Positions 1 through 64,000 of a stretch of 64,000 nt of DNA are shown in pieces. The stretch lies in contig NZ_FNZR01000006.1 in NCBI RefSeq assembly GCF_900109365.1, positions 124,001 to 188,000 on the forward strand. The letters are read 5' to 3'. Under the pieces are notes generated by a model. That model ran no database searches and was not told the origin of the DNA. It saw nothing but the letters and a program-made list of their open reading frames with translations. The translations under genes were made by a program, and so were the position numbers. Within the stretch, counting starts at the first letter, position 1. Every line of letters begins with the position of its first letter. The stretch is from Parapedobacter koreensis. Lineage in GTDB: Bacteria; Bacteroidota; Bacteroidia; Sphingobacteriales; Sphingobacteriaceae.

Positions 1-586
1 TAAGCTGCGGATCCGTGACCCGGAATGTGCGGCGGTGATGGGGCGTAAACCCATGCTGCAAGATGGCGTTCCTGTGGTGGATGGTTGGATAGCCCTTATT
101 TTGATGCCAGCCGTATTGGGGAAATTCTGCCGCGAGGTTTTCCATGTATTCGTCGCGGTATGTCTTGGCAAGTATGGATGCTGCGGCAATGGAGAGGTAC
201 TTGCCATCGCCCTTTATAATGCAGCAATGTGGGATTTGCTGGTAGGGGATAAACCGGTTGCCATCAACAATGATATACGCTGCCTTCAAAGTCAACATAT
301 CAAGCGCCCGATGCATCGCTAAATAGGAAGCGTTGTGAATATTAATCCGATCAATTTCTTCTGCAGTCACACTCGCGACAGCAAAAGCCAATGCGTTTGA
401 TTCGATGATGGGACGCAATTCGTGGCGTTGGGTGGCGGAGAGCTGTTTGGAATCCGTAAGTACCTCATGTGCGAAATCCTGTGAGAAGATTACGGCAGCA
501 GCAAATACCGGCCCGGCTAAGCAGCCCCGGCCTGCCTCATCACAACCTGCTTCAATAAATGTATCTTGATACCTGGACAGTAGCAT
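1..586 (-). CDS. rnhB: Ribonuclease HII, partial (C-terminus beyond left edge)
   Basis: RNase HII cleaves the RNA strand of RNA-DNA hybrids and removes single ribonucleotides misincorporated in DNA; it is cytoplasmic. Reading the minus strand from the ATG at 586 gives an open frame to the window edge (about 195 residues). The family motif DEAGRG is at residues 16-21 (catalytic Asp16 and Glu17), TDSKQLS follows at about residue 44, and the third catalytic Asp lies in [27 protein letters not shown] and GYPT are also typical of the family. No stop is reached by base 1, so a few C-terminal residues are missing. It is divergent from the gene at 704. Confidence 0.95.
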
Positions 587-615
587 TATGCCAAACAGTT
601 TCGTTAATCCGGGGG

Positions 616-641
616 CAAACTTAGGTAAAAATATACTTTTG
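616..641. promoter_or_regulatory. Divergent -7 elements for rnhB and the 704 gene
   Basis: TACTTTTG at 634-641 on the plus strand matches the Bacteroidota -7 consensus TAnnTTTG and lies about 60 bases before the ATG at 704. On the minus strand, TAAGTTTG (623 to 616) matches the same consensus and lies 30 bases before rnhB. No convincing -33 TTG was found for either, so this is a moderate call. Confidence 0.4.
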
Positions 642-703
642 TCCGTATAAAAGGGTTTAATGCCCCTGTTGTAATAATTCTTATACAATTAAACTAATCA
701 ATT

Positions 704-1516
704 ATGGCGGTGTCAAAATCACACATTACAGTACAAATGACTAGGAATACTTGTACGCTTTTGTTATTCATGCTTGCTTTGGCAAATCCGATCGCTGCGC
801 AGCGAAATAAGGGTAATGTCCAACAATCGTTGGATCGGGCTACGGCGATCGTTATTGATGGAAAGCTTGATGAATGGGGGGATACACTAGTCTATGAACA
901 TGCCACACAAAAGTTTCGTTACCATATCAAAAACGACGACAAAAATCTTTACATCGCCATGCGGGTGGTTGACAAGGATCGGCAGATGCAGATTTTTGCG
1001 CAAGGGCTTGCCTTTATGACCAATACCAAAGGCAAGAAAAGGGAGGGGCCCACGGTATATTTCCCTGTTGCGGATCGATTGGCTTTTCGTTCGATCATGT
1101 CGGCAGATAATGATAATCGTCCTGACGATATGCGAAAAGGCGCACTTGCGGCCATACGTGCTATTTACGTGATGCGATTTGAAGATGTGCTCGATGGGCA
1201 AATTTCGTTGGAAAACACCTATGGGATCCATGCCCAAGCCACGTTGGATACCGCAGATGCGCTGTGTGTCGAGATGGCGGTTCCGCTTGAGCGCTTGCGG
1301 GTGTCTGTCCAGGACGGCGATGAGCTGGCGTTCAATGTAAAGATTAATGGCGTGATGATACCCGGCAGCGGCAGCTCGGCGAGCACTATGAGACGGGGTT
1401 ATGGCTATCCCTATGGTTATGGCTACGGCTATCCTTATGGTTATGGGCAGGCGATGCCGTCAAAGCCAAGAGAAGAACCCGGTGTATGGGTGGTGGCACC
1501 TTTAGCTAAAGAATAA
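704..1516 (+). CDS. Secreted protein with CBM9/DOMON-like fold and Tyr/Gly-rich repeat
   Basis: The N-terminus has a hydrophobic stretch ending in PIAAQ (about residues 18-33), a good signal peptide. The start could be the ATG at 704 or the internal ATG at 737, which gives a more usual signal-peptide length. The stretch AIVIDGKLDEWGD near residue 50 resembles the start of the CBM9-like sugar-binding fold found in many secreted Bacteroidota proteins, so an extracytoplasmic ligand-binding role is possible but not shown. Near the C-terminus (about residues 230-250) is a low-complexity run built from GYGYPYGYG. It lies 16 bases upstream of a barrel protein that also has Gly-rich loops, and the two probably form an operon. 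Product function is unknown. Confidence 0.75.
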   Translation: MAVSKSHITVQMTRNTCTLLLFMLALANPIAAQRNKGNVQQSLDRATAIVIDGKLDEWGDTLVYEHATQKFRYHIKNDDKNLYIAMRVVDKDRQMQIFAQGLAFMTNTKGKKREGPTVYFPVADRLAFRSIMSADNDNRPDDMRKGALAAIRAIYVMRFEDVLDGQISLENTYGIHAQATLDTADALCVEMAVPLERLRVSVQDGDELAFNVKINGVMIPGSGSSASTMRRGYGYPYGYGYGYPYGYGQAMPSKPREEPGVWVVAPLAKE

Positions 1517-1532
1517 TTTTTATTTATCAATA

Positions 1533-4445
1533 ATGACAATCATCAATCAATCAGGTATTAGACAAACAATTACAGTAGGTCTTTTGAGCATACTATTTAC
1601 GTCGCTCAGCATTGTGGGGTTTTCCCAAACCAATAAACGGGTACTAGGTACATTAGGTAACCAGAATGGAGAACCCATCGTGGGTGCATCCATCAAGCTG
1701 GTGTCAGACCTTGATTCCGTGCAAACAAGTTCCGGTGTCGGCGGATTGTTTACCTTTAACAATATCAAGGGTGAACGTTTCACGCTCACGGTGACCAGCT
1801 TGGGTTTTGATACATTGCAACGGAGCTTTGCTTTTGAAGGCAAAAATGAATTGAAGACGCCCGTAAGCCTCAACGAATCGAGCCAAATGCTTGCGGAAGT
1901 ATCCGTGACCGGTGTGGCACCCATCACGGTAAAAGAAGATACTTTGGAATACGCCACAAAAGATTTGCGGCTACGGGAAGGCGCGTTGGTAGAGGATGCC
2001 TTGAAAAAGTTGGACGGCGTAGAAGTAGATAAAGATGGCAACGTGACGGCACAAGGAGAGACCGTGACCCGCGCCCGCATCAATGGAAAGGACTTTTTCG
2101 GAGGGGATATCAAGGCAGCTATCCAGAACCTGCCTGCCGAGATCATTGAAAAGATACAGATTGTGGATGATTATGGCGATATGGCCAATGTTACCGGAAA
2201 CCGTACGGGTGATCCGGAACGGGTATTGAACTTGGAAATAGCCCCTGAACGGAACAATGGTGATTTCGGTAATTTCCGTGTAGGCGGAGGTACGGAAGAC
2301 CGCTACCAAGCAACAGGATCGTATGGCATGTTTAAGGAGGGGGTGCAACTGTCCGTACTGGGCAACCTGAATAACGTGAATGCCAACTTATTTGATTTCA
2401 ATATCCGTAGCGGTGGTGCCCGGCGCGCTCCGGGTGGCGGTAGTTTTGGCCGTGGCTTTGGCGGCGGCGCCGGAATGGGCTTTGGCGGCCCGGGGTTTGG
2501 CGGAAACAACGGCCTCACCAATACCCAGTCAATCGGGCTGAATTACAGGCAGGACTTTAATGACAAACTCACCATGTATGGGGAATACAGCTTTGGCCAT
2601 ACCGACAATGCGACGTTGAGCAACGAACTTAGGGAAATCATCAGCCCGGACGCGAGTACGTATACGACAAGTAACATGGACAACGGCAGTATTGGCAATG
2701 ATCATCGTTTTAGCTGGAATATCGAATATAAACCGGATGACAAGAATTATATTAAATTTTCACCGAACTTCACCTACCGGCAGAACCGTGCAAATAACCT
2801 GTCATTAAGCACCAATAGCCGGGGGCAATCGCTGATAAACGACCTGACCAATAGGCAGCTGGATAAATCGTATACGCCAAACTATGGTGCCAGCGGTTTA
2901 TACAACCGGCGGTTGAGCGAAAAGGGGCGGAATATCTTCATCAACTTTTCATTAAATACGGCAAGCACAGAACAGGATCAGGAACGGATACTGAACACGT
3001 TGGTGTATGAAACAGCGGTAGAGGATTTGGAAAGTGTATACCAGCAGCACTTGATCAACCTGGATAACAAGAACCTGAATGGTGGTACGACGCTGTCTTA
3101 TATCGAGCCGTTGGGCCAATACAGCAATTTGGAGGTGAGTTACGACTTCAATTTTGCATCGTATGATAATAACCGCCAAGCCAATGCGTACGATGCGACA
3201 GGGATAATTATCGACAATCCTAATTATAACAATAATCGGGCATATGATTACACGTTTTACACCCATCGGGGATCGCTTACCTACCGCTATCGCAACGATA
3301 AGTGGAATTACTCATTAGGTGTGGCAGCACAGCCCAATTTATTACGCGGAGGTGCAAACATCGACGGGCAGGCCATTCCCATCAATAGAAATGGATTCAA
3401 CTGGATGCCCGTTGCCCGGGTAGAGTATGAAATGTCACGTACCAAACGATTCAATATTAATTACTCAGGGCGTGCCAATGAACCCGGTGTGACGCAGATA
3501 CAACCCTTCACCGATTATTCCAATGCGAATGCGCCGGTAACGGGAAATCCGAATCTGTCTGCTGAATTTACGCATGAACTGCGCATTAACTACCGGAATT
3601 TCAATATCGGCGAGGGCAATTCCTTTTTTGTGGGCTTGACGGGTTCATTGGCTGAGGATAAGATTGTGACCAACCGGACTACCTTTTTGGATGATTCCAT
3701 TGGCGTGGTGCAGGCCACGGAATACCTCAATACCAATGGATTCTACAATACGAGGGGCTTTTATAATTTTTCAAAACCCTTTGCAAACCGCACCTATACC
3801 TTATCGTTCAATGGTATGGTAGCGTACAACAACAACGTATCGTATACGACCTCGGAGCTAAATGACAATACAGGAGAGCCCTATTTCAATACAGCGCGGA
3901 ATATTGCAAAAAACTGGGTGCTTTCGCAAGGTATTAATTTCAGGTACAACCCCAAAGAGACCATAGAAGTCACTCCGGGTGTAAGGTACACTTACAACAC
4001 AACGCGTAATACGGTCACTTCGGGGAGCAACCGCGATGTGTCTACCTGGGCACTCACGTTGAATGGTTCGGCAAACCTTACGCCTACCTGGATATTCGGC
4101 GCCGATCTGGCAAAAACGAGCAATAATGGCTATACCAGTTCGGTGGGTGCCAATCCGATGATTATCAATGCGTATGTTGAGAAGCAGTTTTTCAAAGGGA
4201 GGAACGGTGCTATCCGTTTCCAGGCGTTTGACCTGCTCAACGAGCAGACCAGCATATCACGTAATGTCACGGAAAATATGATTGTGGATAGCCGGAGCAA
4301 CCGGTTGGCCCGTTACTTCATGCTTTCGCTCACCTATCGATTCTCCAACTTCGCCGGAGGCAACATGTTTGACCGTCAGGGTGGCCCAGGAGGTCCGGGC
4401 GGGCCAGGTGGATGGGGCGGCGACCGGAGGTCCGGAGGCTTCTAA
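1533..4445 (+). CDS. TonB-receptor-like outer membrane beta-barrel protein
   Basis: The 970-aa protein has a signal peptide ending near GFSQ (residue 32), then a CarboxypepD_reg-like beta-sandwich (GEPIVGASIKL... FTFNNIKGE, about 36-120). A plug-like region follows (about 130-230, including EDALKKLDGVEVDKDGN and RINGKDFFGGD), then a long barrel region of alternating aromatic strands. This order matches Bacteroidota outer-membrane beta-barrel family proteins related to TonB-dependent receptors. Unusual features are a Gly-rich insert near residues 290-330 and a C-terminal tail of GGPGGPGG type after the last strand. Transport substrate cannot be told. It sits directly behind the secreted 704 protein and ends in a strong terminator. 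Confidence 0.85.
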   Translation: MTIINQSGIRQTITVGLLSILFTSLSIVGFSQTNKRVLGTLGNQNGEPIVGASIKLVSDLDSVQTSSGVGGLFTFNNIKGERFTLTVTSLGFDTLQRSFAFEGKNELKTPVSLNESSQMLAEVSVTGVAPITVKEDTLEYATKDLRLREGALVEDALKKLDGVEVDKDGNVTAQGETVTRARINGKDFFGGDIKAAIQNLPAEIIEKIQIVDDYGDMANVTGNRTGDPERVLNLEIAPERNNGDFGNFRVGGGTEDRYQATGSYGMFKEGVQLSVLGNLNNVNANLFDFNIRSGGARRAPGGGSFGRGFGGGAGMGFGGPGFGGNNGLTNTQSIGLNYRQDFNDKLTMYGEYSFGHTDNATLSNELREIISPDASTYTTSNMDNGSIGNDHRFSWNIEYKPDDKNYIKFSPNFTYRQNRANNLSLSTNSRGQSLINDLTNRQLDKSYTPNYGASGLYNRRLSEKGRNIFINFSLNTASTEQDQERILNTLVYETAVEDLESVYQQHLINLDNKNLNGGTTLSYIEPLGQYSNLEVSYDFNFASYDNNRQANAYDATGIIIDNPNYNNNRAYDYTFYTHRGSLTYRYRNDKWNYSLGVAAQPNLLRGGANIDGQAIPINRNGFNWMPVARVEYEMSRTKRFNINYSGRANEPGVTQIQPFTDYSNANAPVTGNPNLSAEFTHELRINYRNFNIGEGNSFFVGLTGSLAEDKIVTNRTTFLDDSIGVVQATEYLNTNGFYNTRGFYNFSKPFANRTYTLSFNGMVAYNNNVSYTTSELNDNTGEPYFNTARNIAKNWVLSQGINFRYNPKETIEVTPGVRYTYNTTRNTVTSGSNRDVSTWALTLNGSANLTPTWIFGADLAKTSNNGYTSSVGANPMIINAYVEKQFFKGRNGAIRFQAFDLLNEQTSISRNVTENMIVDSRSNRLARYFMLSLTYRFSNFAGGNMFDRQGGPGGPGGPGGWGGDRRSGGF

Positions 4446-4484
4446 AAAACCTGCCGGGTTTTTAAAAACCCGGCAGGTTTTTTT
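4444..4484 (+). terminator. Rho-independent terminator, perfect 20-bp inverted repeat
   Basis: AAAAAACCTGCCGGGTTTTT at 4444-4463 is followed immediately by its exact reverse complement at 4464-4483, and the right side ends in seven T. The GC core CCTGCCGGG/CCCGGCAGG makes a strong hairpin. Because A and T runs flank both sides, it could work in both directions. It separates the barrel gene from the M16 peptidase. Confidence 0.9.
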
Positions 4485-4500
4485 ATTATCTTGCGTGGCA

Positions 4501-5727
4501 ATGGAATATGAGCTCATTCATCTGCCAAATGGCATCCGGGTAATCCTGCATCATGCTGCTTCTCCGGTATCCCATGTATGCATGATCATCAACGCTGGGG
4601 CACGGGATGAGGGAGAAGGCCACTACGGATTGGCTCACCTCATCGAACACCTCCTGTTTAAGCAAACGGAAAAACGCAATACGACACAGATATTGAATAG
4701 GTTGGAAGCTGTGGGCGGGGATCTCAATGCCTATACGACGAAAGAGTATACCTGCGTCCACGCGTCTTTCCTGTCGCCGTATTTGGCACGCGCGCTGGAT
4801 CTTTTTGAAGATTTGTTTTTCCATTCTGTTTTTCCGGAAAATGAGCTGGAAAAGGAAAAAGGGGTGATCCTGGATGAGATGGCCTCGTATTGGGATAGCC
4901 CTGAAGAAGCTATCATGGATGATTTCGAGGATCAGCTTTTTCGGGGGCATGCATTGGGACATAACATCTTAGGTACGGTAGATGACCTCAAGCGGCTTGC
5001 CAAGGCGGACATTGTTGCATTCATCCAGCAGCATTATAATACGCATGAGACGATAATCGGTATCAGCGGTGATTATACCTGGAAAGAAACCAACGGTATC
5101 GTCACCCGGATCTTGGGTAAGATTCCGGAAAACCAACGCCGAAAAAGAAAATCATCTCCTGCCGAGCATGAAAATACCCATGTTGTCATTAAAAAACCCA
5201 TTAATCAATCCCACTACGTCATGGGTGGCCTGGCCTATGACAACCATCACGAATATAAAACCGGGCTATTGCTGCTCAACAATATCTTAGGCGGGATGGG
5301 CATGAGCTCCCGGCTCAATCTCATTATACGCGAGAAACATGGGATCGCATATACCATCGAATCCAACTATACGCCGTTTTCGGATACGGGCTTGTTCCAT
5401 GTCTATTTTGGAACGGATGAGGAAAAAGTGGACAAGGCTGCGCGGTTGGTGACGCGTGAACTGAAAAAAATGCGTGACCAGAAACTAGGGGTAATGCAAC
5501 TTTACCAAGCAAAGAAGAAATTCAAAGGCCAAATTGCACTGGGGGAAGAAAACAGGCTTAATCTGATTATCACATTGGCCAAAAGTCTGCTGGATTACAG
5601 CCAAGTACAAACCTTGGCGGAGGTTTTTGCGAAAATCGACGCGGTAACGGCCGATCAATTGCTGGCTATTGCCAATGAGATATTTGCTGATGGGCATCTT
5701 TCCAGCTTGCGCTTTGTCCCGGAATAA
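4501..5727 (+). CDS. M16 family zinc metallopeptidase (insulinase/processing-peptidase type)
   Basis: The 408-aa protein carries the inverted zinc motif HxxEH as HLIEH (His46, Glu49, His50), with the third ligand Glu expected in the LEKEKGVILDEM region about 75 residues later. The C-terminal half holds the inactive-domain signature (GGMGMSSRLNLIIREKHGIAYTIES). Length fits single-subunit M16B peptidases, which degrade peptides and small proteins. The frame is open further upstream, to 4282, but that part lies inside the preceding gene and the terminator. The ATG at 4501 starts exactly at the family's usual N-terminus (MEYELIHLPNG). No signal peptide, so probably cytoplasmic. Confidence 0.93.
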   Translation: MEYELIHLPNGIRVILHHAASPVSHVCMIINAGARDEGEGHYGLAHLIEHLLFKQTEKRNTTQILNRLEAVGGDLNAYTTKEYTCVHASFLSPYLARALDLFEDLFFHSVFPENELEKEKGVILDEMASYWDSPEEAIMDDFEDQLFRGHALGHNILGTVDDLKRLAKADIVAFIQQHYNTHETIIGISGDYTWKETNGIVTRILGKIPENQRRKRKSSPAEHENTHVVIKKPINQSHYVMGGLAYDNHHEYKTGLLLLNNILGGMGMSSRLNLIIREKHGIAYTIESNYTPFSDTGLFHVYFGTDEEKVDKAARLVTRELKKMRDQKLGVMQLYQAKKKFKGQIALGEENRLNLIITLAKSLLDYSQVQTLAEVFAKIDAVTADQLLAIANEIFADGHLSSLRFVPE

Positions 5728-5752
5728 GCAAGGACTTCATGCGGTTTTTTGA

Positions 5753-5760
5753 TATCTTTG
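5753..5760 (+). promoter_or_regulatory. -7 element for fabD
   Basis: TATCTTTG matches TAnnTTTG and lies 40 bases before the fabD ATG in an intergenic gap. The -33 side is not clear. Confidence 0.45.
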
Positions 5761-5800
5761 CCGATATTTTGTCACCTATATTAATTAAACTGAACAACAA

Positions 5801-6685
5801 ATGAAGCACGCGTATATATTCCCCGGACAAGGAGCTCAATTCGTAGGGATGGGCAGCGATCTGTATAACCATAGTGAAGAAACAAGGTTTCTGTTTGAAC
5901 AGGCCAATGAAATTTTGGGTTTCCGCATTACGGATGTAATGTTTGAAGGCACGGACGAGGATCTGAAACAAACCCGCGTGACCCAACCGGCGATTTTCCT
6001 GCATTCGGTTATCTTGGCGAACGTATTGGGCCGGGCATTTAATCCGGATATGGTGGCCGGACACTCATTGGGTGAATTTTCGGCCTTGGTGGCTGCGGGA
6101 GCATTGGGCTTCGAAGACGGCCTGCGGCTGGTCGCTGCGCGTGCGAATGCCATGCAAAAGGCCACCGAAATCCAACCTTCTACGATGGCTGCCATCCTGG
6201 GACTTGATGATTTCACCGTAGAAGACATTTGCCAGCGGGTGAGCGACGTGGTGGTGCCTGCTAACTACAACTGTCCGGGGCAACTGGTGATTTCAGGAAC
6301 GATTGAAGGGGTGGATAAAGCTTGTGAACTGCTGCTGGAGGCAGGTGCGAAGCGCGCCCTGAAACTCAATGTAGGGGGGGCATTCCATTCTCCATTGATG
6401 GAAGCTGCTAAGGTAGAATTGCAGACAGCTATAGAGGCCACGACGATCAATGAACCGGTGTGCCCGGTATATCAGAACATCGATGCCAAGCCCTATAGGG
6501 ATCCGGCGGCCATAAAGCGCAATTTGATCGAACAGCTTACAGGGCCGGTACGTTGGACGCAAACGGTCCTGCATATGATTGAAGATGGCGCTGCTTCATT
6601 TACGGAAGTAGGGCCTGGCAACGTATTGCAGGGATTGGTGAAAAAAATAAACCGCCAAGTGGAGACAGCCGCTGCGACCTTATAG
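5801..6685 (+). CDS. fabD: Malonyl-CoA:ACP transacylase
   Basis: FabD moves the malonyl group from CoA to acyl carrier protein, supplying the extender unit for type II fatty-acid synthesis in the cytoplasm. The 294-aa sequence shows the oxyanion-hole motif PGQGAQ (residues 8-13), the nucleophile elbow GHSLGEF with Ser89, and the catalytic His in GAFHSPLM (about residue 194). Length matches the family (about 290-310). It has its own -7 box and ends tail-to-tail with metK, with a 6-base overlap of the two coding ends. Confidence 0.97.
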
Positions 6686-7933
6686 GTCGAAAGCGGCTTT
6701 CACGTTGTCTACATAATCTAATTTTTCCCACGTAAACAGCTCCACATCCAGCGAAGTGGTTTCCCCATTGCTGTTTTCGAAGGTTTTGGTCACGGTTCGC
6801 GGTTCGCGTCCCATATGGCCATATGCTGCTGTTTCTGAATAAATCGGGCTGCGGAGCTTGAGCCGTGTTTCGATACCATAGGGTGTCATGTCAAACAGCT
6901 CCTGGATTTTAGCGGCAATTTCGCCATCTGACAGCCCCACTTTAGCTGTGCCATAGGTATTGACGTATATACCAATGGGGTCTTTTACACCGATGGCGTA
7001 GGAGATTTGGACTAAAAGTTCGTCAGCCACGCCTGCAGCCACTAAATTTTTGGCGATATGCCGGGTTGCATATGCCGCAGAGCGGTCTACTTTGGAAGGA
7101 TCCTTACCAGAGAAGGCACCACCACCATGGCCACCTTTGCCACCATACGTATCGACAATGATCTTCCTGCCAGTCAGCCCGGTATCACCATGCGGTCCGC
7201 CGATTACGAATTTGCCGGTCGGATTGATGTGATATTTGATGCTGTCGGTGAAAAGCTGCTGCAGCTCCGGCTTCAATTGTGATTTTACCCTGGGCATGAG
7301 AATGTCAATGATATCCCGTTTGATTTTCTCAAGCATGGCAGCTTCGCTGTCAAACTCGTCATGTTGGGTGGATACGACAATGGCATCAATGCGGGTAGGT
7401 CGGTGATTATCGTCGTATTCAAGGGTTACCTGCGCCTTTGAGTCGGGCCTCAGGTATTTTATTTCGTCATTTTCACGGCGCAGTGCGGCAAGTTCGTAGA
7501 GCAACCTGTGTGCAAGGTCAAGGGCCAAAGGCATTAGATTTTCGGTTTCATTGTTTGCATAGCCAAACATGATCCCTTGATCCCCTGCACCTTGCTCCTG
7601 CTTTTCTTTACGGTCTACGCCTTGGTTGATATCCGGGGACTGCTCATGGATGGCAGAAAGGATTCCGCAGGAGTTGGCCTCAAACATGTATTCAGATTTG
7701 GTGTACCCGATGCGTTCGATCACTGAGCGCGCGATTTTGGGTACATCCAAGTATATTTTGGATTTAACTTCACCGGCAAGCACCACTTGTCCGGTGGTGA
7801 CCAATGTTTCAATGGCAACGCGCGAATCCGGATCCCACGCCAGGAAGTTGTCAATAAGCGCATCTGAAATCTGATCAGCTATCTTATCTGGATGTCCTTC
7901 GGAAACGGATTCTGAAGTGAATAAATAAGGCAT
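6680..7933 (-). CDS. metK: S-adenosylmethionine synthase
   Basis: MetK makes S-adenosylmethionine from methionine and ATP. The 417-aa product has the family motifs [16 protein letters not shown] (about 14-29), [12 protein letters not shown] and [17 protein letters not shown], plus the P-loop-like GGGAFSGKD. The length is slightly above the usual 380-400. The gene is monocistronic on the minus strand, with its own promoter near 8082-8112 and a leader of about 140 bases. That leader carries a probable SAM-II riboswitch, so product feedback on expression is likely. Confidence 0.98.
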
Positions 7934-7992
7934 ACCGTTATTGTTTTCTAATAATAAATAATATAATATTTAAATGGTTGAAATGGGGGAAA

Positions 7993-8070
7993 GCATGTTT
8001 TTAGCACTTTTTTACCGTGGTTGCAATCCTATGAAGGCTCTGGAGGGCTATCATATGCAAATCAATCCAC
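7993..8070 (-). ncRNA. Probable SAM-II riboswitch in the metK leader
   Basis: On the minus strand the leader reads, in order: GTGG (8070-8067), then TGATTT followed by GCAT, a loop insertion of about 30 bases, ATTGCAA, CCAC (8020-8017, pairing with GTGG), GGTAAAAAAG, and GCTAAAAA followed by CATGC. SAM-II aptamers show the same order: GAUUU, AUUGCAA, P1 3' strand, UAAA, GCUAAAAA. The GCAU just after GAUUU can pair with AUGC just after GCUAAAAA, as the pseudoknot requires but with different bases. The element begins about five bases after the predicted start site and ends about 60 bases before metK. The rest of 7934-8235 holds only this leader, the two promoters and the lipid kinase leader. 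Recognised by eye; covariance scoring was not run. Confidence 0.65.
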
Positions 8071-8081
8071 ATTTCACGCTG

Positions 8082-8112
8082 CAAAGCTACAATACTTTTG
8101 TTGTTTTCAAAA
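8082..8112 (-). promoter_or_regulatory. metK promoter (-33 TTTTG, -7 TAGCTTTG)
   Basis: On the minus strand TTTTG (8112 to 8108) is followed after 18 bases by TAGCTTTG (8089 to 8082), a complete Bacteroidota-type promoter. It predicts a start near 8075, just ahead of the SAM-II candidate. Confidence 0.6.
8093..8100 (+). promoter_or_regulatory. -7 element for the lipid kinase gene
   Basis: TACTTTTG on the plus strand fits TAnnTTTG and overlaps the divergent metK promoter. Transcription from here would begin after 8100 and favours the ATG at 8236 over the codon at 8098 as the true start of the next gene. Confidence 0.45.
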
Positions 8113-8235
8113 TGGCGAGTTGCTAGATTCATCATTCGGGACAGGATGGTATTAAGTTTTTATAAATTGTTGCCATACCCAATAGAATATATCATTATTG
8201 CTGATACATTTGTGCTAATAAACACGCCAAATAGC

Positions 8236-9114
8236 ATGGTGGAGAAGAAGCGTATTTTATTTATTATTAATCCGATATCGGGCGGTAAGAAGAAAAAAGG
8301 GGTCGAGAAGGTCGTGCTGGAAGATCTTGATTTAGCACAATATGATCCTGAATTTGTCTTTACGGAATGTGTAGGCCATGCTAACGAGCTGGCGGCAAAG
8401 GCTGTAGCTGACGAGCTGGATGTCGTGGTAGCGGTGGGCGGAGACGGTACAATCAATGAAATTGCATCTGCCCTGAACGGTACCGGTACCGCATTGGGCG
8501 TGATTCCAGAAGGATCGGGCAATGGCTTGGCGCTATACTTGGGTATACCGCTCAATGAACGGGCAGCCGTGCGGCGATTGAATCGGTTTGAGCCGATGAA
8601 GATTGACAGCGGTGTCATCAATGGCTTGCCCTTTTTCAATATGGCCGGTATCGGGTTCGATGCTTCGGTAAGTGATCGGTTTGCCAATGACTCGCTTCGG
8701 GGGCCTATCGGATACTTAAAGGCGGTATTAGCCGAAATAAGTACCTATAAACCAGCGCGATGTGTGTTGGATATTGATGGAAAAATAGTTGAACGCGAGG
8801 CCTTTATGATAAGTGTTGCTAATTCGCCGCAGTATGGCAATAATGCATATGTTGCCCCGCAGGCATCCGTGACCGATGGCATATTGGATGTATGCATCGT
8901 CCATAAATTCCCGTTATATACGATTCCCATGATGGTGTTTCACCTGTTTAACAAGACGGCTGACCAATCGGAGTACGTAGAAATCATCCCCGGTCGGCAG
9001 ATCCGTATCGAACGGGAATGTGCAGGGGCTGTACATGTGGATGGCGAACCGAAGGAAATGGGAGCCGTATTGGATATTGCTGTGAATCCTGGGTCATTGA
9101 TTATCCTTTGTTGA
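8236..9114 (+). CDS. Diacylglycerol kinase family lipid kinase (YegS/BmrU type)
   Basis: Members of this family phosphorylate diacylglycerol or related lipids at the inner membrane face, or act as NAD-kinase-fold proteins with other small substrates. From the ATG at 8236 the protein is 292 aa and starts MVEKKRILFIINPISGGKK, the family's normal N-terminus. The nucleotide-binding GGDGT is at residues 68-72 and PEGSGNG at 91-97; GIGFDASVS and DGILDV also fit. The frame is open to 8098, but that extension is hydrophobic, has no family similarity I can see, and overlaps the promoter. Exact substrate is unknown. Confidence 0.88.
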   Translation: MVEKKRILFIINPISGGKKKKGVEKVVLEDLDLAQYDPEFVFTECVGHANELAAKAVADELDVVVAVGGDGTINEIASALNGTGTALGVIPEGSGNGLALYLGIPLNERAAVRRLNRFEPMKIDSGVINGLPFFNMAGIGFDASVSDRFANDSLRGPIGYLKAVLAEISTYKPARCVLDIDGKIVEREAFMISVANSPQYGNNAYVAPQASVTDGILDVCIVHKFPLYTIPMMVFHLFNKTADQSEYVEIIPGRQIRIERECAGAVHVDGEPKEMGAVLDIAVNPGSLIILC

Positions 9115-9175
9115 GCCACCGTATCAATTTTGACGTTAAACGTAATTTATTCATAAAATAATCGTTTACTAAAGC

Positions 9176-9520
9176 ATGAAGAAGAAACAGCGGTATAGCG
9201 GTGTGGTATATTCCACGGATGAAACATTCGCATACCACGTAGAAGAGGAATTTAAAGAAGAATCGACACCACCCAAGAGTAAGCAGAATCTGCGCGTTAT
9301 GCTGGATAAGAAGATGCGGGGCGGGAAGATGGTGACACTTGTCAAAGGCTTCGTAGGTACATCGGAAGATTTGGAAGTGTTGGGTAAATTGCTAAAGCAG
9401 AAATGCGGCGTAGGAGGGAGCACCAAAGAGGGCGAAATCATCATTCAGGGTGATTTTAGGCAACGTATATTGCAGTTGCTGACGGATGAAGGGTATCGCG
9501 CTAAATTGGCAGGTGGGTGA
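9176..9520 (+). CDS. SUI1/eIF1-like translation factor (YciH family)
   Basis: The 114-aa protein has the SUI1 fold signature in its C-terminal half: RGGKMVTLVKGFVG, then KLLKQKCGVGGSTKEGEI and IIQGDFRQRI. These match bacterial YciH-like proteins, which are related to eukaryotic eIF1 and are thought to influence start-codon selection or fidelity. The N-terminal 40 residues are charged and probably flexible. It lies 60 bases after the lipid kinase on the same strand. Confidence 0.9.
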   Translation: MKKKQRYSGVVYSTDETFAYHVEEEFKEESTPPKSKQNLRVMLDKKMRGGKMVTLVKGFVGTSEDLEVLGKLLKQKCGVGGSTKEGEIIIQGDFRQRILQLLTDEGYRAKLAGG

Positions 9521-9845
9521 CGGCAACCTAATCGGAAGTAACAAAAAAAATATAATTGAGATTAAAAGCAGGTAGGCGTATCTTGGTTAACTTGTTTATA
9601 ACTAATCACTTGTGGGTTGATCGACCGAAAGATTAAGGAGCCCATCAATGTTTGAACGCTGTTATACACTACCCAATCACTATTTATTTGAATGTTTAAT
9701 TTGCAATTACAAAAAAAAATAGTTTTCATTGTAAAAAAATTGCTTTTGGATTACAGAAGTGATGTTTGTTTAGGGTGTGTTGATGCTGCTGCTGCGCACT
9801 CCTGGTAAGTAAAGAAGTTTAACTAAACAATTATTGACAAAGATT
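9521..9845. other. Intergenic stretch without a gene
   Basis: AT-rich, with several poly-A and poly-T runs (for example near 9710-9740), and no reading frame that I would support on either strand. Together with 9846-9966 it forms the long leader and promoter region of the exb/tonB operon. No stable hairpin stood out. Confidence 0.6.
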
Positions 9846-9873
9846 TTGTTTTTAGTATAAAACACTATATTTG
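9846..9873 (+). promoter_or_regulatory. Promoter of the exbB-exbD-tonB operon
   Basis: TTG at 9846-9848 and TATATTTG at 9866-9873 are separated by 17 bases and match the Bacteroidota -33/-7 arrangement. The predicted start lies about 85-90 bases before the exbB ATG. Confidence 0.6.
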
Positions 9874-9966
9874 CTTTGACCATTTTGATGGTTAATAAAG
9901 CATTAAATTGCACAATTTACTTAAAAATCATATTTAACAACGTTAAAATCTAAAAATTCAAAAAAA

Positions 9967-10797
9967 ATGGCAAACGCACCAAAAACAAGTACAGCAAAAA
10001 AGGAAAAGAGCAATTCAACATCCAATGTTTTTGCAAGTCTAGCAATTATCTTTTGTTTCATTATCGGCGCATTGGTTTGGAGATTCATTATGGGAGATCC
10101 GAATAACTTCGTGGATGGCAACCCTGAAAACCGTCCTGTAGAAGGTAACTACCTTGGGATGGTATACCATGCTGGATTTGTAGTACCGGTATTGTTGGGA
10201 TTATTCCTGATGGTATGGGTGTTCGCAGTTGAGCGTTTCATCGTGATCAGCCGGGCTTCTGGAAAAGGCAATGTGGGTAACTTCGTGCGGAAAATCCAAT
10301 CGCTTATCGGCGGAGGCAACATTGATTCGGCTATCTCAGAATGCGACAAGCAACAAGGATCGGTAGCAAACGTGATTAAAGCAGGCTTGTTGAAATACAA
10401 GGATGTATCGGCAAATCCTGGCCTTGATACAGAACAAGCTACCGTGGCTATCCAAAAGGAAATCGAAGAAGCTACTGCGCTGGAAATGCCGATGCTTGAA
10501 AAAAACCTGACTATCATGGCTACCTTGGTATCCATCGGTACATTGACGGGGCTGTTGGGTACGGTAACCGGGATGATCAAGGCCTTCTCCGCATTGGCAA
10601 CAGGTGGTGCTCCGGATTCAGCTCAATTGGCAAACGGTATCTCTGAAGCACTTATCAATACGGCAACGGGTATCGCAACATCGGCAATTGCCATCGTTTT
10701 CTACAATATCTTCACTTCTAAGATCGATACGTTGACTTATTCGATTGATGAGGCTGGTTTCTCTATTGTACAGACTTACGCAGCTACGCACAAATAG
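9967..10797 (+). CDS. exbB: ExbB/TolQ/MotA-type proton channel protein
   Basis: ExbB forms the pentameric inner-membrane proton channel that, with ExbD and TonB, powers outer-membrane transporters. The 276-aa protein has an N-terminal membrane span (about 20-40), a second near 60-85, a cytoplasmic region with EEATALEMPMLEKNLTIMATLVS, and the diagnostic GTLTGLLGTVTGMIKAF and NTATGIATSAIAIVFYN segments of the last two spans. It is the first gene of a seven-gene operon and is separated from exbD by a stem-loop. Confidence 0.93.
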   Translation: MANAPKTSTAKKEKSNSTSNVFASLAIIFCFIIGALVWRFIMGDPNNFVDGNPENRPVEGNYLGMVYHAGFVVPVLLGLFLMVWVFAVERFIVISRASGKGNVGNFVRKIQSLIGGGNIDSAISECDKQQGSVANVIKAGLLKYKDVSANPGLDTEQATVAIQKEIEEATALEMPMLEKNLTIMATLVSIGTLTGLLGTVTGMIKAFSALATGGAPDSAQLANGISEALINTATGIATSAIAIVFYNIFTSKIDTLTYSIDEAGFSIVQTYAATHK

Positions 10798-10807
10798 TAA
10801 AAAATTT

Positions 10808-10832
10808 CATCCGGTTTATGGAATACCGGATG
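10808..10832 (+). other. Intergenic stem-loop between exbB and exbD
   Basis: CATCCGGT (10808-10815) and ACCGGATG (10825-10832) form a perfect 8-bp stem with a 9-base loop and no T-run after it. It looks more like an mRNA stabilising or processing hairpin than a terminator. It could give more exbB than exbD message, which suits the known excess of ExbB in the complex. Confidence 0.55.
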
Positions 10833-10877
10833 GAAGTGCATCTTATCAATAAGTAAGCAATTAAAATTACACTAATT

Positions 10878-11507
10878 ATGCCAAGGGTAAAAGTTAAAAG
10901 AGCAAGTACGACGATAGACATGACGGCAATGTGCGATGTGTCATTCCTACTGCTTACGTTTTTTATATTGACGGCCACAGCCCGGCAGCCCGAACCATTG
11001 CAGGTGGATACACCCGCTTCGGTGACACAGGTAAAACTGCCAGACGATGATTTGGGATTGATCACTATAGGTGACGGGGGCAAAGTTTTCTTTGGCGTGG
11101 TAAATAGGAATGCACGTGGCAGGATGCTCGAACTCATGTCAGAAAAGTATGCTATCCCGTTTACTCCAGAGGAAAAGGCTGAATTTTCGACGATGGAAAG
11201 TTTTGGTGTACCAATAGGTAGCCTGAAACAGCTCATCAATCTCGGCCCCAACGACCGGGTAAGGCCCGGACTGCAGCCAGGTATTCCCGTTGACTCTACT
11301 GATGCGCTCGGCAATGAGTTGTACCACTGGATTTATTCGGCCCGTGTAGCAACAAAGGAGTTGAAGAATGCCGAGATGAGGGTGTCAATAAAAGGGGATG
11401 CTGAAGAGAAGTACCCCGAGATCAAGAAGGTAATCGATGTATTGCAAAGCCAAAAGGTGAATAAGTTTAGCTTGATCACCAGTCTCCGCGCCGGAGAAGA
11501 ATTGTAG
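10878..11507 (+). CDS. exbD: ExbD/TolR biopolymer transport protein (first copy)
   Basis: ExbD is the bitopic partner of ExbB; its membrane Asp takes part in proton flow. The 209-aa protein has TTIDMTAMCDVSFLLLTFF, with the key Asp20 at the start of the single membrane span, followed by a periplasmic domain. The periplasmic part is longer than the usual 140-150-aa ExbD, with an insertion in the middle, as in other Bacteroidota first-copy ExbD proteins. It lies between exbB and a second exbD. Confidence 0.92.
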   Translation: MPRVKVKRASTTIDMTAMCDVSFLLLTFFILTATARQPEPLQVDTPASVTQVKLPDDDLGLITIGDGGKVFFGVVNRNARGRMLELMSEKYAIPFTPEEKAEFSTMESFGVPIGSLKQLINLGPNDRVRPGLQPGIPVDSTDALGNELYHWIYSARVATKELKNAEMRVSIKGDAEEKYPEIKKVIDVLQSQKVNKFSLITSLRAGEEL

Positions 11508-11543
11508 GCAATACGGTTTTAATAGCATAAAGGATATAAAAAA

Positions 11544-12056
11544 ATGGCAGAATTAAATACCGGTGGTAAGCAGCAGCCGAGAGTGGACTTGACAGCCATG
11601 GTGGACTTGGCGTTTCTCTTGATCACGTTTTTCATGCTTACCACTTCCATCAACAAACCCAATGCCATGGACGTGGCTATGCCAGATAAGAACGATGAAG
11701 ATCCGGAAGATAGGCTTGAGGTCGCCGATACCCGAACATTGACGTTGTTGCTCGGTAGCAATAATAAGGTTGAGTGGTATCATGGCGATTATAGCAACCC
11801 GATTGAAGGACCTGAAATCGTAGATTATGGCAAAGATGGGATTCGGCCTGTCTTGATGAAGAAGATGGAGCAAATAAGTCAGCAGACCGGGAAGGATCTG
11901 ATTATTGTGATACGTCCCAGTGAAAAGTCCACACACCGCAATTTGGTGGATATCTTGGATGAAATGAATATCATCAAAGCGCCGATTTATATGATTGGTA
12001 CCATCAGTGATCCGGAGATAGAAGTGTTGCAGCGGGATAATTTGTATAATGATTGA
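11544..12056 (+). CDS. exbD: ExbD/TolR biopolymer transport protein (second copy)
   Basis: A 170-aa protein with the same layout: short cytoplasmic N-terminus, VDLTAMVDLAFLLITFFML with the conserved Asp21 at the head of the membrane span, and a periplasmic domain ending in a helix-rich region (NLVDILDEMNIIKAP). Two adjacent exbD genes are usual in Bacteroidota and may give a hetero-dimer in the ExbB pore. It follows the first copy by 36 bases and precedes tonB by 25. Confidence 0.92.
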   Translation: MAELNTGGKQQPRVDLTAMVDLAFLLITFFMLTTSINKPNAMDVAMPDKNDEDPEDRLEVADTRTLTLLLGSNNKVEWYHGDYSNPIEGPEIVDYGKDGIRPVLMKKMEQISQQTGKDLIIVIRPSEKSTHRNLVDILDEMNIIKAPIYMIGTISDPEIEVLQRDNLYND

Positions 12057-12081
12057 TGAATAACCACATAATACGATAGCT

Positions 12082-12915
12082 ATGATAGGTTCAAAATTAG
12101 ATATTTTTAAGAAAGAATGGCTCGATGTGGTATTTGACGGTCGGAACAAGACTTACGGTGCATACGATCTCCGTAAGTTGTCACCGAGGGCTACCAATAT
12201 CGGGTTGTTTTCGGCTTCCGTTGCGTTTGTACTTCTACTCATGTCACCGGCTATTGCCCGGTGGATAGGAATAGACTTAGGTGGGAGCGAACCAACGGAG
12301 CAAATCATTGAGACCGAGGTGGTGCTCTCTGAGCCACCACCGGTGAACGAGGAGGAACCTCCTCCCCCTCCACCGGTAGAGCCTCCTCCTCCTCGCGTGG
12401 ATCAGGTACGGATGCCCGAACCAAAGGTTGTCCCTGCCGAACAAGTACAGGATGAAGAGCCACCCACGGTTGAACAGCTTAAGTTGGCTGATCCCGGGTC
12501 AAAAACAATTGAAGGCGATCCGAATGCCGAAATCCGAATCGATTTGCCGGTGGGCGAAGGTGAGATAGATGCAGAGGTGACGGAATCGAGCAGTGACCAG
12601 ATCTTCCAGTCGGTGGAGATTAACCCGGAACCACCGGGGGGATTGAAATCGTTCATGGAGTGGGTAGGTAAAAACTATGATTACCCACAGGCAGCTATTG
12701 AAGCTGGCGTGAATGGACAAGTTCAGATTTCGTTCGTAGTAGAACGCGACGGAAGCCTGACGGATATCCGGGTGGTAAGGGATTTGAAATACGGCACTGG
12801 AGAAGCAGCGTTGAAGTTGCTGCAGAAGGCACCTAAGTGGAGCCCGGGTATTCAGAATGGGCGGCCGGTGCGTGTCGCTTATACATTGCCCATCCGACTT
12901 AATCTTCAACAGTAG
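12082..12915 (+). CDS. tonB: Energy transducer TonB
   Basis: TonB spans the periplasm and transmits energy from ExbBD to outer-membrane receptors. The 277-aa protein has a cytoplasmic N-terminal segment longer than in Proteobacteria (about 1-42, with the Bacteroidota-type YGAYDLRK), a membrane span at about 44-62, a Pro/Glu-rich spacer (about 84-135, PPPPPPVEPPPP), and a C-terminal TonB domain from about residue 195. That domain includes YPQAAIEAGVNGQVQISFVV and ends near PIRLNLQQ. Confidence 0.95.
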   Translation: MIGSKLDIFKKEWLDVVFDGRNKTYGAYDLRKLSPRATNIGLFSASVAFVLLLMSPAIARWIGIDLGGSEPTEQIIETEVVLSEPPPVNEEEPPPPPPVEPPPPRVDQVRMPEPKVVPAEQVQDEEPPTVEQLKLADPGSKTIEGDPNAEIRIDLPVGEGEIDAEVTESSSDQIFQSVEINPEPPGGLKSFMEWVGKNYDYPQAAIEAGVNGQVQISFVVERDGSLTDIRVVRDLKYGTGEAALKLLQKAPKWSPGIQNGRPVRVAYTLPIRLNLQQ

Positions 12916-12925
12916 ATAAACGCTG

Positions 12926-13153
12926 GTGTCAAGATACTACAGGGATAATAATGGCAGACAGAAATCGCCCACCAAGCGGTTTCTGTCTGTTTTGGGGCTA
13001 TTTATGTTTGGTTTTTACTTTGCATTGGGCCTGATAATCATTTTTTGGAAGGATTTTCCGCTTGAATTAAGTAGTACCGTGCGTACACTGTTTGGAATAT
13101 TATTGGTGGTCTATTCTTTTTTTCGTTTTGTCCGGCTTTTGCAAAATCGATAG
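12926..13153 (+). CDS. Small two-span membrane protein
   Basis: A 75-aa protein starting at GTG, with a basic N-terminus (MSRYYRDNNGRQKSPTKR) and two hydrophobic segments, about 21-40 and 52-68. I do not recognise a family. It starts 11 bases after tonB and lies inside the operon, so it may be an accessory membrane subunit, but that is only inference from position. Confidence 0.65.
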   Translation: MSRYYRDNNGRQKSPTKRFLSVLGLFMFGFYFALGLIIIFWKDFPLELSSTVRTLFGILLVVYSFFRFVRLLQNR

Positions 13154-13199
13154 GCAGGAACAATTAGTTTTAAAAAAAACGTGATATTTTTTCATAACA

Positions 13200-14108
13200 A
13201 TGAAAAAATTTGTATTATTACCCCTCATTTCTTGCATTCTTGCTTTATTATGGGCATGCGGGGGTCGTCAGTCCGATGAAAAGCGGACGATAGTGAGTGG
13301 ACGATTGCAGGTTTTGACAGATGAGACGTTGCTTCCTATTATGGAGGAGCAAGTGGCCGTGTTTGAGCATCTGTACGACCGAACAGAAGTAGCCTTGGCG
13401 AGTGCACAGGAAAACCAGATCGTCAGCAAGCTTTTGAACAAAGAAGTGGAGGTGGTCGTTTTAACAAGACTGTTGACTGAAGAAGAAAATGCGTTCTTTA
13501 AAGCGCGGAAATTTGCGCCCCGGATATACAAATTTGCAACAGATGCCGTGACCTTTGTGGTCAATAAGCAGGTCTCCGACTCTACCATTACGGTGGATCG
13601 TATCACGGAGATTATGAAAGGCAACGCGGGTGATGGACCGTTAAACAGGTTGGTATTTGACAATCCCAATTCAAGTACCGTGCGGCTGCTGAAAGAACTG
13701 GCTGGTGTGGATACGTTGCCTGCGACGGGTGTTTATGCATTGAAATCAAATGCTGACGTGCTCAAATATGTATACGAAACGCCGCAATCTGTGGGAGTGG
13801 TGGGGATTAATTGGGTGGTAAGGCCTGATAGCAGCACAAGGAAGTATGTCGAAGGGATTAAAGTCTTGGCTGTGAAAGGTCAGGAAGGTAAGATCGGTAG
13901 CGGAGGCTATTATAAACCCTCCCAAACAAACTTGGCGGATAGTCTATACGCGCTTGCTCGCCCGGTTTACATCATCAATGCAGAGCCACGGAAAAGTTTA
14001 GGCATGGGCTTTGCAGCTTTTTTGACAGGAGAGTCTGGTCAGCGGGTGATTTTGAAGTCCGGATTGATGCCGGATAGTGTACCGCCCAGGGAATTGATTA
14101 TCAGATAG
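13200..14108 (+). CDS. PstS-like substrate-binding lipoprotein
   Basis: The N-terminus is a lipoprotein signal with lipobox LLWAC (Cys20). The rest is a periplasmic-binding-protein fold of the phosphate-binding (PstS) type: an early strand (LQVLTDETLLPIMEEQVAVFE), VVLTRLLTEEE, and a C-terminal GFAAFLTGESGQRVILKSGLMP typical of PstS-like proteins. Genes of this kind commonly sit between tonB and a TPR protein in Bacteroidota exb operons and are not linked to pstCAB there. Its ligand is unknown; no phosphate transporter genes are nearby. Confidence 0.8.
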   Translation: MKKFVLLPLISCILALLWACGGRQSDEKRTIVSGRLQVLTDETLLPIMEEQVAVFEHLYDRTEVALASAQENQIVSKLLNKEVEVVVLTRLLTEEENAFFKARKFAPRIYKFATDAVTFVVNKQVSDSTITVDRITEIMKGNAGDGPLNRLVFDNPNSSTVRLLKELAGVDTLPATGVYALKSNADVLKYVYETPQSVGVVGINWVVRPDSSTRKYVEGIKVLAVKGQEGKIGSGGYYKPSQTNLADSLYALARPVYIINAEPRKSLGMGFAAFLTGESGQRVILKSGLMPDSVPPRELIIR

Positions 14109-14134
14109 TAAATAAAGGTTGAACACTAAATAAA

Positions 14135-15874
14135 ATGAAAATGATGAAAAAAGCAATGATATGGGGTATATCCCTTGCTTTTGTGGTTACGGGAGTACGT
14201 GCGCAGAGCTTGGACGATGCGAAGAAGGCGATTGATGCCGAGCAATTTGCCCAGGCCAAAGGAATGTTAGAGACACTTGTAAGTAACAAGCCCAAGGATG
14301 GAGTGAATTACTTTTATTTAGGGCTTGTGTATATACACAATGAGCACTTGGATTCCGCGTTGAACGTTTTTAATCAAGGTTTAACAGCGGATCCTAAAGG
14401 TAATTTGAACAAAGTGGGGCAGGGAATTGTGGACTTATACAAAGAAAATGGTAGTGCGGCTGCTACCAAGTTTGCAGAGGCCACTGCGGGATTGAAACGG
14501 AAAGACTATCTGGAGCTTTACCACATTGGACGTGCCTATATTGATGCACCGCAACCCGATTACCAAAAGGCTGTGGAATACCTTGACCAAGCTAAAGCCA
14601 AAAACAGCGAGGATCCGTTGGTTCCGCTGGCACTGGGCGACGCTTATTTTGGATTGGAAAACCCCAGCCAGGCTTATGTAAATTACCGTAATGCTACGGT
14701 ACTTGATAATACGCTTACGCGTGCACGTGTACAGATGCAAGTTATCACGAGAGGTTCACATGCTTGGCAGGAAGCTATCGATGGATTGAAACAGATCGCC
14801 ACCGAGGTTCCTGACTATGCACCAACCTATCGCGAATTGGCAGAGACCTATCATGCTTGGGCTAATACGGCTACTGCGATAGATGACTACAATGCCCGCA
14901 ACAAGGAAGCCGTTGAGTTTTACAAGCAATACATGGATAAAACGGATTACACTGTGGAATCTCGTATTCGCTATGCGGACTTTTTGGTTTACGTGAAAGA
15001 TTATACGGAATTGCAAGCGCAAGCTGCTGAATTGGCGCAATTAGAAGATGTAAATCCAAAGGTATTGCGTTATTTGGGCTATTCAGCTTATGAGAACAAA
15101 CAATATCAGGAAAGCAAAGAAGCGTTGGACAAATTGTTTACCCGCATGGAGGCTGAGCGGATCATTCCACTCGATTATTTGCATCTCGGATTGACTGATG
15201 TGAATATTGCAACTGCTAACGATGCCGTTGATGAAGCGGTCTTTAATGACGGTATTGCGCAGCTAAAAAAGGCAGTAGAGTTGGATTCTTCCATTGCGGA
15301 TGACCTACATGAAGTAGGCATGGATCTTGTTACCAATAAAAAGAAGTATGCATTGGCAGCTAAGGTGTTTGAAATACCTGCCGCTACGCCTACTTCCCGG
15401 AATTATGTCTTTGACAATTTCTATGTTGGCTTTGCTACCTATTATGGTGTGGCAACCAAACAGTTGGCCGAAGAGCCAGCCCGCACCGAATGGCTGCAGA
15501 AAGCTGATACAGCGCTCGGACTGGTTATCGAAAAGGCACCGACTACTCAGGATGCTTACCTGTTCAGGGCGAATGTAAATAACCTGTTGGATGATCCTGA
15601 AAACCCGAAAGGGCTTGCCGAACCCTATTTCTTGAAATACATCGAAATGGTGAAGGAAAAAGGGGATAGCGAAGTTCAGAAGAATAAAAATAGGCTGGTT
15701 GACGCGTACAGCACCATCGCTGTAGTGAGCGTAAAAAGAGGGGAATACCAGAAGGGAAGAGACCTGATCGGTGAAATCCTGAAGCTTGACCCTGAGAACG
15801 CTTGGGCGAAACAAACATTGCAATACTTGGAGCAGGAGTCAGCTGCTTCAACGGGTGGTACCACTGGCCAATAA
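14135..15874 (+). CDS. Periplasmic TPR protein
   Basis: A 579-aa protein with a signal peptide (MKKAMIWGISLAFVVTGVRAQ) and tetratricopeptide-like helical repeats along its length, for example KAIDAEQFAQAKGMLETLVSN, YFYLGLVYIHNEHLDSALNVF, YFGLENPSQAYVNYRNA, and near the C-terminus KRGEYQKGRDLIGEILKLDP. TPR proteins act as protein-binding scaffolds; here the position behind the TonB complex suggests a periplasmic partner of it. It is the last gene of the operon and is followed by a terminator. Confidence 0.88.
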   Translation: MKMMKKAMIWGISLAFVVTGVRAQSLDDAKKAIDAEQFAQAKGMLETLVSNKPKDGVNYFYLGLVYIHNEHLDSALNVFNQGLTADPKGNLNKVGQGIVDLYKENGSAAATKFAEATAGLKRKDYLELYHIGRAYIDAPQPDYQKAVEYLDQAKAKNSEDPLVPLALGDAYFGLENPSQAYVNYRNATVLDNTLTRARVQMQVITRGSHAWQEAIDGLKQIATEVPDYAPTYRELAETYHAWANTATAIDDYNARNKEAVEFYKQYMDKTDYTVESRIRYADFLVYVKDYTELQAQAAELAQLEDVNPKVLRYLGYSAYENKQYQESKEALDKLFTRMEAERIIPLDYLHLGLTDVNIATANDAVDEAVFNDGIAQLKKAVELDSSIADDLHEVGMDLVTNKKKYALAAKVFEIPAATPTSRNYVFDNFYVGFATYYGVATKQLAEEPARTEWLQKADTALGLVIEKAPTTQDAYLFRANVNNLLDDPENPKGLAEPYFLKYIEMVKEKGDSEVQKNKNRLVDAYSTIAVVSVKRGEYQKGRDLIGEILKLDPENAWAKQTLQYLEQESAASTGGTTGQ

Positions 15875-15910
15875 GGCTGCCAGCTGTTTACGCTTAATAA
15901 AAAAAATGTT

Positions 15911-15948
15911 ATAAAGCGCTAATTTTTAAAATTAGCGCTTTATTTTTT
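15911..15948 (+). terminator. Rho-independent terminator after the tonB operon
   Basis: ATAAAGCGCTAATTTT (15911-15926) and AAAATTAGCGCTTTAT (15928-15943) are exact reverse complements, followed by further T. It ends the exb/tonB operon just before nuoA. Confidence 0.9.
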
Positions 15949-15955
15949 AGCTTTG
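15948..15955 (+). promoter_or_regulatory. nuoA: -7 element for nuoA
   Basis: TAGCTTTG matches TAnnTTTG and begins in the terminator's T-run. It lies only 12 bases before the ATG at 15967, which would leave almost no leader; with the second ATG at 15979 the leader would be about 15-20 bases. This favours the later start for nuoA. Confidence 0.5.
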
Positions 15956-15966
15956 TCGCATCTTAA

Positions 15967-16356
15967 ATGATACAAGATATGGAACCAGCAATACAAAATA
16001 TGCCCAACGATTACCTCCCCATTTTAATCCAATTTGGCGTGGCCACCTTATTTTCCGTTGGTGTGATTCTATTGACCCATTTCATCGGGCCAAAGGTGAA
16101 AACGGAGACCAAACTCGGTTCATTTGAGTCTGGTATAGAGGTCGTCGGGAATGCAAGGCAACCTTTTTCAATCAAGTACTTTATTGTGGCCATTTTGTTT
16201 GTAATTTTTGACATCGAGGTTATCTTTATGTACCCATGGGCGGTGAATTTCCGCGAATTTGGCTTGTCCGGTTTGATTGAAATGTTTGTGTTTATGGCAT
16301 TGCTTCTTCTGGGCTTTATCTATGTGCTGAAAAAACGTGTATTGGATTGGGAATAG
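15967..16356 (+). CDS. nuoA: NADH-quinone oxidoreductase subunit A
   Basis: NuoA is a small membrane subunit of complex I at the junction of the hydrophilic arm. The product (129 aa, or 125 from the ATG at 15979) has three membrane spans, the conserved loop KLGSFESGIEVVGNARQPF where the usual Cys is replaced by Ser, FVIFDIEVIFMYPWAV, and the end LKKRVLDWE. It is the first gene of the nuo operon but is cut off from nuoB by a 4-kb insertion. A second copy of its last nine codons lies directly before nuoB at 20449. Confidence 0.96.
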   Translation: MIQDMEPAIQNMPNDYLPILIQFGVATLFSVGVILLTHFIGPKVKTETKLGSFESGIEVVGNARQPFSIKYFIVAILFVIFDIEVIFMYPWAVNFREFGLSGLIEMFVFMALLLLGFIYVLKKRVLDWE

Positions 16357-16508
16357 TAGCTTTTAGATGTTCTAAATAATATAATTGACCTTTTAAAAGG
16401 GCAAGATATTGTAGAATTGTACCCATCAGTGTGTAAACTGATGGTTTTTTTTGTATTAAAAAGGTAAGGGGTTAGCAATGAGTGATATAAAAATGGCGAA
16501 AGTTCCTC
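16326..16508 (+). repeat. Left direct repeat flanking the nuoA/nuoB insertion
   Basis: This segment matches 20451-20635 with about 17 differences including two single-base gaps (my hand alignment, about 90 percent identity). It contains the last nine codons of intact nuoA, the intergenic terminator and the first ten or so codons of nuoB. Most changes in the nuoA part are synonymous (AAA/AAG, GAT/GAC, TAG/TAA), so the two copies look like alleles from related strains and not a fresh duplication. Confidence 0.92.
16423..16452 (+). terminator. Terminator hairpin behind nuoA (left repeat copy)
   Basis: CCATCAGT (16423-16430) and ACTGATGG (16437-16444) form a perfect 8-bp stem with loop GTGTAA, followed by eight T. 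It probably stops or attenuates transcription leaving nuoA. Confidence 0.85.
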
Positions 16509-16558
16509 TCCGACGTCATCGAATCAGCCCACCGAACGATCATCCAAAAGAAACTTAG
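16478..16558 (+). pseudogene. nuoB 5' remnant
   Basis: Starts MSDIKMA like intact nuoB (20605), then diverges after about ten codons and stops at 16556-16558. It is the nuoB head carried by the left direct repeat and cannot make a NuoB protein. Confidence 0.8.
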
Positions 16559-17196
16559 CAGGTCCAGCAGCGTTGACAGTCAAGGATGCTTATGACGTGC
16601 TGAATATCAGATCGATTAATATCGGTTGAGATTGGAACAAAATTATCTAACTCATTAAAGACCCTGCAAGGCCGATAAGGAACATGTCGCCATGGCAAAA
16701 TGATAGCCCACCGTGAAAGGTTGGTGTACTCCTTGTCCAAAAGATAGATGAGAATCTGGTCACGTCCCAATACCGGTATGAGGTGTAAAAAACATCTTGT
16801 AAATAAAAAAATATTATAATATTTTTTTATTTACAAGATGTTTTGCTTACTTTAGTTGAGTTATCTCATGCATAAACAAATAAAAACCTAATTGTGTCTG
16901 TTGTTTTAGATATTTTTTATTTATAATAACTAAAATATCCGCAATTTACTGGCCGACTGTCGAATGTAGGACTACATCTGCATGATTATCCAAATACAAT
17001 AACTAAAAATCAGGAAAATCGCGGGAATGTAAGGATCTATGGTTTTTTACGTTATCCCAAGCAATAATAACGGTTGGCTATTGTCTTTAAATTAAGGTAT
17101 GTTGTTCTAATAACAATAACGGGAAGTGCTTTCGTCGGACAAACCGAAACAGCGACGTTAAACTACTGAAAGTAAGTGTAATCTTAATTAAATGTC
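16512..17196. other. Non-coding or decayed left part of the insert
   Basis: About 685 bases with no gene I can support. The minus strand of 16555-16770 has a 71-codon open frame without recognisable family motifs; it may be a fragment of a decayed gene. A 56-bp perfect palindrome sits at 16789-16844. From about 16850 the DNA is AT-rich and probably holds the promoter of the 17197 gene, although no clean TAnnTTTG was found. Confidence 0.5.
16789..16844. repeat. 56-bp perfect palindrome
   Basis: The 28 bases 16789-16816 are followed with no spacer by their exact reverse complement 16817-16844. The outer part is AAAACATCTTGTAAAT and the centre is a very AT-rich TATTATAATA. It could be a bidirectional terminator or cruciform, or mark a junction where two inverted ends met. 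Confidence 0.9.
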
Positions 17197-17421
17197 ATGA
17201 AAAAAAAAGTCTTATTTTACAGTGTACTCGGGCTAATTTTAGCGGGCTCGGTTTCTTTAGCAACAGTGGAAAACGCTCAAGTTTCTGATGTTATAGCAGT
17301 AGCATCATCTGATAACTCTAGTGAAATGTATCCCAACTCGGATGAAAGATTGAGGGAAATTGCCGAGCATGGAGAGGAGACGGGTGAAGAGGTTTTACCT
17401 GAAGAGGCTTTTCCATATTAA
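17197..17421 (+). CDS. Small secreted acidic peptide precursor (candidate)
   Basis: A 74-aa product with a basic start MKKK, a hydrophobic core (about 5-22, FYSVLGLILAGSVSLA) and a likely signal-peptidase site near SLA or ENA. The remaining 45-50 residues are strongly acidic, without Cys, with Glu pairs near the end (GEETGEEVLPEEAFPY). The VENA...VIAVA stretch is faintly like Bacteroidota NVEALA-type leader peptides, but I would not assign that family. The gene is followed at once by a terminator and then by three membrane or lipoprotein genes, the usual layout of a peptide precursor ahead of its processing genes. Function unknown. Confidence 0.7.
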   Translation: MKKKVLFYSVLGLILAGSVSLATVENAQVSDVIAVASSDNSSEMYPNSDERLREIAEHGEETGEEVLPEEAFPY

Positions 17422-17438
17422 AAAGTGACTGCCATATT

Positions 17439-17469
17439 AATAGCTGTAGATTTTTCTGCAGCTATTTTT
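17439..17469 (+). terminator. Terminator or attenuator behind the peptide gene
   Basis: AATAGCTGTAGA (17439-17450) pairs with TCTGCAGCTATT (17455-17466), one G-U pair, loop TTTT, followed by more T. It would make the peptide message far more abundant than the downstream genes while allowing some read-through. Confidence 0.8.
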
Positions 17470-17497
17470 GTTTACAAAACAACCAGGGGGCACATCG

Positions 17498-18064
17498 TTG
17501 AAAATAGCAGAAAAATACTTGATATGTATTATATTGGTTATTGTAGCATTAATCCAATTATATCACTCACAGTTTGATAGGTTAACCCCATGGAAAGGTG
17601 GGGGATTTGGAATGTTTTCCACCAATAAAAGGGCAAATATCACTGTCGTTGGATACGCTTCTAACGGTGATTCTTTGATAATAAAAGTAGTTGCGAGTAA
17701 CCTTGATGTACCTATTTCCAAAAGTTTTCTCAGTTCTACTAATAATTTTCCAACGAAAAGAAAATTAGAAAAACTAGGCCATTTGATCGTTAATTCACAT
17801 CTTAGCCCTGTAAAATTAGAAATTCCCAATAATATTGATAGCACAAGTGCAGCCATTATACAAAGAAATCAAAGATTTTACGATACGATATATTTGCCAA
17901 AATACTATCAGAGCCCAGAAATTGCTAAGTCGGAAAACGCAATCAAAGTTGATAGCGTAAAAATTACACTATATGAAACAGATTTTTTTGAAGAAGGCTT
18001 CCTGTTTAAGAAGCGATTTTTGGATGAAATACAAGCGGCAAAATTGGTTGATAAGTTAAAATAA
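17498..18064 (+). CDS. Single-span membrane protein of the inserted cassette (SdpA-like layout)
   Basis: From the TTG at 17498, eight bases after AGGGGG, the protein is 188 aa: KIAEKYLICIILVIVALIQLY forms one N-terminal span, then FDRLTPWKGGGFGMFSTNK and an extracytoplasmic beta-rich domain. The frame can be read from another TTG at 17468, but that overlaps the terminator. I do not recognise the family. Its layout (one span, then a Trp/Phe-rich motif, directly upstream of a polytopic protein) is like SdpA beside SdpB in Bacillus toxin-peptide operons; this is an analogy, not shown homology. AT-rich, unlike the nuo genes. Confidence 0.7.
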   Translation: MKIAEKYLICIILVIVALIQLYHSQFDRLTPWKGGGFGMFSTNKRANITVVGYASNGDSLIIKVVASNLDVPISKSFLSSTNNFPTKRKLEKLGHLIVNSHLSPVKLEIPNNIDSTSAAIIQRNQRFYDTIYLPKYYQSPEIAKSENAIKVDSVKITLYETDFFEEGFLFKKRFLDEIQAAKLVDKLK

Positions 18065-18065
18065 T

Positions 18066-18938
18066 ATGGCATATAGGATACTCTCATTGGTTAAGTTTAA
18101 TGTAACTCCCAATTCTTCATTTGAAGATTTAATTCTAAAATTTTCTTTAATACTCTTGGTTCTGGATGGGAGTACTGGTTGGGGATTAGATGTTTTTATG
18201 AGAATAATATGCGTGTTAATGTTAGCTTTTAACAAGTATACTTCAAACAAGTTCCTTTGGCTATTAATAGCGATTCTATTACTTTTTTTTAACAGTCTCC
18301 AGTTTTATAATATCGACAACCATAAAATACTATTCGTTTATTGGGTTTTATTAATAACAGTTTATTTGTGGACAAACAAAGACATCGAATATCTTAGACT
18401 GAATTCAAAGTTGTTGATAGGCTTGGTCATGTTTTTTGCAGCTTTTCAGAAAATTATTAATGAATTTACTGTTCCGGGATTTTTACATGGTTCCTTCCTT
18501 ATCGATGGAAGGTTTATGTTAATTACCCACTTTATTACAGATGTCCCATATCAAGAACTTCTTAACAATAGAAATTCTACTGCGACATTGAGTTATTTAC
18601 CAATAAACAATAGTAATGTAACTCTTACTTCTTCTACTTATATGGGTAATTTACTTTATACTTTTCAAATTTTTGGCTTAATATATGAGGGGCTAGTTGC
18701 ATCACTTTTTTTGTTCAGCAAAAAAGAGAGTGTAATCAAAGATATAGCATTAGTAACATTTTGCGTTGGAACTTACTTTATCTTTCCTGTTATAGGCTTC
18801 AGTTCAATACTTTTAATATTAGGCATTTCTCAAAGCAATGTGAAATTCAGAAAATACTACATTTTTACATTCATACTTCTCCAGTTTATAATCGTTCCAT
18901 GGCAAGAACTAATATTTTATTTTAAAAACTCATTTTAG
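18066..18938 (+). CDS. Polytopic membrane protein, HTTM/SdpB-like (tentative)
   Basis: A 290-aa protein with about seven to eight hydrophobic segments. The ATG is two bases after the previous stop, so the two are translationally coupled. The stretch LLIGLVMFFAAFQKIINEF followed by PGFLHGSFLIDGR, together with NIDNHKILFVYWVLL, recalls HTTM/gamma-carboxylase-like and DoxX-like membrane proteins (AxxQK ahead of a short loop and a GF/GS motif). HTTM domains occur in vitamin-K-type glutamate carboxylases and in SdpB. The assignment is weak; what is certain is an integral membrane protein with low GC (19 of 60 bases in one hand-counted line). Confidence 0.7.
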   Translation: MAYRILSLVKFNVTPNSSFEDLILKFSLILLVLDGSTGWGLDVFMRIICVLMLAFNKYTSNKFLWLLIAILLLFFNSLQFYNIDNHKILFVYWVLLITVYLWTNKDIEYLRLNSKLLIGLVMFFAAFQKIINEFTVPGFLHGSFLIDGRFMLITHFITDVPYQELLNNRNSTATLSYLPINNSNVTLTSSTYMGNLLYTFQIFGLIYEGLVASLFLFSKKESVIKDIALVTFCVGTYFIFPVIGFSSILLILGISQSNVKFRKYYIFTFILLQFIIVPWQELIFYFKNSF

Positions 18939-18939
18939 A

Positions 18940-20448
18940 ATGAGCGTTAGAGCTTTTTTTTTTATGATCACTTTCAGTATTATCATTTTATTCTTTGGAT
19001 GTAATACAAGAGTAAGTTCGTGTTCTTTGACAAATGATGAGGCCATTAGTGAAATAGGAAAGATTAAAAGACTTTTAAGCGAACGGTCACCTTTTATGAA
19101 CATTAACAAGGTAAGGGTATTGGATTCCTTAGATTCCCTAATCATGAACCTCCAAAAGATCGACAAAATTGACAAATATGAATTCTCATTTAAATTGAAA
19201 GGAGTTTTTGCTGAACTGGGAGATAGGCATTTTTGGCTTGAATATATTGGAGAATGTGAGAACGAAAATAAATATCATTTACCTTTTTCCTTGGCTCCTT
19301 GGAAAGATAGTGCAGCAATAGCACTCGTTAAGAAAAACAAAATAGCTTATTCTTTTTTTCTAAAGAACTTTCCTTTTTTAACAAGGATCAATAGTCAAAA
19401 AATAAAAGAATTTATTGATCAAAATGATTTAGAGAATAAGTATGCGCCCAAATTTTCAAAACAAACATTAGGTGTAGAGAAATTAAATGAATTCTACAAA
19501 ATCAAGCAAGGATTAAATGTTGATGATCAAATGAAATTTACATTTACCAGTTGGGACTTTAAATCTGACACTGTTTTATTTTTAAACTTAGTCAAATCGA
19601 GGAACAAATGGCAAGATATTGATAGCTATTTATCTTTTGATAAAGATGATGATAGAATAAAAAAAATGTTATTTAGACGATATAAAGATCGAATAGCTTA
19701 TATTAAAGTACCCGAAATGTATAGCTATTTGAAGGATAAGGAATATTTTCAATGGCTTAAGCAGATCTTGGATATAGCCAGAACGACTAATGCTTTGATT
19801 ATTGATATTAGGAATAATCGTGGAGGTAATAGGGATTTAATTGATTTTTTTTCCGATTATTTAATTGCACCAAAGAAATTCAGGGTTGCAAATTTAGCGA
19901 GGTATAGAGGTGAAATATCAGATGATACGAAAAAGGATTTAAATTCTAGAAAATTATTTCCCTATAGCTATTTTAAAGATCCCGAATCTAAACAAGCGAT
20001 AGATAGTTATATGGAAAATTTCCATCCTTTAGTCGAAACTTCTGAAACACTTTATAGCGAATATCACTATATGGTCATAAATAGTAAAAAAAATACCGAT
20101 TCTTATTATTATGGTAACCCTGTTTACATATTAACAAATGAAATGACTTTTAGTGCTGCGAGTGTTTTTGCTTCCTCGTTCAAAGGATTGAAAAATGTTA
20201 AAATTGCAGGAATTTGCGCCGACGGATCGAGCGGTATGTCTAAAACCTATGAATTGAAGAATTCTGAAATAAAAGTGACCTTCTCTCACATGCTTTCGTA
20301 TCAAAAAAATGGAGAGTTATTTGATGGTATCGGCATTTCACCTGATATTGAAATACATAGATCTATAAATCAAATACTCGGCTATGAAGATCATCAACTA
20401 GAGACATTGCTTGAAAACATAAATAGACATTCTTCAATAGAAAACTAG
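18940..20448 (+). CDS. S41 family peptidase lipoprotein of the cassette
   Basis: A 502-aa protein beginning one base after the previous stop. The N-terminus is a lipoprotein signal with lipobox FFGC (Cys21), so it should be anchored at the cell envelope. The C-terminal half is an S41 (tail-specific/C-terminal-processing) peptidase domain: ALIIDIRNNRGGN, then NEMTFSAAS with candidate nucleophile Ser405, GICADGSSG, and the closing DGIGISPDIEI. No PDZ domain is evident. S41 enzymes trim secreted proteins from the C-terminus, so the small precursor at 17197 is a plausible substrate (inference). Strongly AT-rich (16 of 60 GC in one line), unlike flanking nuo genes. The stop directly abuts the right repeat. 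Confidence 0.88.
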   Translation: MSVRAFFFMITFSIIILFFGCNTRVSSCSLTNDEAISEIGKIKRLLSERSPFMNINKVRVLDSLDSLIMNLQKIDKIDKYEFSFKLKGVFAELGDRHFWLEYIGECENENKYHLPFSLAPWKDSAAIALVKKNKIAYSFFLKNFPFLTRINSQKIKEFIDQNDLENKYAPKFSKQTLGVEKLNEFYKIKQGLNVDDQMKFTFTSWDFKSDTVLFLNLVKSRNKWQDIDSYLSFDKDDDRIKKMLFRRYKDRIAYIKVPEMYSYLKDKEYFQWLKQILDIARTTNALIIDIRNNRGGNRDLIDFFSDYLIAPKKFRVANLARYRGEISDDTKKDLNSRKLFPYSYFKDPESKQAIDSYMENFHPLVETSETLYSEYHYMVINSKKNTDSYYYGNPVYILTNEMTFSAASVFASSFKGLKNVKIAGICADGSSGMSKTYELKNSEIKVTFSHMLSYQKNGELFDGIGISPDIEIHRSINQILGYEDHQLETLLENINRHSSIEN

Positions 20449-20481
20449 ATGCTGAAAAAGCGTGTATTGGACTGGGAATAA
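20449..20481 (+). pseudogene. nuoA 3' remnant
   Basis: The codons after ATG read LKKRVLDWE and stop, identical in protein to the end of NuoA at 16326-16356 but with synonymous base changes. It is the nuoA tail carried by the right repeat and starts right after the peptidase stop. Confidence 0.9.
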
Positions 20482-20538
20482 TAGCTTTTAGAACGTTTCT
20501 AAATAATATAATTAGCCTTTTAAAAGGGCAAGATATCG

Positions 20539-20546
20539 TAGATTTG
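20539..20546 (+). promoter_or_regulatory. -7 element upstream of nuoB
   Basis: TAGATTTG matches TAnnTTTG exactly. The same position in the left repeat reads TAGAATTG and has lost the match. This could be the promoter that now drives nuoB-N behind the insertion. Confidence 0.45.
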
Positions 20547-20550
20547 TACT

Positions 20551-20579
20551 CATCAGTGTAGAAACTGATGGGTTTTTTT
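20551..20579 (+). terminator. Hairpin with T-run upstream of nuoB
   Basis: CATCAGT and ACTGATG form a 7-bp stem with loop GTAGAA, then GG and seven T. It is the right-repeat copy of the terminator behind nuoA. It lies at the predicted start site of the nuoB promoter, so it may act as a 5' stem-loop or weak attenuator for nuoB-N. Confidence 0.7.
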
Positions 20580-20604
20580 GTATTAGAAAGGTAAGGGGTT
20601 AGCA

Positions 20605-21156
20605 ATGAGTGATATAAAAATGGCGGAAGCTCCTCCCGGTATTCAAGGATCTGGTTTTTTCGCAACTTCGTTGGATAAAGCTATTGGATTGGCGCGGGCT
20701 AATTCATTATGGCCGTTGCCATTTGCGACATCGTGCTGTGGCATTGAGTTTATGGCTACCATGGCGGCTACGTATGATGCAGGGCGTTTTGGGATGGAGC
20801 GTAATAGCTTTTCTCCGCGCCAGGCGGATATGTTGATGGTCATGGGCACCATTGCTAAAAAGATGGCTCCCGTGCTTCGGCAGGTCTATTCGCAAATGGC
20901 GGAACCGCGGTGGGTAATTGCTGTTGGTGCGTGTGCATCCAGCGGTGGGATATTTGATACGTATTCCGTATTGCAGGGTATTGATGAAATCATCCCGGTA
21001 GACGTGTATGTACCGGGTTGCCCGCCTAGGCCAGAAGCTATCCTCGATGGGGTAATGCGGTTGCAGGAGATTGTAAAGAATGAACCACTAAACAGAAGGC
21101 AGACGCCTGAATATAAGGCGCTGTTGGAGAAATACGGATTCCATACGAATGGCTAA
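20605..21156 (+). CDS. nuoB: NADH-quinone oxidoreductase subunit B
   Basis: NuoB carries the terminal 4Fe-4S cluster N2, which passes electrons to quinone. The 183-aa protein has the tandem cysteines SCCGIEF (Cys44, Cys45), Cys110 in VGACASSGG and Cys139 in VPGCPPRPEA, all ligands present. It follows the right direct repeat, and its start is fixed by the repeat and by family alignment (MSDIKMAEAP). It overlaps nuoC by 8 bases. Confidence 0.98.
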   Translation: MSDIKMAEAPPGIQGSGFFATSLDKAIGLARANSLWPLPFATSCCGIEFMATMAATYDAGRFGMERNSFSPRQADMLMVMGTIAKKMAPVLRQVYSQMAEPRWVIAVGACASSGGIFDTYSVLQGIDEIIPVDVYVPGCPPRPEAILDGVMRLQEIVKNEPLNRRQTPEYKALLEKYGFHTNG

Positions 21157-21652
21157 ACTTAGCAATGACAGCATTATCGGACGGCTCAACACCCGTTTTG
21201 AGGGACGGTTCGATCAAATCGAAGCGTCTTATGGGTTGCTCACCATTGAGACCGGAAAAGAAGATATCTTGGATGTACTGGAATTCCTAAAGACCGATGG
21301 GGAACTGCAATTCGGTTATCTTACGGACATCACCGCTGTGCATTATCCGGACTTAGCGAAGGAATTTGCGGTAGTCTATCACTTGCATAGCTTGGTGAAC
21401 AACGTGCGGATTCGTATTAAGGTATTTTTAGATGGTGCATATCCGGCAATCCCCACTGCCACGGTATTGTGGAATGGGGCCAATTGGATGGAGCGTGAGA
21501 CGTATGATTTCTTCGGAATCCAATTTATAGGACACCCTGACCTGCGCAGGATATTGAACGTGGATGATATGGAGGCGTTTCCTATGCGCAAAGAGTATCC
21601 ATTGGAAGATCCCAACCGGATGGATAAGAAGGACTATTTTTTCGGTAGATAA
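21149..21652 (+). CDS. nuoC: NADH-quinone oxidoreductase subunit C
   Basis: The 167-aa protein is the 30-kDa subunit of the complex I connecting module. It shows the family signature ERETYDFFGIQFIGHPDLRRIL and ends with PLEDPNRMDKKDYFFGR. It has no cofactor. It is separate from nuoD here, unlike the fused NuoCD of enterobacteria. It overlaps nuoB and precedes nuoD by 11 bases. Confidence 0.97.
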   Translation: MAKLSNDSIIGRLNTRFEGRFDQIEASYGLLTIETGKEDILDVLEFLKTDGELQFGYLTDITAVHYPDLAKEFAVVYHLHSLVNNVRIRIKVFLDGAYPAIPTATVLWNGANWMERETYDFFGIQFIGHPDLRRILNVDDMEAFPMRKEYPLEDPNRMDKKDYFFGR

Positions 21653-21663
21653 ACGGTTACGAT

Positions 21664-22905
21664 ATGAGCGATTCTGTCAGCAAAATCAAACTAACAAGTA
21701 ATAAGCCGATTTATATCGACAATGATCCGCAGGATGAGCTTTTCACGCTCAACCTCGGGCCTACGCACCCTGCTACACATGGTGTATTCCAGAACGTGTT
21801 GCAAGTAGATGGGGAACGGATCGTTAGCGGGGTATCGACCATTGGTTATATCCACCGTGCTTTTGAGAAAATCGCGGAGCGCCGTGCATACTATCAGATT
21901 ACGACATTGACCGATCGGCTCAACTACTGCTCGTCACCCATCAACAATATGGGGTGGCACATGACGGTGGAAAAGTTGTTGGAAATAGAACTCCCCAAGC
22001 GGGTGCAGTATATGCGCGTGATCATCATGGAGCTCTCGCGGATTGCTGATCACATCATCTGCAACGGCATCTTGGGTGTGGATACGGGTACGTTTGCTGG
22101 ATTTATCCCTATGATGGTGAAACGCGAGTTTATCTATGAAATATTTGAAGAGATATGCGGTGCGCGGCTGACGACCAATATCGGCCGGATAGGCGGGTTC
22201 GAGCGAGACTTCAATGAAGTGGCTTTTGCTAAAATCAGGCAGTTTGTCAAGGAATTTCCTGCGGTATTAAAGGAGTTTGAGGCGCTGTTGGATCGTAACC
22301 GTATTTTTATTGACCGGACATCCGGCGTAGCGGCGGTGGATCCAGAGACGGCGCTCAGTTACAGTTGGAGCGGCCCTATCCTGCGTGCTACCGGCGTGGA
22401 CTATGACGTAAGGGCCAATGAGCCATATTCTTCTTATGAAGAATTTGATTTTGAAGTACCCGTAGGTACAAACGGTGATGTTTACGATCGGTTTTTGGTG
22501 CGCAACCACGAAATGTGGCAGAGCTTGCGAATCATTGAACAAGCATTGGCTAAAATAGAAAAGGAACCTAAAGGGGTATTCCATGCCGATGTCCCCGACT
22601 TCTATCTTCCACCGAAAGAGCAAGTCTACAATAATATGGAAGCGTTGATTTACCATTTCAAGATTGTCATGGGTGAAATCGATGCGCCGAAAAAAGAACT
22701 GTACCATAGTGTTGAAGGCGCTAACGGCGAATTGGGCTTTTACCTGATTAGCGATGGTGGCCGCTCACCTTACCGCTTGCATTTCCGCAGGCCTTCATTT
22801 ATCAATTACCAAATGTATGCGCCCATGAGCAGTGGGATGTTGCTTTCTGATGCTATCATCAACATGAGTAGTCTAAACGTAATAGCGGGAGAACTCGATG
22901 CTTAG
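21664..22905 (+). CDS. nuoD: NADH-quinone oxidoreductase subunit D
   Basis: The 49-kDa subunit forms the quinone-binding pocket together with NuoB. The 413-aa product has LGPTHPATHGV near residue 30 (with the pocket His), the EKIAERRAYYQ helix, DRLNYCSSPINN, and the C-terminal RPSFINYQ and LSDAIINMSSLNVIAGELDA. Length is normal for separate NuoD. The stop overlaps the nuoE start by 8 bases. Confidence 0.98.
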   Translation: MSDSVSKIKLTSNKPIYIDNDPQDELFTLNLGPTHPATHGVFQNVLQVDGERIVSGVSTIGYIHRAFEKIAERRAYYQITTLTDRLNYCSSPINNMGWHMTVEKLLEIELPKRVQYMRVIIMELSRIADHIICNGILGVDTGTFAGFIPMMVKREFIYEIFEEICGARLTTNIGRIGGFERDFNEVAFAKIRQFVKEFPAVLKEFEALLDRNRIFIDRTSGVAAVDPETALSYSWSGPILRATGVDYDVRANEPYSSYEEFDFEVPVGTNGDVYDRFLVRNHEMWQSLRIIEQALAKIEKEPKGVFHADVPDFYLPPKEQVYNNMEALIYHFKIVMGEIDAPKKELYHSVEGANGELGFYLISDGGRSPYRLHFRRPSFINYQMYAPMSSGMLLSDAIINMSSLNVIAGELDA

Positions 22906-23419
22906 TGTAAAACATAATGAACCCGTGGAATTCACGGAAGAGACGCTCAGCAAGTTTGCTGAGATCGTGGCCCGCTACCCCGAAGGGAAACAGAAATCAG
23001 CGTTGTTGCCCGTGTTACATGAAGTACAGGCAACGTATGGTTGGCTGAGCGCACCGGCCATGGATAGTGTAGCCGCTTATCTAAACATAGAACCTATCGA
23101 GGTGTATGAAGTGGCGACATTTTATACCATGTTTTTCCTGCAACCGCAAGGGAAATACGCATTGGAGGTATGCCGCACGGGACCGTGTTGTTTGGTAGGT
23201 GCCGAACGCATCATGAAACATATCGAAAAGAGGCTGGGTGTGAAAGAAGGTGAAGTAACACCTGATGGGCTGTTTAGCTGGCGGGGGGTTGAGTGTTTGG
23301 CGGCTTGTGGTTATGGGCCGGTACTGCAAATCGGTCCGGAGTATACATTCTATGAAAACCTCACCGAAGAAAGCGTAGACAAACTGATTGAAGAATTAAC
23401 GGAAAAAGCCAAGAGCTGA
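22898..23419 (+). CDS. nuoE: NADH-quinone oxidoreductase subunit E
   Basis: The 24-kDa subunit of the NADH dehydrogenase module, a thioredoxin-fold protein with 2Fe-2S cluster N1a. The 173-aa product has the four ligands Cys92 and Cys97 (VCRTGPC) and Cys133 and Cys137 (ECLAACGYGP). The N-terminal helical part includes YEVATFYTMF. It is coupled to nuoD by overlap and is followed by nuoF after 12 bases. Confidence 0.97.
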   Translation: MLSVKHNEPVEFTEETLSKFAEIVARYPEGKQKSALLPVLHEVQATYGWLSAPAMDSVAAYLNIEPIEVYEVATFYTMFFLQPQGKYALEVCRTGPCCLVGAERIMKHIEKRLGVKEGEVTPDGLFSWRGVECLAACGYGPVLQIGPEYTFYENLTEESVDKLIEELTEKAKS

Positions 23420-23431
23420 AAGCTGATTGTT

Positions 23432-24787
23432 ATGGCACGTAAGTTATTATTGACACATATCGATGTTCCGGGCATCAATACCTTTGAGGTATACCGTCAA
23501 AAAGGCGGGTATCGTGCCGTGGAAAAAGCCTTGAAAACGCTTACTCCCGACGAAGTGGTGGAGGAGGTGAAAAAATCGGGTTTGCGGGGCCGTGGTGGGG
23601 CAGGTTTTCCCACGGGAATGAAATGGAGCTTCCTGGCTAAGCCGGAGGGTGTACCCCGTTATTTGGTGTGCAATGCCGACGAATCGGAGCCGGGAACCTT
23701 CAAGGATCGCTATTTAATGACCCATATCCCGCATGCATTGATCGAAGGGATGATCATAGCAAGCTACGCACTGGGGGCAAATACGTCCTATATCTATGTA
23801 CGGGGCGAGATGATGCCACAGGTACGTATCCTTGAAAGAGCAATCGCTGAAGCCAAAAATGCAGGGTTCTTGGGTAAGAATATTTTGGGCCGCGGGTATG
23901 ATCTGGAATTATACGTACAGCCTGGCGGCGGCGCTTATATCTGTGGCGAAGAGACCGCTTTGCTGGAATCGCTGGAAGGCAAGCGGGGCAATCCCCGGAT
24001 AAAACCGCCATTCCCGGCGGTTTCCGGATTGTATAATTGCCCTACCGTAGTAAACAACGTGGAGTCCATTGCGGCTACCGTGCCTATCATCAATGAGGGT
24101 GCAGAGGAATACGCAAAGATAGGGATAGAACGCAGCACCGGTACCAAATTGATTTCAGCCAGTGGCAACTTAAATAAGCCGGGAGTTTATGAAATCGAAC
24201 TGGGGTTGCCTGTTGAGGAATTTATTTATTCGGACGAATATTGCGGCGGCATTGCCAATGGCAAACGCCTGAAGGCGGTGGTAGCCGGGGGATCTTCGGT
24301 GCCGATATTGCCAGCAAACCTGATCTTGAAAACGTTGAAGGGGGAATCCCGGTTGATGACCTATGAGTCATTGGCCGACGGAGGATTCCAGAGCGGCACG
24401 ATGATGGGTTCTGGCGGGTTTATCGCTTTTGATGAAGATCAGTGTGTCGTGCGCAATACCTGGAACTTCACACGGTTTTACCATCATGAAAGTTGTGGCC
24501 AGTGTTCGCCCTGCCGTGAAGGTACAGGCTGGATGGAAAAGGTGCTTCACCGGATTGAGTTTGGCCATGGTTCATTCAGCGACATTGACCTGCTGGTGGA
24601 TGTGTCCAAAAAAATTGAGGGCAATACCATATGTCCGTTGGGAGATGCAGCTGCTTGGCCGGTGGCCAGTGCCATCCGCCATTTCAGGGATGAGTTTGAA
24701 TGGCATATTACGAGCGGACAGGAAGCGCAGCGGCGTAATTACGGACTGGCGCATTATGCCGATCCGCTGGAGCCGGTGGCTTCATGA
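23432..24787 (+). CDS. nuoF: NADH-quinone oxidoreductase subunit F
   Basis: The 51-kDa subunit oxidises NADH through FMN and cluster N3. The 451-aa product has the nucleotide/FMN motifs GLRGRGGAGFPTGMKW (about 50-65), CNADESEPGTFKDR and GAGAYICGEET-like GGGAYICGEETAL. The 4Fe-4S ligands are Cys355, Cys358 and Cys361 (CGQCSPC) and Cys401 in NTICPLGDAA. All catalytic and cluster residues are present. Confidence 0.98.
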   Translation: MARKLLLTHIDVPGINTFEVYRQKGGYRAVEKALKTLTPDEVVEEVKKSGLRGRGGAGFPTGMKWSFLAKPEGVPRYLVCNADESEPGTFKDRYLMTHIPHALIEGMIIASYALGANTSYIYVRGEMMPQVRILERAIAEAKNAGFLGKNILGRGYDLELYVQPGGGAYICGEETALLESLEGKRGNPRIKPPFPAVSGLYNCPTVVNNVESIAATVPIINEGAEEYAKIGIERSTGTKLISASGNLNKPGVYEIELGLPVEEFIYSDEYCGGIANGKRLKAVVAGGSSVPILPANLILKTLKGESRLMTYESLADGGFQSGTMMGSGGFIAFDEDQCVVRNTWNFTRFYHHESCGQCSPCREGTGWMEKVLHRIEFGHGSFSDIDLLVDVSKKIEGNTICPLGDAAAWPVASAIRHFRDEFEWHITSGQEAQRRNYGLAHYADPLEPVAS

Positions 24788-24815
24788 ACTATTGGCGTAC
24801 GAAATTAGAAATAAA

Positions 24816-25829
24816 ATGGCTGAAGACGTAAAATTCAAGGTAAGCATAGACGGTATTCCGGTGGAAGTAGCTCCGGGGACGACCATATTGAATGCCGCCC
24901 GACTGATTGGAGGCGATATTGTGCCCCCGGCCATGTGCTATTATTCTAAATTACAGGGTAGTGGAGGCAAGTGCCGTACATGCCTTGTAAAAGTAAGCAA
25001 AGGGTCAGAAAAGGATCCGCGCCCGATGCCGAAGTTGGTGGCTTCATGCCGCACTACGGTGATGGATGGCATGGAGGTACAGAACATCACTTCCCCCGAA
25101 GTAATCGAGGCCAGAAAGGGCGTGGTGGAGATGCTGCTCATCAACCATCCGTTGGATTGCCCCATCTGTGACCAAGCGGGCGAATGCCACTTGCAGGATT
25201 TGGGTTATGAGCATGGCCTGGCCAATACGCGCTATGAATTTGAGCGACGGACCTTTGATAAAATTGATATCGGCGACAAGGTGCAATTGCACATGACACG
25301 CTGTATCCTTTGTTACCGTTGTGTGTTTGTGGCCGACCAGCTTACCCCGCGGCGTGTACACGGTGTACTGGGCCGCGGTGATGCGGCTGAGATTTCGACG
25401 TATATCGAAAAGGCAATAGACAATGAGTTTTCGGGTAATGTGATTGATGTATGTCCAGTAGGGGCGCTGACCGATAAGACCTTCCGGTTTAAAAACCGCG
25501 TGTGGTTTACCAAACCGGTGGAAGCACACCGCGATTGCCCGACATGCAGCGGGAAGGTAACTCTGTGGTACAAAGGGGAAGAGGTGCTCCGTGTGACGGC
25601 ACGTAAGGATGAATACGGCGAAGTGGAGGAGTTTATCTGCAATACCTGCAGGTTTGAAACGAAATCGACGTCGGATTGGGTAATTGAAGGGCCGCGCAAC
25701 GTGAAACGTACTTCGGTCATCTCGCTCAACCACTATGCGGAGCTGAACCCCCCGGCCGTGGTCAAGAAAAACCTGGCATTGCAGGAAACGAACAAGGAAC
25801 AATTCGAACGGGCTAAGGAATTGCTGTAA
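24816..25829 (+). CDS. nuoG: NADH-quinone oxidoreductase subunit G, short form
   Basis: From the ATG at 24816 the protein is 337 aa. The frame is open from 24429 but that part is inside nuoF. It holds 2Fe-2S ligands Cys41, Cys53, Cys56, Cys78; the His-Cys cluster His111, Cys115, Cys118, Cys124; and the 4Fe-4S set Cys163, Cys166, Cys169, Cys213. A further pair of CxxC motifs (241/244, 275/278) follows. The protein then ends and lacks the large molybdopterin-oxidoreductase-like domain of enterobacterial NuoG (about 900 aa). Short NuoG forms are known in Bacteroidota, so this is probably normal for the group and not a truncation. No frameshift signs are seen. Confidence 0.95.
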   Translation: MAEDVKFKVSIDGIPVEVAPGTTILNAARLIGGDIVPPAMCYYSKLQGSGGKCRTCLVKVSKGSEKDPRPMPKLVASCRTTVMDGMEVQNITSPEVIEARKGVVEMLLINHPLDCPICDQAGECHLQDLGYEHGLANTRYEFERRTFDKIDIGDKVQLHMTRCILCYRCVFVADQLTPRRVHGVLGRGDAAEISTYIEKAIDNEFSGNVIDVCPVGALTDKTFRFKNRVWFTKPVEAHRDCPTCSGKVTLWYKGEEVLRVTARKDEYGEVEEFICNTCRFETKSTSDWVIEGPRNVKRTSVISLNHYAELNPPAVVKKNLALQETNKEQFERAKELL

Positions 25830-25840
25830 TATTTAGGACT

Positions 25841-26878
25841 ATGGAATCTGCTTTATTGGTAGAAAAAACAATTTTAGTTGTGGCCGTGTTTGCCATCACA
25901 TTGTTTATAGCCATGTATTCCACATTGGTGGAACGCAAGGTGGCTGGTTTTATGCAGGCACGCTTCGGGCCTGATAGGGCGGGCCCTTTTGGTATACTGC
26001 AACCGCTTTGCGATGGTGGTAAGTTTTTCTTCAAGGAAGAGATTATCCCTGCGGGTGCCCATAAGTTTTTGTTCATTATGGGGCCTACGGTGGCGATGTT
26101 CACGGCATGTATTAGCAGTGCTGTGATTCCCTGGGGGCAGGAACTGACCATCGGTGAGCGCGTCATTAGGCTACAGGTAGCCGATATCAACGTTGGTGTC
26201 CTCTATATGTTTGGCGTGGTGGCATTGGGTGTATACGGCATCATGATTGGCGGATGGGCTTCTAACAATAAATATTCGCTGATGGGCGCTGTACGTGCCG
26301 CTTCACAAAGCATCAGCTATGAAATCGGCATGGGGCTTTCGTTGATTGCGCTGTTGATGGTGACCGGCAGCCTCTCACTCCGGGAAATCGTCGCTCAGCA
26401 GGAAGGCTTTGTCAATTGGAACATTTGGGTGCAACCATTGGGCTTTTTGATTTTCTTGGTTTGTGCGTTTGCCGAATGTAACCGTGTGCCTTTTGACCTT
26501 GCCGAATGTGAGACTGAGCTGATAGGGGGCTACAACGTTGAGTACTCGTCCATGAAACTGGCTTTTTACATGTTTGCTGAATACATCAACATGTTTGTGT
26601 CTTCTTCATTGATGGCTGCGCTCTACTTCGGAGGGTACAATTTCCCGTTCATGTATGATTTGGGGTTGTCCCAAAACTGGATTACCATCATCGGTGTGCT
26701 GGTGTTTTTTGCCAAGATACTTGCTTTTATCTTTTTCTTCATGTGGATCAGGTGGACAGTACCGCGCTTCCGCTATGATCAGCTGATGAATTTGGGGTGG
26801 AAGGTTTTGATACCGCTTGCCGTCGTTAATATTGTATTGACAGGGATCGTCACCATCGTGAAAGACACCTATTTTTAA
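25841..26878 (+). CDS. nuoH: NADH-quinone oxidoreductase subunit H
   Basis: NuoH (ND1) is the membrane subunit that forms the mouth of the quinone channel. The 345-aa product has eight or so spans and the signatures YSTLVERKVAGFMQARFGPDRAGPFG and FAECNRVPFDLAECETELIGGYNVEYSSMKLA (split here across loop 3), plus a C-terminal RWTVPRFRYDQLM. It lies 11 bases after nuoG. Confidence 0.98.
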   Translation: MESALLVEKTILVVAVFAITLFIAMYSTLVERKVAGFMQARFGPDRAGPFGILQPLCDGGKFFFKEEIIPAGAHKFLFIMGPTVAMFTACISSAVIPWGQELTIGERVIRLQVADINVGVLYMFGVVALGVYGIMIGGWASNNKYSLMGAVRAASQSISYEIGMGLSLIALLMVTGSLSLREIVAQQEGFVNWNIWVQPLGFLIFLVCAFAECNRVPFDLAECETELIGGYNVEYSSMKLAFYMFAEYINMFVSSSLMAALYFGGYNFPFMYDLGLSQNWITIIGVLVFFAKILAFIFFFMWIRWTVPRFRYDQLMNLGWKVLIPLAVVNIVLTGIVTIVKDTYF

Positions 26879-26898
26879 TGAATTGAAAGGAAGAAACG

Positions 26899-27420
26899 AT
26901 GCAATCACTAAGTAATAGGAAGAAAGTACTGGATCAGAAGCCCCTGAATTTTTGGGAGCGGATGTACCTGCCAGCCATTGCCAGGGGCCTTGGTATTACG
27001 ATTAGGCATTTTTTTAAGCCTAAGGCAACGTATAAATATCCAGAGGTAGAGCGCCCTTATTCCAAGAATTTCAGGGGCCAGCACTCGCTTAAGCGGGATG
27101 AAGCGGGGCGGGAGCGGTGTACAGCTTGTGGACTATGTGCACTTTCCTGTCCTGCGGAAGCGATTACCATGATTTCAGCTGAACGGAAGAAGGGAGAGGA
27201 GCATCTCTATCGTGAAGAAAAGTATGCGGCTGTGTATGAAATAAACATGTTGCGCTGCATATTCTGTGGGCTCTGCGAAGAGGCTTGCCCAAAAGAGGCG
27301 ATTTTTTTGGATGGGTCACATGTACCGCCTGAGCAATTGCGCAAAGATTTTATTTATGGTAAAGACAAGTTGGTGGAACCACGGTTCGAATATAAAAAAG
27401 AAAAAGAAATCACAGCCTAA
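26899..27420 (+). CDS. nuoI: NADH-quinone oxidoreductase subunit I
   Basis: NuoI carries clusters N6a and N6b between NuoG and NuoB. The 173-aa product has two CxxCxxCxxxCP motifs: Cys74/77/80/84 (CTACGLCALSCP) and Cys120/123/126/130 (CIFCGLCEEACP). The C-terminal extension is lysine- and glutamate-rich. Spacing to nuoH is 20 bases. Confidence 0.97.
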   Translation: MQSLSNRKKVLDQKPLNFWERMYLPAIARGLGITIRHFFKPKATYKYPEVERPYSKNFRGQHSLKRDEAGRERCTACGLCALSCPAEAITMISAERKKGEEHLYREEKYAAVYEINMLRCIFCGLCEEACPKEAIFLDGSHVPPEQLRKDFIYGKDKLVEPRFEYKKEKEITA

Positions 27421-27447
27421 TCAGCTGAAAAACCTTAAAAAAGCAGC

Positions 27448-27945
27448 ATGAGCGTTTTTTATTTTGTAGCCTTCCTATCGATATTCTTTGCACTGATGAC
27501 CATCTTTGCTAAGAATCCGGTGCATAGTGTGCTATATCTGGTTGTCACATTTTTTACGTTTACGGTGCATTATATTTTATTGAATGCACAGTTCCTTGCC
27601 GTGGTCAACTTCATTGTGTACATGGGAGCGATCATGGTGCTCTTCCTGTTCGTGTTGATGTTGCTTAATCTCAATAAGGACACCGAGCCGATGAAATCCA
27701 ACTTGGTGAAATTCATGGGCGTAATTGCGGGTATGTGCTTAGTGGCCACGTTGGCCGGTTCATTCAGGGTGTTGGCGTCATCGGAGCCGATTGTGCTTAA
27801 AAACCCCGATATCGGTTTAGTAGGCAATTTGGGTAGGGTGCTGTTCAGCGAATTTCTTCTCCCTTTTGAAATTTCCTCGATCTTATTGTTGACCGCCATG
27901 GTAGGCGCGGTATTGTTGGCTAAAAACGATCCAAAAAAAGCTTAA
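27448..27945 (+). CDS. nuoJ: NADH-quinone oxidoreductase subunit J
   Basis: NuoJ (ND6) is a five-span membrane subunit with a helix involved in the conformational coupling of complex I. The 165-aa product has AKNPVHSVLYLVVTFFTF, then NAQFLAVVNFIVYMGAIMVLFLF, and a final span SSILLLTAMVGAVLLAKND. Its stop directly touches the nuoK ATG with no spacer. Confidence 0.96.
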   Translation: MSVFYFVAFLSIFFALMTIFAKNPVHSVLYLVVTFFTFTVHYILLNAQFLAVVNFIVYMGAIMVLFLFVLMLLNLNKDTEPMKSNLVKFMGVIAGMCLVATLAGSFRVLASSEPIVLKNPDIGLVGNLGRVLFSEFLLPFEISSILLLTAMVGAVLLAKNDPKKA

Positions 27946-28275
27946 ATGGAGACTGTCGTTCAAAATATGCAGGGTGTTCCGCTTAACCATTATATCCTGT
28001 TTTGTAGTGTTATTTTTGCCATTGGTGTCATTGGCGTGTTGATCCGCCGCAATGTGATTATCATCATGATGTCCGTAGAGTTGATGCTCAACTCGGTGAA
28101 CCTCTTGTTGACGGCTTTTTCGGCTTATAGCGGTGATCCGTCGGGGCAGGTATTCGTATTTTTCATCATGGCTTTGGCCGCAGCGGAGGTAGCCGTGGGA
28201 TTGGCGATTATCGTGATGGTGTACCGGAATACCCGATCGGTGGATATCAATGCGTTGAACCGCTTGCGGGGCTGA
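27946..28275 (+). CDS. nuoK: NADH-quinone oxidoreductase subunit K
   Basis: NuoK (ND4L) is a three-span subunit with two buried Glu residues needed for proton transfer. The 109-aa product shows MSVELMLNSVNL (first Glu) and ALAAAEVAVGLAIIV (second Glu). It begins directly after nuoJ, so translation is coupled. Confidence 0.96.
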   Translation: METVVQNMQGVPLNHYILFCSVIFAIGVIGVLIRRNVIIIMMSVELMLNSVNLLLTAFSAYSGDPSGQVFVFFIMALAAAEVAVGLAIIVMVYRNTRSVDINALNRLRG

Positions 28276-28317
28276 CAGTGTTTGGAATTTTAGAACAGAA
28301 CTATTTACATAAGAAGC

Positions 28318-30237
28318 ATGATAGCGTTAATTTGGTTGATTCCACTACTCCCTTTGTTGGGTTTTTTGATCAACGGGCTTGGCAGGAATGTATTGCCAAA
28401 ATCGTTGGTCGGAATTATCGGTAGTGGTGTAGTATTGGTGTCGTTTCTGTTGAGCTGTGGGGTGTTTTCAGTGGTATATGGAGCGCGCCAAGCGGGGGAA
28501 GCGGCAACATTCACACAATCGATTTTTGATTGGATTAGTGCTGGCGATTTACATGTTTCCCTTTCGTTTTTGGTGGATCCGTTGAGTGCCATTATGTTGC
28601 TTATCGTCACGGGCATCGGTTTTCTCATCCACGTCTATTCGACTGGCTATATGAAACACGATGCGGGATTCGCGAAGTTCTTTGCTTTCCTCAACCTGTT
28701 TATCTTTTTCATGTTGCTGTTGGTGCTTGGCTCCAATTATATCGTCATGTTTATCGGTTGGGAAGGTGTAGGGCTTTGTTCGTACCTGCTGATTGGTTTC
28801 TGGTTCAAAAATTCGGCTTATGCCAGTGCCGCTAAGAAAGCGTTTGTCATGAACCGGATAGGCGATTTGGGCTTCCTCATTGCCGTGTTTCTGATTTTTA
28901 CCACGTTTGGAACACTGGAATTTGCGGGAATATTCCCGAAAGCGGCCGACATGCCAATAGGCGATACGACCTTGTTGTTGATTACGTTGCTGTTGTTTGT
29001 GGCTGCCACAGGTAAGTCTGCCCAAATTCCGTTGTTTACCTGGTTGCCGGATGCGATGGCTGGCCCGACACCTGTATCGGCATTGATACACGCGGCTACA
29101 ATGGTTACGGCAGGCATCTACATGATTGCCCGTTCCAATATTTTGTTTACACTTTCTCCCATCACCCTCCAAGTGGTGGCTGCCATTGGCATTTGTACCG
29201 CGCTGTTGGCAGCGGTTATCGCCGTCACACAAAATGACATCAAGAAAGTATTGGCTTATTCCACGGTTTCGCAACTGGGCTACATGTTCCTGGGCTTAGG
29301 CGTGGGGGCATTCACCGGTGCCTTTTTCCACGTCATTACCCATGCGTTTTTCAAAGCATTGTTGTTTTTGGGCGCAGGTTCCGTAATTCATGCAATGAGC
29401 GACGAACAGGACATGCGGAGCATGGGCGGGCTAAAAAAGCACCTGCCAGTGACCTACGTGACCATGCTCATCGGCACAATCGCCATTGCCGGCATCCCGC
29501 CACTGTCGGGCTTTTTCTCTAAAGATGAGATCTTGGCCTATGCATTTGCCGACAATCCGTTGCTGTGGGGCCTTGGGTTTATCGGTGCGCTGTTTACCGC
29601 ATTTTATATGTTCAGGATGTTGTTCCTGACATTTTTCGGTCAGTTCAGGGGTACGGTTGAGCAAGCCGCTCATTTGCATGAGTCGCCCGCTTCGATGACC
29701 ATTCCACTGATAGTCCTGGCGGGGCTGGCAGCTATCGGCGGGCTTATCAACGTGCCTTCCGCCCTGGGTGGCAGCCATGCGTTGGCCGAGTTCCTCTCCC
29801 CGGTATTTGCGGATTCTGCTGCCAAGGCAGGGGCATTTCATTTGGAACACAGCACAGAGTACATCCTGATGGGGGTGTCAGCGCTGGCCGCTGTCATCAT
29901 GGCCATCGCGGCTTACCGGCAATACGTAAGTAAGGCCACGGTACCCGTTGCGGACGATGCCCCCCGTGGTGTATTGGCGAGGCTTTCTTACCGTAAATTC
30001 TACGTGGATGAGGTGTATGATGCATTGATCGTACGCCCATTGAATGCCTTGTCAGTATTTTTATACCGTATGGTCGACAAATCGGGTATTGATGGGGTGG
30101 TCAATGGTCTTGCCAGGAGCGTCGGAGAATCTGGTAAGGGAATCCGCTTGCTACAAAGCGGGAATGTCGGGTTTTATATCTTTATGATGGTCATCGCCGT
30201 AGTGGTGCTCTTGGCCTATGGGCTTTTTAACGGTTAA
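28318..30237 (+). CDS. nuoL: NADH-quinone oxidoreductase subunit L
   Basis: NuoL (ND5) is the distal antiporter-like proton-pumping subunit with the long lateral helix. The 639-aa product has the key Glu in FIGWEGVGLCSYLLIGFW, Lys in TGKSAQIPLFTWLPDAMAGPTPVSALIHAATMVTAG, and the C-terminal lateral-helix region followed by a last span (FYIFMMVIAVVVLLAYG). Length fits the family (about 610-650). Confidence 0.98.
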   Translation: MIALIWLIPLLPLLGFLINGLGRNVLPKSLVGIIGSGVVLVSFLLSCGVFSVVYGARQAGEAATFTQSIFDWISAGDLHVSLSFLVDPLSAIMLLIVTGIGFLIHVYSTGYMKHDAGFAKFFAFLNLFIFFMLLLVLGSNYIVMFIGWEGVGLCSYLLIGFWFKNSAYASAAKKAFVMNRIGDLGFLIAVFLIFTTFGTLEFAGIFPKAADMPIGDTTLLLITLLLFVAATGKSAQIPLFTWLPDAMAGPTPVSALIHAATMVTAGIYMIARSNILFTLSPITLQVVAAIGICTALLAAVIAVTQNDIKKVLAYSTVSQLGYMFLGLGVGAFTGAFFHVITHAFFKALLFLGAGSVIHAMSDEQDMRSMGGLKKHLPVTYVTMLIGTIAIAGIPPLSGFFSKDEILAYAFADNPLLWGLGFIGALFTAFYMFRMLFLTFFGQFRGTVEQAAHLHESPASMTIPLIVLAGLAAIGGLINVPSALGGSHALAEFLSPVFADSAAKAGAFHLEHSTEYILMGVSALAAVIMAIAAYRQYVSKATVPVADDAPRGVLARLSYRKFYVDEVYDALIVRPLNALSVFLYRMVDKSGIDGVVNGLARSVGESGKGIRLLQSGNVGFYIFMMVIAVVVLLAYGLFNG

Positions 30238-30261
30238 TCGAGACGAAGTTATATCGCGTAC

Positions 30262-31719
30262 ATGGACAATCTATTTATACTTTTATTACTTCCGATCCTT
30301 GGAGCATTGGTGCTTGCCTTTGTACAGCAGGTGAAAACCGCTAAACAATTGGCGTTGCTGGTGTCATTGGTGTCATTGGTGCTTACGATTCCATTTTTGG
30401 TCAACTTCGTGCCCGATGCCAGTATGCAGTTCCAGCAGCGGTTTGCGTGGATCCCGTCTCTTGGCATCCATTTCCACATTGGTATTGATGGGATTAGCTT
30501 GCCATTGGTACTGCTAACGAATGGATTGGTGCCGCTGATTATCCTGGGGGCATTCAGCTACGATTACAAAGGCAGCTTTTATGCACTGGTACTGTTTATG
30601 CAGGCAGGGCTGCTATTGGTATTCACTGCGTTGGATGCTTTTGCCTTTTATATTGGGTGGGAGGTTGCATTAATACCGATTTATTTTATCTGCGCGATAT
30701 GGGGCGGCGAAAACCGTATCCGTGTAAACCTTAAGTTTTTTATTTACACGTTTTTGGGAAGCTTGCTCATGCTGGCAGCGATTATTTACCTGCATTTGCA
30801 GGTACCATCAGCTGATTATGAGCTCACTTCGTTTTATCAACTGGCTTTGGATGCCAGTACGCAACGGTGGATTTTCTGGGCATTTTTTCTGGCATTCGCC
30901 ATCAAGATGCCTATCTTTCCATTCCACACTTGGCAGCCCGATACGTATACCGAGGCTCCCACGGCAGGCACCATGCTCTTGGCGGGGATCATGCTCAAGA
31001 TGGGGGTATATGGTGTCATCCGCTGGCTGATCCCCGTAGCGCCGCTCGGTGTGGCAGCATATGGGCAATTTGCTTTGATCTTGTGTATCATAGGGGTGGT
31101 GTATGCCTCCATTATTGCCTTTAAACAGCGTGATGCGAAGCGGTTGGTAGCCTATTCATCGATTGCCCACGTCGGCCTCATCGGTGCAGGTATTTTTGCA
31201 TGGAATGTGCAGGGAGTACAAGGCGCTATTATCCAGATGGTCAACCACGGTATCAGTGTAGTCGGGCTATTCTTCGTGCTGGATATCGTTGCCCGCAGGT
31301 TGGGCACACGGGATTTGGCTGCCATGGGGGGAATTGCTAAACCTGCCCCGGTATTGGCGATTGTTTTTTTGGCGATTGTCATGGGGGCAGTGGGGCTTCC
31401 ACTTACTAATGGCTTTGTCGGCGAATTTTTACTATTGATGGGGGTATACGAATATGGTATTTGGTATGCTGTCTTCGGGGGGCTGACCTTGATTCTGGGC
31501 GCTGTCTACATGCTGAGCATGTATCAAAAGGTCATGTTGGGTAATGTGAATGTGCAAACGGAGACTTTTGCTGATATTAAAGGTTCTGAATGGTTGGTGC
31601 TGGGGATCATTGTCATACTGGTCATTGGCATTGGCGTGTATCCCAAACCGCTGCTGAATATTTCGGAAGCGGCGGTGATTGAGCTGGTTGATAAAGTGGG
31701 ACTAATAGGTAAAAACTAA
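30262..31719 (+). CDS. nuoM: NADH-quinone oxidoreductase subunit M
   Basis: NuoM (ND4) is an antiporter-like proton-pumping subunit. The 485-aa product has GIDGISLPLVLLT, the key Glu in YIGWEVALIPIYF, KMPIFPFHTWQPDTYTEAPT with the pump Lys, and SIAHVGLIGAGI. Fourteen spans are expected. It lies 24 bases after nuoL and 21 before nuoN. Confidence 0.98.
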   Translation: MDNLFILLLLPILGALVLAFVQQVKTAKQLALLVSLVSLVLTIPFLVNFVPDASMQFQQRFAWIPSLGIHFHIGIDGISLPLVLLTNGLVPLIILGAFSYDYKGSFYALVLFMQAGLLLVFTALDAFAFYIGWEVALIPIYFICAIWGGENRIRVNLKFFIYTFLGSLLMLAAIIYLHLQVPSADYELTSFYQLALDASTQRWIFWAFFLAFAIKMPIFPFHTWQPDTYTEAPTAGTMLLAGIMLKMGVYGVIRWLIPVAPLGVAAYGQFALILCIIGVVYASIIAFKQRDAKRLVAYSSIAHVGLIGAGIFAWNVQGVQGAIIQMVNHGISVVGLFFVLDIVARRLGTRDLAAMGGIAKPAPVLAIVFLAIVMGAVGLPLTNGFVGEFLLLMGVYEYGIWYAVFGGLTLILGAVYMLSMYQKVMLGNVNVQTETFADIKGSEWLVLGIIVILVIGIGVYPKPLLNISEAAVIELVDKVGLIGKN

Positions 31720-31740
31720 AATAGAGATAATTAACAACAT

Positions 31741-33120
31741 ATGAGTGCGATTATTACGCTGTCTTTATTAGCCATATTGGTGCTGTATTTGGGATTGTTC
31801 AAGGCGGGGAGAGCGCTTTTACCTATTTCCCTCTTGGGGCTTTTTGCCACGCTGGTGCTGTATATCACGCAATGGGGCGTAGATGCGGAGCCCTTATATA
31901 GCGGCATGGTACTTTTTGACCACTATGCCATCGCATTTTCCGTATTGTGCATTTTCGTAACCATGCTGGTGATGTTGTTATCAAAAGATTATTTTGATGC
32001 AGCCAGCAGCCATGTGGCCGAGTATTACGCGCTTATCCTTTTTTCATTGACGGGAGCCTTGCTGGTCGCTTCTTTCCATAATTTGGCGATGCTGTTCATC
32101 GGTATCGAGATCATGTCAGTGGCGTTGTATATCCTTGCAGGTATCCGGAAAAAAGATTTTGCTTCCAATGAGGCGGCACTTAAATATTTCTTGATGGGAG
32201 CTTTTTCCACGGGCTTCCTGTTATTTGGCATCACCCTACTGTACGGAGCCAGCGGTTCCTTTGACTTGGCAGCAATTAAGGATTACGTGGTGGCCAATCC
32301 GCAGGGCGTATCCCCTTTGTTTTATGCCGGCATCCTATTGTTAATCGTGGGGCTGGGCTTTAAAGTAGGTGCTGCACCTTTTCACTTTTGGACACCCGAT
32401 GTGTATGACGGTGCGCCCATATTGATTACGACATTCATGAGTACCGTTGTCAAGACGGCTGCTTTTGCTGGATTCCTGCGATTGTTTTACTTCTGTTTTG
32501 TACCGCTGCACGACTTTTGGGAACCGGTTTTATTGGTGATAACCATCATTACCTTGTTCGTCGGAAACATCACGGCAATCGTGCAGCAAAGCTTTAAACG
32601 GATGCTTGCCTATTCAAGCATTTCGCACGCCGGGTACATGCTGTTTGCCATTGTAGCCATTGGCCCCGCCGCCGCAGGCTCGGTACTGGTATATGCCGGA
32701 GCATATTCACTGGCCTCGGTCGTTGCGTTTGGTATACTCATTTTGGTGAAGCGTGCTTCGGGAAGCGACCATTTTGAGGCATTTAACGGTTTGTCCCAAA
32801 AGAATCCCTACCTTTCCGCAGCACTTGCCATTGCGATGCTCTCCTTGGCGGGAATTCCACTTACGGCTGGCTTCATCGGAAAATTTATGATGTTCAGTGG
32901 CGCTTTGGCTGATTATCAGGTATTGTTGGTGGTGCTTGCGGCCATCAATGCCGCAATGGGCATCTTCTATTACTTCCGTGTGATTGTATCCATGTATTTC
33001 AAACCGATGGATCGCGAGCAAGTGATGATGACAGCGCAGTATAAAACGGCAATATTCGTGGCGGTACTGCTCACCCTGGTGTTGGGCGTATACCCCGCAC
33101 TGCTGGTGGGGCTTATCTAA
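31741..33120 (+). CDS. nuoN: NADH-quinone oxidoreductase subunit N
   Basis: NuoN (ND2) is the third antiporter-like subunit. The 459-aa product shows FIGIEIMSVALYILAG with the conserved Glu, FKVGAAPFHFWTPDVYDGAP with the pump Lys, and AYSSISHAGYMLF. It is the last gene of the nuo operon and converges on the transglutaminase gene with only three bases between the stop codons; no clear terminator is visible there. Confidence 0.98.
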   Translation: MSAIITLSLLAILVLYLGLFKAGRALLPISLLGLFATLVLYITQWGVDAEPLYSGMVLFDHYAIAFSVLCIFVTMLVMLLSKDYFDAASSHVAEYYALILFSLTGALLVASFHNLAMLFIGIEIMSVALYILAGIRKKDFASNEAALKYFLMGAFSTGFLLFGITLLYGASGSFDLAAIKDYVVANPQGVSPLFYAGILLLIVGLGFKVGAAPFHFWTPDVYDGAPILITTFMSTVVKTAAFAGFLRLFYFCFVPLHDFWEPVLLVITIITLFVGNITAIVQQSFKRMLAYSSISHAGYMLFAIVAIGPAAAGSVLVYAGAYSLASVVAFGILILVKRASGSDHFEAFNGLSQKNPYLSAALAIAMLSLAGIPLTAGFIGKFMMFSGALADYQVLLVVLAAINAAMGIFYYFRVIVSMYFKPMDREQVMMTAQYKTAIFVAVLLTLVLGVYPALLVGLI

Positions 33121-33123
33121 TCC

Positions 33124-34068
33124 CTATTGCTGCTGGGTGCTGATGTGCGCTGAAGCCTCAACAGGCTGGGGGGCGTCGAGTGCAGGTTCTTGTTTTACGG
33201 CATTGGTATCTTCGAATACGTGGCCATCTTCGTAACCCACCGATACGTATACAGACAAGTGTTGTTTTGTGTTGCCCCTGAAGGTGCCTTTTACCGGGCT
33301 GCAGTCGTTGAAATTGCGGCCTACGGCCAGCTTGACGTGCGTATTGGTCACCCATACATTGTTGGTTGGGTCAATGCCTGCCCAACCATAGCCGGGTATA
33401 TACGCTTCTACCCAGGCATGGGTAGCCCCTTGGCCCCTCATGCCGTTTTTATTTGGGCAGATGTATCCGCTGACATAACGGCTTGGAATACCCATACTGC
33501 GCAAAATTTGGAGCATCAGGTGGGCGAAATCCTGGCAGACACCTGATTTATGTTCCAAAATCTCATCTACCGTAGTTTCAATCGTCGTAATGCCTTTTAC
33601 ATACTTAAACCGTTTGAAGATGTATTCTCCACATCTTTCGATGACAGCTGCCACGCTTCCACCGGCTTTGATAAGCTGGTCCACGATACGGTCGATTGCC
33701 TTTTGGTTGCTAATCATGTCCGGATAGGTCAATTCAACAAGGCTGAGGTTGTCTGCTACTTCCGTGCGGAGCTGACTGAAATCGCTATGGAAATCAATTT
33801 GCAATTGGCTGGATAGTGTGGTACGTATGATAGCCTTGCTCTCAATTACCAATGCTTTATGCGGAGCCATGATCGAAAATTGACCGCATTTATTGCCCCA
33901 ATAGTCTTGAAATAGGTACACATCCGGTGCCTGCGAAATATTCAACTCCAATTGTAAAAGCTCTTGTTCGGCACAGGCGTAAGGAAAGACCCGGATTTCA
34001 TTGACACTATCCACTACTGGACTGTCGTATTCGTACTTGGTAATATGGTGGATTTTGAAAATTGCCAT
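33124..34068 (-). CDS. Bacterial transglutaminase-like cysteine peptidase family protein
   Basis: The 314-aa protein has the N-terminal beta domain usual for this family (residues 1-110, starting MAIFKIHHITKYEYDSPV), then a papain-like transglutaminase core with the triad Cys178 (SGVCQDFAHLML), His217 (GATHAWVEAYIPGYGW) and Asp233 (GIDPTNN). No signal peptide, so cytoplasmic. It is the third gene of a minus-strand trio with an alpha-E protein and a permuted ATP-grasp protein. This trio is conserved in many bacteria and has been suggested to make and process a peptide-like product; the substrate is not known. Confidence 0.92.
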   Translation of the reverse strand: MAIFKIHHITKYEYDSPVVDSVNEIRVFPYACAEQELLQLELNISQAPDVYLFQDYWGNKCGQFSIMAPHKALVIESKAIIRTTLSSQLQIDFHSDFSQLRTEVADNLSLVELTYPDMISNQKAIDRIVDQLIKAGGSVAAVIERCGEYIFKRFKYVKGITTIETTVDEILEHKSGVCQDFAHLMLQILRSMGIPSRYVSGYICPNKNGMRGQGATHAWVEAYIPGYGWAGIDPTNNVWVTNTHVKLAVGRNFNDCSPVKGTFRGNTKQHLSVYVSVGYEDGHVFEDTNAVKQEPALDAPQPVEASAHISTQQQ

Positions 34069-34086
34069 CTGTCAATTCTTTGAGCA

Positions 34087-35025
34087 CTAATAGGAAAAAA
34101 AGACTTTTTCCAATTGGTTATGAAATACTAACAACTCATTGCGCAATTCCTTGAAAAAGGCCTGTGAGTCCATAACCCCCAAACGCTCAGGATCCATATA
34201 TTTGACTTTGCTGTATAAACGGCCAAATGTACGCATTAGCGCTAATTTTTCGTTTGACTCATTATCTTTGATTACATCCCGCAGGTAGCGGCTTATCCGC
34301 GTGAGCGAAAAGATTACGGAATGGGGGTAATCTTCATTGAGCAACATTTGATGCAGAATATCATTGTTGTGCTTAAACGTCCGATACGTTTTTAGGTATA
34401 CTTCATATCCAGCAAGCGACATCAGGAGGAACCGCCATTGCGTAAGGTCCCGTTCTTGCTGCATGTCATATTCAAATAGCTGGCATTGTTTATCGGTAAT
34501 GACAACCGTTTCCATGCTTCGTTCAAGGTATTTGCCAAGCTTCATAAAGTCCCAGCCGATTCCACGCGGCATGGTGATGTCGGCAATGCCGGCATACAGC
34601 ACACTTTGTTGCATAAGCTGGTCTACGACCTCCAATGCTTCAGGCCCGGATAACTTTTGGTTGAGATGGGGTTTATTGGTCAAATGATACATGGAATTGA
34701 CCGCTTCCCACAATTCTTTGGTGATGTGGTTCTGTACACCACGCGCATTCTCCCTGGCGCGGGCCACGATTGTTTTAATGGAATTGGTGTTGTTGGATTC
34801 GGTCAGTATTTTTTTCAATACAGCATCGGGTTTTTTTTCAATCTGCGCGATTTCGGAATCGGAAAGCTGCGTAAATATTTCCAAGATAGGCCGCCATGTT
34901 GTACTTCCAATGGAGTCGTTGTCCAATGAGATGATATAGTGACTGCGTACAACCCGGAGAATACTTTGTGTACGTTCCATATACCGATTTAACCAAAAAA
35001 GTGAATCCGCTATTCTACTTAGCAT
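34087..35025 (-). CDS. Alpha-E domain protein (DUF403)
   Basis: A 312-aa, almost wholly helical protein beginning MLSRIADSLFWLNRYMERTQ, the characteristic start of the alpha-E (DUF403) family. The family has no firmly established biochemical role but is almost always encoded beside a permuted ATP-grasp protein and a transglutaminase, as here (18 bases from the transglutaminase, 27 from the ATP-grasp gene). Confidence 0.92.
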   Translation of the reverse strand: MLSRIADSLFWLNRYMERTQSILRVVRSHYIISLDNDSIGSTTWRPILEIFTQLSDSEIAQIEKKPDAVLKKILTESNNTNSIKTIVARARENARGVQNHITKELWEAVNSMYHLTNKPHLNQKLSGPEALEVVDQLMQQSVLYAGIADITMPRGIGWDFMKLGKYLERSMETVVITDKQCQLFEYDMQQERDLTQWRFLLMSLAGYEVYLKTYRTFKHNNDILHQMLLNEDYPHSVIFSLTRISRYLRDVIKDNESNEKLALMRTFGRLYSKVKYMDPERLGVMDSQAFFKELRNELLVFHNQLEKVFFSY

Positions 35026-35052
35026 ATTATTGTCTCTATACAGATTTTAGGA

Positions 35053-36507
35053 TTACTCGTCTACAATCCATGTGTCTTTGCTGCCGCCGCCTTGGGAAGA
35101 GTTGACTACCAAGGAACCTTCTTTAAGCGCTACGCGTGTAAGCCCGCCGGGAACCAGCTTGATACCCCTTGGACCATAAAGCGCGTAGGGCCTGAGATCG
35201 ACGTGCCGGGGCGCTATTTTGCCGTTAATAAAGCAGGGCACGGTAGATAATTGCACAATGGGTTGAGCAATGTAATTGCGGGGGTTATTTTCAATGATAA
35301 CCTTTGCTTTCAGCCATTCTTTTTCACTGATGGTATTGCCCATCACCATGCCATACCCCCCGGACTGGTTGGTGTTTTTGATGACCATATTTTGGTAGTT
35401 TTTCAGTACATGGTGCATAGCATCCGGATTGCTTAGCTGGTAAGTAGGGACATTTTGCAAAATCGGGTCTTCATTGAGGTAGTACTTAATCATCTCGGGA
35501 ACATAGGCGTATACAGCCTTGTCGTCTGCCACCCCATTGCCTAAGGCATTGACGATGGCAATATTGCCTTTTCGATAAGCGCCAATAAGTCCGGGTACGC
35601 CCAATACGCTGTTTTTCATGAAGATCAAGGGATCTAAGTACTCGTCGTCTAAGCGCCTGTAAATGACATGCACCTGTTCTAATCCTTTCGTGGTCTTCAT
35701 ATACACCTTATGGTTGTCTACTACCAAATCCCTGCCTTCGACGAGGTCAATGCCCATCTGCCGCGCGAGGAAAGAATGTTCATAATATGCTGAATTATAA
35801 ATACCGGGTGTAAGCAATACCACGCGCGGGTTTGATACTTGGGTGGAGGCCAGTTCAAGCAATATTTCATGGAGGAGTACGGGATAGTGGCTGATCCGGC
35901 GTACATTGTTTGAAGCCAGCATGTCGGGAAAAATCCGTTTGGTGACTTCCCTGTTTTCCAGCATGTAGCTTACGCCGGAAGGGGTACGTAGGTTGTCTTC
36001 CAGTACATAAAATTGCCCGTCACTACCCCGGATCAGATCAATGCCGGAGATATGTACATAAATGTCATAGGGTACCTTGATGCCAAAGACCTCCCGTTTA
36101 TAATGCGGACAGGAAGCGATGAGGCTGGCGGGGATGATCTGATCCTGTATGATTTGTTGTTCATTATAGATGTCTTTGAGAAAAAGGTTGAGCGCTTTCA
36201 GGCGTTGGGCGATACCTTGTTCAATGCGTTGCCACTCTGTGCCGGTGATGATACGGGGAATGATATCGAACGGGAAGATGCGTTCGATACCTTCATCGTT
36301 GTCATATACCGTGAATGTAATGCCCTGGTTCATGAAAAGCTCACTGGCGATATTATGTTTGCTGAGCAGGCTGTCGGTATCCAGTTGTTGAAGATTGGCA
36401 AAAACCGACGAATATTGCTTTCTCACGGCTTTTGAATCATACATTTCGTCCCAATTGTTGGCTTTGTATGTGTAATCTTTTAAAAAATGTTCCGTTTTTG
36501 CTGCCAT
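35053..36507 (-). CDS. Circularly permuted type 2 ATP-grasp protein
   Basis: A 484-aa protein of the DUF404/DUF407 type. Signatures seen are LEDNLRTPSGVSYMLENR, LTPGIYNSAYYEHSFLARQMGIDLVEG and NTNQSGGYGMVMG. ATP-grasp enzymes join a carboxylate to an amine through an acylphosphate, so an amide- or peptide-forming step is likely; the substrate is unknown. It is the first gene of the minus-strand trio, so it is the promoter-proximal member. Confidence 0.92.
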   Translation of the reverse strand: MAAKTEHFLKDYTYKANNWDEMYDSKAVRKQYSSVFANLQQLDTDSLLSKHNIASELFMNQGITFTVYDNDEGIERIFPFDIIPRIITGTEWQRIEQGIAQRLKALNLFLKDIYNEQQIIQDQIIPASLIASCPHYKREVFGIKVPYDIYVHISGIDLIRGSDGQFYVLEDNLRTPSGVSYMLENREVTKRIFPDMLASNNVRRISHYPVLLHEILLELASTQVSNPRVVLLTPGIYNSAYYEHSFLARQMGIDLVEGRDLVVDNHKVYMKTTKGLEQVHVIYRRLDDEYLDPLIFMKNSVLGVPGLIGAYRKGNIAIVNALGNGVADDKAVYAYVPEMIKYYLNEDPILQNVPTYQLSNPDAMHHVLKNYQNMVIKNTNQSGGYGMVMGNTISEKEWLKAKVIIENNPRNYIAQPIVQLSTVPCFINGKIAPRHVDLRPYALYGPRGIKLVPGGLTRVALKEGSLVVNSSQGGGSKDTWIVDE

Positions 36508-36663
36508 AGCTATTGGTATAAGAAATGAAAGTGATATTTAATTATCAGTTTAATGATAATTTTCTATAAAAATATATTTTTTATTAAATATTTCATGATT
36601 TTTTATTGATTTTTATGTTTAATTGGTATTGTTTGGTTTGAGCGGCGAGCGGTTGGTATAAAA

Positions 36664-36697
36664 AAAGAGGTTATCTGTTTTGTCAGATAACCTCTTT
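36664..36697 (-). terminator. Terminator behind the tricorn-like gene
   Basis: AAAGAGGTTATCTG (36664-36677) and CAGATAACCTCTTT (36684-36697) make a perfect 14-bp stem with loop TTTTGT. On the minus strand it is followed by more T from the A-run at 36659-36663, so it ends transcription of the 36711 gene. Confidence 0.88.
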
Positions 36698-36710
36698 CAG
36701 TTCCGGGTTC

Positions 36711-39700
36711 TTATTTTGACTTATTAGGGAATGGTGGTATTTTGGGAACACCCGTGGTGCCGCCTTCCGCTAATTTTTCCAATAATACGGTAATACCTCG
36801 GGTCAACTGGGCGTCGGTACCTTGGTATTCTTCATAAGGATCATTTACGACTTCAATATCAGGATGTACGCCTTCGCCCTCGATAATGAATGATGAGCCA
36901 TCTGCTGCAAAGTGAGCAAATTCAGGTTTGCGCATATCGCCGCCGTCAATGAAAGGCAATGTGCCGCTGATGCCCACTACGCCTCCCCATGTGCGCTGGC
37001 CAATGAGCGGACCAATCCCGTAATATTTAAATTGCCAAGGGAACAGGTCTCCGTCTGATGCCGAATATTGGTCAATGAGGCATACCTTGGGGCCTATATG
37101 GACATCAGGTTTGATGGAGGCTGTTTTGCTATTGCGCCGCATGGTGCCTAAGCCGGGTTTGCGGAGCAATCTTTCAATGATCATCGGTGAGACGTTGCCG
37201 CCGCCATTTCCGCGATCATCAATGATCAGTGCTTCTTTGTCCAGCTGCGGATAGAAGTAGCGGGCAAATTGATTGAGCCCATCGGGCCCCATATCCGGGA
37301 TATGCACATAGCCAATCCGTCCATTGCTCGCAGCGTTTACTTTTGCGATATTCTGTTGCACCCATTCGTGGTAATAGAGGGCAGATTCATCAGCGATGGG
37401 TTTCACCAGTACCTTGCGGGCACCTTGCGGCGTGGGCGTACTGTTGATTTCAATTTCTATCAGTTGGTCAGCCTTACCGATAAGTGTTTGGTAGAGGTTG
37501 TCTACATCGTTCATGGAGGTGCCATTGATGGCGATGATGTATTCGCCTACTTTGGCTCCTACGGCGGGTGCCCGGAGCGGCGATACGAGTGTTTTGTTCC
37601 AGCTTTGGCCAGAAAGGATGCTGTCTATGCGGTAATAGCCGCTCTTGTCACGACTGAATGTAGCGCCCAATAACCCCATGGGTATACGTTCGATTGCTGG
37701 GCGGTCGCCGCTGTTTACGTATGCATGCCCTACATTGAGTTCGGCTATCAGTTCGCCGATGAGGTAAGTGAGGTCATCCCGATGGTTGACATAGGGTAGC
37801 AGCAGCGCGTACTTGTCATGCATGGCTTTCCAATCCACCCCATGCATATTGGGGTCATAGAAATAGTCACGCATCTGCCGCCAGCTTTCATCATAAACCT
37901 GTTTCCATTCGGCTTTTAAATCTACTGCAATTTTCAACCCTGTTAAATCCAGCTTATTGGTGGGTGTAATTTTTGATTTGGTGAGATTCTCAATAAAGAA
38001 ACCTTCGCCACTGCGGATTAAGATTTTTTTCCTATCGGGACTTACGGCGTAGCTTCCGAAATTTCCGATTTCCGATTCTTTTTTGTCGCTGAGGTTAAAA
38101 AACTTGAATCCCCGGCCGCCACCGCCGGCACTGGAATAATAGAGTCCGTCTTCTGTGGCAACAAGGCCGAAGTATGAGCCGGGCGACACGGGTAGGCTCT
38201 CCATCCGATCGGCCAGGCCTTCTTCATCTACGGTGATGGTAATGCCGATCTTTCCGGTACTTTCGGTTTTCTTGTCGTCATTTTCCTTTTTCCCGTCGTC
38301 ACTGGCATCGGTTTTTACCGTTACTTCATCGCTTTCTTCGGTAAATGGCGACTTGGTTGCAGCGCTAAGCCGGACGAGGTAAGGACGACTCATGTCATTA
38401 TAAACATGGTTCCACTCTGTGCTGCCGTAAGTTGGATTGAAATCACGTTGGGATACGAAGTACAGGAATTTGCCATCTGAACTGAATTCCGGTTGGCTGC
38501 TGTTGTACCATGTGTCGGTCACGGTAATGGTTTTTTTGCTCTCCACGTTGTGCAGGTTAATGACCGTAAATTCGCGGGCCTTTCCCGGCATGGTATAAGC
38601 AATCCATTTGCTATCGGGACCGAATGTATAGGAACCGATGGTACTTTCATCGGAATGAGCTGCCAATATTTTGGTGCCAGACAGTATGTCTACGGCATAT
38701 AAATCCTGGTTGCGATCGCCATACAGCAAATATTTGCTATCGGGGCTCCAAATAGGGTTGAACTTGTAAGCTCCGCCGCCTTTGGTAAGCTGTTTGGCGG
38801 GCTCGGTACCATCCTGTTTTTGGATATACAATTCGTCTTCGCCTGTTCGATCAGAAATAAAACTTATCCATTGGCCATCTGGGCTCCAGCTTACATTGCG
38901 ATCATGCGTGCCGCTGCTCTGGGTGAGGTTCCTTATCACGCCCGTTTTCGCAGGGACGGTAAACACATCGCCCCTTGCCCCGAAAACCACCCGCTTTCCA
39001 TCTGGTGATAAGTCAGCGCTATAAATGAATTTCGAGGCGTCAATTTGTTTAGTGCGTCCCGAAGCGAAATCCTCGGCAATGGTAATGCTGATCTTTTGGG
39101 TCTGTCCGTTAAGGAGATCGTGGCGGTAAATGTAGCCGCCGTTTTCAAATACGATGGCATCACCGCCCAACGAGGGAAATTTCACGTCGTATTCCTTAAA
39201 ATCCGTTACTTTTTGCGTTTGCTTGGTTTGCGTATCGTATACAAATAGGTTTGCGATGCGGTCACGATCACTGACGAAGAAGATTTTATCTTTGTAATAC
39301 ATCGGAAAGACATCCTGCGCAAGGTTGTTGGTGATGTTTTCCGCTGCACCGGATTGCGGGTCGGTCAGCCAAATATCATCGGCCATGCCACCGCGGTAGT
39401 ATTTCCATGTCCTGAATTCGCGAAATACACGGTTCATGGCCAATTTAGAGCCGTCGGCATTATACGAGGCCCAAGAAGCTACTGAAAAGGGCAATTCTTG
39501 GCTGAGGTCCCCATTAAGTGGTGCCAAATAAAGCTTGCCTTTGAATGCATTGAATGAAGTGCCCCGACTGCGGTAAACAACATGTTGGTTGTCCGGTGTC
39601 CAGCCCATCACAATATTGTTTGGGCCCATGCGGTCGGCGATGTCATCCCGCCCAAGTGTAGGCGTATACGTGATGCGTTTGGGTTCACCGCCATTGGCCG

Positions 39701-39974
39701 GAATAACAAATACCTCCGTATTACCGTCATATTGGCCTGTAAATGCGATATGTTTGCCGTCAAGGCTGAACCGGGCAAACATTTCATAACCTGGGTGGCT
39801 GGTGATTCTACGGGCTACCCCTCCGCTCGTAGCTACCACATAAAGGTCGCCTGCATAAGTAAAAACAACCTGATTGCCATGGATGGCAGGGAAGCGTAAT
39901 AGACGTGCTTCCTCCTGTGCCGCTGTGACCAAAATACTGCACAGCATAACGATGATTGTAACCATTTTCTTCAT
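36711..39974 (-). CDS. Tricorn-like S41 protease with beta-propeller, secreted
   Basis: From the ATG at 39974 the protein is 1087 aa; an in-frame TTG at 39983 is less likely. A signal peptide (MKKMVTIIVMLCSILVTAAQ) points to the periplasm. The N-terminal half holds TolB/WD40-like propeller blades, for example ARFSLDGKHIAFTG, SWSPDGQWISFISDR, IWSPDSKYLLYGD. After an acidic linker (about 550-580) comes a tricorn core, then a PDZ-like region (about 760-860), and an S41 catalytic domain with IIDDRGNGGGN and the nucleophile Ser in DQYSASDGD. Tricorn-type enzymes degrade oligopeptides. Monocistronic. Confidence 0.93.
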   Translation of the reverse strand: MKKMVTIIVMLCSILVTAAQEEARLLRFPAIHGNQVVFTYAGDLYVVATSGGVARRITSHPGYEMFARFSLDGKHIAFTGQYDGNTEVFVIPANGGEPKRITYTPTLGRDDIADRMGPNNIVMGWTPDNQHVVYRSRGTSFNAFKGKLYLAPLNGDLSQELPFSVASWASYNADGSKLAMNRVFREFRTWKYYRGGMADDIWLTDPQSGAAENITNNLAQDVFPMYYKDKIFFVSDRDRIANLFVYDTQTKQTQKVTDFKEYDVKFPSLGGDAIVFENGGYIYRHDLLNGQTQKISITIAEDFASGRTKQIDASKFIYSADLSPDGKRVVFGARGDVFTVPAKTGVIRNLTQSSGTHDRNVSWSPDGQWISFISDRTGEDELYIQKQDGTEPAKQLTKGGGAYKFNPIWSPDSKYLLYGDRNQDLYAVDILSGTKILAAHSDESTIGSYTFGPDSKWIAYTMPGKAREFTVINLHNVESKKTITVTDTWYNSSQPEFSSDGKFLYFVSQRDFNPTYGSTEWNHVYNDMSRPYLVRLSAATKSPFTEESDEVTVKTDASDDGKKENDDKKTESTGKIGITITVDEEGLADRMESLPVSPGSYFGLVATEDGLYYSSAGGGGRGFKFFNLSDKKESEIGNFGSYAVSPDRKKILIRSGEGFFIENLTKSKITPTNKLDLTGLKIAVDLKAEWKQVYDESWRQMRDYFYDPNMHGVDWKAMHDKYALLLPYVNHRDDLTYLIGELIAELNVGHAYVNSGDRPAIERIPMGLLGATFSRDKSGYYRIDSILSGQSWNKTLVSPLRAPAVGAKVGEYIIAINGTSMNDVDNLYQTLIGKADQLIEIEINSTPTPQGARKVLVKPIADESALYYHEWVQQNIAKVNAASNGRIGYVHIPDMGPDGLNQFARYFYPQLDKEALIIDDRGNGGGNVSPMIIERLLRKPGLGTMRRNSKTASIKPDVHIGPKVCLIDQYSASDGDLFPWQFKYYGIGPLIGQRTWGGVVGISGTLPFIDGGDMRKPEFAHFAADGSSFIIEGEGVHPDIEVVNDPYEEYQGTDAQLTRGITVLLEKLAEGGTTGVPKIPPFPNKSK

Positions 39975-40059
39975 GAGATGCAATTAATTTAATTAAATGG
40001 ATGGGCTAAGTTAAGGAAATCATCGCCAAAACAGTTGCTTTAGTGCAACATCGAAAATA

Positions 40060-40089
40060 AAAAGCCGTCCCGGTATGAACCGGAACGGC
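40060..40089 (-). terminator. Terminator region behind the PAS kinase gene
   Basis: GCCGTCCCGGT (40064-40074) and ACCGGAACGGC (40079-40089) form an 11-bp stem with one mismatch and loop ATGA. On the minus strand the stem runs into TTTTTATTTT, so it fits termination of the kinase gene, which ends at 40268. Confidence 0.8.
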
Positions 40090-40147
40090 CGCCCCAATGG
40101 GGTTAGGGGCTATCAACCTAAACCTACCCTTCATTAGCGAAAAGAGT

Positions 40148-40166
40148 GCCAACTTTTTAAGTTGGC
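40148..40166 (-). other. Second stem-loop behind the PAS kinase gene
   Basis: GCCAACTT and AAGTTGGC form an 8-bp stem with loop TTT. On the minus strand it is followed by ACTCTTTT, a weaker T-run. It may be a first, partial terminator ahead of the stronger one at 40060. The rest of 39975-40267 shows no gene. Confidence 0.5.
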
Positions 40167-40267
40167 CATCAATTTTTATATTTTTTTTATTAGCGGTGCA
40201 TTCTTGAAAATCGAAGAGGGTAGTTAGCGTGGGCTACAAGATGGATTTCAAGATGGATAAGTATCAA

Positions 40268-41773
40268 TCATTCATAAGGCAATGTAAAAGAAAAGACCGC
40301 TCCACCACTGTCGGGTTTGTTATCAACAGTAATTGTGCCCCCATGGTATTTAATAATCTGGGCAGTGATGTATAACCCAAGTCCCATACCGGGATAAGTG
40401 GGCATATTGGCGCTACTGACGCGAAAAAAGCGATCGAATACCTTATTCAAAGAAGCAGCAGGAACGCTGACGCCAACGCCATGGTCTTCAACGCTTATTT
40501 TCAATTGTTTGGCATCGACATCGCTGGTGCTGACCGTGATCTTCCCTGTTGGTGGCGAGTACTTTATTGCATTGGTTATCAGGTTGCCCAAGGCTTGTCC
40601 AATGCGTTGGCGGTCAGCCAAAATCGGCTTGACGGGTGTGGTGTCCAACACAATCTGATAATATTGATTGAGTAATCTGAATTCGTTTACACGTTCGGCA
40701 ACTAAGTCGTTGATGTCGAAATGTTCCTTGATAAACGAGAGTGCACCTTTGGTTATTTTGGACGTATCTAACAAATTGTTGATCAGGTTGGCCATCCGGT
40801 TTACATGATGATTAAGCTTTTGGGCTAATGTCGTATTTTTTTTGTCTCCCGCTTTCTGTAGTTCCCGTGCCAGCAACTGGGTATAAGCCTTGATCCCCGT
40901 GAGCGGTGTGTTGAGTTCATGGCTGGCTGTACTAATAAAATCGTCTTTGACGTGTTCCGTTTTTTTTCGCTCGGTGATATCCTTGAACAATATGGCTACC
41001 TGCCGTTGTCCGGCCGTACCCATGCGAAACGCATAGACCTCATACCAGCGGTGCAATTGCTCGGCGTGATTTTCAAAACGTATAGATTCACCGGTTAGCG
41101 CCACATTGCCATAAATTTCAAACCAATGATTTTCGTGCAGCGGAGCGATTTCGCGCATGGTGCGGCCAACTGCATTTTCGATGTCAGTTTGCTGTCTGAA
41201 AGCCTCATTGGTTTCCAGGAAACGGTAATCATAGGGATGGTTGTACGCATCAAACAAGACTTCTACCAAACAGAAGCCTTCGTCAATCGAATTGAACAGG
41301 GTGCGGTACTTTTGTTCTGATGTATATACGGACAACTTTTCAAAAGGTACCGATTTTGAATGGTGCTGCACAGTGGTATCAATACCTTCCGCTGTGGGCG
41401 TGATGCTCACACGATACCACCCCAAAAAAGCGGGGATATAATCTACAAGGATACGAGACATGCCGTCTTGCATGGAGCGTCTATAGATGTCGCCCAGGGC
41501 CGAAGCCTCCAGATCCGGAAATACCTTCCAGATTTGGTTGCCTACGAGATCTTGGGATTCCTTCCCCAAAAGGCGAAGGAAATTTCTATTGGCATAGACG
41601 CATCGCCAATTTTTGTCAAGTGTAAATATGCCCTCTGCTGTACTTTCATAGCGGTAAGACGTTCCTTCTGCCAGTGGGTAGTGGATTTTTTCGGGATACC
41701 GTGGGAAAAGAAAAGGAACAGGTATGGGATCTTTATAAAAAAGGGCCGTATTGTCAATAAGTTGTTGTCTCAT
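40268..41773 (-). CDS. PAS-domain sensor histidine kinase, soluble
   Basis: From the ATG at 41773 the protein is 501 aa; an earlier ATG at 41824 or a TTG at 41833 is possible. Two PAS-like sensor domains (about 45-130 and 155-270) precede a HisKA domain with the phosphoacceptor His285 in STASHELNTPLTGIK. An HATPase domain follows, with an N-box (GNLITNAIKYS), DHGVGVS and GMGLGLY. No membrane span is visible, so it probably senses a cytoplasmic signal. No response regulator lies next to it. Confidence 0.93.
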   Translation of the reverse strand: MRQQLIDNTALFYKDPIPVPFLFPRYPEKIHYPLAEGTSYRYESTAEGIFTLDKNWRCVYANRNFLRLLGKESQDLVGNQIWKVFPDLEASALGDIYRRSMQDGMSRILVDYIPAFLGWYRVSITPTAEGIDTTVQHHSKSVPFEKLSVYTSEQKYRTLFNSIDEGFCLVEVLFDAYNHPYDYRFLETNEAFRQQTDIENAVGRTMREIAPLHENHWFEIYGNVALTGESIRFENHAEQLHRWYEVYAFRMGTAGQRQVAILFKDITERKKTEHVKDDFISTASHELNTPLTGIKAYTQLLARELQKAGDKKNTTLAQKLNHHVNRMANLINNLLDTSKITKGALSFIKEHFDINDLVAERVNEFRLLNQYYQIVLDTTPVKPILADRQRIGQALGNLITNAIKYSPPTGKITVSTSDVDAKQLKISVEDHGVGVSVPAASLNKVFDRFFRVSSANMPTYPGMGLGLYITAQIIKYHGGTITVDNKPDSGGAVFSFTLPYE

Positions 41774-41890
41774 ATCTATGTTAGTTAGTATGGCGTGCCA
41801 AAACGGGAACACGCGCAACTTCATAGAGAACAATGGCCTATTGCATTTGTTTTTGCGGGGTGAAAATTTATGACATATGGATATATACCG

Positions 41891-44362
41891 CTATTCATCG
41901 CGCAGGCTATCAACCGGTTTGGCTATAGCTGCCCGGATGGCCTGCCATCCTACGGTCAACAAAGCAATCGTTATTGCTGTCAGTCCTGCCAGGGCAAACA
42001 TCCACCATTCCATATTGATGCGGTAGGCAAAGTCTTGCAGCCATTCATACATGGCCCACCAAGCCAGGGGCGTGGCAATAAGGAGCGCAATCGCAACCAA
42101 CTTCAGGAAACCCGTGGACAATAGGGCCACGATGCCCATTACGGATGCACCTAATACTTTTCGGATGCCGATTTCTTTGGTGCGTTGGAAAGCCGTAAGG
42201 GTAGCTAGCCCGAAGAGGCCGAAGCAACTGATAAGGATGGTGATGATCGTAGCCAAGTTAATGAGCTTACCGATTTGTCGCTCCTGCTTATACATCGCTT
42301 CCAATGTTTCGTCGTAAAAATGGTATTGGTAGGTATCTGAAGGATAAAACATGGCCCATTTTTGACCGATTGCTTTTAACGTCGCCTGCCATTGGGCAGG
42401 GCTATTGCTATCCAGTTTGATGTTGAAGGAAGAGAGGTTTCTTTTATAAGTTGATAATACCGTCGGTGTGATCGGTGTATAAAAATCCTGGGTGTGGAAG
42501 TCCCTGATGACGCCAACGATGGGGTAATTGTTAGTCCCCCGTTGCCCGATGAACTGCCCGATAGCCGCTTCTGGGGTGGCGAATCCGAAGGCTTTGGCGG
42601 CGGTTTCATTGATGATAAATTCGGAAGTGGTGTCCGAGGCATGGATGTTCCGGCCTGCCAGCAGTTCCATCTGGTATAACGTCAGGTAAGCGGTATCGAT
42701 TGTTTTTTTGAAACTGATGATTTCCACGGGATCTTTCCCTTCGGGCGCGTATCCAAACGGGCTGGACGAATAGCCTGACGACAGCGGAGCGGTACCCATG
42801 GCCACTTGATCAACCCCTGGCAAGTTGCGGAGTTCGCCAAGTAGCGCAAACTGCTTATCTTGGTAACGGGGATCGGAAAGGTATTTCCAGGGTACATTCA
42901 CCAATACGATGGCGTCTTTGTTGAACCCCATATCGGCTTTTAGCGTATGGCGCAATTGCGCCCCCACGATGATGGTGCTAATGATAAATACAAGGGCGAT
43001 GGTGAATTGGAAAACGATGAGCACCTTTTGCAAGCTGAATCGGCGTTTCGTAGACGACGTCGCAAAAAAGTTCTTGAAAACATTGACGGTTTTTACTTTC
43101 GTAATCAGCCAGCCCGGATAAAGCCCCGCCAATAGCGTGATGAGCACGACCAAGCTGAGCATGAAGCCAATGAGCAGGAAGATGTCATCTTCCGGGGTGA
43201 CACCCACGGGGATGATATCATCCAAAATCCAGAAGGCCAATCGGCCGAGACTGAAGGCCAAGACCGATGCCACCAAAGCCGTCAGGAGCGTTTCGCTCAG
43301 AAACTGGCCGATCAGCTGCCAGGTACCTCCGCCGAGGGTTTTCCGCACGCCGATTTCCTTGCCCCGCTGCGGAATTTGTGCGACGCTCATGTTGATGTAA
43401 TTGATGCAGGCAAGGATGAGCAGGAAAATGCCGATACCAATCAGTCCATACAATACGGGCTTGCTCGTTTTGCTTGCGTTTGCACCATCAGACACAGTGG
43501 TAGCGAAATGGGCGTCGCGGATAGGAAGCAGTTCATAAGATCGGACGCGCGATAGCGCATTGGTATTCCCTGCGTTTTTCAATTTTTCTTCAAAGGCTTT
43601 CCAGTGGCGGGCATCCAGTTCGTTGATCTGGCCCAGTTTAGCGCTGACATCCGTCCCGTTCTGAAATTGCAGGTAAAGCTTGTCGCTGCCGTTGGTATTC
43701 GTCCACATATTTGCTTCGTATGCTGTTTTTGGCAAGACGAAAAACTCCTGTGCTGTAAATTCCGACGGCGTATAATAGTCGGCCACGATTCCCGTTACCG
43801 TCCGCGTCACGGTATCCTGTCCGTAATAGGTAATAGTTCGTTGGAGCATATCTGCCGATTTGGCACCCGGGAAATATATCCCAGCCCGGCTTTCGGTAAG
43901 CACCACGCTTTCCGGAGCGTTGAGGGCGGTCCGTTTGTCTCCGGCCAGCCACGTGTATGGAAGCATGCTAAAGTAAGTCGCATTGGTGGCCACAATGTGA
44001 ATGGGGTCTTCCTGAATAAAGGGGGCTTGGTTTTCCCGTTTGATTTCGAGGGTGTTAACCCATTGCCCGTATACCGGCACCACAGATTCCACTCCTGTAA
44101 TCTCTTCTTCGATACCTTGATACAGCGGGGCCGATACCCCGCCCATCCTGGATTCCTTGCCTTCCCGGTTGAATGCACTGATGACCTTGTAGATGCGTTC
44201 GCTGTTGGGCAATTGGGCATCGTAGCTGAATTCAAAGTCGATGATGCGGTAGATGACCCAACAGGCACTGATGCCGATGGCCAGACCGAGGATATTCAGC
44301 GCGGTGAAAAGGCGATTGCGCCACAGGTGGCGAAGGGTGGTTTTGAAGTAGTTCTTTATCAT
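41891..44362 (-). CDS. ABC transporter permease, double MacB/FtsX type (array copy 7)
   Basis: An 823-aa protein with an N-terminal span (about 20-40), a periplasmic MacB-like core, an FtsX permease module with PQRGKEIGVRKTLGGGTWQL, then a second periplasmic core and a second FtsX module with FQRTKEIGIRKVLGAS. It ends ...SLRDE like its paralogs. MacB/FtsX proteins couple cytoplasmic ATP hydrolysis to mechanical work in the periplasm, often export or envelope stress response; the partner ATPase is not encoded in this window. Last gene of the 49386-41891 segment. Confidence 0.93.
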   Translation of the reverse strand: MIKNYFKTTLRHLWRNRLFTALNILGLAIGISACWVIYRIIDFEFSYDAQLPNSERIYKVISAFNREGKESRMGGVSAPLYQGIEEEITGVESVVPVYGQWVNTLEIKRENQAPFIQEDPIHIVATNATYFSMLPYTWLAGDKRTALNAPESVVLTESRAGIYFPGAKSADMLQRTITYYGQDTVTRTVTGIVADYYTPSEFTAQEFFVLPKTAYEANMWTNTNGSDKLYLQFQNGTDVSAKLGQINELDARHWKAFEEKLKNAGNTNALSRVRSYELLPIRDAHFATTVSDGANASKTSKPVLYGLIGIGIFLLILACINYINMSVAQIPQRGKEIGVRKTLGGGTWQLIGQFLSETLLTALVASVLAFSLGRLAFWILDDIIPVGVTPEDDIFLLIGFMLSLVVLITLLAGLYPGWLITKVKTVNVFKNFFATSSTKRRFSLQKVLIVFQFTIALVFIISTIIVGAQLRHTLKADMGFNKDAIVLVNVPWKYLSDPRYQDKQFALLGELRNLPGVDQVAMGTAPLSSGYSSSPFGYAPEGKDPVEIISFKKTIDTAYLTLYQMELLAGRNIHASDTTSEFIINETAAKAFGFATPEAAIGQFIGQRGTNNYPIVGVIRDFHTQDFYTPITPTVLSTYKRNLSSFNIKLDSNSPAQWQATLKAIGQKWAMFYPSDTYQYHFYDETLEAMYKQERQIGKLINLATIITILISCFGLFGLATLTAFQRTKEIGIRKVLGASVMGIVALLSTGFLKLVAIALLIATPLAWWAMYEWLQDFAYRINMEWWMFALAGLTAITIALLTVGWQAIRAAIAKPVDSLRDE

Positions 44363-44427
44363 TTTTTAGCTAATAGAGATTAGACAACAGGCCTTTCTAT
44401 GCCCTTAGTGTCTCGTTATTATGCGAT

Positions 44428-46851
44428 TTACTCATCACGCAAAGCGTCTACGGGGTTCGCGCTAGCCGCCTGTACGGTACGGATACAAAGTACCGCCACT
44501 GCGACAGCTACCATGCCGAGGGCTGCACCTGCAAAAATCCACCAATTCAGTTCCGTATGAAAGGCAAAGTCCTCCAGCCATTTATTCATGAAATACCAAG
44601 CGATGGGAAATGCGATCAAACATGCAATGATGACGAGCGCTACAAGATTACGCAGCAAAAGCACCACAATTTGAGTTACCGTTGCACCCAATACCTTACG
44701 GATTCCGATTTCTTTCGTCCGTTGGTTGGTCGTAAAGATGGCCAGTCCAAACAGGCCAAGGCAGGCGATGAATATGGAGAGCCCCATGGCCCAGCTAAGC
44801 AATTGGGACAATCGGATGTCCTGCAAATAGAAGTTCTCCACGGTCTTGTCAAGGAACGTATAGTCGAAGTCATTTTCAGGATATAATTCTTTGAAGATTC
44901 CGGTCATCTTTTCGATGGCCGTTTTCCACGCCTCGGCATGGTCGGGGTGGAGCGCCACGTGCACCACATAACCAAAGGTTTTTTCACCCCAATACATCGT
45001 GGGCTGTATCGGTGTCCGTACGGAGGCAATATTGAAATCTTTCATCACCCCCACGATGGTATACTGCCCTTTGCCAAACGTTTTGCCTAAGGCTTCTTCT
45101 GGATGAGTAAGCCCCAAGAGGCCAACCATCTTCTCGTTGATGAGCGCCTCATGCGTGGAGTCAAGCAGCCGGATGTTGCGTCCGGCCACCAACGGAATTT
45201 CATAGACGTCTAAATAAGCGTCGTCCCCGCTCCTGCCATTGAATGTCACCCGTTCGGTGTCCTCGCCCTTGTCAAAACTCATGGTATTGGTCATGGATCC
45301 ATTGAATGCCGGCGATTGGTTGCCTAAGCTGGCGGCCTTTATTTCCGGAATCTGCTTTAGTTTGTCCAGCAATACGAATTTTTTGCCGTCTGTCCAATTG
45401 GTGAAGTTCGGGATATAAAAATTGACAATGGCATCCTTTCGGAATCCCATATCCTTGATGGTTGCGAAACGGATTTGTTTGCCCACCACGAGTACGCAAA
45501 TCAAGAAAACCTGGGCAATGGCAAATTGTGATATCGTGAGGCTTTTACGTATCCAGGCGCTTCTCGAAAAATTAGTGTTCTTATGCGCTTGGTTCTTTAA
45601 TGCCAATGCGGGTTGGTAACCCGTCATTACCCATGCGGGGTAGCATCCTGCAAGCAGGGTGATAACCACCAACTGGATGGCGAGGAAAGCGAGAATATGC
45701 AGCTGGCCCAAGCCTTCGTATGCCAACCCTTTGGGCAGAAAGCCCTGGAAAGCATGGAAAAGGAGCGGAGCTAACAGCATAGACAGCAACGTCGCTCCCA
45801 GTGATAAGACAAAGGTTTCCGAGAGAAACTGCAACACCAAAGCGACCTTGCCGCTACCGAGGCTTTTGCGGATGCCAATCTCCTTGGCCCGCTCAATGGA
45901 TTGAGCTGTGGAAAGATTGATGAAATTGATAGCCCCAAGCAGCAGCAAAAAGATGGCGAGTAGTGCCAAATTGCGTAATGTGGATGGTTTTGCTGCCGAA
46001 TAGTTGTAATCAGCATTGAAGTGGATATCGCTGAGTGGTTGCAAGGAAAATTGCTCAGGTTTTTCGCCCGGTTCGGATTTCTTGTGTTTTTGGATAAGCG
46101 ATGCAATGCCTGATTCGACGGTTTTTGCACTTGTTCCGGTTCCGAGCAGCAGCAGGCATTGGTAGGAATCGTTCAAATTATTCCATGCTTCCCAATTGTA
46201 AAGTTCTTTAAGGCTTTCGCCCGTGGGGATAGTCGCCGTGGAAATGAAGACATGGTTGTCAAAGTCTGTATTGGCTGCGATATCAGCCACTACGCCCCCC
46301 ACTTCCAGCAGTACGGTATCATGCACCAAGAGCGTTTTGCCCAGTACAGTCTCCGGTGTGTTATCCGGGAAATATTGGGCCAACTTACTTGCTGTAATCA
46401 CGACCCGGCTGGGGGCATCGAGGGATTGGGCATTACCCGATAGCCAATGGTACGGGAAGATGCTGAAATAATCGGGGTCGGTAAAAACGATGCCACGTTG
46501 TTTTTTGTGGATGCTGTTATCGCCACGGTTATCGTGCGGGACAATTACCGTCGGGTCGTTGGTGTTTAGCTGATACACAGGTGCCACGGCTTCCAAACCG
46601 GCAAGCTCTTCGTCGACGGCACGGACTAAGGGTACCAGTACGCTGGCCGACTTCCATTCGCCGCTGCTGACTACCCGATATACCCGGTCGCCTTCGGGAA
46701 TGTGCTTGTCAAAGCTGTAATCGTACCGAATCATGAGGTAGATAACCAAGGTGGCGCTGATGCCGATGGCCAAGCCCAACACGTTGATGACGGTAATCAA
46801 TTTGTGTTTCCAGAAGTGGCGCAGTGCGATTTTGATGTAGTTCTTTATCAT
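44428..46851 (-). CDS. ABC transporter permease, double MacB/FtsX type (array copy 6)
   Basis: An 807-aa paralog with the same layout: span near 20-40, periplasmic core, FtsX module with IERAKEIGIRKSLGSGKVAL, second core, and a second FtsX module with NQRTKEIGIRKVLGATVTQI; C-terminus NPVDALRDE. The bases after the stop (TAAATCGCATAATAACGAGA on the minus strand) resemble those behind copies 3 and 5. It lies 65 bases from copy 7 and 120 from copy 5. Confidence 0.93.
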   Translation of the reverse strand: MIKNYIKIALRHFWKHKLITVINVLGLAIGISATLVIYLMIRYDYSFDKHIPEGDRVYRVVSSGEWKSASVLVPLVRAVDEELAGLEAVAPVYQLNTNDPTVIVPHDNRGDNSIHKKQRGIVFTDPDYFSIFPYHWLSGNAQSLDAPSRVVITASKLAQYFPDNTPETVLGKTLLVHDTVLLEVGGVVADIAANTDFDNHVFISTATIPTGESLKELYNWEAWNNLNDSYQCLLLLGTGTSAKTVESGIASLIQKHKKSEPGEKPEQFSLQPLSDIHFNADYNYSAAKPSTLRNLALLAIFLLLLGAINFINLSTAQSIERAKEIGIRKSLGSGKVALVLQFLSETFVLSLGATLLSMLLAPLLFHAFQGFLPKGLAYEGLGQLHILAFLAIQLVVITLLAGCYPAWVMTGYQPALALKNQAHKNTNFSRSAWIRKSLTISQFAIAQVFLICVLVVGKQIRFATIKDMGFRKDAIVNFYIPNFTNWTDGKKFVLLDKLKQIPEIKAASLGNQSPAFNGSMTNTMSFDKGEDTERVTFNGRSGDDAYLDVYEIPLVAGRNIRLLDSTHEALINEKMVGLLGLTHPEEALGKTFGKGQYTIVGVMKDFNIASVRTPIQPTMYWGEKTFGYVVHVALHPDHAEAWKTAIEKMTGIFKELYPENDFDYTFLDKTVENFYLQDIRLSQLLSWAMGLSIFIACLGLFGLAIFTTNQRTKEIGIRKVLGATVTQIVVLLLRNLVALVIIACLIAFPIAWYFMNKWLEDFAFHTELNWWIFAGAALGMVAVAVAVLCIRTVQAASANPVDALRDE

Positions 46852-46913
46852 TTTTTAGACATTAGACAACAGACTTGCCCATCCTTGTTCTTTGCTCTTT
46901 TCATCCTTGTTCT

Positions 46914-46937
46914 TTATTCGTCGCGCAGCGAGTCCAT
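46914..46937 (-). pseudogene. Leftover permease C-terminus (MDSLRDE and stop)
   Basis: On the minus strand, ATG GAC TCG CTG CGC GAC GAA TAA reproduces the conserved permease ending DSLRDE followed by a stop, just 30-odd bases after the real stop of copy 5. It looks like a scar from recombination between paralogs. Confidence 0.65.
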
Positions 46938-47007
46938 CCCGATATGCATCGGGATCTCGCTATTACGCGATTTACTCATCGCGTAAAGACTCGACCGGAT
47001 TGGCCAG
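46933..47007. repeat. 75-bp repeat at the 3' end of permease copy 5
   Basis: Identical to 55499-55573 except one base. It covers the last 11-12 codons of the permease, its stop, about 20 further bases and the palindrome CCCGATATGCATCGGG. The genes are clearly diverged just beyond 47007. Confidence 0.9.
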
Positions 47008-49386
47008 TGCAGCCCGCAACGACTGTGTGATCACCGTGGCGAGGGCAACCAGCAGTACGATGGCGCCCCCAAGGATCAACAGCCCCGCATTGACGTCTAT
47101 GCGGTAGGCGAAGCTCTCCAGCCACTTATTGGCTGCCCACCAAGCTACCGGTGCACCGATGACGAAGGCAATGCCCACCATCTTGATGAAATCACGCGAT
47201 AGCAACACGATGATGCCCGCTACGCTGGCTCCCAGCACCTTGCGCACACCGATTTCCTTCACCCTCCGGTTGATGGACAGCAGCGCGATGGCAAACAGCC
47301 CCATGCAGGAGATGAGGATGGCCAGGGTAGCACCGCTGATGATGATGTTAGTAAAACGTTGGTCACGTCGGTACTGATTGTCCGTATTTTCATCGAGGTA
47401 CGAGGCTCCATCTGTGGCTCGCGGGTTTACCTTCTTCCATACGGCTTCCACGGCGGCGAGCGACGTAGCCAGGTTTTCCGGCCTTACCTTTACGAAGAGG
47501 TATTCCAGTGGAAATTCATTGGGATTAATAAACATCGTCAGTGGCTCAATCTGTTGCCGTAAGTCCTTGAAGTTGTAATCTTTCACCACACCGATGACCT
47601 GCATGCCGTCATTGACGGGGATAGTTTGCCCTAAGATTTTATCGATGCCACCCAATTGGGCAGCCATCTGTTCGTTGATGAGCACGGCATTCGTATCCGT
47701 GGCAAAATCACGGGAGAAATCCCTGCCAGCCACCAGTTGGAGATCCAATGTGCTGAGGTAATCATAATCTACACGCAGCCAATGCGTACGGATGGTACGG
47801 TCTTCATAGCCAAAGCCAACGCGCGAGGTGGCTGCCCCGCCATCGCTGCCCCGGCCGATATTGATGTCCGAGCCGCTCAGGCTTTCTACCTGCGGGAGGG
47901 AAGCCAATTCCGCCCGCATGCGTTTCAGCGCGGTTTCCTTATCGATCTCGTCGCCTATAGGAATGCTGATGACCTCCGTTTTATTGAACCCCAGCGGGCG
48001 GGTGTGGAGGTAATGCAGTTGGCTGCTCATCACCAAGGTGCCGATGATGAGCACCACGGCGATGGCAAATTGCACTACAGTGAGCGCGCTGCGCAGGCCA
48101 CCACCCGCGTTGAGCTGCAATTTGCCTTTCAGTGTTTGGATAGTGTTGATACGAGCCATCAACCAAGCGGGGTATCCTCCCGAGATGGCTGTAAGGAACA
48201 GGAACGTCGCGAGAAATAGGGGGAGGTTCCATCCGGCAAACAGTTGGCTGATGGCCAGCGAGTAATTCATATTCGCGTTGTATTGCGGCAGCAGCGCCCA
48301 TGCCAATAATCCACCCAGGGTCAAGGCGAAGAGACATACCAGCAGCGATTCGCCCCACAGTTGGGCCATCAGCTGCCAAGGGCGGCCGCCCAATGTCTTA
48401 CGCATGCCGATTTCCCGGCTGCGGGTGAAGGAACCAGCCAAAGAGAGGTTTACGAAGTTGGATCCGGCGATAAAGAGGATAAGGGTGGCAATGAGTAGCA
48501 GCATCCAGGGGAACATCGGTGGTCCGCCGCCACCGATGCCCAGGCTGTTTAAGTGATATTCTCCCATGGGCAGTACGTGCAGCGCCAGGTATTCTCCGTG
48601 TTCATCGGGGGAAGCCCCATCGCGTTTCAGGTTCGCAATTTCCCCTTCGTAGTGTGTGGCCATGAAGGGCCTTGCCTGTCTATTGAAAGCCACGGGATCG
48701 AGTTTATCGCCCGCCCATTGGATGAATACGCTGTGGTTGGCATGGCCCCAATTGTCCAGGTAACCCTGGTAATCCGGCATCATATGCTCAAAGCGCAGGA
48801 GCGTATTGAACGTGAGGCTGGAGTTTTGGGGGAGGATGGTCGTTACTGCCGTGACCACCTTGCTCTGCCATTGCCCATTTATTTGGGCTTCAATGGATTC
48901 CCCAATCACGTCTGTATGGCCGAAAAGGTTTTTGGCCATGGTCTCGCTGATAACGATGTTGTCCAGTGCATCCAGGGCGGAGGCATTGCCGTGTTGCAGC
49001 GAGAAGCTAAACATGTGCAGGAAATCGGGGTCTACAAACCGAGCCGCCGCCACAAACTGCTTGTCGCCATGGCGGAGTATAGCTGCCCCGTTCCCGAATC
49101 GGCTCATCCGTTCCACAGCGGGGATCTCGGCTTTCAGCGTGGGGCCGAAAGGAATGGGTTTCGTTTCCCCATATTCTTTTCCGGTGGTGGGATTAGACAC
49201 GTCATAAACCATTCCGATGCGGCCTCGATTTGCGTGGAAATCATCGTATGACAATTCAAACATCGCCGTGAGAAACAGCAGTATAGCAGCGGCAAAAGCC
49301 ACGCTCAGGCCGAGGATATGGATAGTGGTGAATACCTTGCGCTTGCGTAGGTTGCGAAGGGTAACAACGATGAAATTTTGAAGCAT
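46972..49386 (-). CDS. ABC transporter permease, double MacB/FtsX type (array copy 5)
   Basis: An 804-aa paralog starting MLQNFIVVTLRNLRKRKVF. The first FtsX module carries FTRSREIGMRKTLGGRPWQL, the second NRRVKEIGVRKVLGASVAGI; C-terminus NPVESLRDE. It is the first gene of the second array segment and has its own upstream region with a palindromic regulator site (49469-49486) and a weak sigma-54-like promoter. It is divergent from the barrel gene at 49595. No ATPase domain. Confidence 0.93.
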   Translation of the reverse strand: MLQNFIVVTLRNLRKRKVFTTIHILGLSVAFAAAILLFLTAMFELSYDDFHANRGRIGMVYDVSNPTTGKEYGETKPIPFGPTLKAEIPAVERMSRFGNGAAILRHGDKQFVAAARFVDPDFLHMFSFSLQHGNASALDALDNIVISETMAKNLFGHTDVIGESIEAQINGQWQSKVVTAVTTILPQNSSLTFNTLLRFEHMMPDYQGYLDNWGHANHSVFIQWAGDKLDPVAFNRQARPFMATHYEGEIANLKRDGASPDEHGEYLALHVLPMGEYHLNSLGIGGGGPPMFPWMLLLIATLILFIAGSNFVNLSLAGSFTRSREIGMRKTLGGRPWQLMAQLWGESLLVCLFALTLGGLLAWALLPQYNANMNYSLAISQLFAGWNLPLFLATFLFLTAISGGYPAWLMARINTIQTLKGKLQLNAGGGLRSALTVVQFAIAVVLIIGTLVMSSQLHYLHTRPLGFNKTEVISIPIGDEIDKETALKRMRAELASLPQVESLSGSDINIGRGSDGGAATSRVGFGYEDRTIRTHWLRVDYDYLSTLDLQLVAGRDFSRDFATDTNAVLINEQMAAQLGGIDKILGQTIPVNDGMQVIGVVKDYNFKDLRQQIEPLTMFINPNEFPLEYLFVKVRPENLATSLAAVEAVWKKVNPRATDGASYLDENTDNQYRRDQRFTNIIISGATLAILISCMGLFAIALLSINRRVKEIGVRKVLGASVAGIIVLLSRDFIKMVGIAFVIGAPVAWWAANKWLESFAYRIDVNAGLLILGGAIVLLVALATVITQSLRAALANPVESLRDE

Positions 49387-49401
49387 AGTACGCGTGTTAA
49401 T

Positions 49402-49415
49402 ACAGTTATTAGGCC
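49402..49415 (-). promoter_or_regulatory. Possible sigma-54 promoter for permease copy 5 (weak)
   Basis: The minus strand reads TGGCCTAATAACTGTA: GG (49415-49414), ten bases, then GT where GC is expected. It resembles but does not fully match the -24/-12 consensus. Support comes from the conserved palindrome about 55 bases upstream. Confidence 0.35.
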
Positions 49416-49468
49416 ATATTTTTATTCTGCTGTAAATCAGCTTATTAATTACTGGATAAGGCCGTAAA

Positions 49469-49486
49469 GTGTTCGATTCCGAACAC
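49469..49486. promoter_or_regulatory. Palindromic regulator site upstream of copy 5
   Basis: GTGTTCGATTCCGAACAC has perfect 7-bp arms around ATTC. The same site, with one change in the left arm, lies at 63036-63053 upstream of copy 1, and the next 20 bases (CTACTGTTCGGATGCAGACAG here) are also alike. It fits an enhancer-type site for a bacterial enhancer-binding protein, and could also act on the divergent 49595 gene. Confidence 0.65.
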
Positions 49487-49594
49487 CTACTGTTCGGATG
49501 CAGACAGCAGATGTAAAGACAAGGATTGCAAAGGGTTATCCATGTTGGAGTGAAATTTGCGGTTAAGCTGACAGAAACTTAAAAAGAATTTATT

Positions 49595-50881
49595 TTGGAC
49601 TGCAGGTCGTTTTTCATTGGCATCACGGGTATGGCATTATTGCTTGGATGTGCTGGTCAGATCCAAGCCCAGGTGATCGATAAGGATATACCTGCCGATT
49701 CCATCCCCAAGCAGCGTTCTTATCCGGCACAATATGACGTTGGCGATCTGATACGTGCGATCATCCATCCCAATAGGAAAGCCGATTCAACAAGGGCACG
49801 ATCGGGCATCACGCCGATGCCCAATGTGGCTTATAACCCTACCATTGGTGCCCAGATTGGCATCAAAGCCGTTGCCGGAAAAGTATTGGGCAACGAGCCG
49901 GGTACATTGATTTCCGTAGCGGCCACATCGGCGTCCATTACGACGAAAGGCATCCTTTATTTTTACCTCAGCCACAATGTGTATACACCGGGAAATAAAT
50001 GGAATTTTCAGGGAAGCCTGATTGCTGCGAGGGCCGTTTCGCCAGACTACGGGCTTGGCATCGGATACTTGGCAGGAAGTACGGAGGCGGATAGGGTACT
50101 GACCAATCCCGATAGGCATGTTTTTGTGCAACGCGCAATTTACCTAAGCTTTCGGGAAAAGGTTTATAAGCAGGTGACGGATAACCTTTTTCTCGGCGCG
50201 GGCGTGTCGTTTGACCTCCGCCGGAACATCCGTGAATCTACTGACGAAGGGCTGACACCCTATCAGGTTTATAACGAGCGCTATGGGTACGATGGTCGGC
50301 AGCACCAGGCCAATGGGCTGTTTTTCAATGTGCAGTACACGACAAGGGACCACCAAAACCAGCCGTTCAAGGGAATTTATTCAGATGTAGGCATCCGCGT
50401 CAACCAGACGTGGATGGGCAGTACCAAGAATGCGATGCTGCTTACGACCGACTTCCGCAAGTATTGGAGTCTATCCGAGCGAAACCCCCACCACGTACTT
50501 GCCTTTTGGAATTGGGGATCGTACCTGCTCAACGGTAGCGTACCCTATATGGATCTGGCGGGTTCGGGGAAGGATACCAACGCACGGAGCGCGAGAGGTT
50601 ACATCATCGGCTATTTCCGGGCACCACTGTTTTTCTATTCGGAGGTTGAGTATCGTTTCCCCATCCTGCGCAACCGTTTCCTCAGTGGGGTCACATTTTT
50701 AAATATCCAGACCGCCAATGACGATTTGGGTACCAACTTGTTCAAACACTGGCAGCCCGGCGGAGGTGCCGGGCTGCGTGTGCTATTCAATAAAGCTACG
50801 CGCACCAACCTTTGCCTCGATTATGCCTTTGGAAAATATGGCGTACGGGGCTTTTTCTTAGGCCTGAATGAGGCGTTTTGA
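49595..50881 (+). CDS. BamA/TamA-like (surface antigen D15) outer membrane protein
   Basis: A 428-aa protein starting at TTG (49595); the ATG at 49631 would remove much of the signal peptide. The N-terminus is a signal sequence ending near IQAQ, possibly with a lipobox-like LLGC. The body is a run of beta-strands typical of the D15/Omp85 barrel (for example FFNVQYTTRDHQNQPFKGIYSDVGI, YSEVEYRFPI) and it ends in Phe, as barrel proteins recognised by BAM do. No POTRA domains are visible. It lies between two permease segments, converging on the hydrolase gene with 22 bases between them. Confidence 0.85.
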   Translation: MDCRSFFIGITGMALLLGCAGQIQAQVIDKDIPADSIPKQRSYPAQYDVGDLIRAIIHPNRKADSTRARSGITPMPNVAYNPTIGAQIGIKAVAGKVLGNEPGTLISVAATSASITTKGILYFYLSHNVYTPGNKWNFQGSLIAARAVSPDYGLGIGYLAGSTEADRVLTNPDRHVFVQRAIYLSFREKVYKQVTDNLFLGAGVSFDLRRNIRESTDEGLTPYQVYNERYGYDGRQHQANGLFFNVQYTTRDHQNQPFKGIYSDVGIRVNQTWMGSTKNAMLLTTDFRKYWSLSERNPHHVLAFWNWGSYLLNGSVPYMDLAGSGKDTNARSARGYIIGYFRAPLFFYSEVEYRFPILRNRFLSGVTFLNIQTANDDLGTNLFKHWQPGGGAGLRVLFNKATRTNLCLDYAFGKYGVRGFFLGLNEAF

Positions 50882-50903
50882 GCAGACAATCAAGGTTCGT
50901 CCC

Positions 50904-52778
50904 CTAAGGTTGCAGTACCTGTACAGTGAGGTGCGAAGCATGATTGCCGTCATAATAAACACGGTGGGTCGCCTTGATAAAATCCTCATCTTTCGCATGG
51001 TAGATATCGAGGAACTGCTGTGGATTGCGGTCTACCAAAGGAAACCACGAGTTCTGTAGCTGTATCATGATGCGATGGCCCTTTTTGAAGGTGTGCCCCA
51101 CATCCGGCAGGCTGTAGTTTACCGGGGTGATTTCATTCGGCACGAATGGCTCGGGTTTTTCGAAGCTGTTGCGGAATTTCCCACGAAGGATTTCCCCCCG
51201 CACCATCATTTGATAGCCGCTGAGGTTTTTACCCTCATGTCCCAGTCCGGCCGAGGTGGTATCCTCGGGGTGCTCATCGATGAGTTTGACCACATAGTCT
51301 GCATCAGTACCTGTGGTAGACACCAATAGATTGGCCATCAAGGTGCCCGCCAGGGTTACATCTTCAGTGAGCACTTCAGAGCGATATACCATCACATCGG
51401 GCCGGCGTGCGGCAAAGCGCTGGTCATCTATCATGTACTCGCGGGTACGCTGCCGTTGGACGCCCGCTTGGTAAGGTACGGGCGATGCGGGGTCGCTCAC
51501 GTACTCGTCATATCCACCGGTCGATTCCTTTTCGAAGCTCAGTCGGCCATCGGCATGCAGGTAGAGCTGCTGTGTGGTGGCCTGTGTGGGCGGCCAGGTA
51601 TCAAAGTTTTTCCATTCATTGCTGCCGGTAAAGAAAATCGTGGCTTCCGCTGCGTCAAAGGATCCCTTGTCTTTCAGGTAATAATCAAAGAAGGGCAACT
51701 GGAGTTGTTGTTGGTACCAAGCACTGGTGGGTTCGTGAAACTGGATGTCGCCGAAGAAATCGCCCGTACTGCGTACCCACCCACCATGAAACCAAGGGCC
51801 CATCACCAGGCGATTGTCTGCATTGGGATTATTGGCTTTGATAGTTTTATAGACCTCAAAGGGGCCGAGGGCGTCTTCTGCGTCGAAAAAACCACCCACG
51901 GTCATCACCGCTGGTTTGATGTCTGTCAGGTGGCGTACGATTTCCCGGGCTTGCCAAAAGGTGTCGAGCGTGCCGTGCTGCATGAGGTCGTTCCAAAACG
52001 CCACGCTATCCCCGAAGTAGCGCTCCTTGACGTGGGGTAAAGCCCCCAGATCCAAGAAAAATTGGTAATTATCGTGGAAGGCAACTTGCACACCATTGTT
52101 GAATTGGTCGGGCGTAAGCGGCTTAGGCCGGGGCACGCCGAAGCGACTGTAGAAGTTGAAGGCATCCATGAGGAAGAAAGCCCCATTGTGGTGGAAGTCA
52201 TCCCCCCGGAACCAATCGGTCACCGGTGCTTGTGGTGATGCAGCTTTCAGGGCAGGATGAGCTTCTGGCAGCGCTGCAGTGGAATAAAATCCGGGGTATG
52301 ATATTCCGTAGATACCCGCCCGCCCATTGTTATTGGGGATGTTCTTTACCAGCCAGTCAATGGTATCATAGGTGTCGCTGCTTTCGTCGATATCCTGGTC
52401 GCCTTGCTTATTTGCCACATGCGGCCGGATGTCTTTGTACGCCCCCTCGCTCATCCACCGGCCCCGCACATCTTGGTAGACAAAGATATACCCTTGGCGG
52501 GAAAAGGCAGAATCGGGGCCCAAGCTCGTTTTGAATTCGTCTGCCCCATAAGGAGCTACGGCATAAGGTGTACGGTTAATTAAAAACGGGTATTGCTGGC
52601 TGGTATCCTTCGGAATGTAAATCGAAGTGAAGAGCTTGACACCATCCCGCATCGGGATCTGTTGCTCGATTTTCGTGTAATGTTGCCGGATGTATTCGGC
52701 TTCCGACGATTGGTCGGGGGTGCTACAGCTCCATAGGATAGCTACCCAAAACAGCAGGAGGATTGATAACTTGCGCAT
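50904..52778 (-). CDS. CocE/NonD family alpha/beta hydrolase (X-Pro dipeptidyl-peptidase S15 type), lipoprotein
   Basis: A 624-aa protein with lipobox LWSC (Cys18). The alpha/beta hydrolase domain has the nucleophile elbow GISYPGFYS with Ser160 and RGRWMSEG upstream; the catalytic Asp and His lie further on (GGFFDAEDA and WFHGGW regions). The C-terminal X-Pro_C jelly-roll domain runs to the end (TLMANLLVSTTGTDADYVVKL... GHRIMIQLQNSWFPL). Family members hydrolyse esters or amides, including acylated antibiotics and X-Pro peptides; the substrate here is unknown. Envelope location and the permease surroundings hint at a role in processing exported or toxic compounds (inference). Confidence 0.92.
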   Translation of the reverse strand: MRKLSILLLFWVAILWSCSTPDQSSEAEYIRQHYTKIEQQIPMRDGVKLFTSIYIPKDTSQQYPFLINRTPYAVAPYGADEFKTSLGPDSAFSRQGYIFVYQDVRGRWMSEGAYKDIRPHVANKQGDQDIDESSDTYDTIDWLVKNIPNNNGRAGIYGISYPGFYSTAALPEAHPALKAASPQAPVTDWFRGDDFHHNGAFFLMDAFNFYSRFGVPRPKPLTPDQFNNGVQVAFHDNYQFFLDLGALPHVKERYFGDSVAFWNDLMQHGTLDTFWQAREIVRHLTDIKPAVMTVGGFFDAEDALGPFEVYKTIKANNPNADNRLVMGPWFHGGWVRSTGDFFGDIQFHEPTSAWYQQQLQLPFFDYYLKDKGSFDAAEATIFFTGSNEWKNFDTWPPTQATTQQLYLHADGRLSFEKESTGGYDEYVSDPASPVPYQAGVQRQRTREYMIDDQRFAARRPDVMVYRSEVLTEDVTLAGTLMANLLVSTTGTDADYVVKLIDEHPEDTTSAGLGHEGKNLSGYQMMVRGEILRGKFRNSFEKPEPFVPNEITPVNYSLPDVGHTFKKGHRIMIQLQNSWFPLVDRNPQQFLDIYHAKDEDFIKATHRVYYDGNHASHLTVQVLQP

Positions 52779-52793
52779 AGACAGGCTTTTTCA

Positions 52794-52801
52794 CAAAAAT
52801 A
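52794..52801 (-). promoter_or_regulatory. -7 element for the CocE-type gene
   Basis: TATTTTTG on the minus strand (52801 to 52794) fits TAnnTTTG and lies 16 bases before the ATG at 52778, giving a short leader. The -33 side is not clear. Confidence 0.4.
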
Positions 52802-52869
52802 TAAGATTTAGGTTATCAAATATTCCATATGATAGATCATCACACAAACGTTACCATTTTGCCATTCCA

Positions 52870-55248
52870 TTACTCATTCCGCAAACTATTGACCGGGTTG
52901 GCTATCGCAGCTTTAATAGACTCGTAACTAACGGTGAGCAGTGCAATGACCACGGCCACAAGGGACGCCGCAGCAAGCACCATCCAACCGATGTCGATAC
53001 GGTAAGCAAAACCATTCAGCCAATTGTCCATGGCATACCAGGCAACTGGAGCGGCTATGACGATGGCAATTGCCAGGAGGCCAATGAAATTCCGTGATAA
53101 CAGGTAAACGACGTTGACGACAGAGGCACCCAATACTTTCCGGATGCCGATCTCCTTGAACCGCTGTTCGGCCATGAACGCCGACAATCCATACAAACCG
53201 AGGCATGAAATCAAAACAGCCAGCACGGCAAATAAGTTGACGAGTTTGGCCAGGCGCTGTTCTCCTTGGTACAGGTTGTCCAAATCTTGGTCGACGAAAT
53301 TATACGAAAATGGAAAGCTGGGATTCAACGTCGCATTGATTTTTTCCAATGCATTGATGGTGGCTTCGGTAGCGCCCGGCTGGGTGCGTACGACCACAAT
53401 CCCGCCGTAGCTATTAAGCCGCATGATGAGTGGTTCGATGGGTTGTTGTATCGGTTTAAAGTTGAAGTCTTTTACTACACCGACGATGGTACCCTGCCGA
53501 TCCCACATCGTAATGGGTTTCCCCACGGCAGTTGCCGCGTTAAGACCCATGATGCCTGCTAATTTTTCGTTGATAATGTAGTTGCTGGAGTCGCCCTTGA
53601 AATCCGTCGAAAACGCCCGGCCAGCTGCCAGCTCCATCTGGAAAATAGCAAAAAAATCTTCGCTCACATCCAAATTAGGGACTACAATTTGCGAATTGGG
53701 ATCTTTACCCTCCCATTGGATATTGGTACTGCCAGTAAACAGGTTGGTCGGCAGCTCGTTGGTTATCGCAAAATCCGCAGTCAATGGGTTCCGCTCCAAT
53801 TCACTGCGGTAAGCGGCTTGTTTATTCCAGATATCACCTTTCATCGGGATGTACAGCAGGTTTGATTTATTGTACCCGATGTTCCTGTTTTTGATGTAGC
53901 TGAGCTGTTCGTACACGACCGCCGTGCCGATCAATAGGACAATGGATACCACGAATTGCAAGACAACCAAGGTATTCCGGAAGACCAGGTTTCCAGATCC
54001 ACCTAATTTCAGCCTACCTTTCAGTACCTCAATAGGCTTAAATCCGGAAAGGAACAGCGCCGGGTAACTTCCTGCCAATAGTCCGGTCAACACGATGATA
54101 CCGATCATCATCAGTAAGAGCTTCCCGTCAAAAAGGCTGATGGCTAATGTTTTGCCGGCCAGGTAATTGAACGCCGGTAAAGCGGCATATACAAGACCTA
54201 TCGCAATCAGGAGTGATAGAAAAGATATCAACAAGGATTCTCCCAAAAACTGCCCCATGATCTGCACGCGCGCAGCACCCACTACTTTCCGCATCCCCAC
54301 CTCTTTTGCCCGCCGAGCAGATCGGGCGGTAGACAGGTTCATGAAATTGATACAAGCCACGATCAAGATGAAGATCGCAACCACAAAAAGCGTATTTACA
54401 TATTGGGCATTGCCATTGCCGGGCAGCTCGATTTGCAGGGCCGAGTGCAGATGGATAGCCGTCAATGGCTGGGCGTGGAAAGCCATTTTTAAGAACTGTT
54501 CGTCGATATGCGACTTATAGATGTCATCCATTTGTTTTTCCAACGCTGCCAGATTGGCTGCTGTTGGCGCGAAGCGTTCATCCAACAGGATGTAGGAATA
54601 GAAATTATAGTTATCCCATGTATTGTTAATGAGGTCTTCATTGGTATTCGCAATGGCCGACATGGGCATGATGTAATCAAATTGCAGGTGCGAGTTGGAC
54701 GGTACATTGGCCAATATGCCCGTTACCGTCAGCAACTCCTGGTTGTTCTTCTTCAATGACTGCCCGATTGGCTCCGTATCTCCGAAGTATTTTTTTGCGA
54801 GATCTTCGGAAATAAGGATGGCGTCTGGCCGATTCATGGCCGTTGCCCGATCTCCAGCAACCAATGGAAACGAGAAAATGTGGAGGAATGTGGAATCGGC
54901 ATAGAACCCTCTTTTTTCCTCGAAGGAATTGTCCCCATATTGGAAGACGTTGGTTGATGGGTGGCTTAGCCGTACCGTATTTTTTATGGCAGGTATCTTG
55001 GCTTGCAATTCGGCAGGCATACCAGCAGGATTTACAGCGGCTCCAAATCCACCATCGGCCTCAACGGTAATTCGATAGATATTATCCGCGTTATTATGGA
55101 AGCGGTCATAACTTCGTTCGTTCTGCACCCACAGCAATATGAGGATACTGGACGCCATACCTATGGCCAACCCGGCTATATTCAGCAAAGAAAACGACTT
55201 ATGCCGCCATAAGTTCCGGAATGCGATTTTGAAATAGTTTTTGATCAT
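52870..55248 (-). CDS. ABC transporter permease, double MacB/FtsX type (array copy 4)
   Basis: From the ATG at 55248 (MIKNYFKIAFRNLWRHKSF, the paralogs' common start) the protein is 792 aa; the frame is open to 55365 but that part is intergenic repeat DNA. First FtsX module ARRAKEVGMRKVVGAARVQI, second EQRFKEIGIRKVLGASVVNV; C-terminus NPVNSLRNE, a variant of the usual ending. It follows a 290-base gap that holds two REP-like elements. Confidence 0.93.
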   Translation of the reverse strand: MIKNYFKIAFRNLWRHKSFSLLNIAGLAIGMASSILILLWVQNERSYDRFHNNADNIYRITVEADGGFGAAVNPAGMPAELQAKIPAIKNTVRLSHPSTNVFQYGDNSFEEKRGFYADSTFLHIFSFPLVAGDRATAMNRPDAILISEDLAKKYFGDTEPIGQSLKKNNQELLTVTGILANVPSNSHLQFDYIMPMSAIANTNEDLINNTWDNYNFYSYILLDERFAPTAANLAALEKQMDDIYKSHIDEQFLKMAFHAQPLTAIHLHSALQIELPGNGNAQYVNTLFVVAIFILIVACINFMNLSTARSARRAKEVGMRKVVGAARVQIMGQFLGESLLISFLSLLIAIGLVYAALPAFNYLAGKTLAISLFDGKLLLMMIGIIVLTGLLAGSYPALFLSGFKPIEVLKGRLKLGGSGNLVFRNTLVVLQFVVSIVLLIGTAVVYEQLSYIKNRNIGYNKSNLLYIPMKGDIWNKQAAYRSELERNPLTADFAITNELPTNLFTGSTNIQWEGKDPNSQIVVPNLDVSEDFFAIFQMELAAGRAFSTDFKGDSSNYIINEKLAGIMGLNAATAVGKPITMWDRQGTIVGVVKDFNFKPIQQPIEPLIMRLNSYGGIVVVRTQPGATEATINALEKINATLNPSFPFSYNFVDQDLDNLYQGEQRLAKLVNLFAVLAVLISCLGLYGLSAFMAEQRFKEIGIRKVLGASVVNVVYLLSRNFIGLLAIAIVIAAPVAWYAMDNWLNGFAYRIDIGWMVLAAASLVAVVIALLTVSYESIKAAIANPVNSLRNE

Positions 55249-55280
55249 TTTTTTAGACGTTAGACAACGGACATTAGACC

Positions 55281-55359
55281 GATTGAAGTGATTGCAGACG
55301 AAAACTAGGAGACGGCAGCGAAGCGAACCGAATCCAGTTGAGGAGCACCCGCTTGAATC
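55281..55359. repeat. REP-like 79-bp element, first copy
   Basis: Left end GATTGAAGTGATTGC (55281-55295); right end GCACCCGCTTGAATC (55345-55359), a decayed inverted partner. Bases 55278-55347 match 55387-55456 with two differences over 70 bases. Confidence 0.8.
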
Positions 55360-55389
55360 CTCCATCCCATTACTATCCCCAATCCCACC

Positions 55390-55468
55390 GATTGAAGTGA
55401 TTGCAGACGAAACCTAGGAGACGGCAGCGAAGCGAACCGGATCCAGTTGAGGAGCAATCACTTCAATC
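55390..55468. repeat. REP-like 79-bp element, second copy
   Basis: Perfect 15-bp terminal inverted repeats, GATTGAAGTGATTGC (55390-55404) and GCAATCACTTCAATC (55454-55468), enclose a 49-base centre containing CGGCAGCGAAGCGAACCGG. Too short to code. A fragment of the same end (ACCGATTCAAGCGATT) lies at 57998-58013, next to the next intergenic gap. Confidence 0.85.
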
Positions 55469-55479
55469 ATCTACTACCA

Positions 55480-55503
55480 TCACTCATCCCTCAATGACTC
55501 CAT
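55480..55503 (-). pseudogene. Leftover permease C-terminus (MESLRDE and stop)
   Basis: The minus strand reads ATG GAG TCA TTG AGG GAT GAG TGA: ESLRDE plus stop, the conserved permease ending, 35 bases after the real stop of copy 3. Codon choice differs from the 46914 remnant, so the two derive from different lost 3' ends. Confidence 0.65.
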
Positions 55504-55573
55504 CCCGATATGCATCGGGATCTCGCTATTACGCGATTTATTCATCGCGTAAAGACTCGACCGGATTGGCCAG
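55499..55573. repeat. 75-bp repeat at the 3' end of permease copy 3
   Basis: Partner of 46933-47007 with one mismatch. It includes the end of the coding region, the stop and the CCCGATATGCATCGGG palindrome, which on the minus strand can form a hairpin behind the gene. Confidence 0.9.
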
Positions 55574-57943
55574 CGCTGCTTTAACAGCTTGCCAACCCAC
55601 TGTCAGCAAGGCTATAGCCACCGCGGCCAACCCCGCTAAGCCAAACATCCACCATTGGACATCGATGCGGTAAGCAAAATCTTCCAACCATTTGTTCATC
55701 ACCCACCATGCGATGGGGGATGCAATGAGCACGGCTATCGCAATGAGTTTTACAAAATCAGTCACCAAAAGCCGGATAATGTTGGTTACCGTTGCACCCA
55801 ACACTTTGCGTATGCCGATTTCTTTCGTACGCTGGTAAGCCGTGAACGTAGCCAGTCCGAACAACCCAAGGCATGCGACGAAGATGGTCAGTCCCGCAAA
55901 GACGCCCAGGATAGTACCCGTATTCCTTTCCGCTTGGTAAGTATTGTTGATCCGTTCATCTAAAAACGAGTAAGCAAAAGGCAAATCGGGATTGAGTGCG
56001 TCATACCGTTTTTCCATGGCTTGGAGCAAGCCCGCCATATCCCCCGGACGGGCTTTCACAATGAGGTTGCCGAAGTTGTTGTTCATGGTCATCACCAAGG
56101 GCGTTATTGATTCGCGCAGGGATTTGAAGTGAAAATCCTTTACTACGCCTACCACCCGTATGTGCTTGTTGTCGCCATTGACCAGCGTCTTTCCCAAGGC
56201 GTCGTCCGTCCATCCGAATGCCTTGGCGGCTGTTTCATTGATGACCGCATTCAAAGAATCCGTGCCATAGTCAGCCGAAAAATTACGGCCAGCCAGTAGT
56301 TCGATACCCAAGGTGGGGATATAGTGCTCGTCTACATCATAACGTAGTGTTTTGACCCATTGGGAAGGATTGTCCTCAGAATGGACAAAAAAGTTATTGT
56401 CATATGTGGGGCCAGCGGGTACGTAAGGCGAGTTCGTCACATGAAGCACACGCGGATCCTGCAGTAGTTGTTGCCTGAAAATGCTCTCCTGCTGTCCCAA
56501 GGGCCATGTTTGGAGTACGATGACCTGCTCCTTGTCATATCCCAGTTTTTTATGCTGGATGTAATCAAGCTGCTTGTATACCACCGTGGTACAGACGATG
56601 AGCGCAATGGAAATCAAGAATTGGAAGACCACCAGTCCGCTCCGTAGCTCAAGTCCTTTATGGTGAGGGGTGAGTTTTCCCTTCAGCACTGCTACGGGCT
56701 TGAAAGCAGCCAGGAAAAACGCGGGGTAGCTTCCGGCCAATAGACCTACCGCCAGTCCGCCTAACAGCAACGATGGCACTATCCACCAATGGCCGAATAG
56801 ATCAATGGTCATCGTTTTACCCGAGAGCTGGTTGAAAAGCGGCAAAGCCGCATAGGCCAGTCCGATGGCCACCAGCAGTGCAACTAAGGTCAGTAAAAGG
56901 GATTCCATGAGAAATTGGAAAGTCAGTGCTTCACGCCCCGAGCCAAGTACCTTGCGCACACCCACCTCCTTGGCCCGTCGGGAGGCACTGGCTGTGGCCA
57001 AATTCATAAAATTGATGCTGGCAATGAGGAGCATGAACAAGGCGATGGCACTAAAGATATATACATAGCGGACATCGCCCGGAGCGCTCAGGTCGTTGGT
57101 AAAATCTGAGTGCAGGCGGATGTCGGTGAGCCGCTGGAGGTGCAAGCCGATGTCGTTGCCTGCCTTCCGGTGTTCGGTGTAGGTCATGCCAAAGGCCGCC
57201 GGAAATTGTGGGCCGGCATATTTTTCAAATAATGCCGGTAGTTTGGCTTCCACGGTCTTGTAGTCGGTGCCGTGGCGGAGCACGGCATAAGTATTAAACC
57301 CGGATTCCATCCATGAATTGGATTTGGCATTCGGATAGCTGGCCATGGAGGCGAATAGGTCAAAATGGATGTGTGAGTTGAGGGGCAGGTCTTCCACGAC
57401 CCCTGTCACCTTTAGTGGGGTATTATCCGCTTTTATGATCAATTCCTTGCCTACTGCATCCGTGGTGCCGAAATATTTCCGGGCGGTTTTTTCCGTGAGG
57501 ATTACCGTATAAGGTTCAGTAAGTACGGTCTCCGGATTGCCATGAAGCAAGTGAAAACTGAAAACCCGGAAAAAGTTGGCATCTACAAAAGCCAGCTCCT
57601 CTTCATTGAAAGACTGGTTGGCGACCAAAAAGAAAGGCCTCCCTCCCTGTACGAGGCGCGTGGTTTCTTCTACCTCGGGAAATTCCGCTTGGATAGCCTG
57701 TGCCGTGGGTGGCATCACATTAGCTTCTTTGATTTCGCCACCCGGAACCGTGCCGCCGAATACTATGCGCACGATACGGTCGGCTTTCTCGTGAAAGCGG
57801 TCATAGCTCCATTCGTCAAACACGAATAAACTGATGAGCAGGCAGGTCGCTATTCCTATGGCCAAGCCCACGATGTTTATCGCAGCAAAGGCCCGTTGCC
57901 GTAGCATGCTGCGTAGGGCGGTTTTAACGTAGTTCTTTATCAT
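55538..57943 (-). CDS. ABC transporter permease, double MacB/FtsX type (array copy 3)
   Basis: An 801-aa paralog starting MIKNYVKTALRSMLRQRAF. First FtsX module SRRAKEVGVRKVLGSGREAL, second YQRTKEIGIRKVLGATVTNI; C-terminus NPVESLRDE. The last codons and downstream hairpin are shared almost exactly with copy 5. It is 78 bases from copy 2 and probably co-transcribed with copies 1 and 2. Confidence 0.93.
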   Translation of the reverse strand: MIKNYVKTALRSMLRQRAFAAINIVGLAIGIATCLLISLFVFDEWSYDRFHEKADRIVRIVFGGTVPGGEIKEANVMPPTAQAIQAEFPEVEETTRLVQGGRPFFLVANQSFNEEELAFVDANFFRVFSFHLLHGNPETVLTEPYTVILTEKTARKYFGTTDAVGKELIIKADNTPLKVTGVVEDLPLNSHIHFDLFASMASYPNAKSNSWMESGFNTYAVLRHGTDYKTVEAKLPALFEKYAGPQFPAAFGMTYTEHRKAGNDIGLHLQRLTDIRLHSDFTNDLSAPGDVRYVYIFSAIALFMLLIASINFMNLATASASRRAKEVGVRKVLGSGREALTFQFLMESLLLTLVALLVAIGLAYAALPLFNQLSGKTMTIDLFGHWWIVPSLLLGGLAVGLLAGSYPAFFLAAFKPVAVLKGKLTPHHKGLELRSGLVVFQFLISIALIVCTTVVYKQLDYIQHKKLGYDKEQVIVLQTWPLGQQESIFRQQLLQDPRVLHVTNSPYVPAGPTYDNNFFVHSEDNPSQWVKTLRYDVDEHYIPTLGIELLAGRNFSADYGTDSLNAVINETAAKAFGWTDDALGKTLVNGDNKHIRVVGVVKDFHFKSLRESITPLVMTMNNNFGNLIVKARPGDMAGLLQAMEKRYDALNPDLPFAYSFLDERINNTYQAERNTGTILGVFAGLTIFVACLGLFGLATFTAYQRTKEIGIRKVLGATVTNIIRLLVTDFVKLIAIAVLIASPIAWWVMNKWLEDFAYRIDVQWWMFGLAGLAAVAIALLTVGWQAVKAALANPVESLRDE

Positions 57944-57948
57944 TTTTT

Positions 57949-57979
57949 ACAATAGACAACAGACAATAGACATTAGACC
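57949..57979. repeat. Short GACA-type repeat upstream of copy 3
   Basis: The segment reads in units like TAGACAACAGACAATAGACATTAGAC. Similar units lie just before the ATG (minus strand) of copies 4 (55254-55280), 6 (46857-46873) and 7 (44380-44391). On the transcript they give GTCTAATGTCTGTTGTC-like tracts 5-30 bases ahead of the start codon. Confidence 0.6.
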
Positions 57980-58021
57980 TGTTTCTCTCCCCAATACCAC
58001 CGATTCAAGCGATTACATGAT

Positions 58022-60430
58022 TTACTCATCGCGTAAAGATTCGACCGGATTGGCCATTGCTGCTCGAATTGCCTGCAAGCCGATGGTTGCCAAAGTAAGG
58101 GCCAGCGCCATCAGGCCCGCAGCAGCAAACATCCACCATTCCATGGCTATCCGATAGGCAAAATCTTCCAGCCACCTATTCATGGCCCACCACGCGATGG
58201 GCGAAGCGATGATGACCGCTATTCCTATTAACTTCACAAAATCCTTGGCAAATAAAGTTACGATACTGGCCACCGTGGCACCCAGTACCTTCCGGATACC
58301 AATTTCTTTGACACGTAAGCTGATTGCATGTACGATGAGTCCAAATACACCCAGCGCTGCCAACGACATGGTAAGCAGGCTGAATAGCCGAAAAAGCTCC
58401 TGGAGTTTTTCTTCAGCTTCATATTGCTTAGCCAATGTCTCCTTGACAAGTTGCATGTCCAATAATTTTTCAGGATACAGATCGTTCCATGTGCCAGCTA
58501 TAGTACGCATGACTCGACGCTCCGCTCCGGCTCGGCTGCGGATGAGCAGGGATCCGTATGATGGATTACGATAACCGACAATCAATGTAGGTACGGTTGC
58601 TTTATGCAGCGATTCGCTGTTGAAGTCTTCTACAATGCCTACCGGTATGGCATTGACCTCATGAAATGGCTGGTTCAGCCTATCATCGCCCAATAGATGA
58701 GCCGTGCTCGCCGTCATGAGACAAGGGCGCAACGCGTTGTCTTCAGCTTCGAAATTTCCCGCATCAATGGCGTCCCCCGGTTTGGAAGGGTCAAGAAAAC
58801 GACCTTTTTGTAATCTCAATCCCAAGGTTTCCGCCATGTTGGGTTCACCATCGATATACCAGACTTCCACTTTCTTACTCGGGTCACGAGGGTCTTCGAT
58901 AGTCCTTACGATAGTCCCTGCACCATCTGTAGGCAGCCAATTGCTAAAGCTCAAGGAAAGGATGTCGGGATTTTTCGCCAATTCGGCTTTCAGTGCGTTG
59001 GACTTATTATCCCAAGAGACATGGTTGATGCTGAGCAAGCCTTCGGTATCAAAGCCCACATCTTTCGTTTTGAGGAAATCTACCTGCTGTTGCACGGCCA
59101 GCATGGCCACCAGGATAACGATGGATAGGACAAACTGTAGTACCACCAGCCCTTGGCGCAACCCGCCTTGGCTAGCGCCTTTACCTTTCAACACCTGGTT
59201 GATATTGCCCACCGCACTAAAGCCAGCTACCAGCCATGCCGGATATAACCCACTGAATAAGCAAACGGATAGAAAAACCAGGCTAACACATGCGATGTAG
59301 GACCATCCTTCGCCAAAGCTAAAAGCAAGGGGATGTCCTATGAATCTTTGCAGCGAAGGGAGGGCAAGCTGATAGCATAATAATGCGATACAGCCTGCTA
59401 TGCTAAAGGTGAGTAGCGATTCAATCAGTGATTGGGCCATAATGTGTCGCCGAGATGCGCCCAGTATTTTGCGAACCCCCGTTTCTTTTATCCGGCTGTT
59501 TGCACGTGCCGTGCTCAAATTGATATAATTAATGCACGCAATCAATAGCAGTAAGATGGCCACCGCCGAAAGGATATAACTATGCTGGATGTTGCCCTTG
59601 ACAGGTTGGTAAGCGGGGAAGTTGGTTTTCAGGTAGATGTCTGCCATGGGTTGCAGGGCAAATTGCATGGTCTTGTCTGCTTCGGTGAAATCCTGATACC
59701 ACTTGTTTATCTTCTGTTCAAATGCTTGCGGGTCAGTTCCTTTGCGTAGCAGGATATAGTGTCTTGCATACATCCTCCCAGCACGGTCTTTGTTAAGATC
59801 CCATTCTTTCCGCTCGCTGAGCAAGATCATGTCGGCCCGCAAATGGGTGTTCGTGGGAATGTCTTTCATGACACCGGCTATGACGTATTCATTGGCTTTT
59901 TCTTCATAATTGGGTACGTCGTAGAAGCGTTTGCCCAGCGGATTCGTGTCCGCAAAATGCGTCTTGCCGAACTGTTCAGAAACAATGACTTTCTTGATAT
60001 CTCCGGCTGGAATGAGATCTTCTTGAGCGATAAGGTTGATATCCAACACGTGCCGTACCGCAGTGTCCGCATACAGCATAACGGCATTCAGTGGAGATGG
60101 GTCTGCTTTGTCGATTTTTAAATGGATTGGTGCGGGATAGATTTCGCTGTAATCCACCACTTCCGGAAAGATACGTTTTAGCGTGGGAGCAAGCGCAGCG
60201 TATACCGTCCCTCCTTTTTCGGTATAATCCCCGCCGTCACGCCGGATGGAAAGCAACCGGTACGTATCGGCCGAATGGCTCCAATGCTTGTCATAAGACA
60301 ATTCGTCAAATACCACGGTGCCAATCAGTAAGCAGGCTGTGATGCCCAAGGTAAGGCCTAAGATATTGATCAGGGTATACAACCTTCCCTTCAACATCGT
60401 GCGAAAAACAAGCTTTATATGATGGGGCAT
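58022..60430 (-). CDS. ABC transporter permease, double MacB/FtsX type (array copy 2)
   Basis: An 802-aa paralog starting MPHHIKLVFRTMLKGRLY. First FtsX module NSRIKETGVRKILGASRRHI, second SLRVKEIGIRKVLGATVASI; C-terminus NPVESLRDE. It is 30 bases from copy 1, so the two must share a transcript. It is more diverged from the others in its periplasmic domains. Confidence 0.93.
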   Translation of the reverse strand: MPHHIKLVFRTMLKGRLYTLINILGLTLGITACLLIGTVVFDELSYDKHWSHSADTYRLLSIRRDGGDYTEKGGTVYAALAPTLKRIFPEVVDYSEIYPAPIHLKIDKADPSPLNAVMLYADTAVRHVLDINLIAQEDLIPAGDIKKVIVSEQFGKTHFADTNPLGKRFYDVPNYEEKANEYVIAGVMKDIPTNTHLRADMILLSERKEWDLNKDRAGRMYARHYILLRKGTDPQAFEQKINKWYQDFTEADKTMQFALQPMADIYLKTNFPAYQPVKGNIQHSYILSAVAILLLLIACINYINLSTARANSRIKETGVRKILGASRRHIMAQSLIESLLTFSIAGCIALLCYQLALPSLQRFIGHPLAFSFGEGWSYIACVSLVFLSVCLFSGLYPAWLVAGFSAVGNINQVLKGKGASQGGLRQGLVVLQFVLSIVILVAMLAVQQQVDFLKTKDVGFDTEGLLSINHVSWDNKSNALKAELAKNPDILSLSFSNWLPTDGAGTIVRTIEDPRDPSKKVEVWYIDGEPNMAETLGLRLQKGRFLDPSKPGDAIDAGNFEAEDNALRPCLMTASTAHLLGDDRLNQPFHEVNAIPVGIVEDFNSESLHKATVPTLIVGYRNPSYGSLLIRSRAGAERRVMRTIAGTWNDLYPEKLLDMQLVKETLAKQYEAEEKLQELFRLFSLLTMSLAALGVFGLIVHAISLRVKEIGIRKVLGATVASIVTLFAKDFVKLIGIAVIIASPIAWWAMNRWLEDFAYRIAMEWWMFAAAGLMALALTLATIGLQAIRAAMANPVESLRDE

Positions 60431-60460
60431 TTTTTAGTCATTTTTTTATTCTAATAACGT

Positions 60461-62941
60461 TTATTCATCGCGTAGAGATTCGACTGGATTGGCCATCGCC
60501 GCCTTGACCGCCTGGAAACCAACCGTTGCCATAGCGATTGCGAGGGCGGTAAATCCTGCAGCAGCAAACATCCACCATTCCATGGTTATCCGGTAAGCAA
60601 AATCTTCCAGCCAATTGTTCATTGCCCACCACGCAATGGGCGAAGCGATGAGAATGGCCAAGCCAATCAGCTTCATAAAATCTTTGGACAGCAGGCGAAC
60701 GATGCTGCCCTCCGTAGCGCCCAAGACCTTGCGGATGCCGATTTCTTTGGTGCGCAGTTGGGTCGCAAAAATGACCAATCCCAATAAGCCAATGCAAGCA
60801 ATCACGATGGATAGCATGCTAAAGATACCGATGATTTCGGCAGTCCGCTGGTCCGATGCATATTGCATGGCCAGCTCTTCCCGAAGGAAGGCGTATTCCA
60901 ATGGCGCATCAGGCGAAAAAGATTGCCATAGCCCGCTGATTTGCTGGATTGTGGAGGACAGTTCCCCCGGCATAATGCGGATGGCAATGTTTGAAAAAGG
61001 CTCTTCATAGGTGTGTGAAGATTCATGGAATAAAGCAAAGGGCTGGATAGGATTGTGCAGCGACTCCGTATGGAAATCTTTCATCACGCCGATGATTTGG
61101 TAGGATTCCGCAGCATTACCGCCCGGATACTTGATGAATTTGCCTATTGGGTTTTTGTAGCCCATTCGCTTGGCAGCCGTCTCATTGATGAGCACAGTGC
61201 GGGTGTCGTCATAGCCATCGGTAAAGTTTCTGCCGACCACGAGCGAGATGCCCATGGTTTCGATAAAATCGGCATCCGTGAGGTATGAGTTGAGTGTGAT
61301 GTCCTTGGCCACGGGTTCATCCCCGGCGCTCGGCAGCGGCACGTAGAAGTCGCCAAAAGCACCCCTACCGGGGAGACTGGTGGTAATGGATGCATTTTTC
61401 ACCATGGAGAGCCCCTTCAATTCCTCCTTAAAGCTGCCTTGCTGGCTGCCCAGGCGTTCGCTATTTGAGATTACCAGCACGTTTTCTTTATCCAGTCCCA
61501 AATCATGGATTTGTGTGTATTTTAGTTGCTGGTAGACCACTAATGTGCAGATGACCAATGCGATGGAAATCGTGAATTGAAAGACAATCAGGCCACTCCG
61601 GATACCTTTGTTGCCTGCCGACGAGGCCGAAGTCTTTTGCCCCTTTAGCACCGCTACCGGCTTAAATGCGCTAAGGTAGAAAGCAGGGTAGCTACCGGCA
61701 AGCAATGTACAGACCAGTGCCAGTAGAGCCACGTATACCCAGCCACCTGCTGACCACAACATTTCGAATGCAATTGATTTATCGGCTATTTGGTTGAAAT
61801 AGGGAAGCGTCCAGTAGACCAGTGCCAGTGCCATCATGCAAGCCAACAGGCTTAATATCAATGCTTCGGCGAAAAATTGCCGGGCTACTTGCTGGCGGGT
61901 AGAACCGATGACCTTGCGTACCCCGATCTCTTTTGCTCGTTTGGATGCTCCGGCAGTGGATAGGTTCATGAAGTTTACGCACGCCAGCAGCAGGATAAAG
62001 AGGGCGATGATGGCAAAGAAATATACCGTCTTGATGCTACCTTGATCGGTGACCGCCGAGGTGATATCGGCAGAATACAGGTGAACGTCGAGCAATGGCT
62101 GGAGGCTCAAATCCCATTTGCCACCCTTTTTCAGAAACTCATCGTAAGGCTGTCCGATGCGCTTGAAGGCGCTGACTGCATGCTGGCGCATCATAGCGGG
62201 AAACTTGGCCTCCAGGCGTTTGATAGCTGCTGCATCGGTGGGCACCTGATCCTTGGACTTGACATACGTGGCCACATTCAGCCAAACCCAGCTCCAGTCA
62301 AAGTACCTGACATTCTCAGCATTTGTAATAGGAATGAGAAAATCGAATGTGAGCGAACTGGGAAAAGGCGTGTACGCCACCACGCCGGTCACGGTATAGG
62401 GCTGCTCATCGCCTTCAATGAATAGCGATTGGCCTACCGGGGCAGTATCGCCGAAATATTTCTTGGCCATGGCCTCGGTGAGCACAATGCTATGTGGGTC
62501 TGAGAGGCACGTACTGCGATCACCTACCCGTAAAGGGTAGGTGAGTACTTGCAGGAAGTTGGAATCGACCCCCAATATGCCCTGCTCGTTGAACCGGGCT
62601 TCTTGATTGGTGTCCTCACCTGCGTGGACGATCTGCTGTCCGGGACGGTAGAGCCGGGTATAACTTTCGATTTCGGGAAACGTCTCCACCAGTGTTCTCC
62701 CCGCCGGAGGTGGAGTATAGCCGGCATAAAACTCCTCCTCGCCCATCTTGCCATTGATGTTTACGCGGAAGATGCGATCAGCATCTGCAAAATGCCTGTC
62801 ATATTGATATTCATGTTTGATGAAAAGTGCAATCAGCATGACGCAAGCCATGCCCAAGGTCAGGCCAAACAGATTGATAAAGGCTTGGGCCCTATTCCGG
62901 GCAGCATTCCGCCAAGCGGTTTTGAGGTAGTTTCTAATCAT
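60461..62941 (-). CDS. ABC transporter permease, double MacB/FtsX type (array copy 1)
   Basis: From the ATG at 62941 (MIRNYLKTAWRNAARN) the protein is 826 aa; the frame opens at 62992 but that would include the promoter. First FtsX module SKRAKEIGVRKVIGSTRQQV, second QLRTKEIGIRKVLGATEGSI; C-terminus NPVESLRDE. It is promoter-proximal in the array, has a good sigma-54 promoter 28 bases upstream and lies next to a sensor kinase transcribed in the same direction. Confidence 0.93.
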   Translation of the reverse strand: MIRNYLKTAWRNAARNRAQAFINLFGLTLGMACVMLIALFIKHEYQYDRHFADADRIFRVNINGKMGEEEFYAGYTPPPAGRTLVETFPEIESYTRLYRPGQQIVHAGEDTNQEARFNEQGILGVDSNFLQVLTYPLRVGDRSTCLSDPHSIVLTEAMAKKYFGDTAPVGQSLFIEGDEQPYTVTGVVAYTPFPSSLTFDFLIPITNAENVRYFDWSWVWLNVATYVKSKDQVPTDAAAIKRLEAKFPAMMRQHAVSAFKRIGQPYDEFLKKGGKWDLSLQPLLDVHLYSADITSAVTDQGSIKTVYFFAIIALFILLLACVNFMNLSTAGASKRAKEIGVRKVIGSTRQQVARQFFAEALILSLLACMMALALVYWTLPYFNQIADKSIAFEMLWSAGGWVYVALLALVCTLLAGSYPAFYLSAFKPVAVLKGQKTSASSAGNKGIRSGLIVFQFTISIALVICTLVVYQQLKYTQIHDLGLDKENVLVISNSERLGSQQGSFKEELKGLSMVKNASITTSLPGRGAFGDFYVPLPSAGDEPVAKDITLNSYLTDADFIETMGISLVVGRNFTDGYDDTRTVLINETAAKRMGYKNPIGKFIKYPGGNAAESYQIIGVMKDFHTESLHNPIQPFALFHESSHTYEEPFSNIAIRIMPGELSSTIQQISGLWQSFSPDAPLEYAFLREELAMQYASDQRTAEIIGIFSMLSIVIACIGLLGLVIFATQLRTKEIGIRKVLGATEGSIVRLLSKDFMKLIGLAILIASPIAWWAMNNWLEDFAYRITMEWWMFAAAGFTALAIAMATVGFQAVKAAMANPVESLRDE

Positions 62942-62968
62942 GACTAATAAGCTAATCGCGGGAACACC

Positions 62969-62984
62969 GCACGTAACGCGCCAA
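62969..62984 (-). promoter_or_regulatory. Sigma-54 (-24/-12) promoter of the permease array
   Basis: The minus strand reads TTGGCGCGTTACGTGC (62984 to 62969). GG and GC are spaced by exactly ten bases, and nine of the eleven specified positions of TGGCACG-N4-TTGC match. Predicted start about 15 bases before the copy 1 ATG. Confidence 0.7.
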
Positions 62985-63035
62985 AACAACAATTAATTGA
63001 TAATCAATTGTGTGTATCGACTTTGTGCACTAAAA

Positions 63036-63053
63036 GTGTCCGATTTCGAACAC
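63036..63053. promoter_or_regulatory. Palindromic enhancer-type site upstream of copy 1
   Basis: GTGTCCGATTTCGAACAC, about 55 bases upstream of the -24 box, matches the site at 49469-49486 (16 of 18 bases), and the following CTGTTGTCCAGATACGTACAG resembles the sequence after that site. The location suits an NtrC-like activator bound upstream of a sigma-54 promoter. Confidence 0.65.
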
Positions 63054-63092
63054 CTGTTGTCCAGATACGTACAGTAAGCGATGACATATCGG

Positions 63093-64000
63093 CTATGCTG
63101 CCGGTAAGCGGATAATAAATACTGTCCCATTTGCGCTAGTCTCTACTTGAAGTGTCCCATTATGCGCTTTTACGATATCGTATGCCAATGACAGCCCCAA
63201 TCCTGTTCCTTCACCTGTTGGTTTGGTTGTAAAGAACGGCTGGAAAATTTTGTCCAATACACTGCCGGGAATCCCATTGCCATTGTCATGTACGCTGATT
63301 TCTACGTTGCCATCGGTTTTTTGCGTTTTGACGGTTACCGTAGGCTCAAAACCCTCACCGATTTGGTTTTTCTTTTCCGTCACGGCATAAAAGGCATTCG
63401 TGATTAAATTGAGAATCACCCGCCCCATATCCTGGGGTATGATCCTGATTTTCCCGACAGTTTGGTCAAAATCCGTTTTCAGCGTAGCCTTAAAGGATTG
63501 GTTCTTAGCCCGCAGGCCATGGTAAGCCAATCGTAAATATTCATCGGCCAGCGCATTGACGTCCGTAGGTTCCTTCAGTCCGCTATTGCTCCGGCTGTGT
63601 TGCAGCATACCCTTGACGATGCTATCGGCACGTTTGCCATGGTGGTTGATTTTTTCGAGATTTTGCTTCAGGTCATCCGCTATGCTGACGGCTTCAGTAT
63701 GGTTCCCTTTAGCCAGCTCGTCTTTCATTTCATCGAGCAGCTCATTGCTTACTTCCGAAAAATTATTGACAAAGTTCAGCGGGTTTTGGATTTCATGAGC
63801 AATGCCAGCAGTAAGTTCGCCCAATGAAGCCATTTTTTCGGATTGGATCAGCTGGTTCTGTGTCGATCGCAGCTCCTCCATTTTCTGGTTCAGTTCGCGT
63901 GTTCTGTCGTTGACTTTTTCTTCCAGCAACTTATTTTCTTTCTCCAGCCACTGCGATCGCACGCGGACAATGAGGTAGACGATGCCTCCTGCCAAAAGGA
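63093..64000 (-). CDS. Sensor histidine kinase, partial (N-terminus beyond right edge)
   Basis: The visible C-terminal 302 residues start in a membrane span (LLAGGIVYLIVRVR), then a coiled coil (about 17-55), HisKA with the phosphoacceptor His in GELTAGIAHEIQNPLNFVNN, and HATPase with GRVILNLITNAFYAV, DNGNGIP and GTGLGLSLAYDIV. This HisKA type (HEIxNPL) commonly pairs with NtrC-like sigma-54 activators. It lies upstream of the permease array on the same strand, so it is the likely sensor for the array's sigma-54 promoter; its response regulator should lie beyond 64000. Confidence 0.92.
   Translation of the reverse strand, partial: LLAGGIVYLIVRVRSQWLEKENKLLEEKVNDRTRELNQKMEELRSTQNQLIQSEKMASLGELTAGIAHEIQNPLNFVNNFSEVSNELLDEMKDELAKGNHTEAVSIADDLKQNLEKINHHGKRADSIVKGMLQHSRSNSGLKEPTDVNALADEYLRLAYHGLRAKNQSFKATLKTDFDQTVGKIRIIPQDMGRVILNLITNAFYAVTEKKNQIGEGFEPTVTVKTQKTDGNVEISVHDNGNGIPGSVLDKIFQPFFTTKPTGEGTGLGLSLAYDIVKAHNGTLQVETSANGTVFIIRLPAA

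Follow-up and report, generated by a model that had tools for sequence, protein, structure and literature searches.

Two paralogous permease genes in the 64,000-nucleotide window, which spans C11:124001-188000 of the 5.55-Mb Parapedobacter koreensis genome, end in a 58-bp palindromic gene-end cassette that was almost certainly inserted with replacement of the gene end. The best explanation overall, to which we give a probability of roughly 55%, is that this palindromic cassette has spread between paralogs by homology-directed copying. Eight permease ends of the array on this contig carry it, each with an older gene end stranded behind the new one.

Anatomy of the gene-end cassette

On the minus strand, copy 5 ends in the codons GAG TCT TTA CGC GAT GAG TAA (ESLRDE-stop, with the stop at 46972-46974). 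After 37 bases the strand spells, in a different frame, a second end, GAC TCG CTG CGC GAC GAA TAA (DSLRDE-stop, 46914-46934). The sequence-only reading had described this succession of ends exactly, placing the second about 35 bases behind the first; its 40-bp spacer between the two C-termini is really 37 bases long. It was equally exact on the 75-base match between copies 5 and 3 (46933-47007 against 55499-55573, with the single mismatch at 46975), and the leftover ESLRDE-stop that it reported behind copy 3 is present at 55480-55500. The idea of a pasted 3' module that leaves old ends behind holds insofar as the module sits on different paralogs with the old ends stranded, although eight ends are involved and not two. 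Likewise, the label of a recombination scar is apt for the addition of a module, but what was added is a 58-bp insertion with six codons of its own and not a swapped 3' end. The features concerned are the following.

46972..49386, minus strand: copy 5, FtsX/MacB-type permease gene, 804 aa, cassette host (ORF; Pfam MacB_PCD and FtsX)
46936..46993, minus strand: 58-bp inserted cassette of copy 5 (46935-46992 fits equally; phase ambiguous over about four bases)
46972..46992, minus strand: new coding end GAGTCTTTACGCGATGAGTAA (ESLRDE-stop) of copy 5, supplied by the cassette
46963..46986, minus strand: hairpin A of copy 5, 9-bp stem, 6-base loop holding the new stop codon
46936..46955, minus strand: hairpin B of copy 5, ATCCCGAT-GCAT-ATCGGGAT, at the cassette's right edge
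46914..46934, minus strand: displaced old end GACTCGCTGCGCGACGAATAA (DSLRDE-stop) of copy 5
55538..57943, minus strand: copy 3, FtsX/MacB-type permease gene, 801 aa, second cassette host (ORF; Pfam)
55502..55559, minus strand: 58-bp inserted cassette of copy 3 (phase ambiguity as in copy 5)
55529..55552, minus strand: hairpin A of copy 3
55502..55521, minus strand: hairpin B of copy 3
55480..55500, minus strand: displaced old end GAGTCATTGAGGGATGAGTGA (ESLRDE-stop), 3' of copy 3
57980..58051 (C11:181980-182051), minus strand: partial cassette match, left half, without displaced end, behind gene 58022-60430
44362..44457 (C11:168362-168457), minus strand: partial, diverged cassette match behind gene 44428-46851

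When the flanks of copies 3 and 5 are joined without the insert, an in-frame NPV(D/E)SLRDE-stop results, and the other six carriers agree with these two in spacing and coding. The insertion site is the junction of the Val and Glu/Asp codons in the conserved NPV(D/E)SLRDE C-terminus, occupied at 8 of the 35 ends of the array. The cassette brings its own last six codons (ESLRDE), a stop and two hairpins. Because new and displaced ends stand 58 bases apart in all eight carriers, the insert measures 58 bp, a length unaffected by the phase ambiguity.

The host permease array

When C11:124001-298000 was searched with a C-terminal motif, 35 permease ends came up, all of them minus-strand and lying from 165.9 to 289.8 kb; three further NPT(K/R)SLRDE genes at C11:311626-317983 are left out of this count. 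The array occupies about 126 kb (C11:165891-292119) and consists of same-strand FtsX/MacB-type permease genes with regulators and unrelated genes interspersed. Both Pfam domains, MacB_PCD and FtsX, scored above the curated cut-off in the four window proteins scanned. Ten further proteins or fragments all contained FtsX and nine of them MacB_PCD, the exception being a 510-aa fragment, which brings the totals to 14/14 for FtsX and 13/14 for MacB_PCD (remnant 229098 was left out of these scans). Named by the C11 coordinate of their stop, the eight cassette carriers are 170972 (copy 5), 179538 (copy 3), 223483, 229098, 259123, 271716, 276926 and 283746. Seven are intact and 229098 is the 3' remnant of a gene; in the surrounding stretch, C11:228400-234160, a permease gene is cut down to about 60 3'-end codons, cassette included, with short ORFs adjoining. 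Carriers share 38-43% protein identity in the pairs listed.

Edges of the insert

Compared column by column, the eight carriers agree with one another between about AATCC(A/G)GTC and GGGAT(G/C)GA, with free variation outside. Over the last 27 coding bases, pairwise identity is 0.91-0.97 among the eight carriers versus 0.62-0.87 among 14 cassette-less genes, a set from which 13 left-half or borderline ends, sorted by eye, were excluded (8 + 14 + 13 = 35). Over the following 36 bases the two ranges are 0.85-0.95 and 0.31-0.33. Farther upstream, carriers and cassette-less genes show similar identity. The left flank of carrier 276926, AATCCAG, is found at 6 of the 35 own ends and is common to its orthologue in genome G005; because the two share it, the left edge falls after AATCCAG. 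The right junction is confined to the same four bases in 8/8, and no displaced end of a donor was brought along.

The phase of the insert is ambiguous over about four bases. All 8 carriers have GTC as the Val codon ahead of the new end, as do 6/14 cassette-less genes, and the base preceding the displaced GA is G in 7/8 carriers. GTG is the Val codon of 3/14 cassette-less genes of this genome versus 12/14 in P. luteus. Because GTG is found in only three of the own genes, this G may belong to the insert, and we have withdrawn the claim that the insertion point lies inside the Val codon. On inspection, the cassette termini show no matching inverted repeats; a duplication of one or two bases (GA, for example) is indistinguishable here from a shared codon. 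Four of the eight carriers, each a different gene, share one and the same spacer sequence. We considered and rejected a coding role for the spacer: one frame is open across it in the seven intact carriers, but most of the differences between copies are, on inspection, amino acid replacements, and the constant spacer length is for this reason read as shared descent.

Displaced ends and orthologues

The displaced ends read as genuine former gene ends. All eight encode (D/E)SLRDE-stop, with variable columns much as in native ends. The mean number of differences per 21 bases is 5.54 for displaced ends and 5.46 for the native ends of the 14 cassette-less genes, versus 1.07 for the new ends. In a simple star-shaped neutral simulation of matching divergence, the probability that 8/8 ends still code after silent divergence is about 3e-9. 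Inspection showed that the displaced ends of 223483, 179538 and 283746 continue into sequence types that stand directly behind the only end of other genes. In carrier 271716 the serine codon is AGT in the displaced end, AGC in the luteus orthologue and TCT in the new end. Across 10 pairs, similarity to orthologue ends is 15.2/21 bases for displaced and 15.4/21 for new ends, with 4293 of 10000 permutations as high, so that this comparison does not tell the two classes apart.

None of 10 orthologue ends in congeners (six carriers, 69-88% identity) has an intact second end. The closest named orthologues of copy 5, from P. luteus (88%), P. tibetensis (78%) and P. pyrenivorans (77%), are all single-ended; tandem ends shared by ancestry, which the sequence-only reading had named as its refutation, were thus sought in these relatives and not found. 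The module is absent from the congener orthologues of five carriers (170972, 259123, 271716, 276926 and 283746). Copy 3 (179538) calls for a caveat. Its luteus orthologue has a left-half module with a partial hairpin, and because of this module-like end the gain at the copy 3 locus may be older. For carrier 223483 the best match in the stretches compared reaches only 39%, without a close orthologue.

We placed the carriers on a FastTree phylogeny of 81 permeases, which has long branches and omits the last 12 residues; three short proteins, remnant 229098 among them, had been dropped from the original 84 rows. The seven intact carriers require 7 changes on this tree (shuffled mean 6.8, with 500/500 shuffles as low), or 6 when only own-genome rows are labelled. 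Four carriers (170972, 179538, 223483 and 259123) each fall into a starred set that also contains congener rows, and the other three (271716, 276926 and 283746) are each paired with a congener row at 100. Given the 7 (or 6) changes, together with the 0/10 orthologue ends that have an intact second end, the gains in different paralogs were largely independent.

Distribution of second ends and modules

Of 84 permease ends, 9 are followed by a second end within 90 bases, and the distance is exactly 37 bases every time. By genome these are 8/35 in the own array, 1/10 in G001 and 0/39 in G003, G004, G005 and G007 combined. No second ends occur in 252 downstream control windows (a few of which may be clipped by stretch ends) or in 84 opposite-strand windows, which indicates that they are not due to chance. 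None was present at 25 further gene ends in 15 named loci; three of these loci belong to Parapedobacter species and include ends that the counts above already cover.

With a 94-bp query, blastn hit the own genome at 24 places, all of them permease 3' ends; 22 are on C11, and C12 and C16 have one each. A pattern search for hairpin B (ATCCCGANNNNNNTCGGGAT) hit the own genome 8 times, each time at a permease end, versus 0 for the reversed control pattern. Elsewhere, G007 has one hairpin match away from permease ends (on C45), and only one of three exact hairpin sites in G066 is at a permease end. We built a covariance model from nine sequences and ran it on 201 genomes drawn from the family, of which 8 gave a total of 33 matches. 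The own genome accounts for 18 (8 full, 10 partial or diverged), G001 and G066, the latter of another genus, for 5 each, and G004, G007, G026, G080 and G176 for 1 each. The G176 match is a hairpin that is not at a permease end; the remaining matches are at permease ends, as judged by motif or earlier end lists, with L095 in G066, on a short frame remnant, assigned by eye. Two of the G066 copies keep an intact displaced end (KSLRDE; ESLRDG). The G001 copies are diverged and their hairpins largely still pair. Related modules are found behind permeases in at least one other genus.

At C16:100797-103291, two adjoining permease genes have 31 identical end bases. Behind one of them stand a hairpin and a displaced end that has decayed to DS-stop-RDE. 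The identity of this left end to the neighbouring gene's end over 31 bases suggests local conversion over an old cassette. The same identity weakens the case for a second module subfamily comprising the C16 and G026 copies.

Other repeats in the array

A second repeat is found behind permease genes. It has a conserved core, CTGGATCCG...GCTTCGCTGCCGTCTCCTAGG, and variable, mutually complementary arms whose pairing is, on inspection, mostly kept. This GGATCC-type core occurs at the following places.

Window 55278-55362: second repeat
Window 55387-55471: second repeat
C11, behind 241163, 243686, 246462, 287112 and 289753: second repeat

The same repeat is present in P. tibetensis, P. pyrenivorans and G005 loci. 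A third 3' module, TTTTCAGCAGTAGGCTATAAGCAATAAGCCTAAAGC, stands directly after the TGA stop, on C11 behind 210939, 213398, 220931, 261626 and 264051; a sequence beginning TTTCAGC and resembling it lies 3' of the P. luteus copy 5 orthologue. Short repeats of the GTCTGTTGTCTAATGTCTAAAAAATG type precede the start codons of several array genes (46854-46882 in the window, and others on C11). At C11:256457 the 3' flank is a hybrid, in which the left part of the cassette is joined to an apparent right half of the GGATCC palindrome, as if fused by deletion.

Pairing and folding of the hairpins

In all eight own copies the strand forms both hairpins, A with a 9-bp stem, in which 259123 has one mismatch, and B with an 8-bp stem and a 4-base loop. 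Among 13 sequences, 96.3% of pair cells hold standard pairs and 5 of 17 pairs have changed on both sides, versus at most 45.6% and 2 pairs in slid controls. The shuffles ignore relatedness, and because related sequences inflate such scores, this covariation supports selection on hairpin pairing but does not prove it. The mean folding z is -3.62 for the eight carriers, and -0.31 both for 15 other own ends and for 60 random stretches. It is -2.4 for seven GGATCC-palindrome ends and -1.08 for five third-module ends; since these other palindromic modules also fold well, the folding signal is not special to the cassette. A search for intrinsic terminators (hairpin plus T run) found 0 sites on 46400-47400, and Rfam gave no match up to E 0.1 on window positions 40000-64000, so it is the pairing that argues for a function in RNA. 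We suggest tentatively, at rather less than even odds, that the hairpins have such a role, protecting or insulating message 3' ends within the same-strand run of genes.

Comparison with known systems

Elements that replace the 3' end of a gene are known from prophages and islands with integrases. As described in PMC11148124, e14 in E. coli K-12 is inserted in the C-terminal codons of icd and supplies a near-synonymous C-terminus that leaves the frame intact, with the old icd C-terminal segment stranded on the far side. The cassette is similar in having a replacement C-terminus on one side and a displaced native end on the other. However, e14 is a cryptic prophage with an integrase gene in a single host gene, whereas the cassette is 58 bp long, gene-free and present in eight paralogs. 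Unlike integrative elements, it has no integrase between its ends, which are separated by 37 bases only in 8/8.

CGTC-tagged REP elements seem to be without a dedicated transposase (PMC3733652). As in the elements described there, hairpin B has an 8-bp stem starting with AT, a 4-base loop and a short tail. It differs from that description in being preceded by CGAG (five copies), TAAG, TGAG or GGAG rather than by the tags CGTC, TGTC or CCTC, and in having the tail GGA (seven copies) or CGA (one copy) rather than CCA. Moreover, those REPs are described as dispersed, whereas hairpin B is in 8/8 cases at the ends of one gene family, accompanied there by hairpin A and the replacement codons. A GTC-tagged form (5-base loop, up to 2 mismatches) gave 9 matches versus 12 for the reversed control in 9 genomes and is not enriched in the genus. 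The MITE-like repeats RPE, ERIC and RUP are, according to PMC2229807, about 100-200 bp long, intergenic as well as intragenic and mostly bounded by terminal inverted repeats, and their copies within genes are fused in frame. On that description, the cassette resembles them in being small, non-autonomous, strongly base-paired and inside genes, and differs in that it swaps the protein end for an equivalent one. The cassette is assigned neither to e14-type integrative elements nor to the CGTC REPs, and a literature search of limited terms and partial coverage met no description of the 58-bp module.

Mechanism of spread

We consider the chances about equal for and against the cassette having spread by short homology-directed copying between paralogs. 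It would pass from an occupied to an unoccupied paralog by ectopic gene conversion or template switching. In the donor, the new end lies to the left of the cassette and the displaced end to its right, both being versions of the target. Because the cassette sits between these two versions, the single end of a naive paralog could pair with both flanks, and the copied tract would be the insert alone. The event would be close to neutral because the protein end is unchanged, and the displaced end would then be free to decay, as in partial copies. With less assurance, the hairpins may be retained since they would shield or insulate each message at its 3' end.

The module is found only with permease-end homology on both sides, which favours such homology-dependent copying. 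Ordinary gene conversion is expected to leave more ragged edges, and with uniform edges and no donor tail, which form the chief argument for an enzyme, a site-specific enzyme fits at least as well. In that case a putative trans-acting recombinase or transposase would insert the 58-bp unit around the conserved target AATCCGGTNGA, much as integrases place prophages in the 3' ends of genes. The unit would be a mobile micro-element that targets one codon boundary in a single gene family and heals its own insertion with the replacement codons and stop that it brings; it would have been active recently in the array of 35 ends, with relatives known from at least one further genus. The junction, identical within about four bases in 8/8, would suit this, as would the two hairpins, one of them at the edge of the unit, and the occurrence of a related module in G066, which is of another genus, at these same codons; the four identical spacers in four genes point to recent activity. 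On the other hand, the Y1_Tnp (RAYT/IS200) profile, positive in 5 of 14 control genomes, had 0 matches in the own genome, which leaves no candidate enzyme of this kind and rules out mobilisation by the RAYT/IS200-IS605 route, and hairpin B and the 94-bp query are confined to permease ends in this genome. We regard both the enzymatic route and this characterisation of the element as doubtful. Still less probable is descent from an integrative element that once sat in a permease 3' end and shrank to the present 58 bp, the remnant later being copied among paralogs. This would follow the same logic as e14 in icd, where a near-synonymous C-terminus is supplied and the old one displaced (PMC11148124), but the ends of intact copies are just 37 bases apart, and no long element was noticed on reading the array stretches.

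Selection instead of transfer bias would explain the prevalence of the module if it were a selected RNA element, a 3'-end stabiliser or attenuator, which is compatible with the main explanation. The covarying hairpins and the carriers' folding z of -3.62, versus -0.31 for other own ends and random stretches, agree with this. It is nevertheless rather unlikely, given that the GGATCC-palindrome (-2.4) and third-module (-1.08) ends fold well too, that there is neither an Rfam match nor a terminator-like tail in the stretches scanned, and that 10 further own-genome matches are partial or diverged. Finally, the likeness of first and second ends at the protein level could mean that tandem ends were inherited from an ancestor or were produced gene by gene through local duplication, with no transfer between genes. 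However, spacer and new end are near-identical in carriers with 38-43% protein identity, congener orthologues of five carriers are without the module, the tree speaks against it, and the displaced ends are diverse yet coding. We therefore give this reading next to no weight; it is refuted for those five carriers, though not for 179538, 223483 and remnant 229098 taken alone.

The cassette is a miniature version of a known kind of 3'-end replacement, only 58 bp long and repeated within a large paralog array, and its stranded old ends are a built-in record of separate events. If copying between paralogs is the true mechanism, the array would serve as a naturally occurring assay for ectopic recombination that involves a heterologous insert; were an enzyme responsible, the cassette would be an exceptionally small site-specific element. 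By either mechanism, the last codons of these permease genes do not simply descend together with the remainder of the gene.
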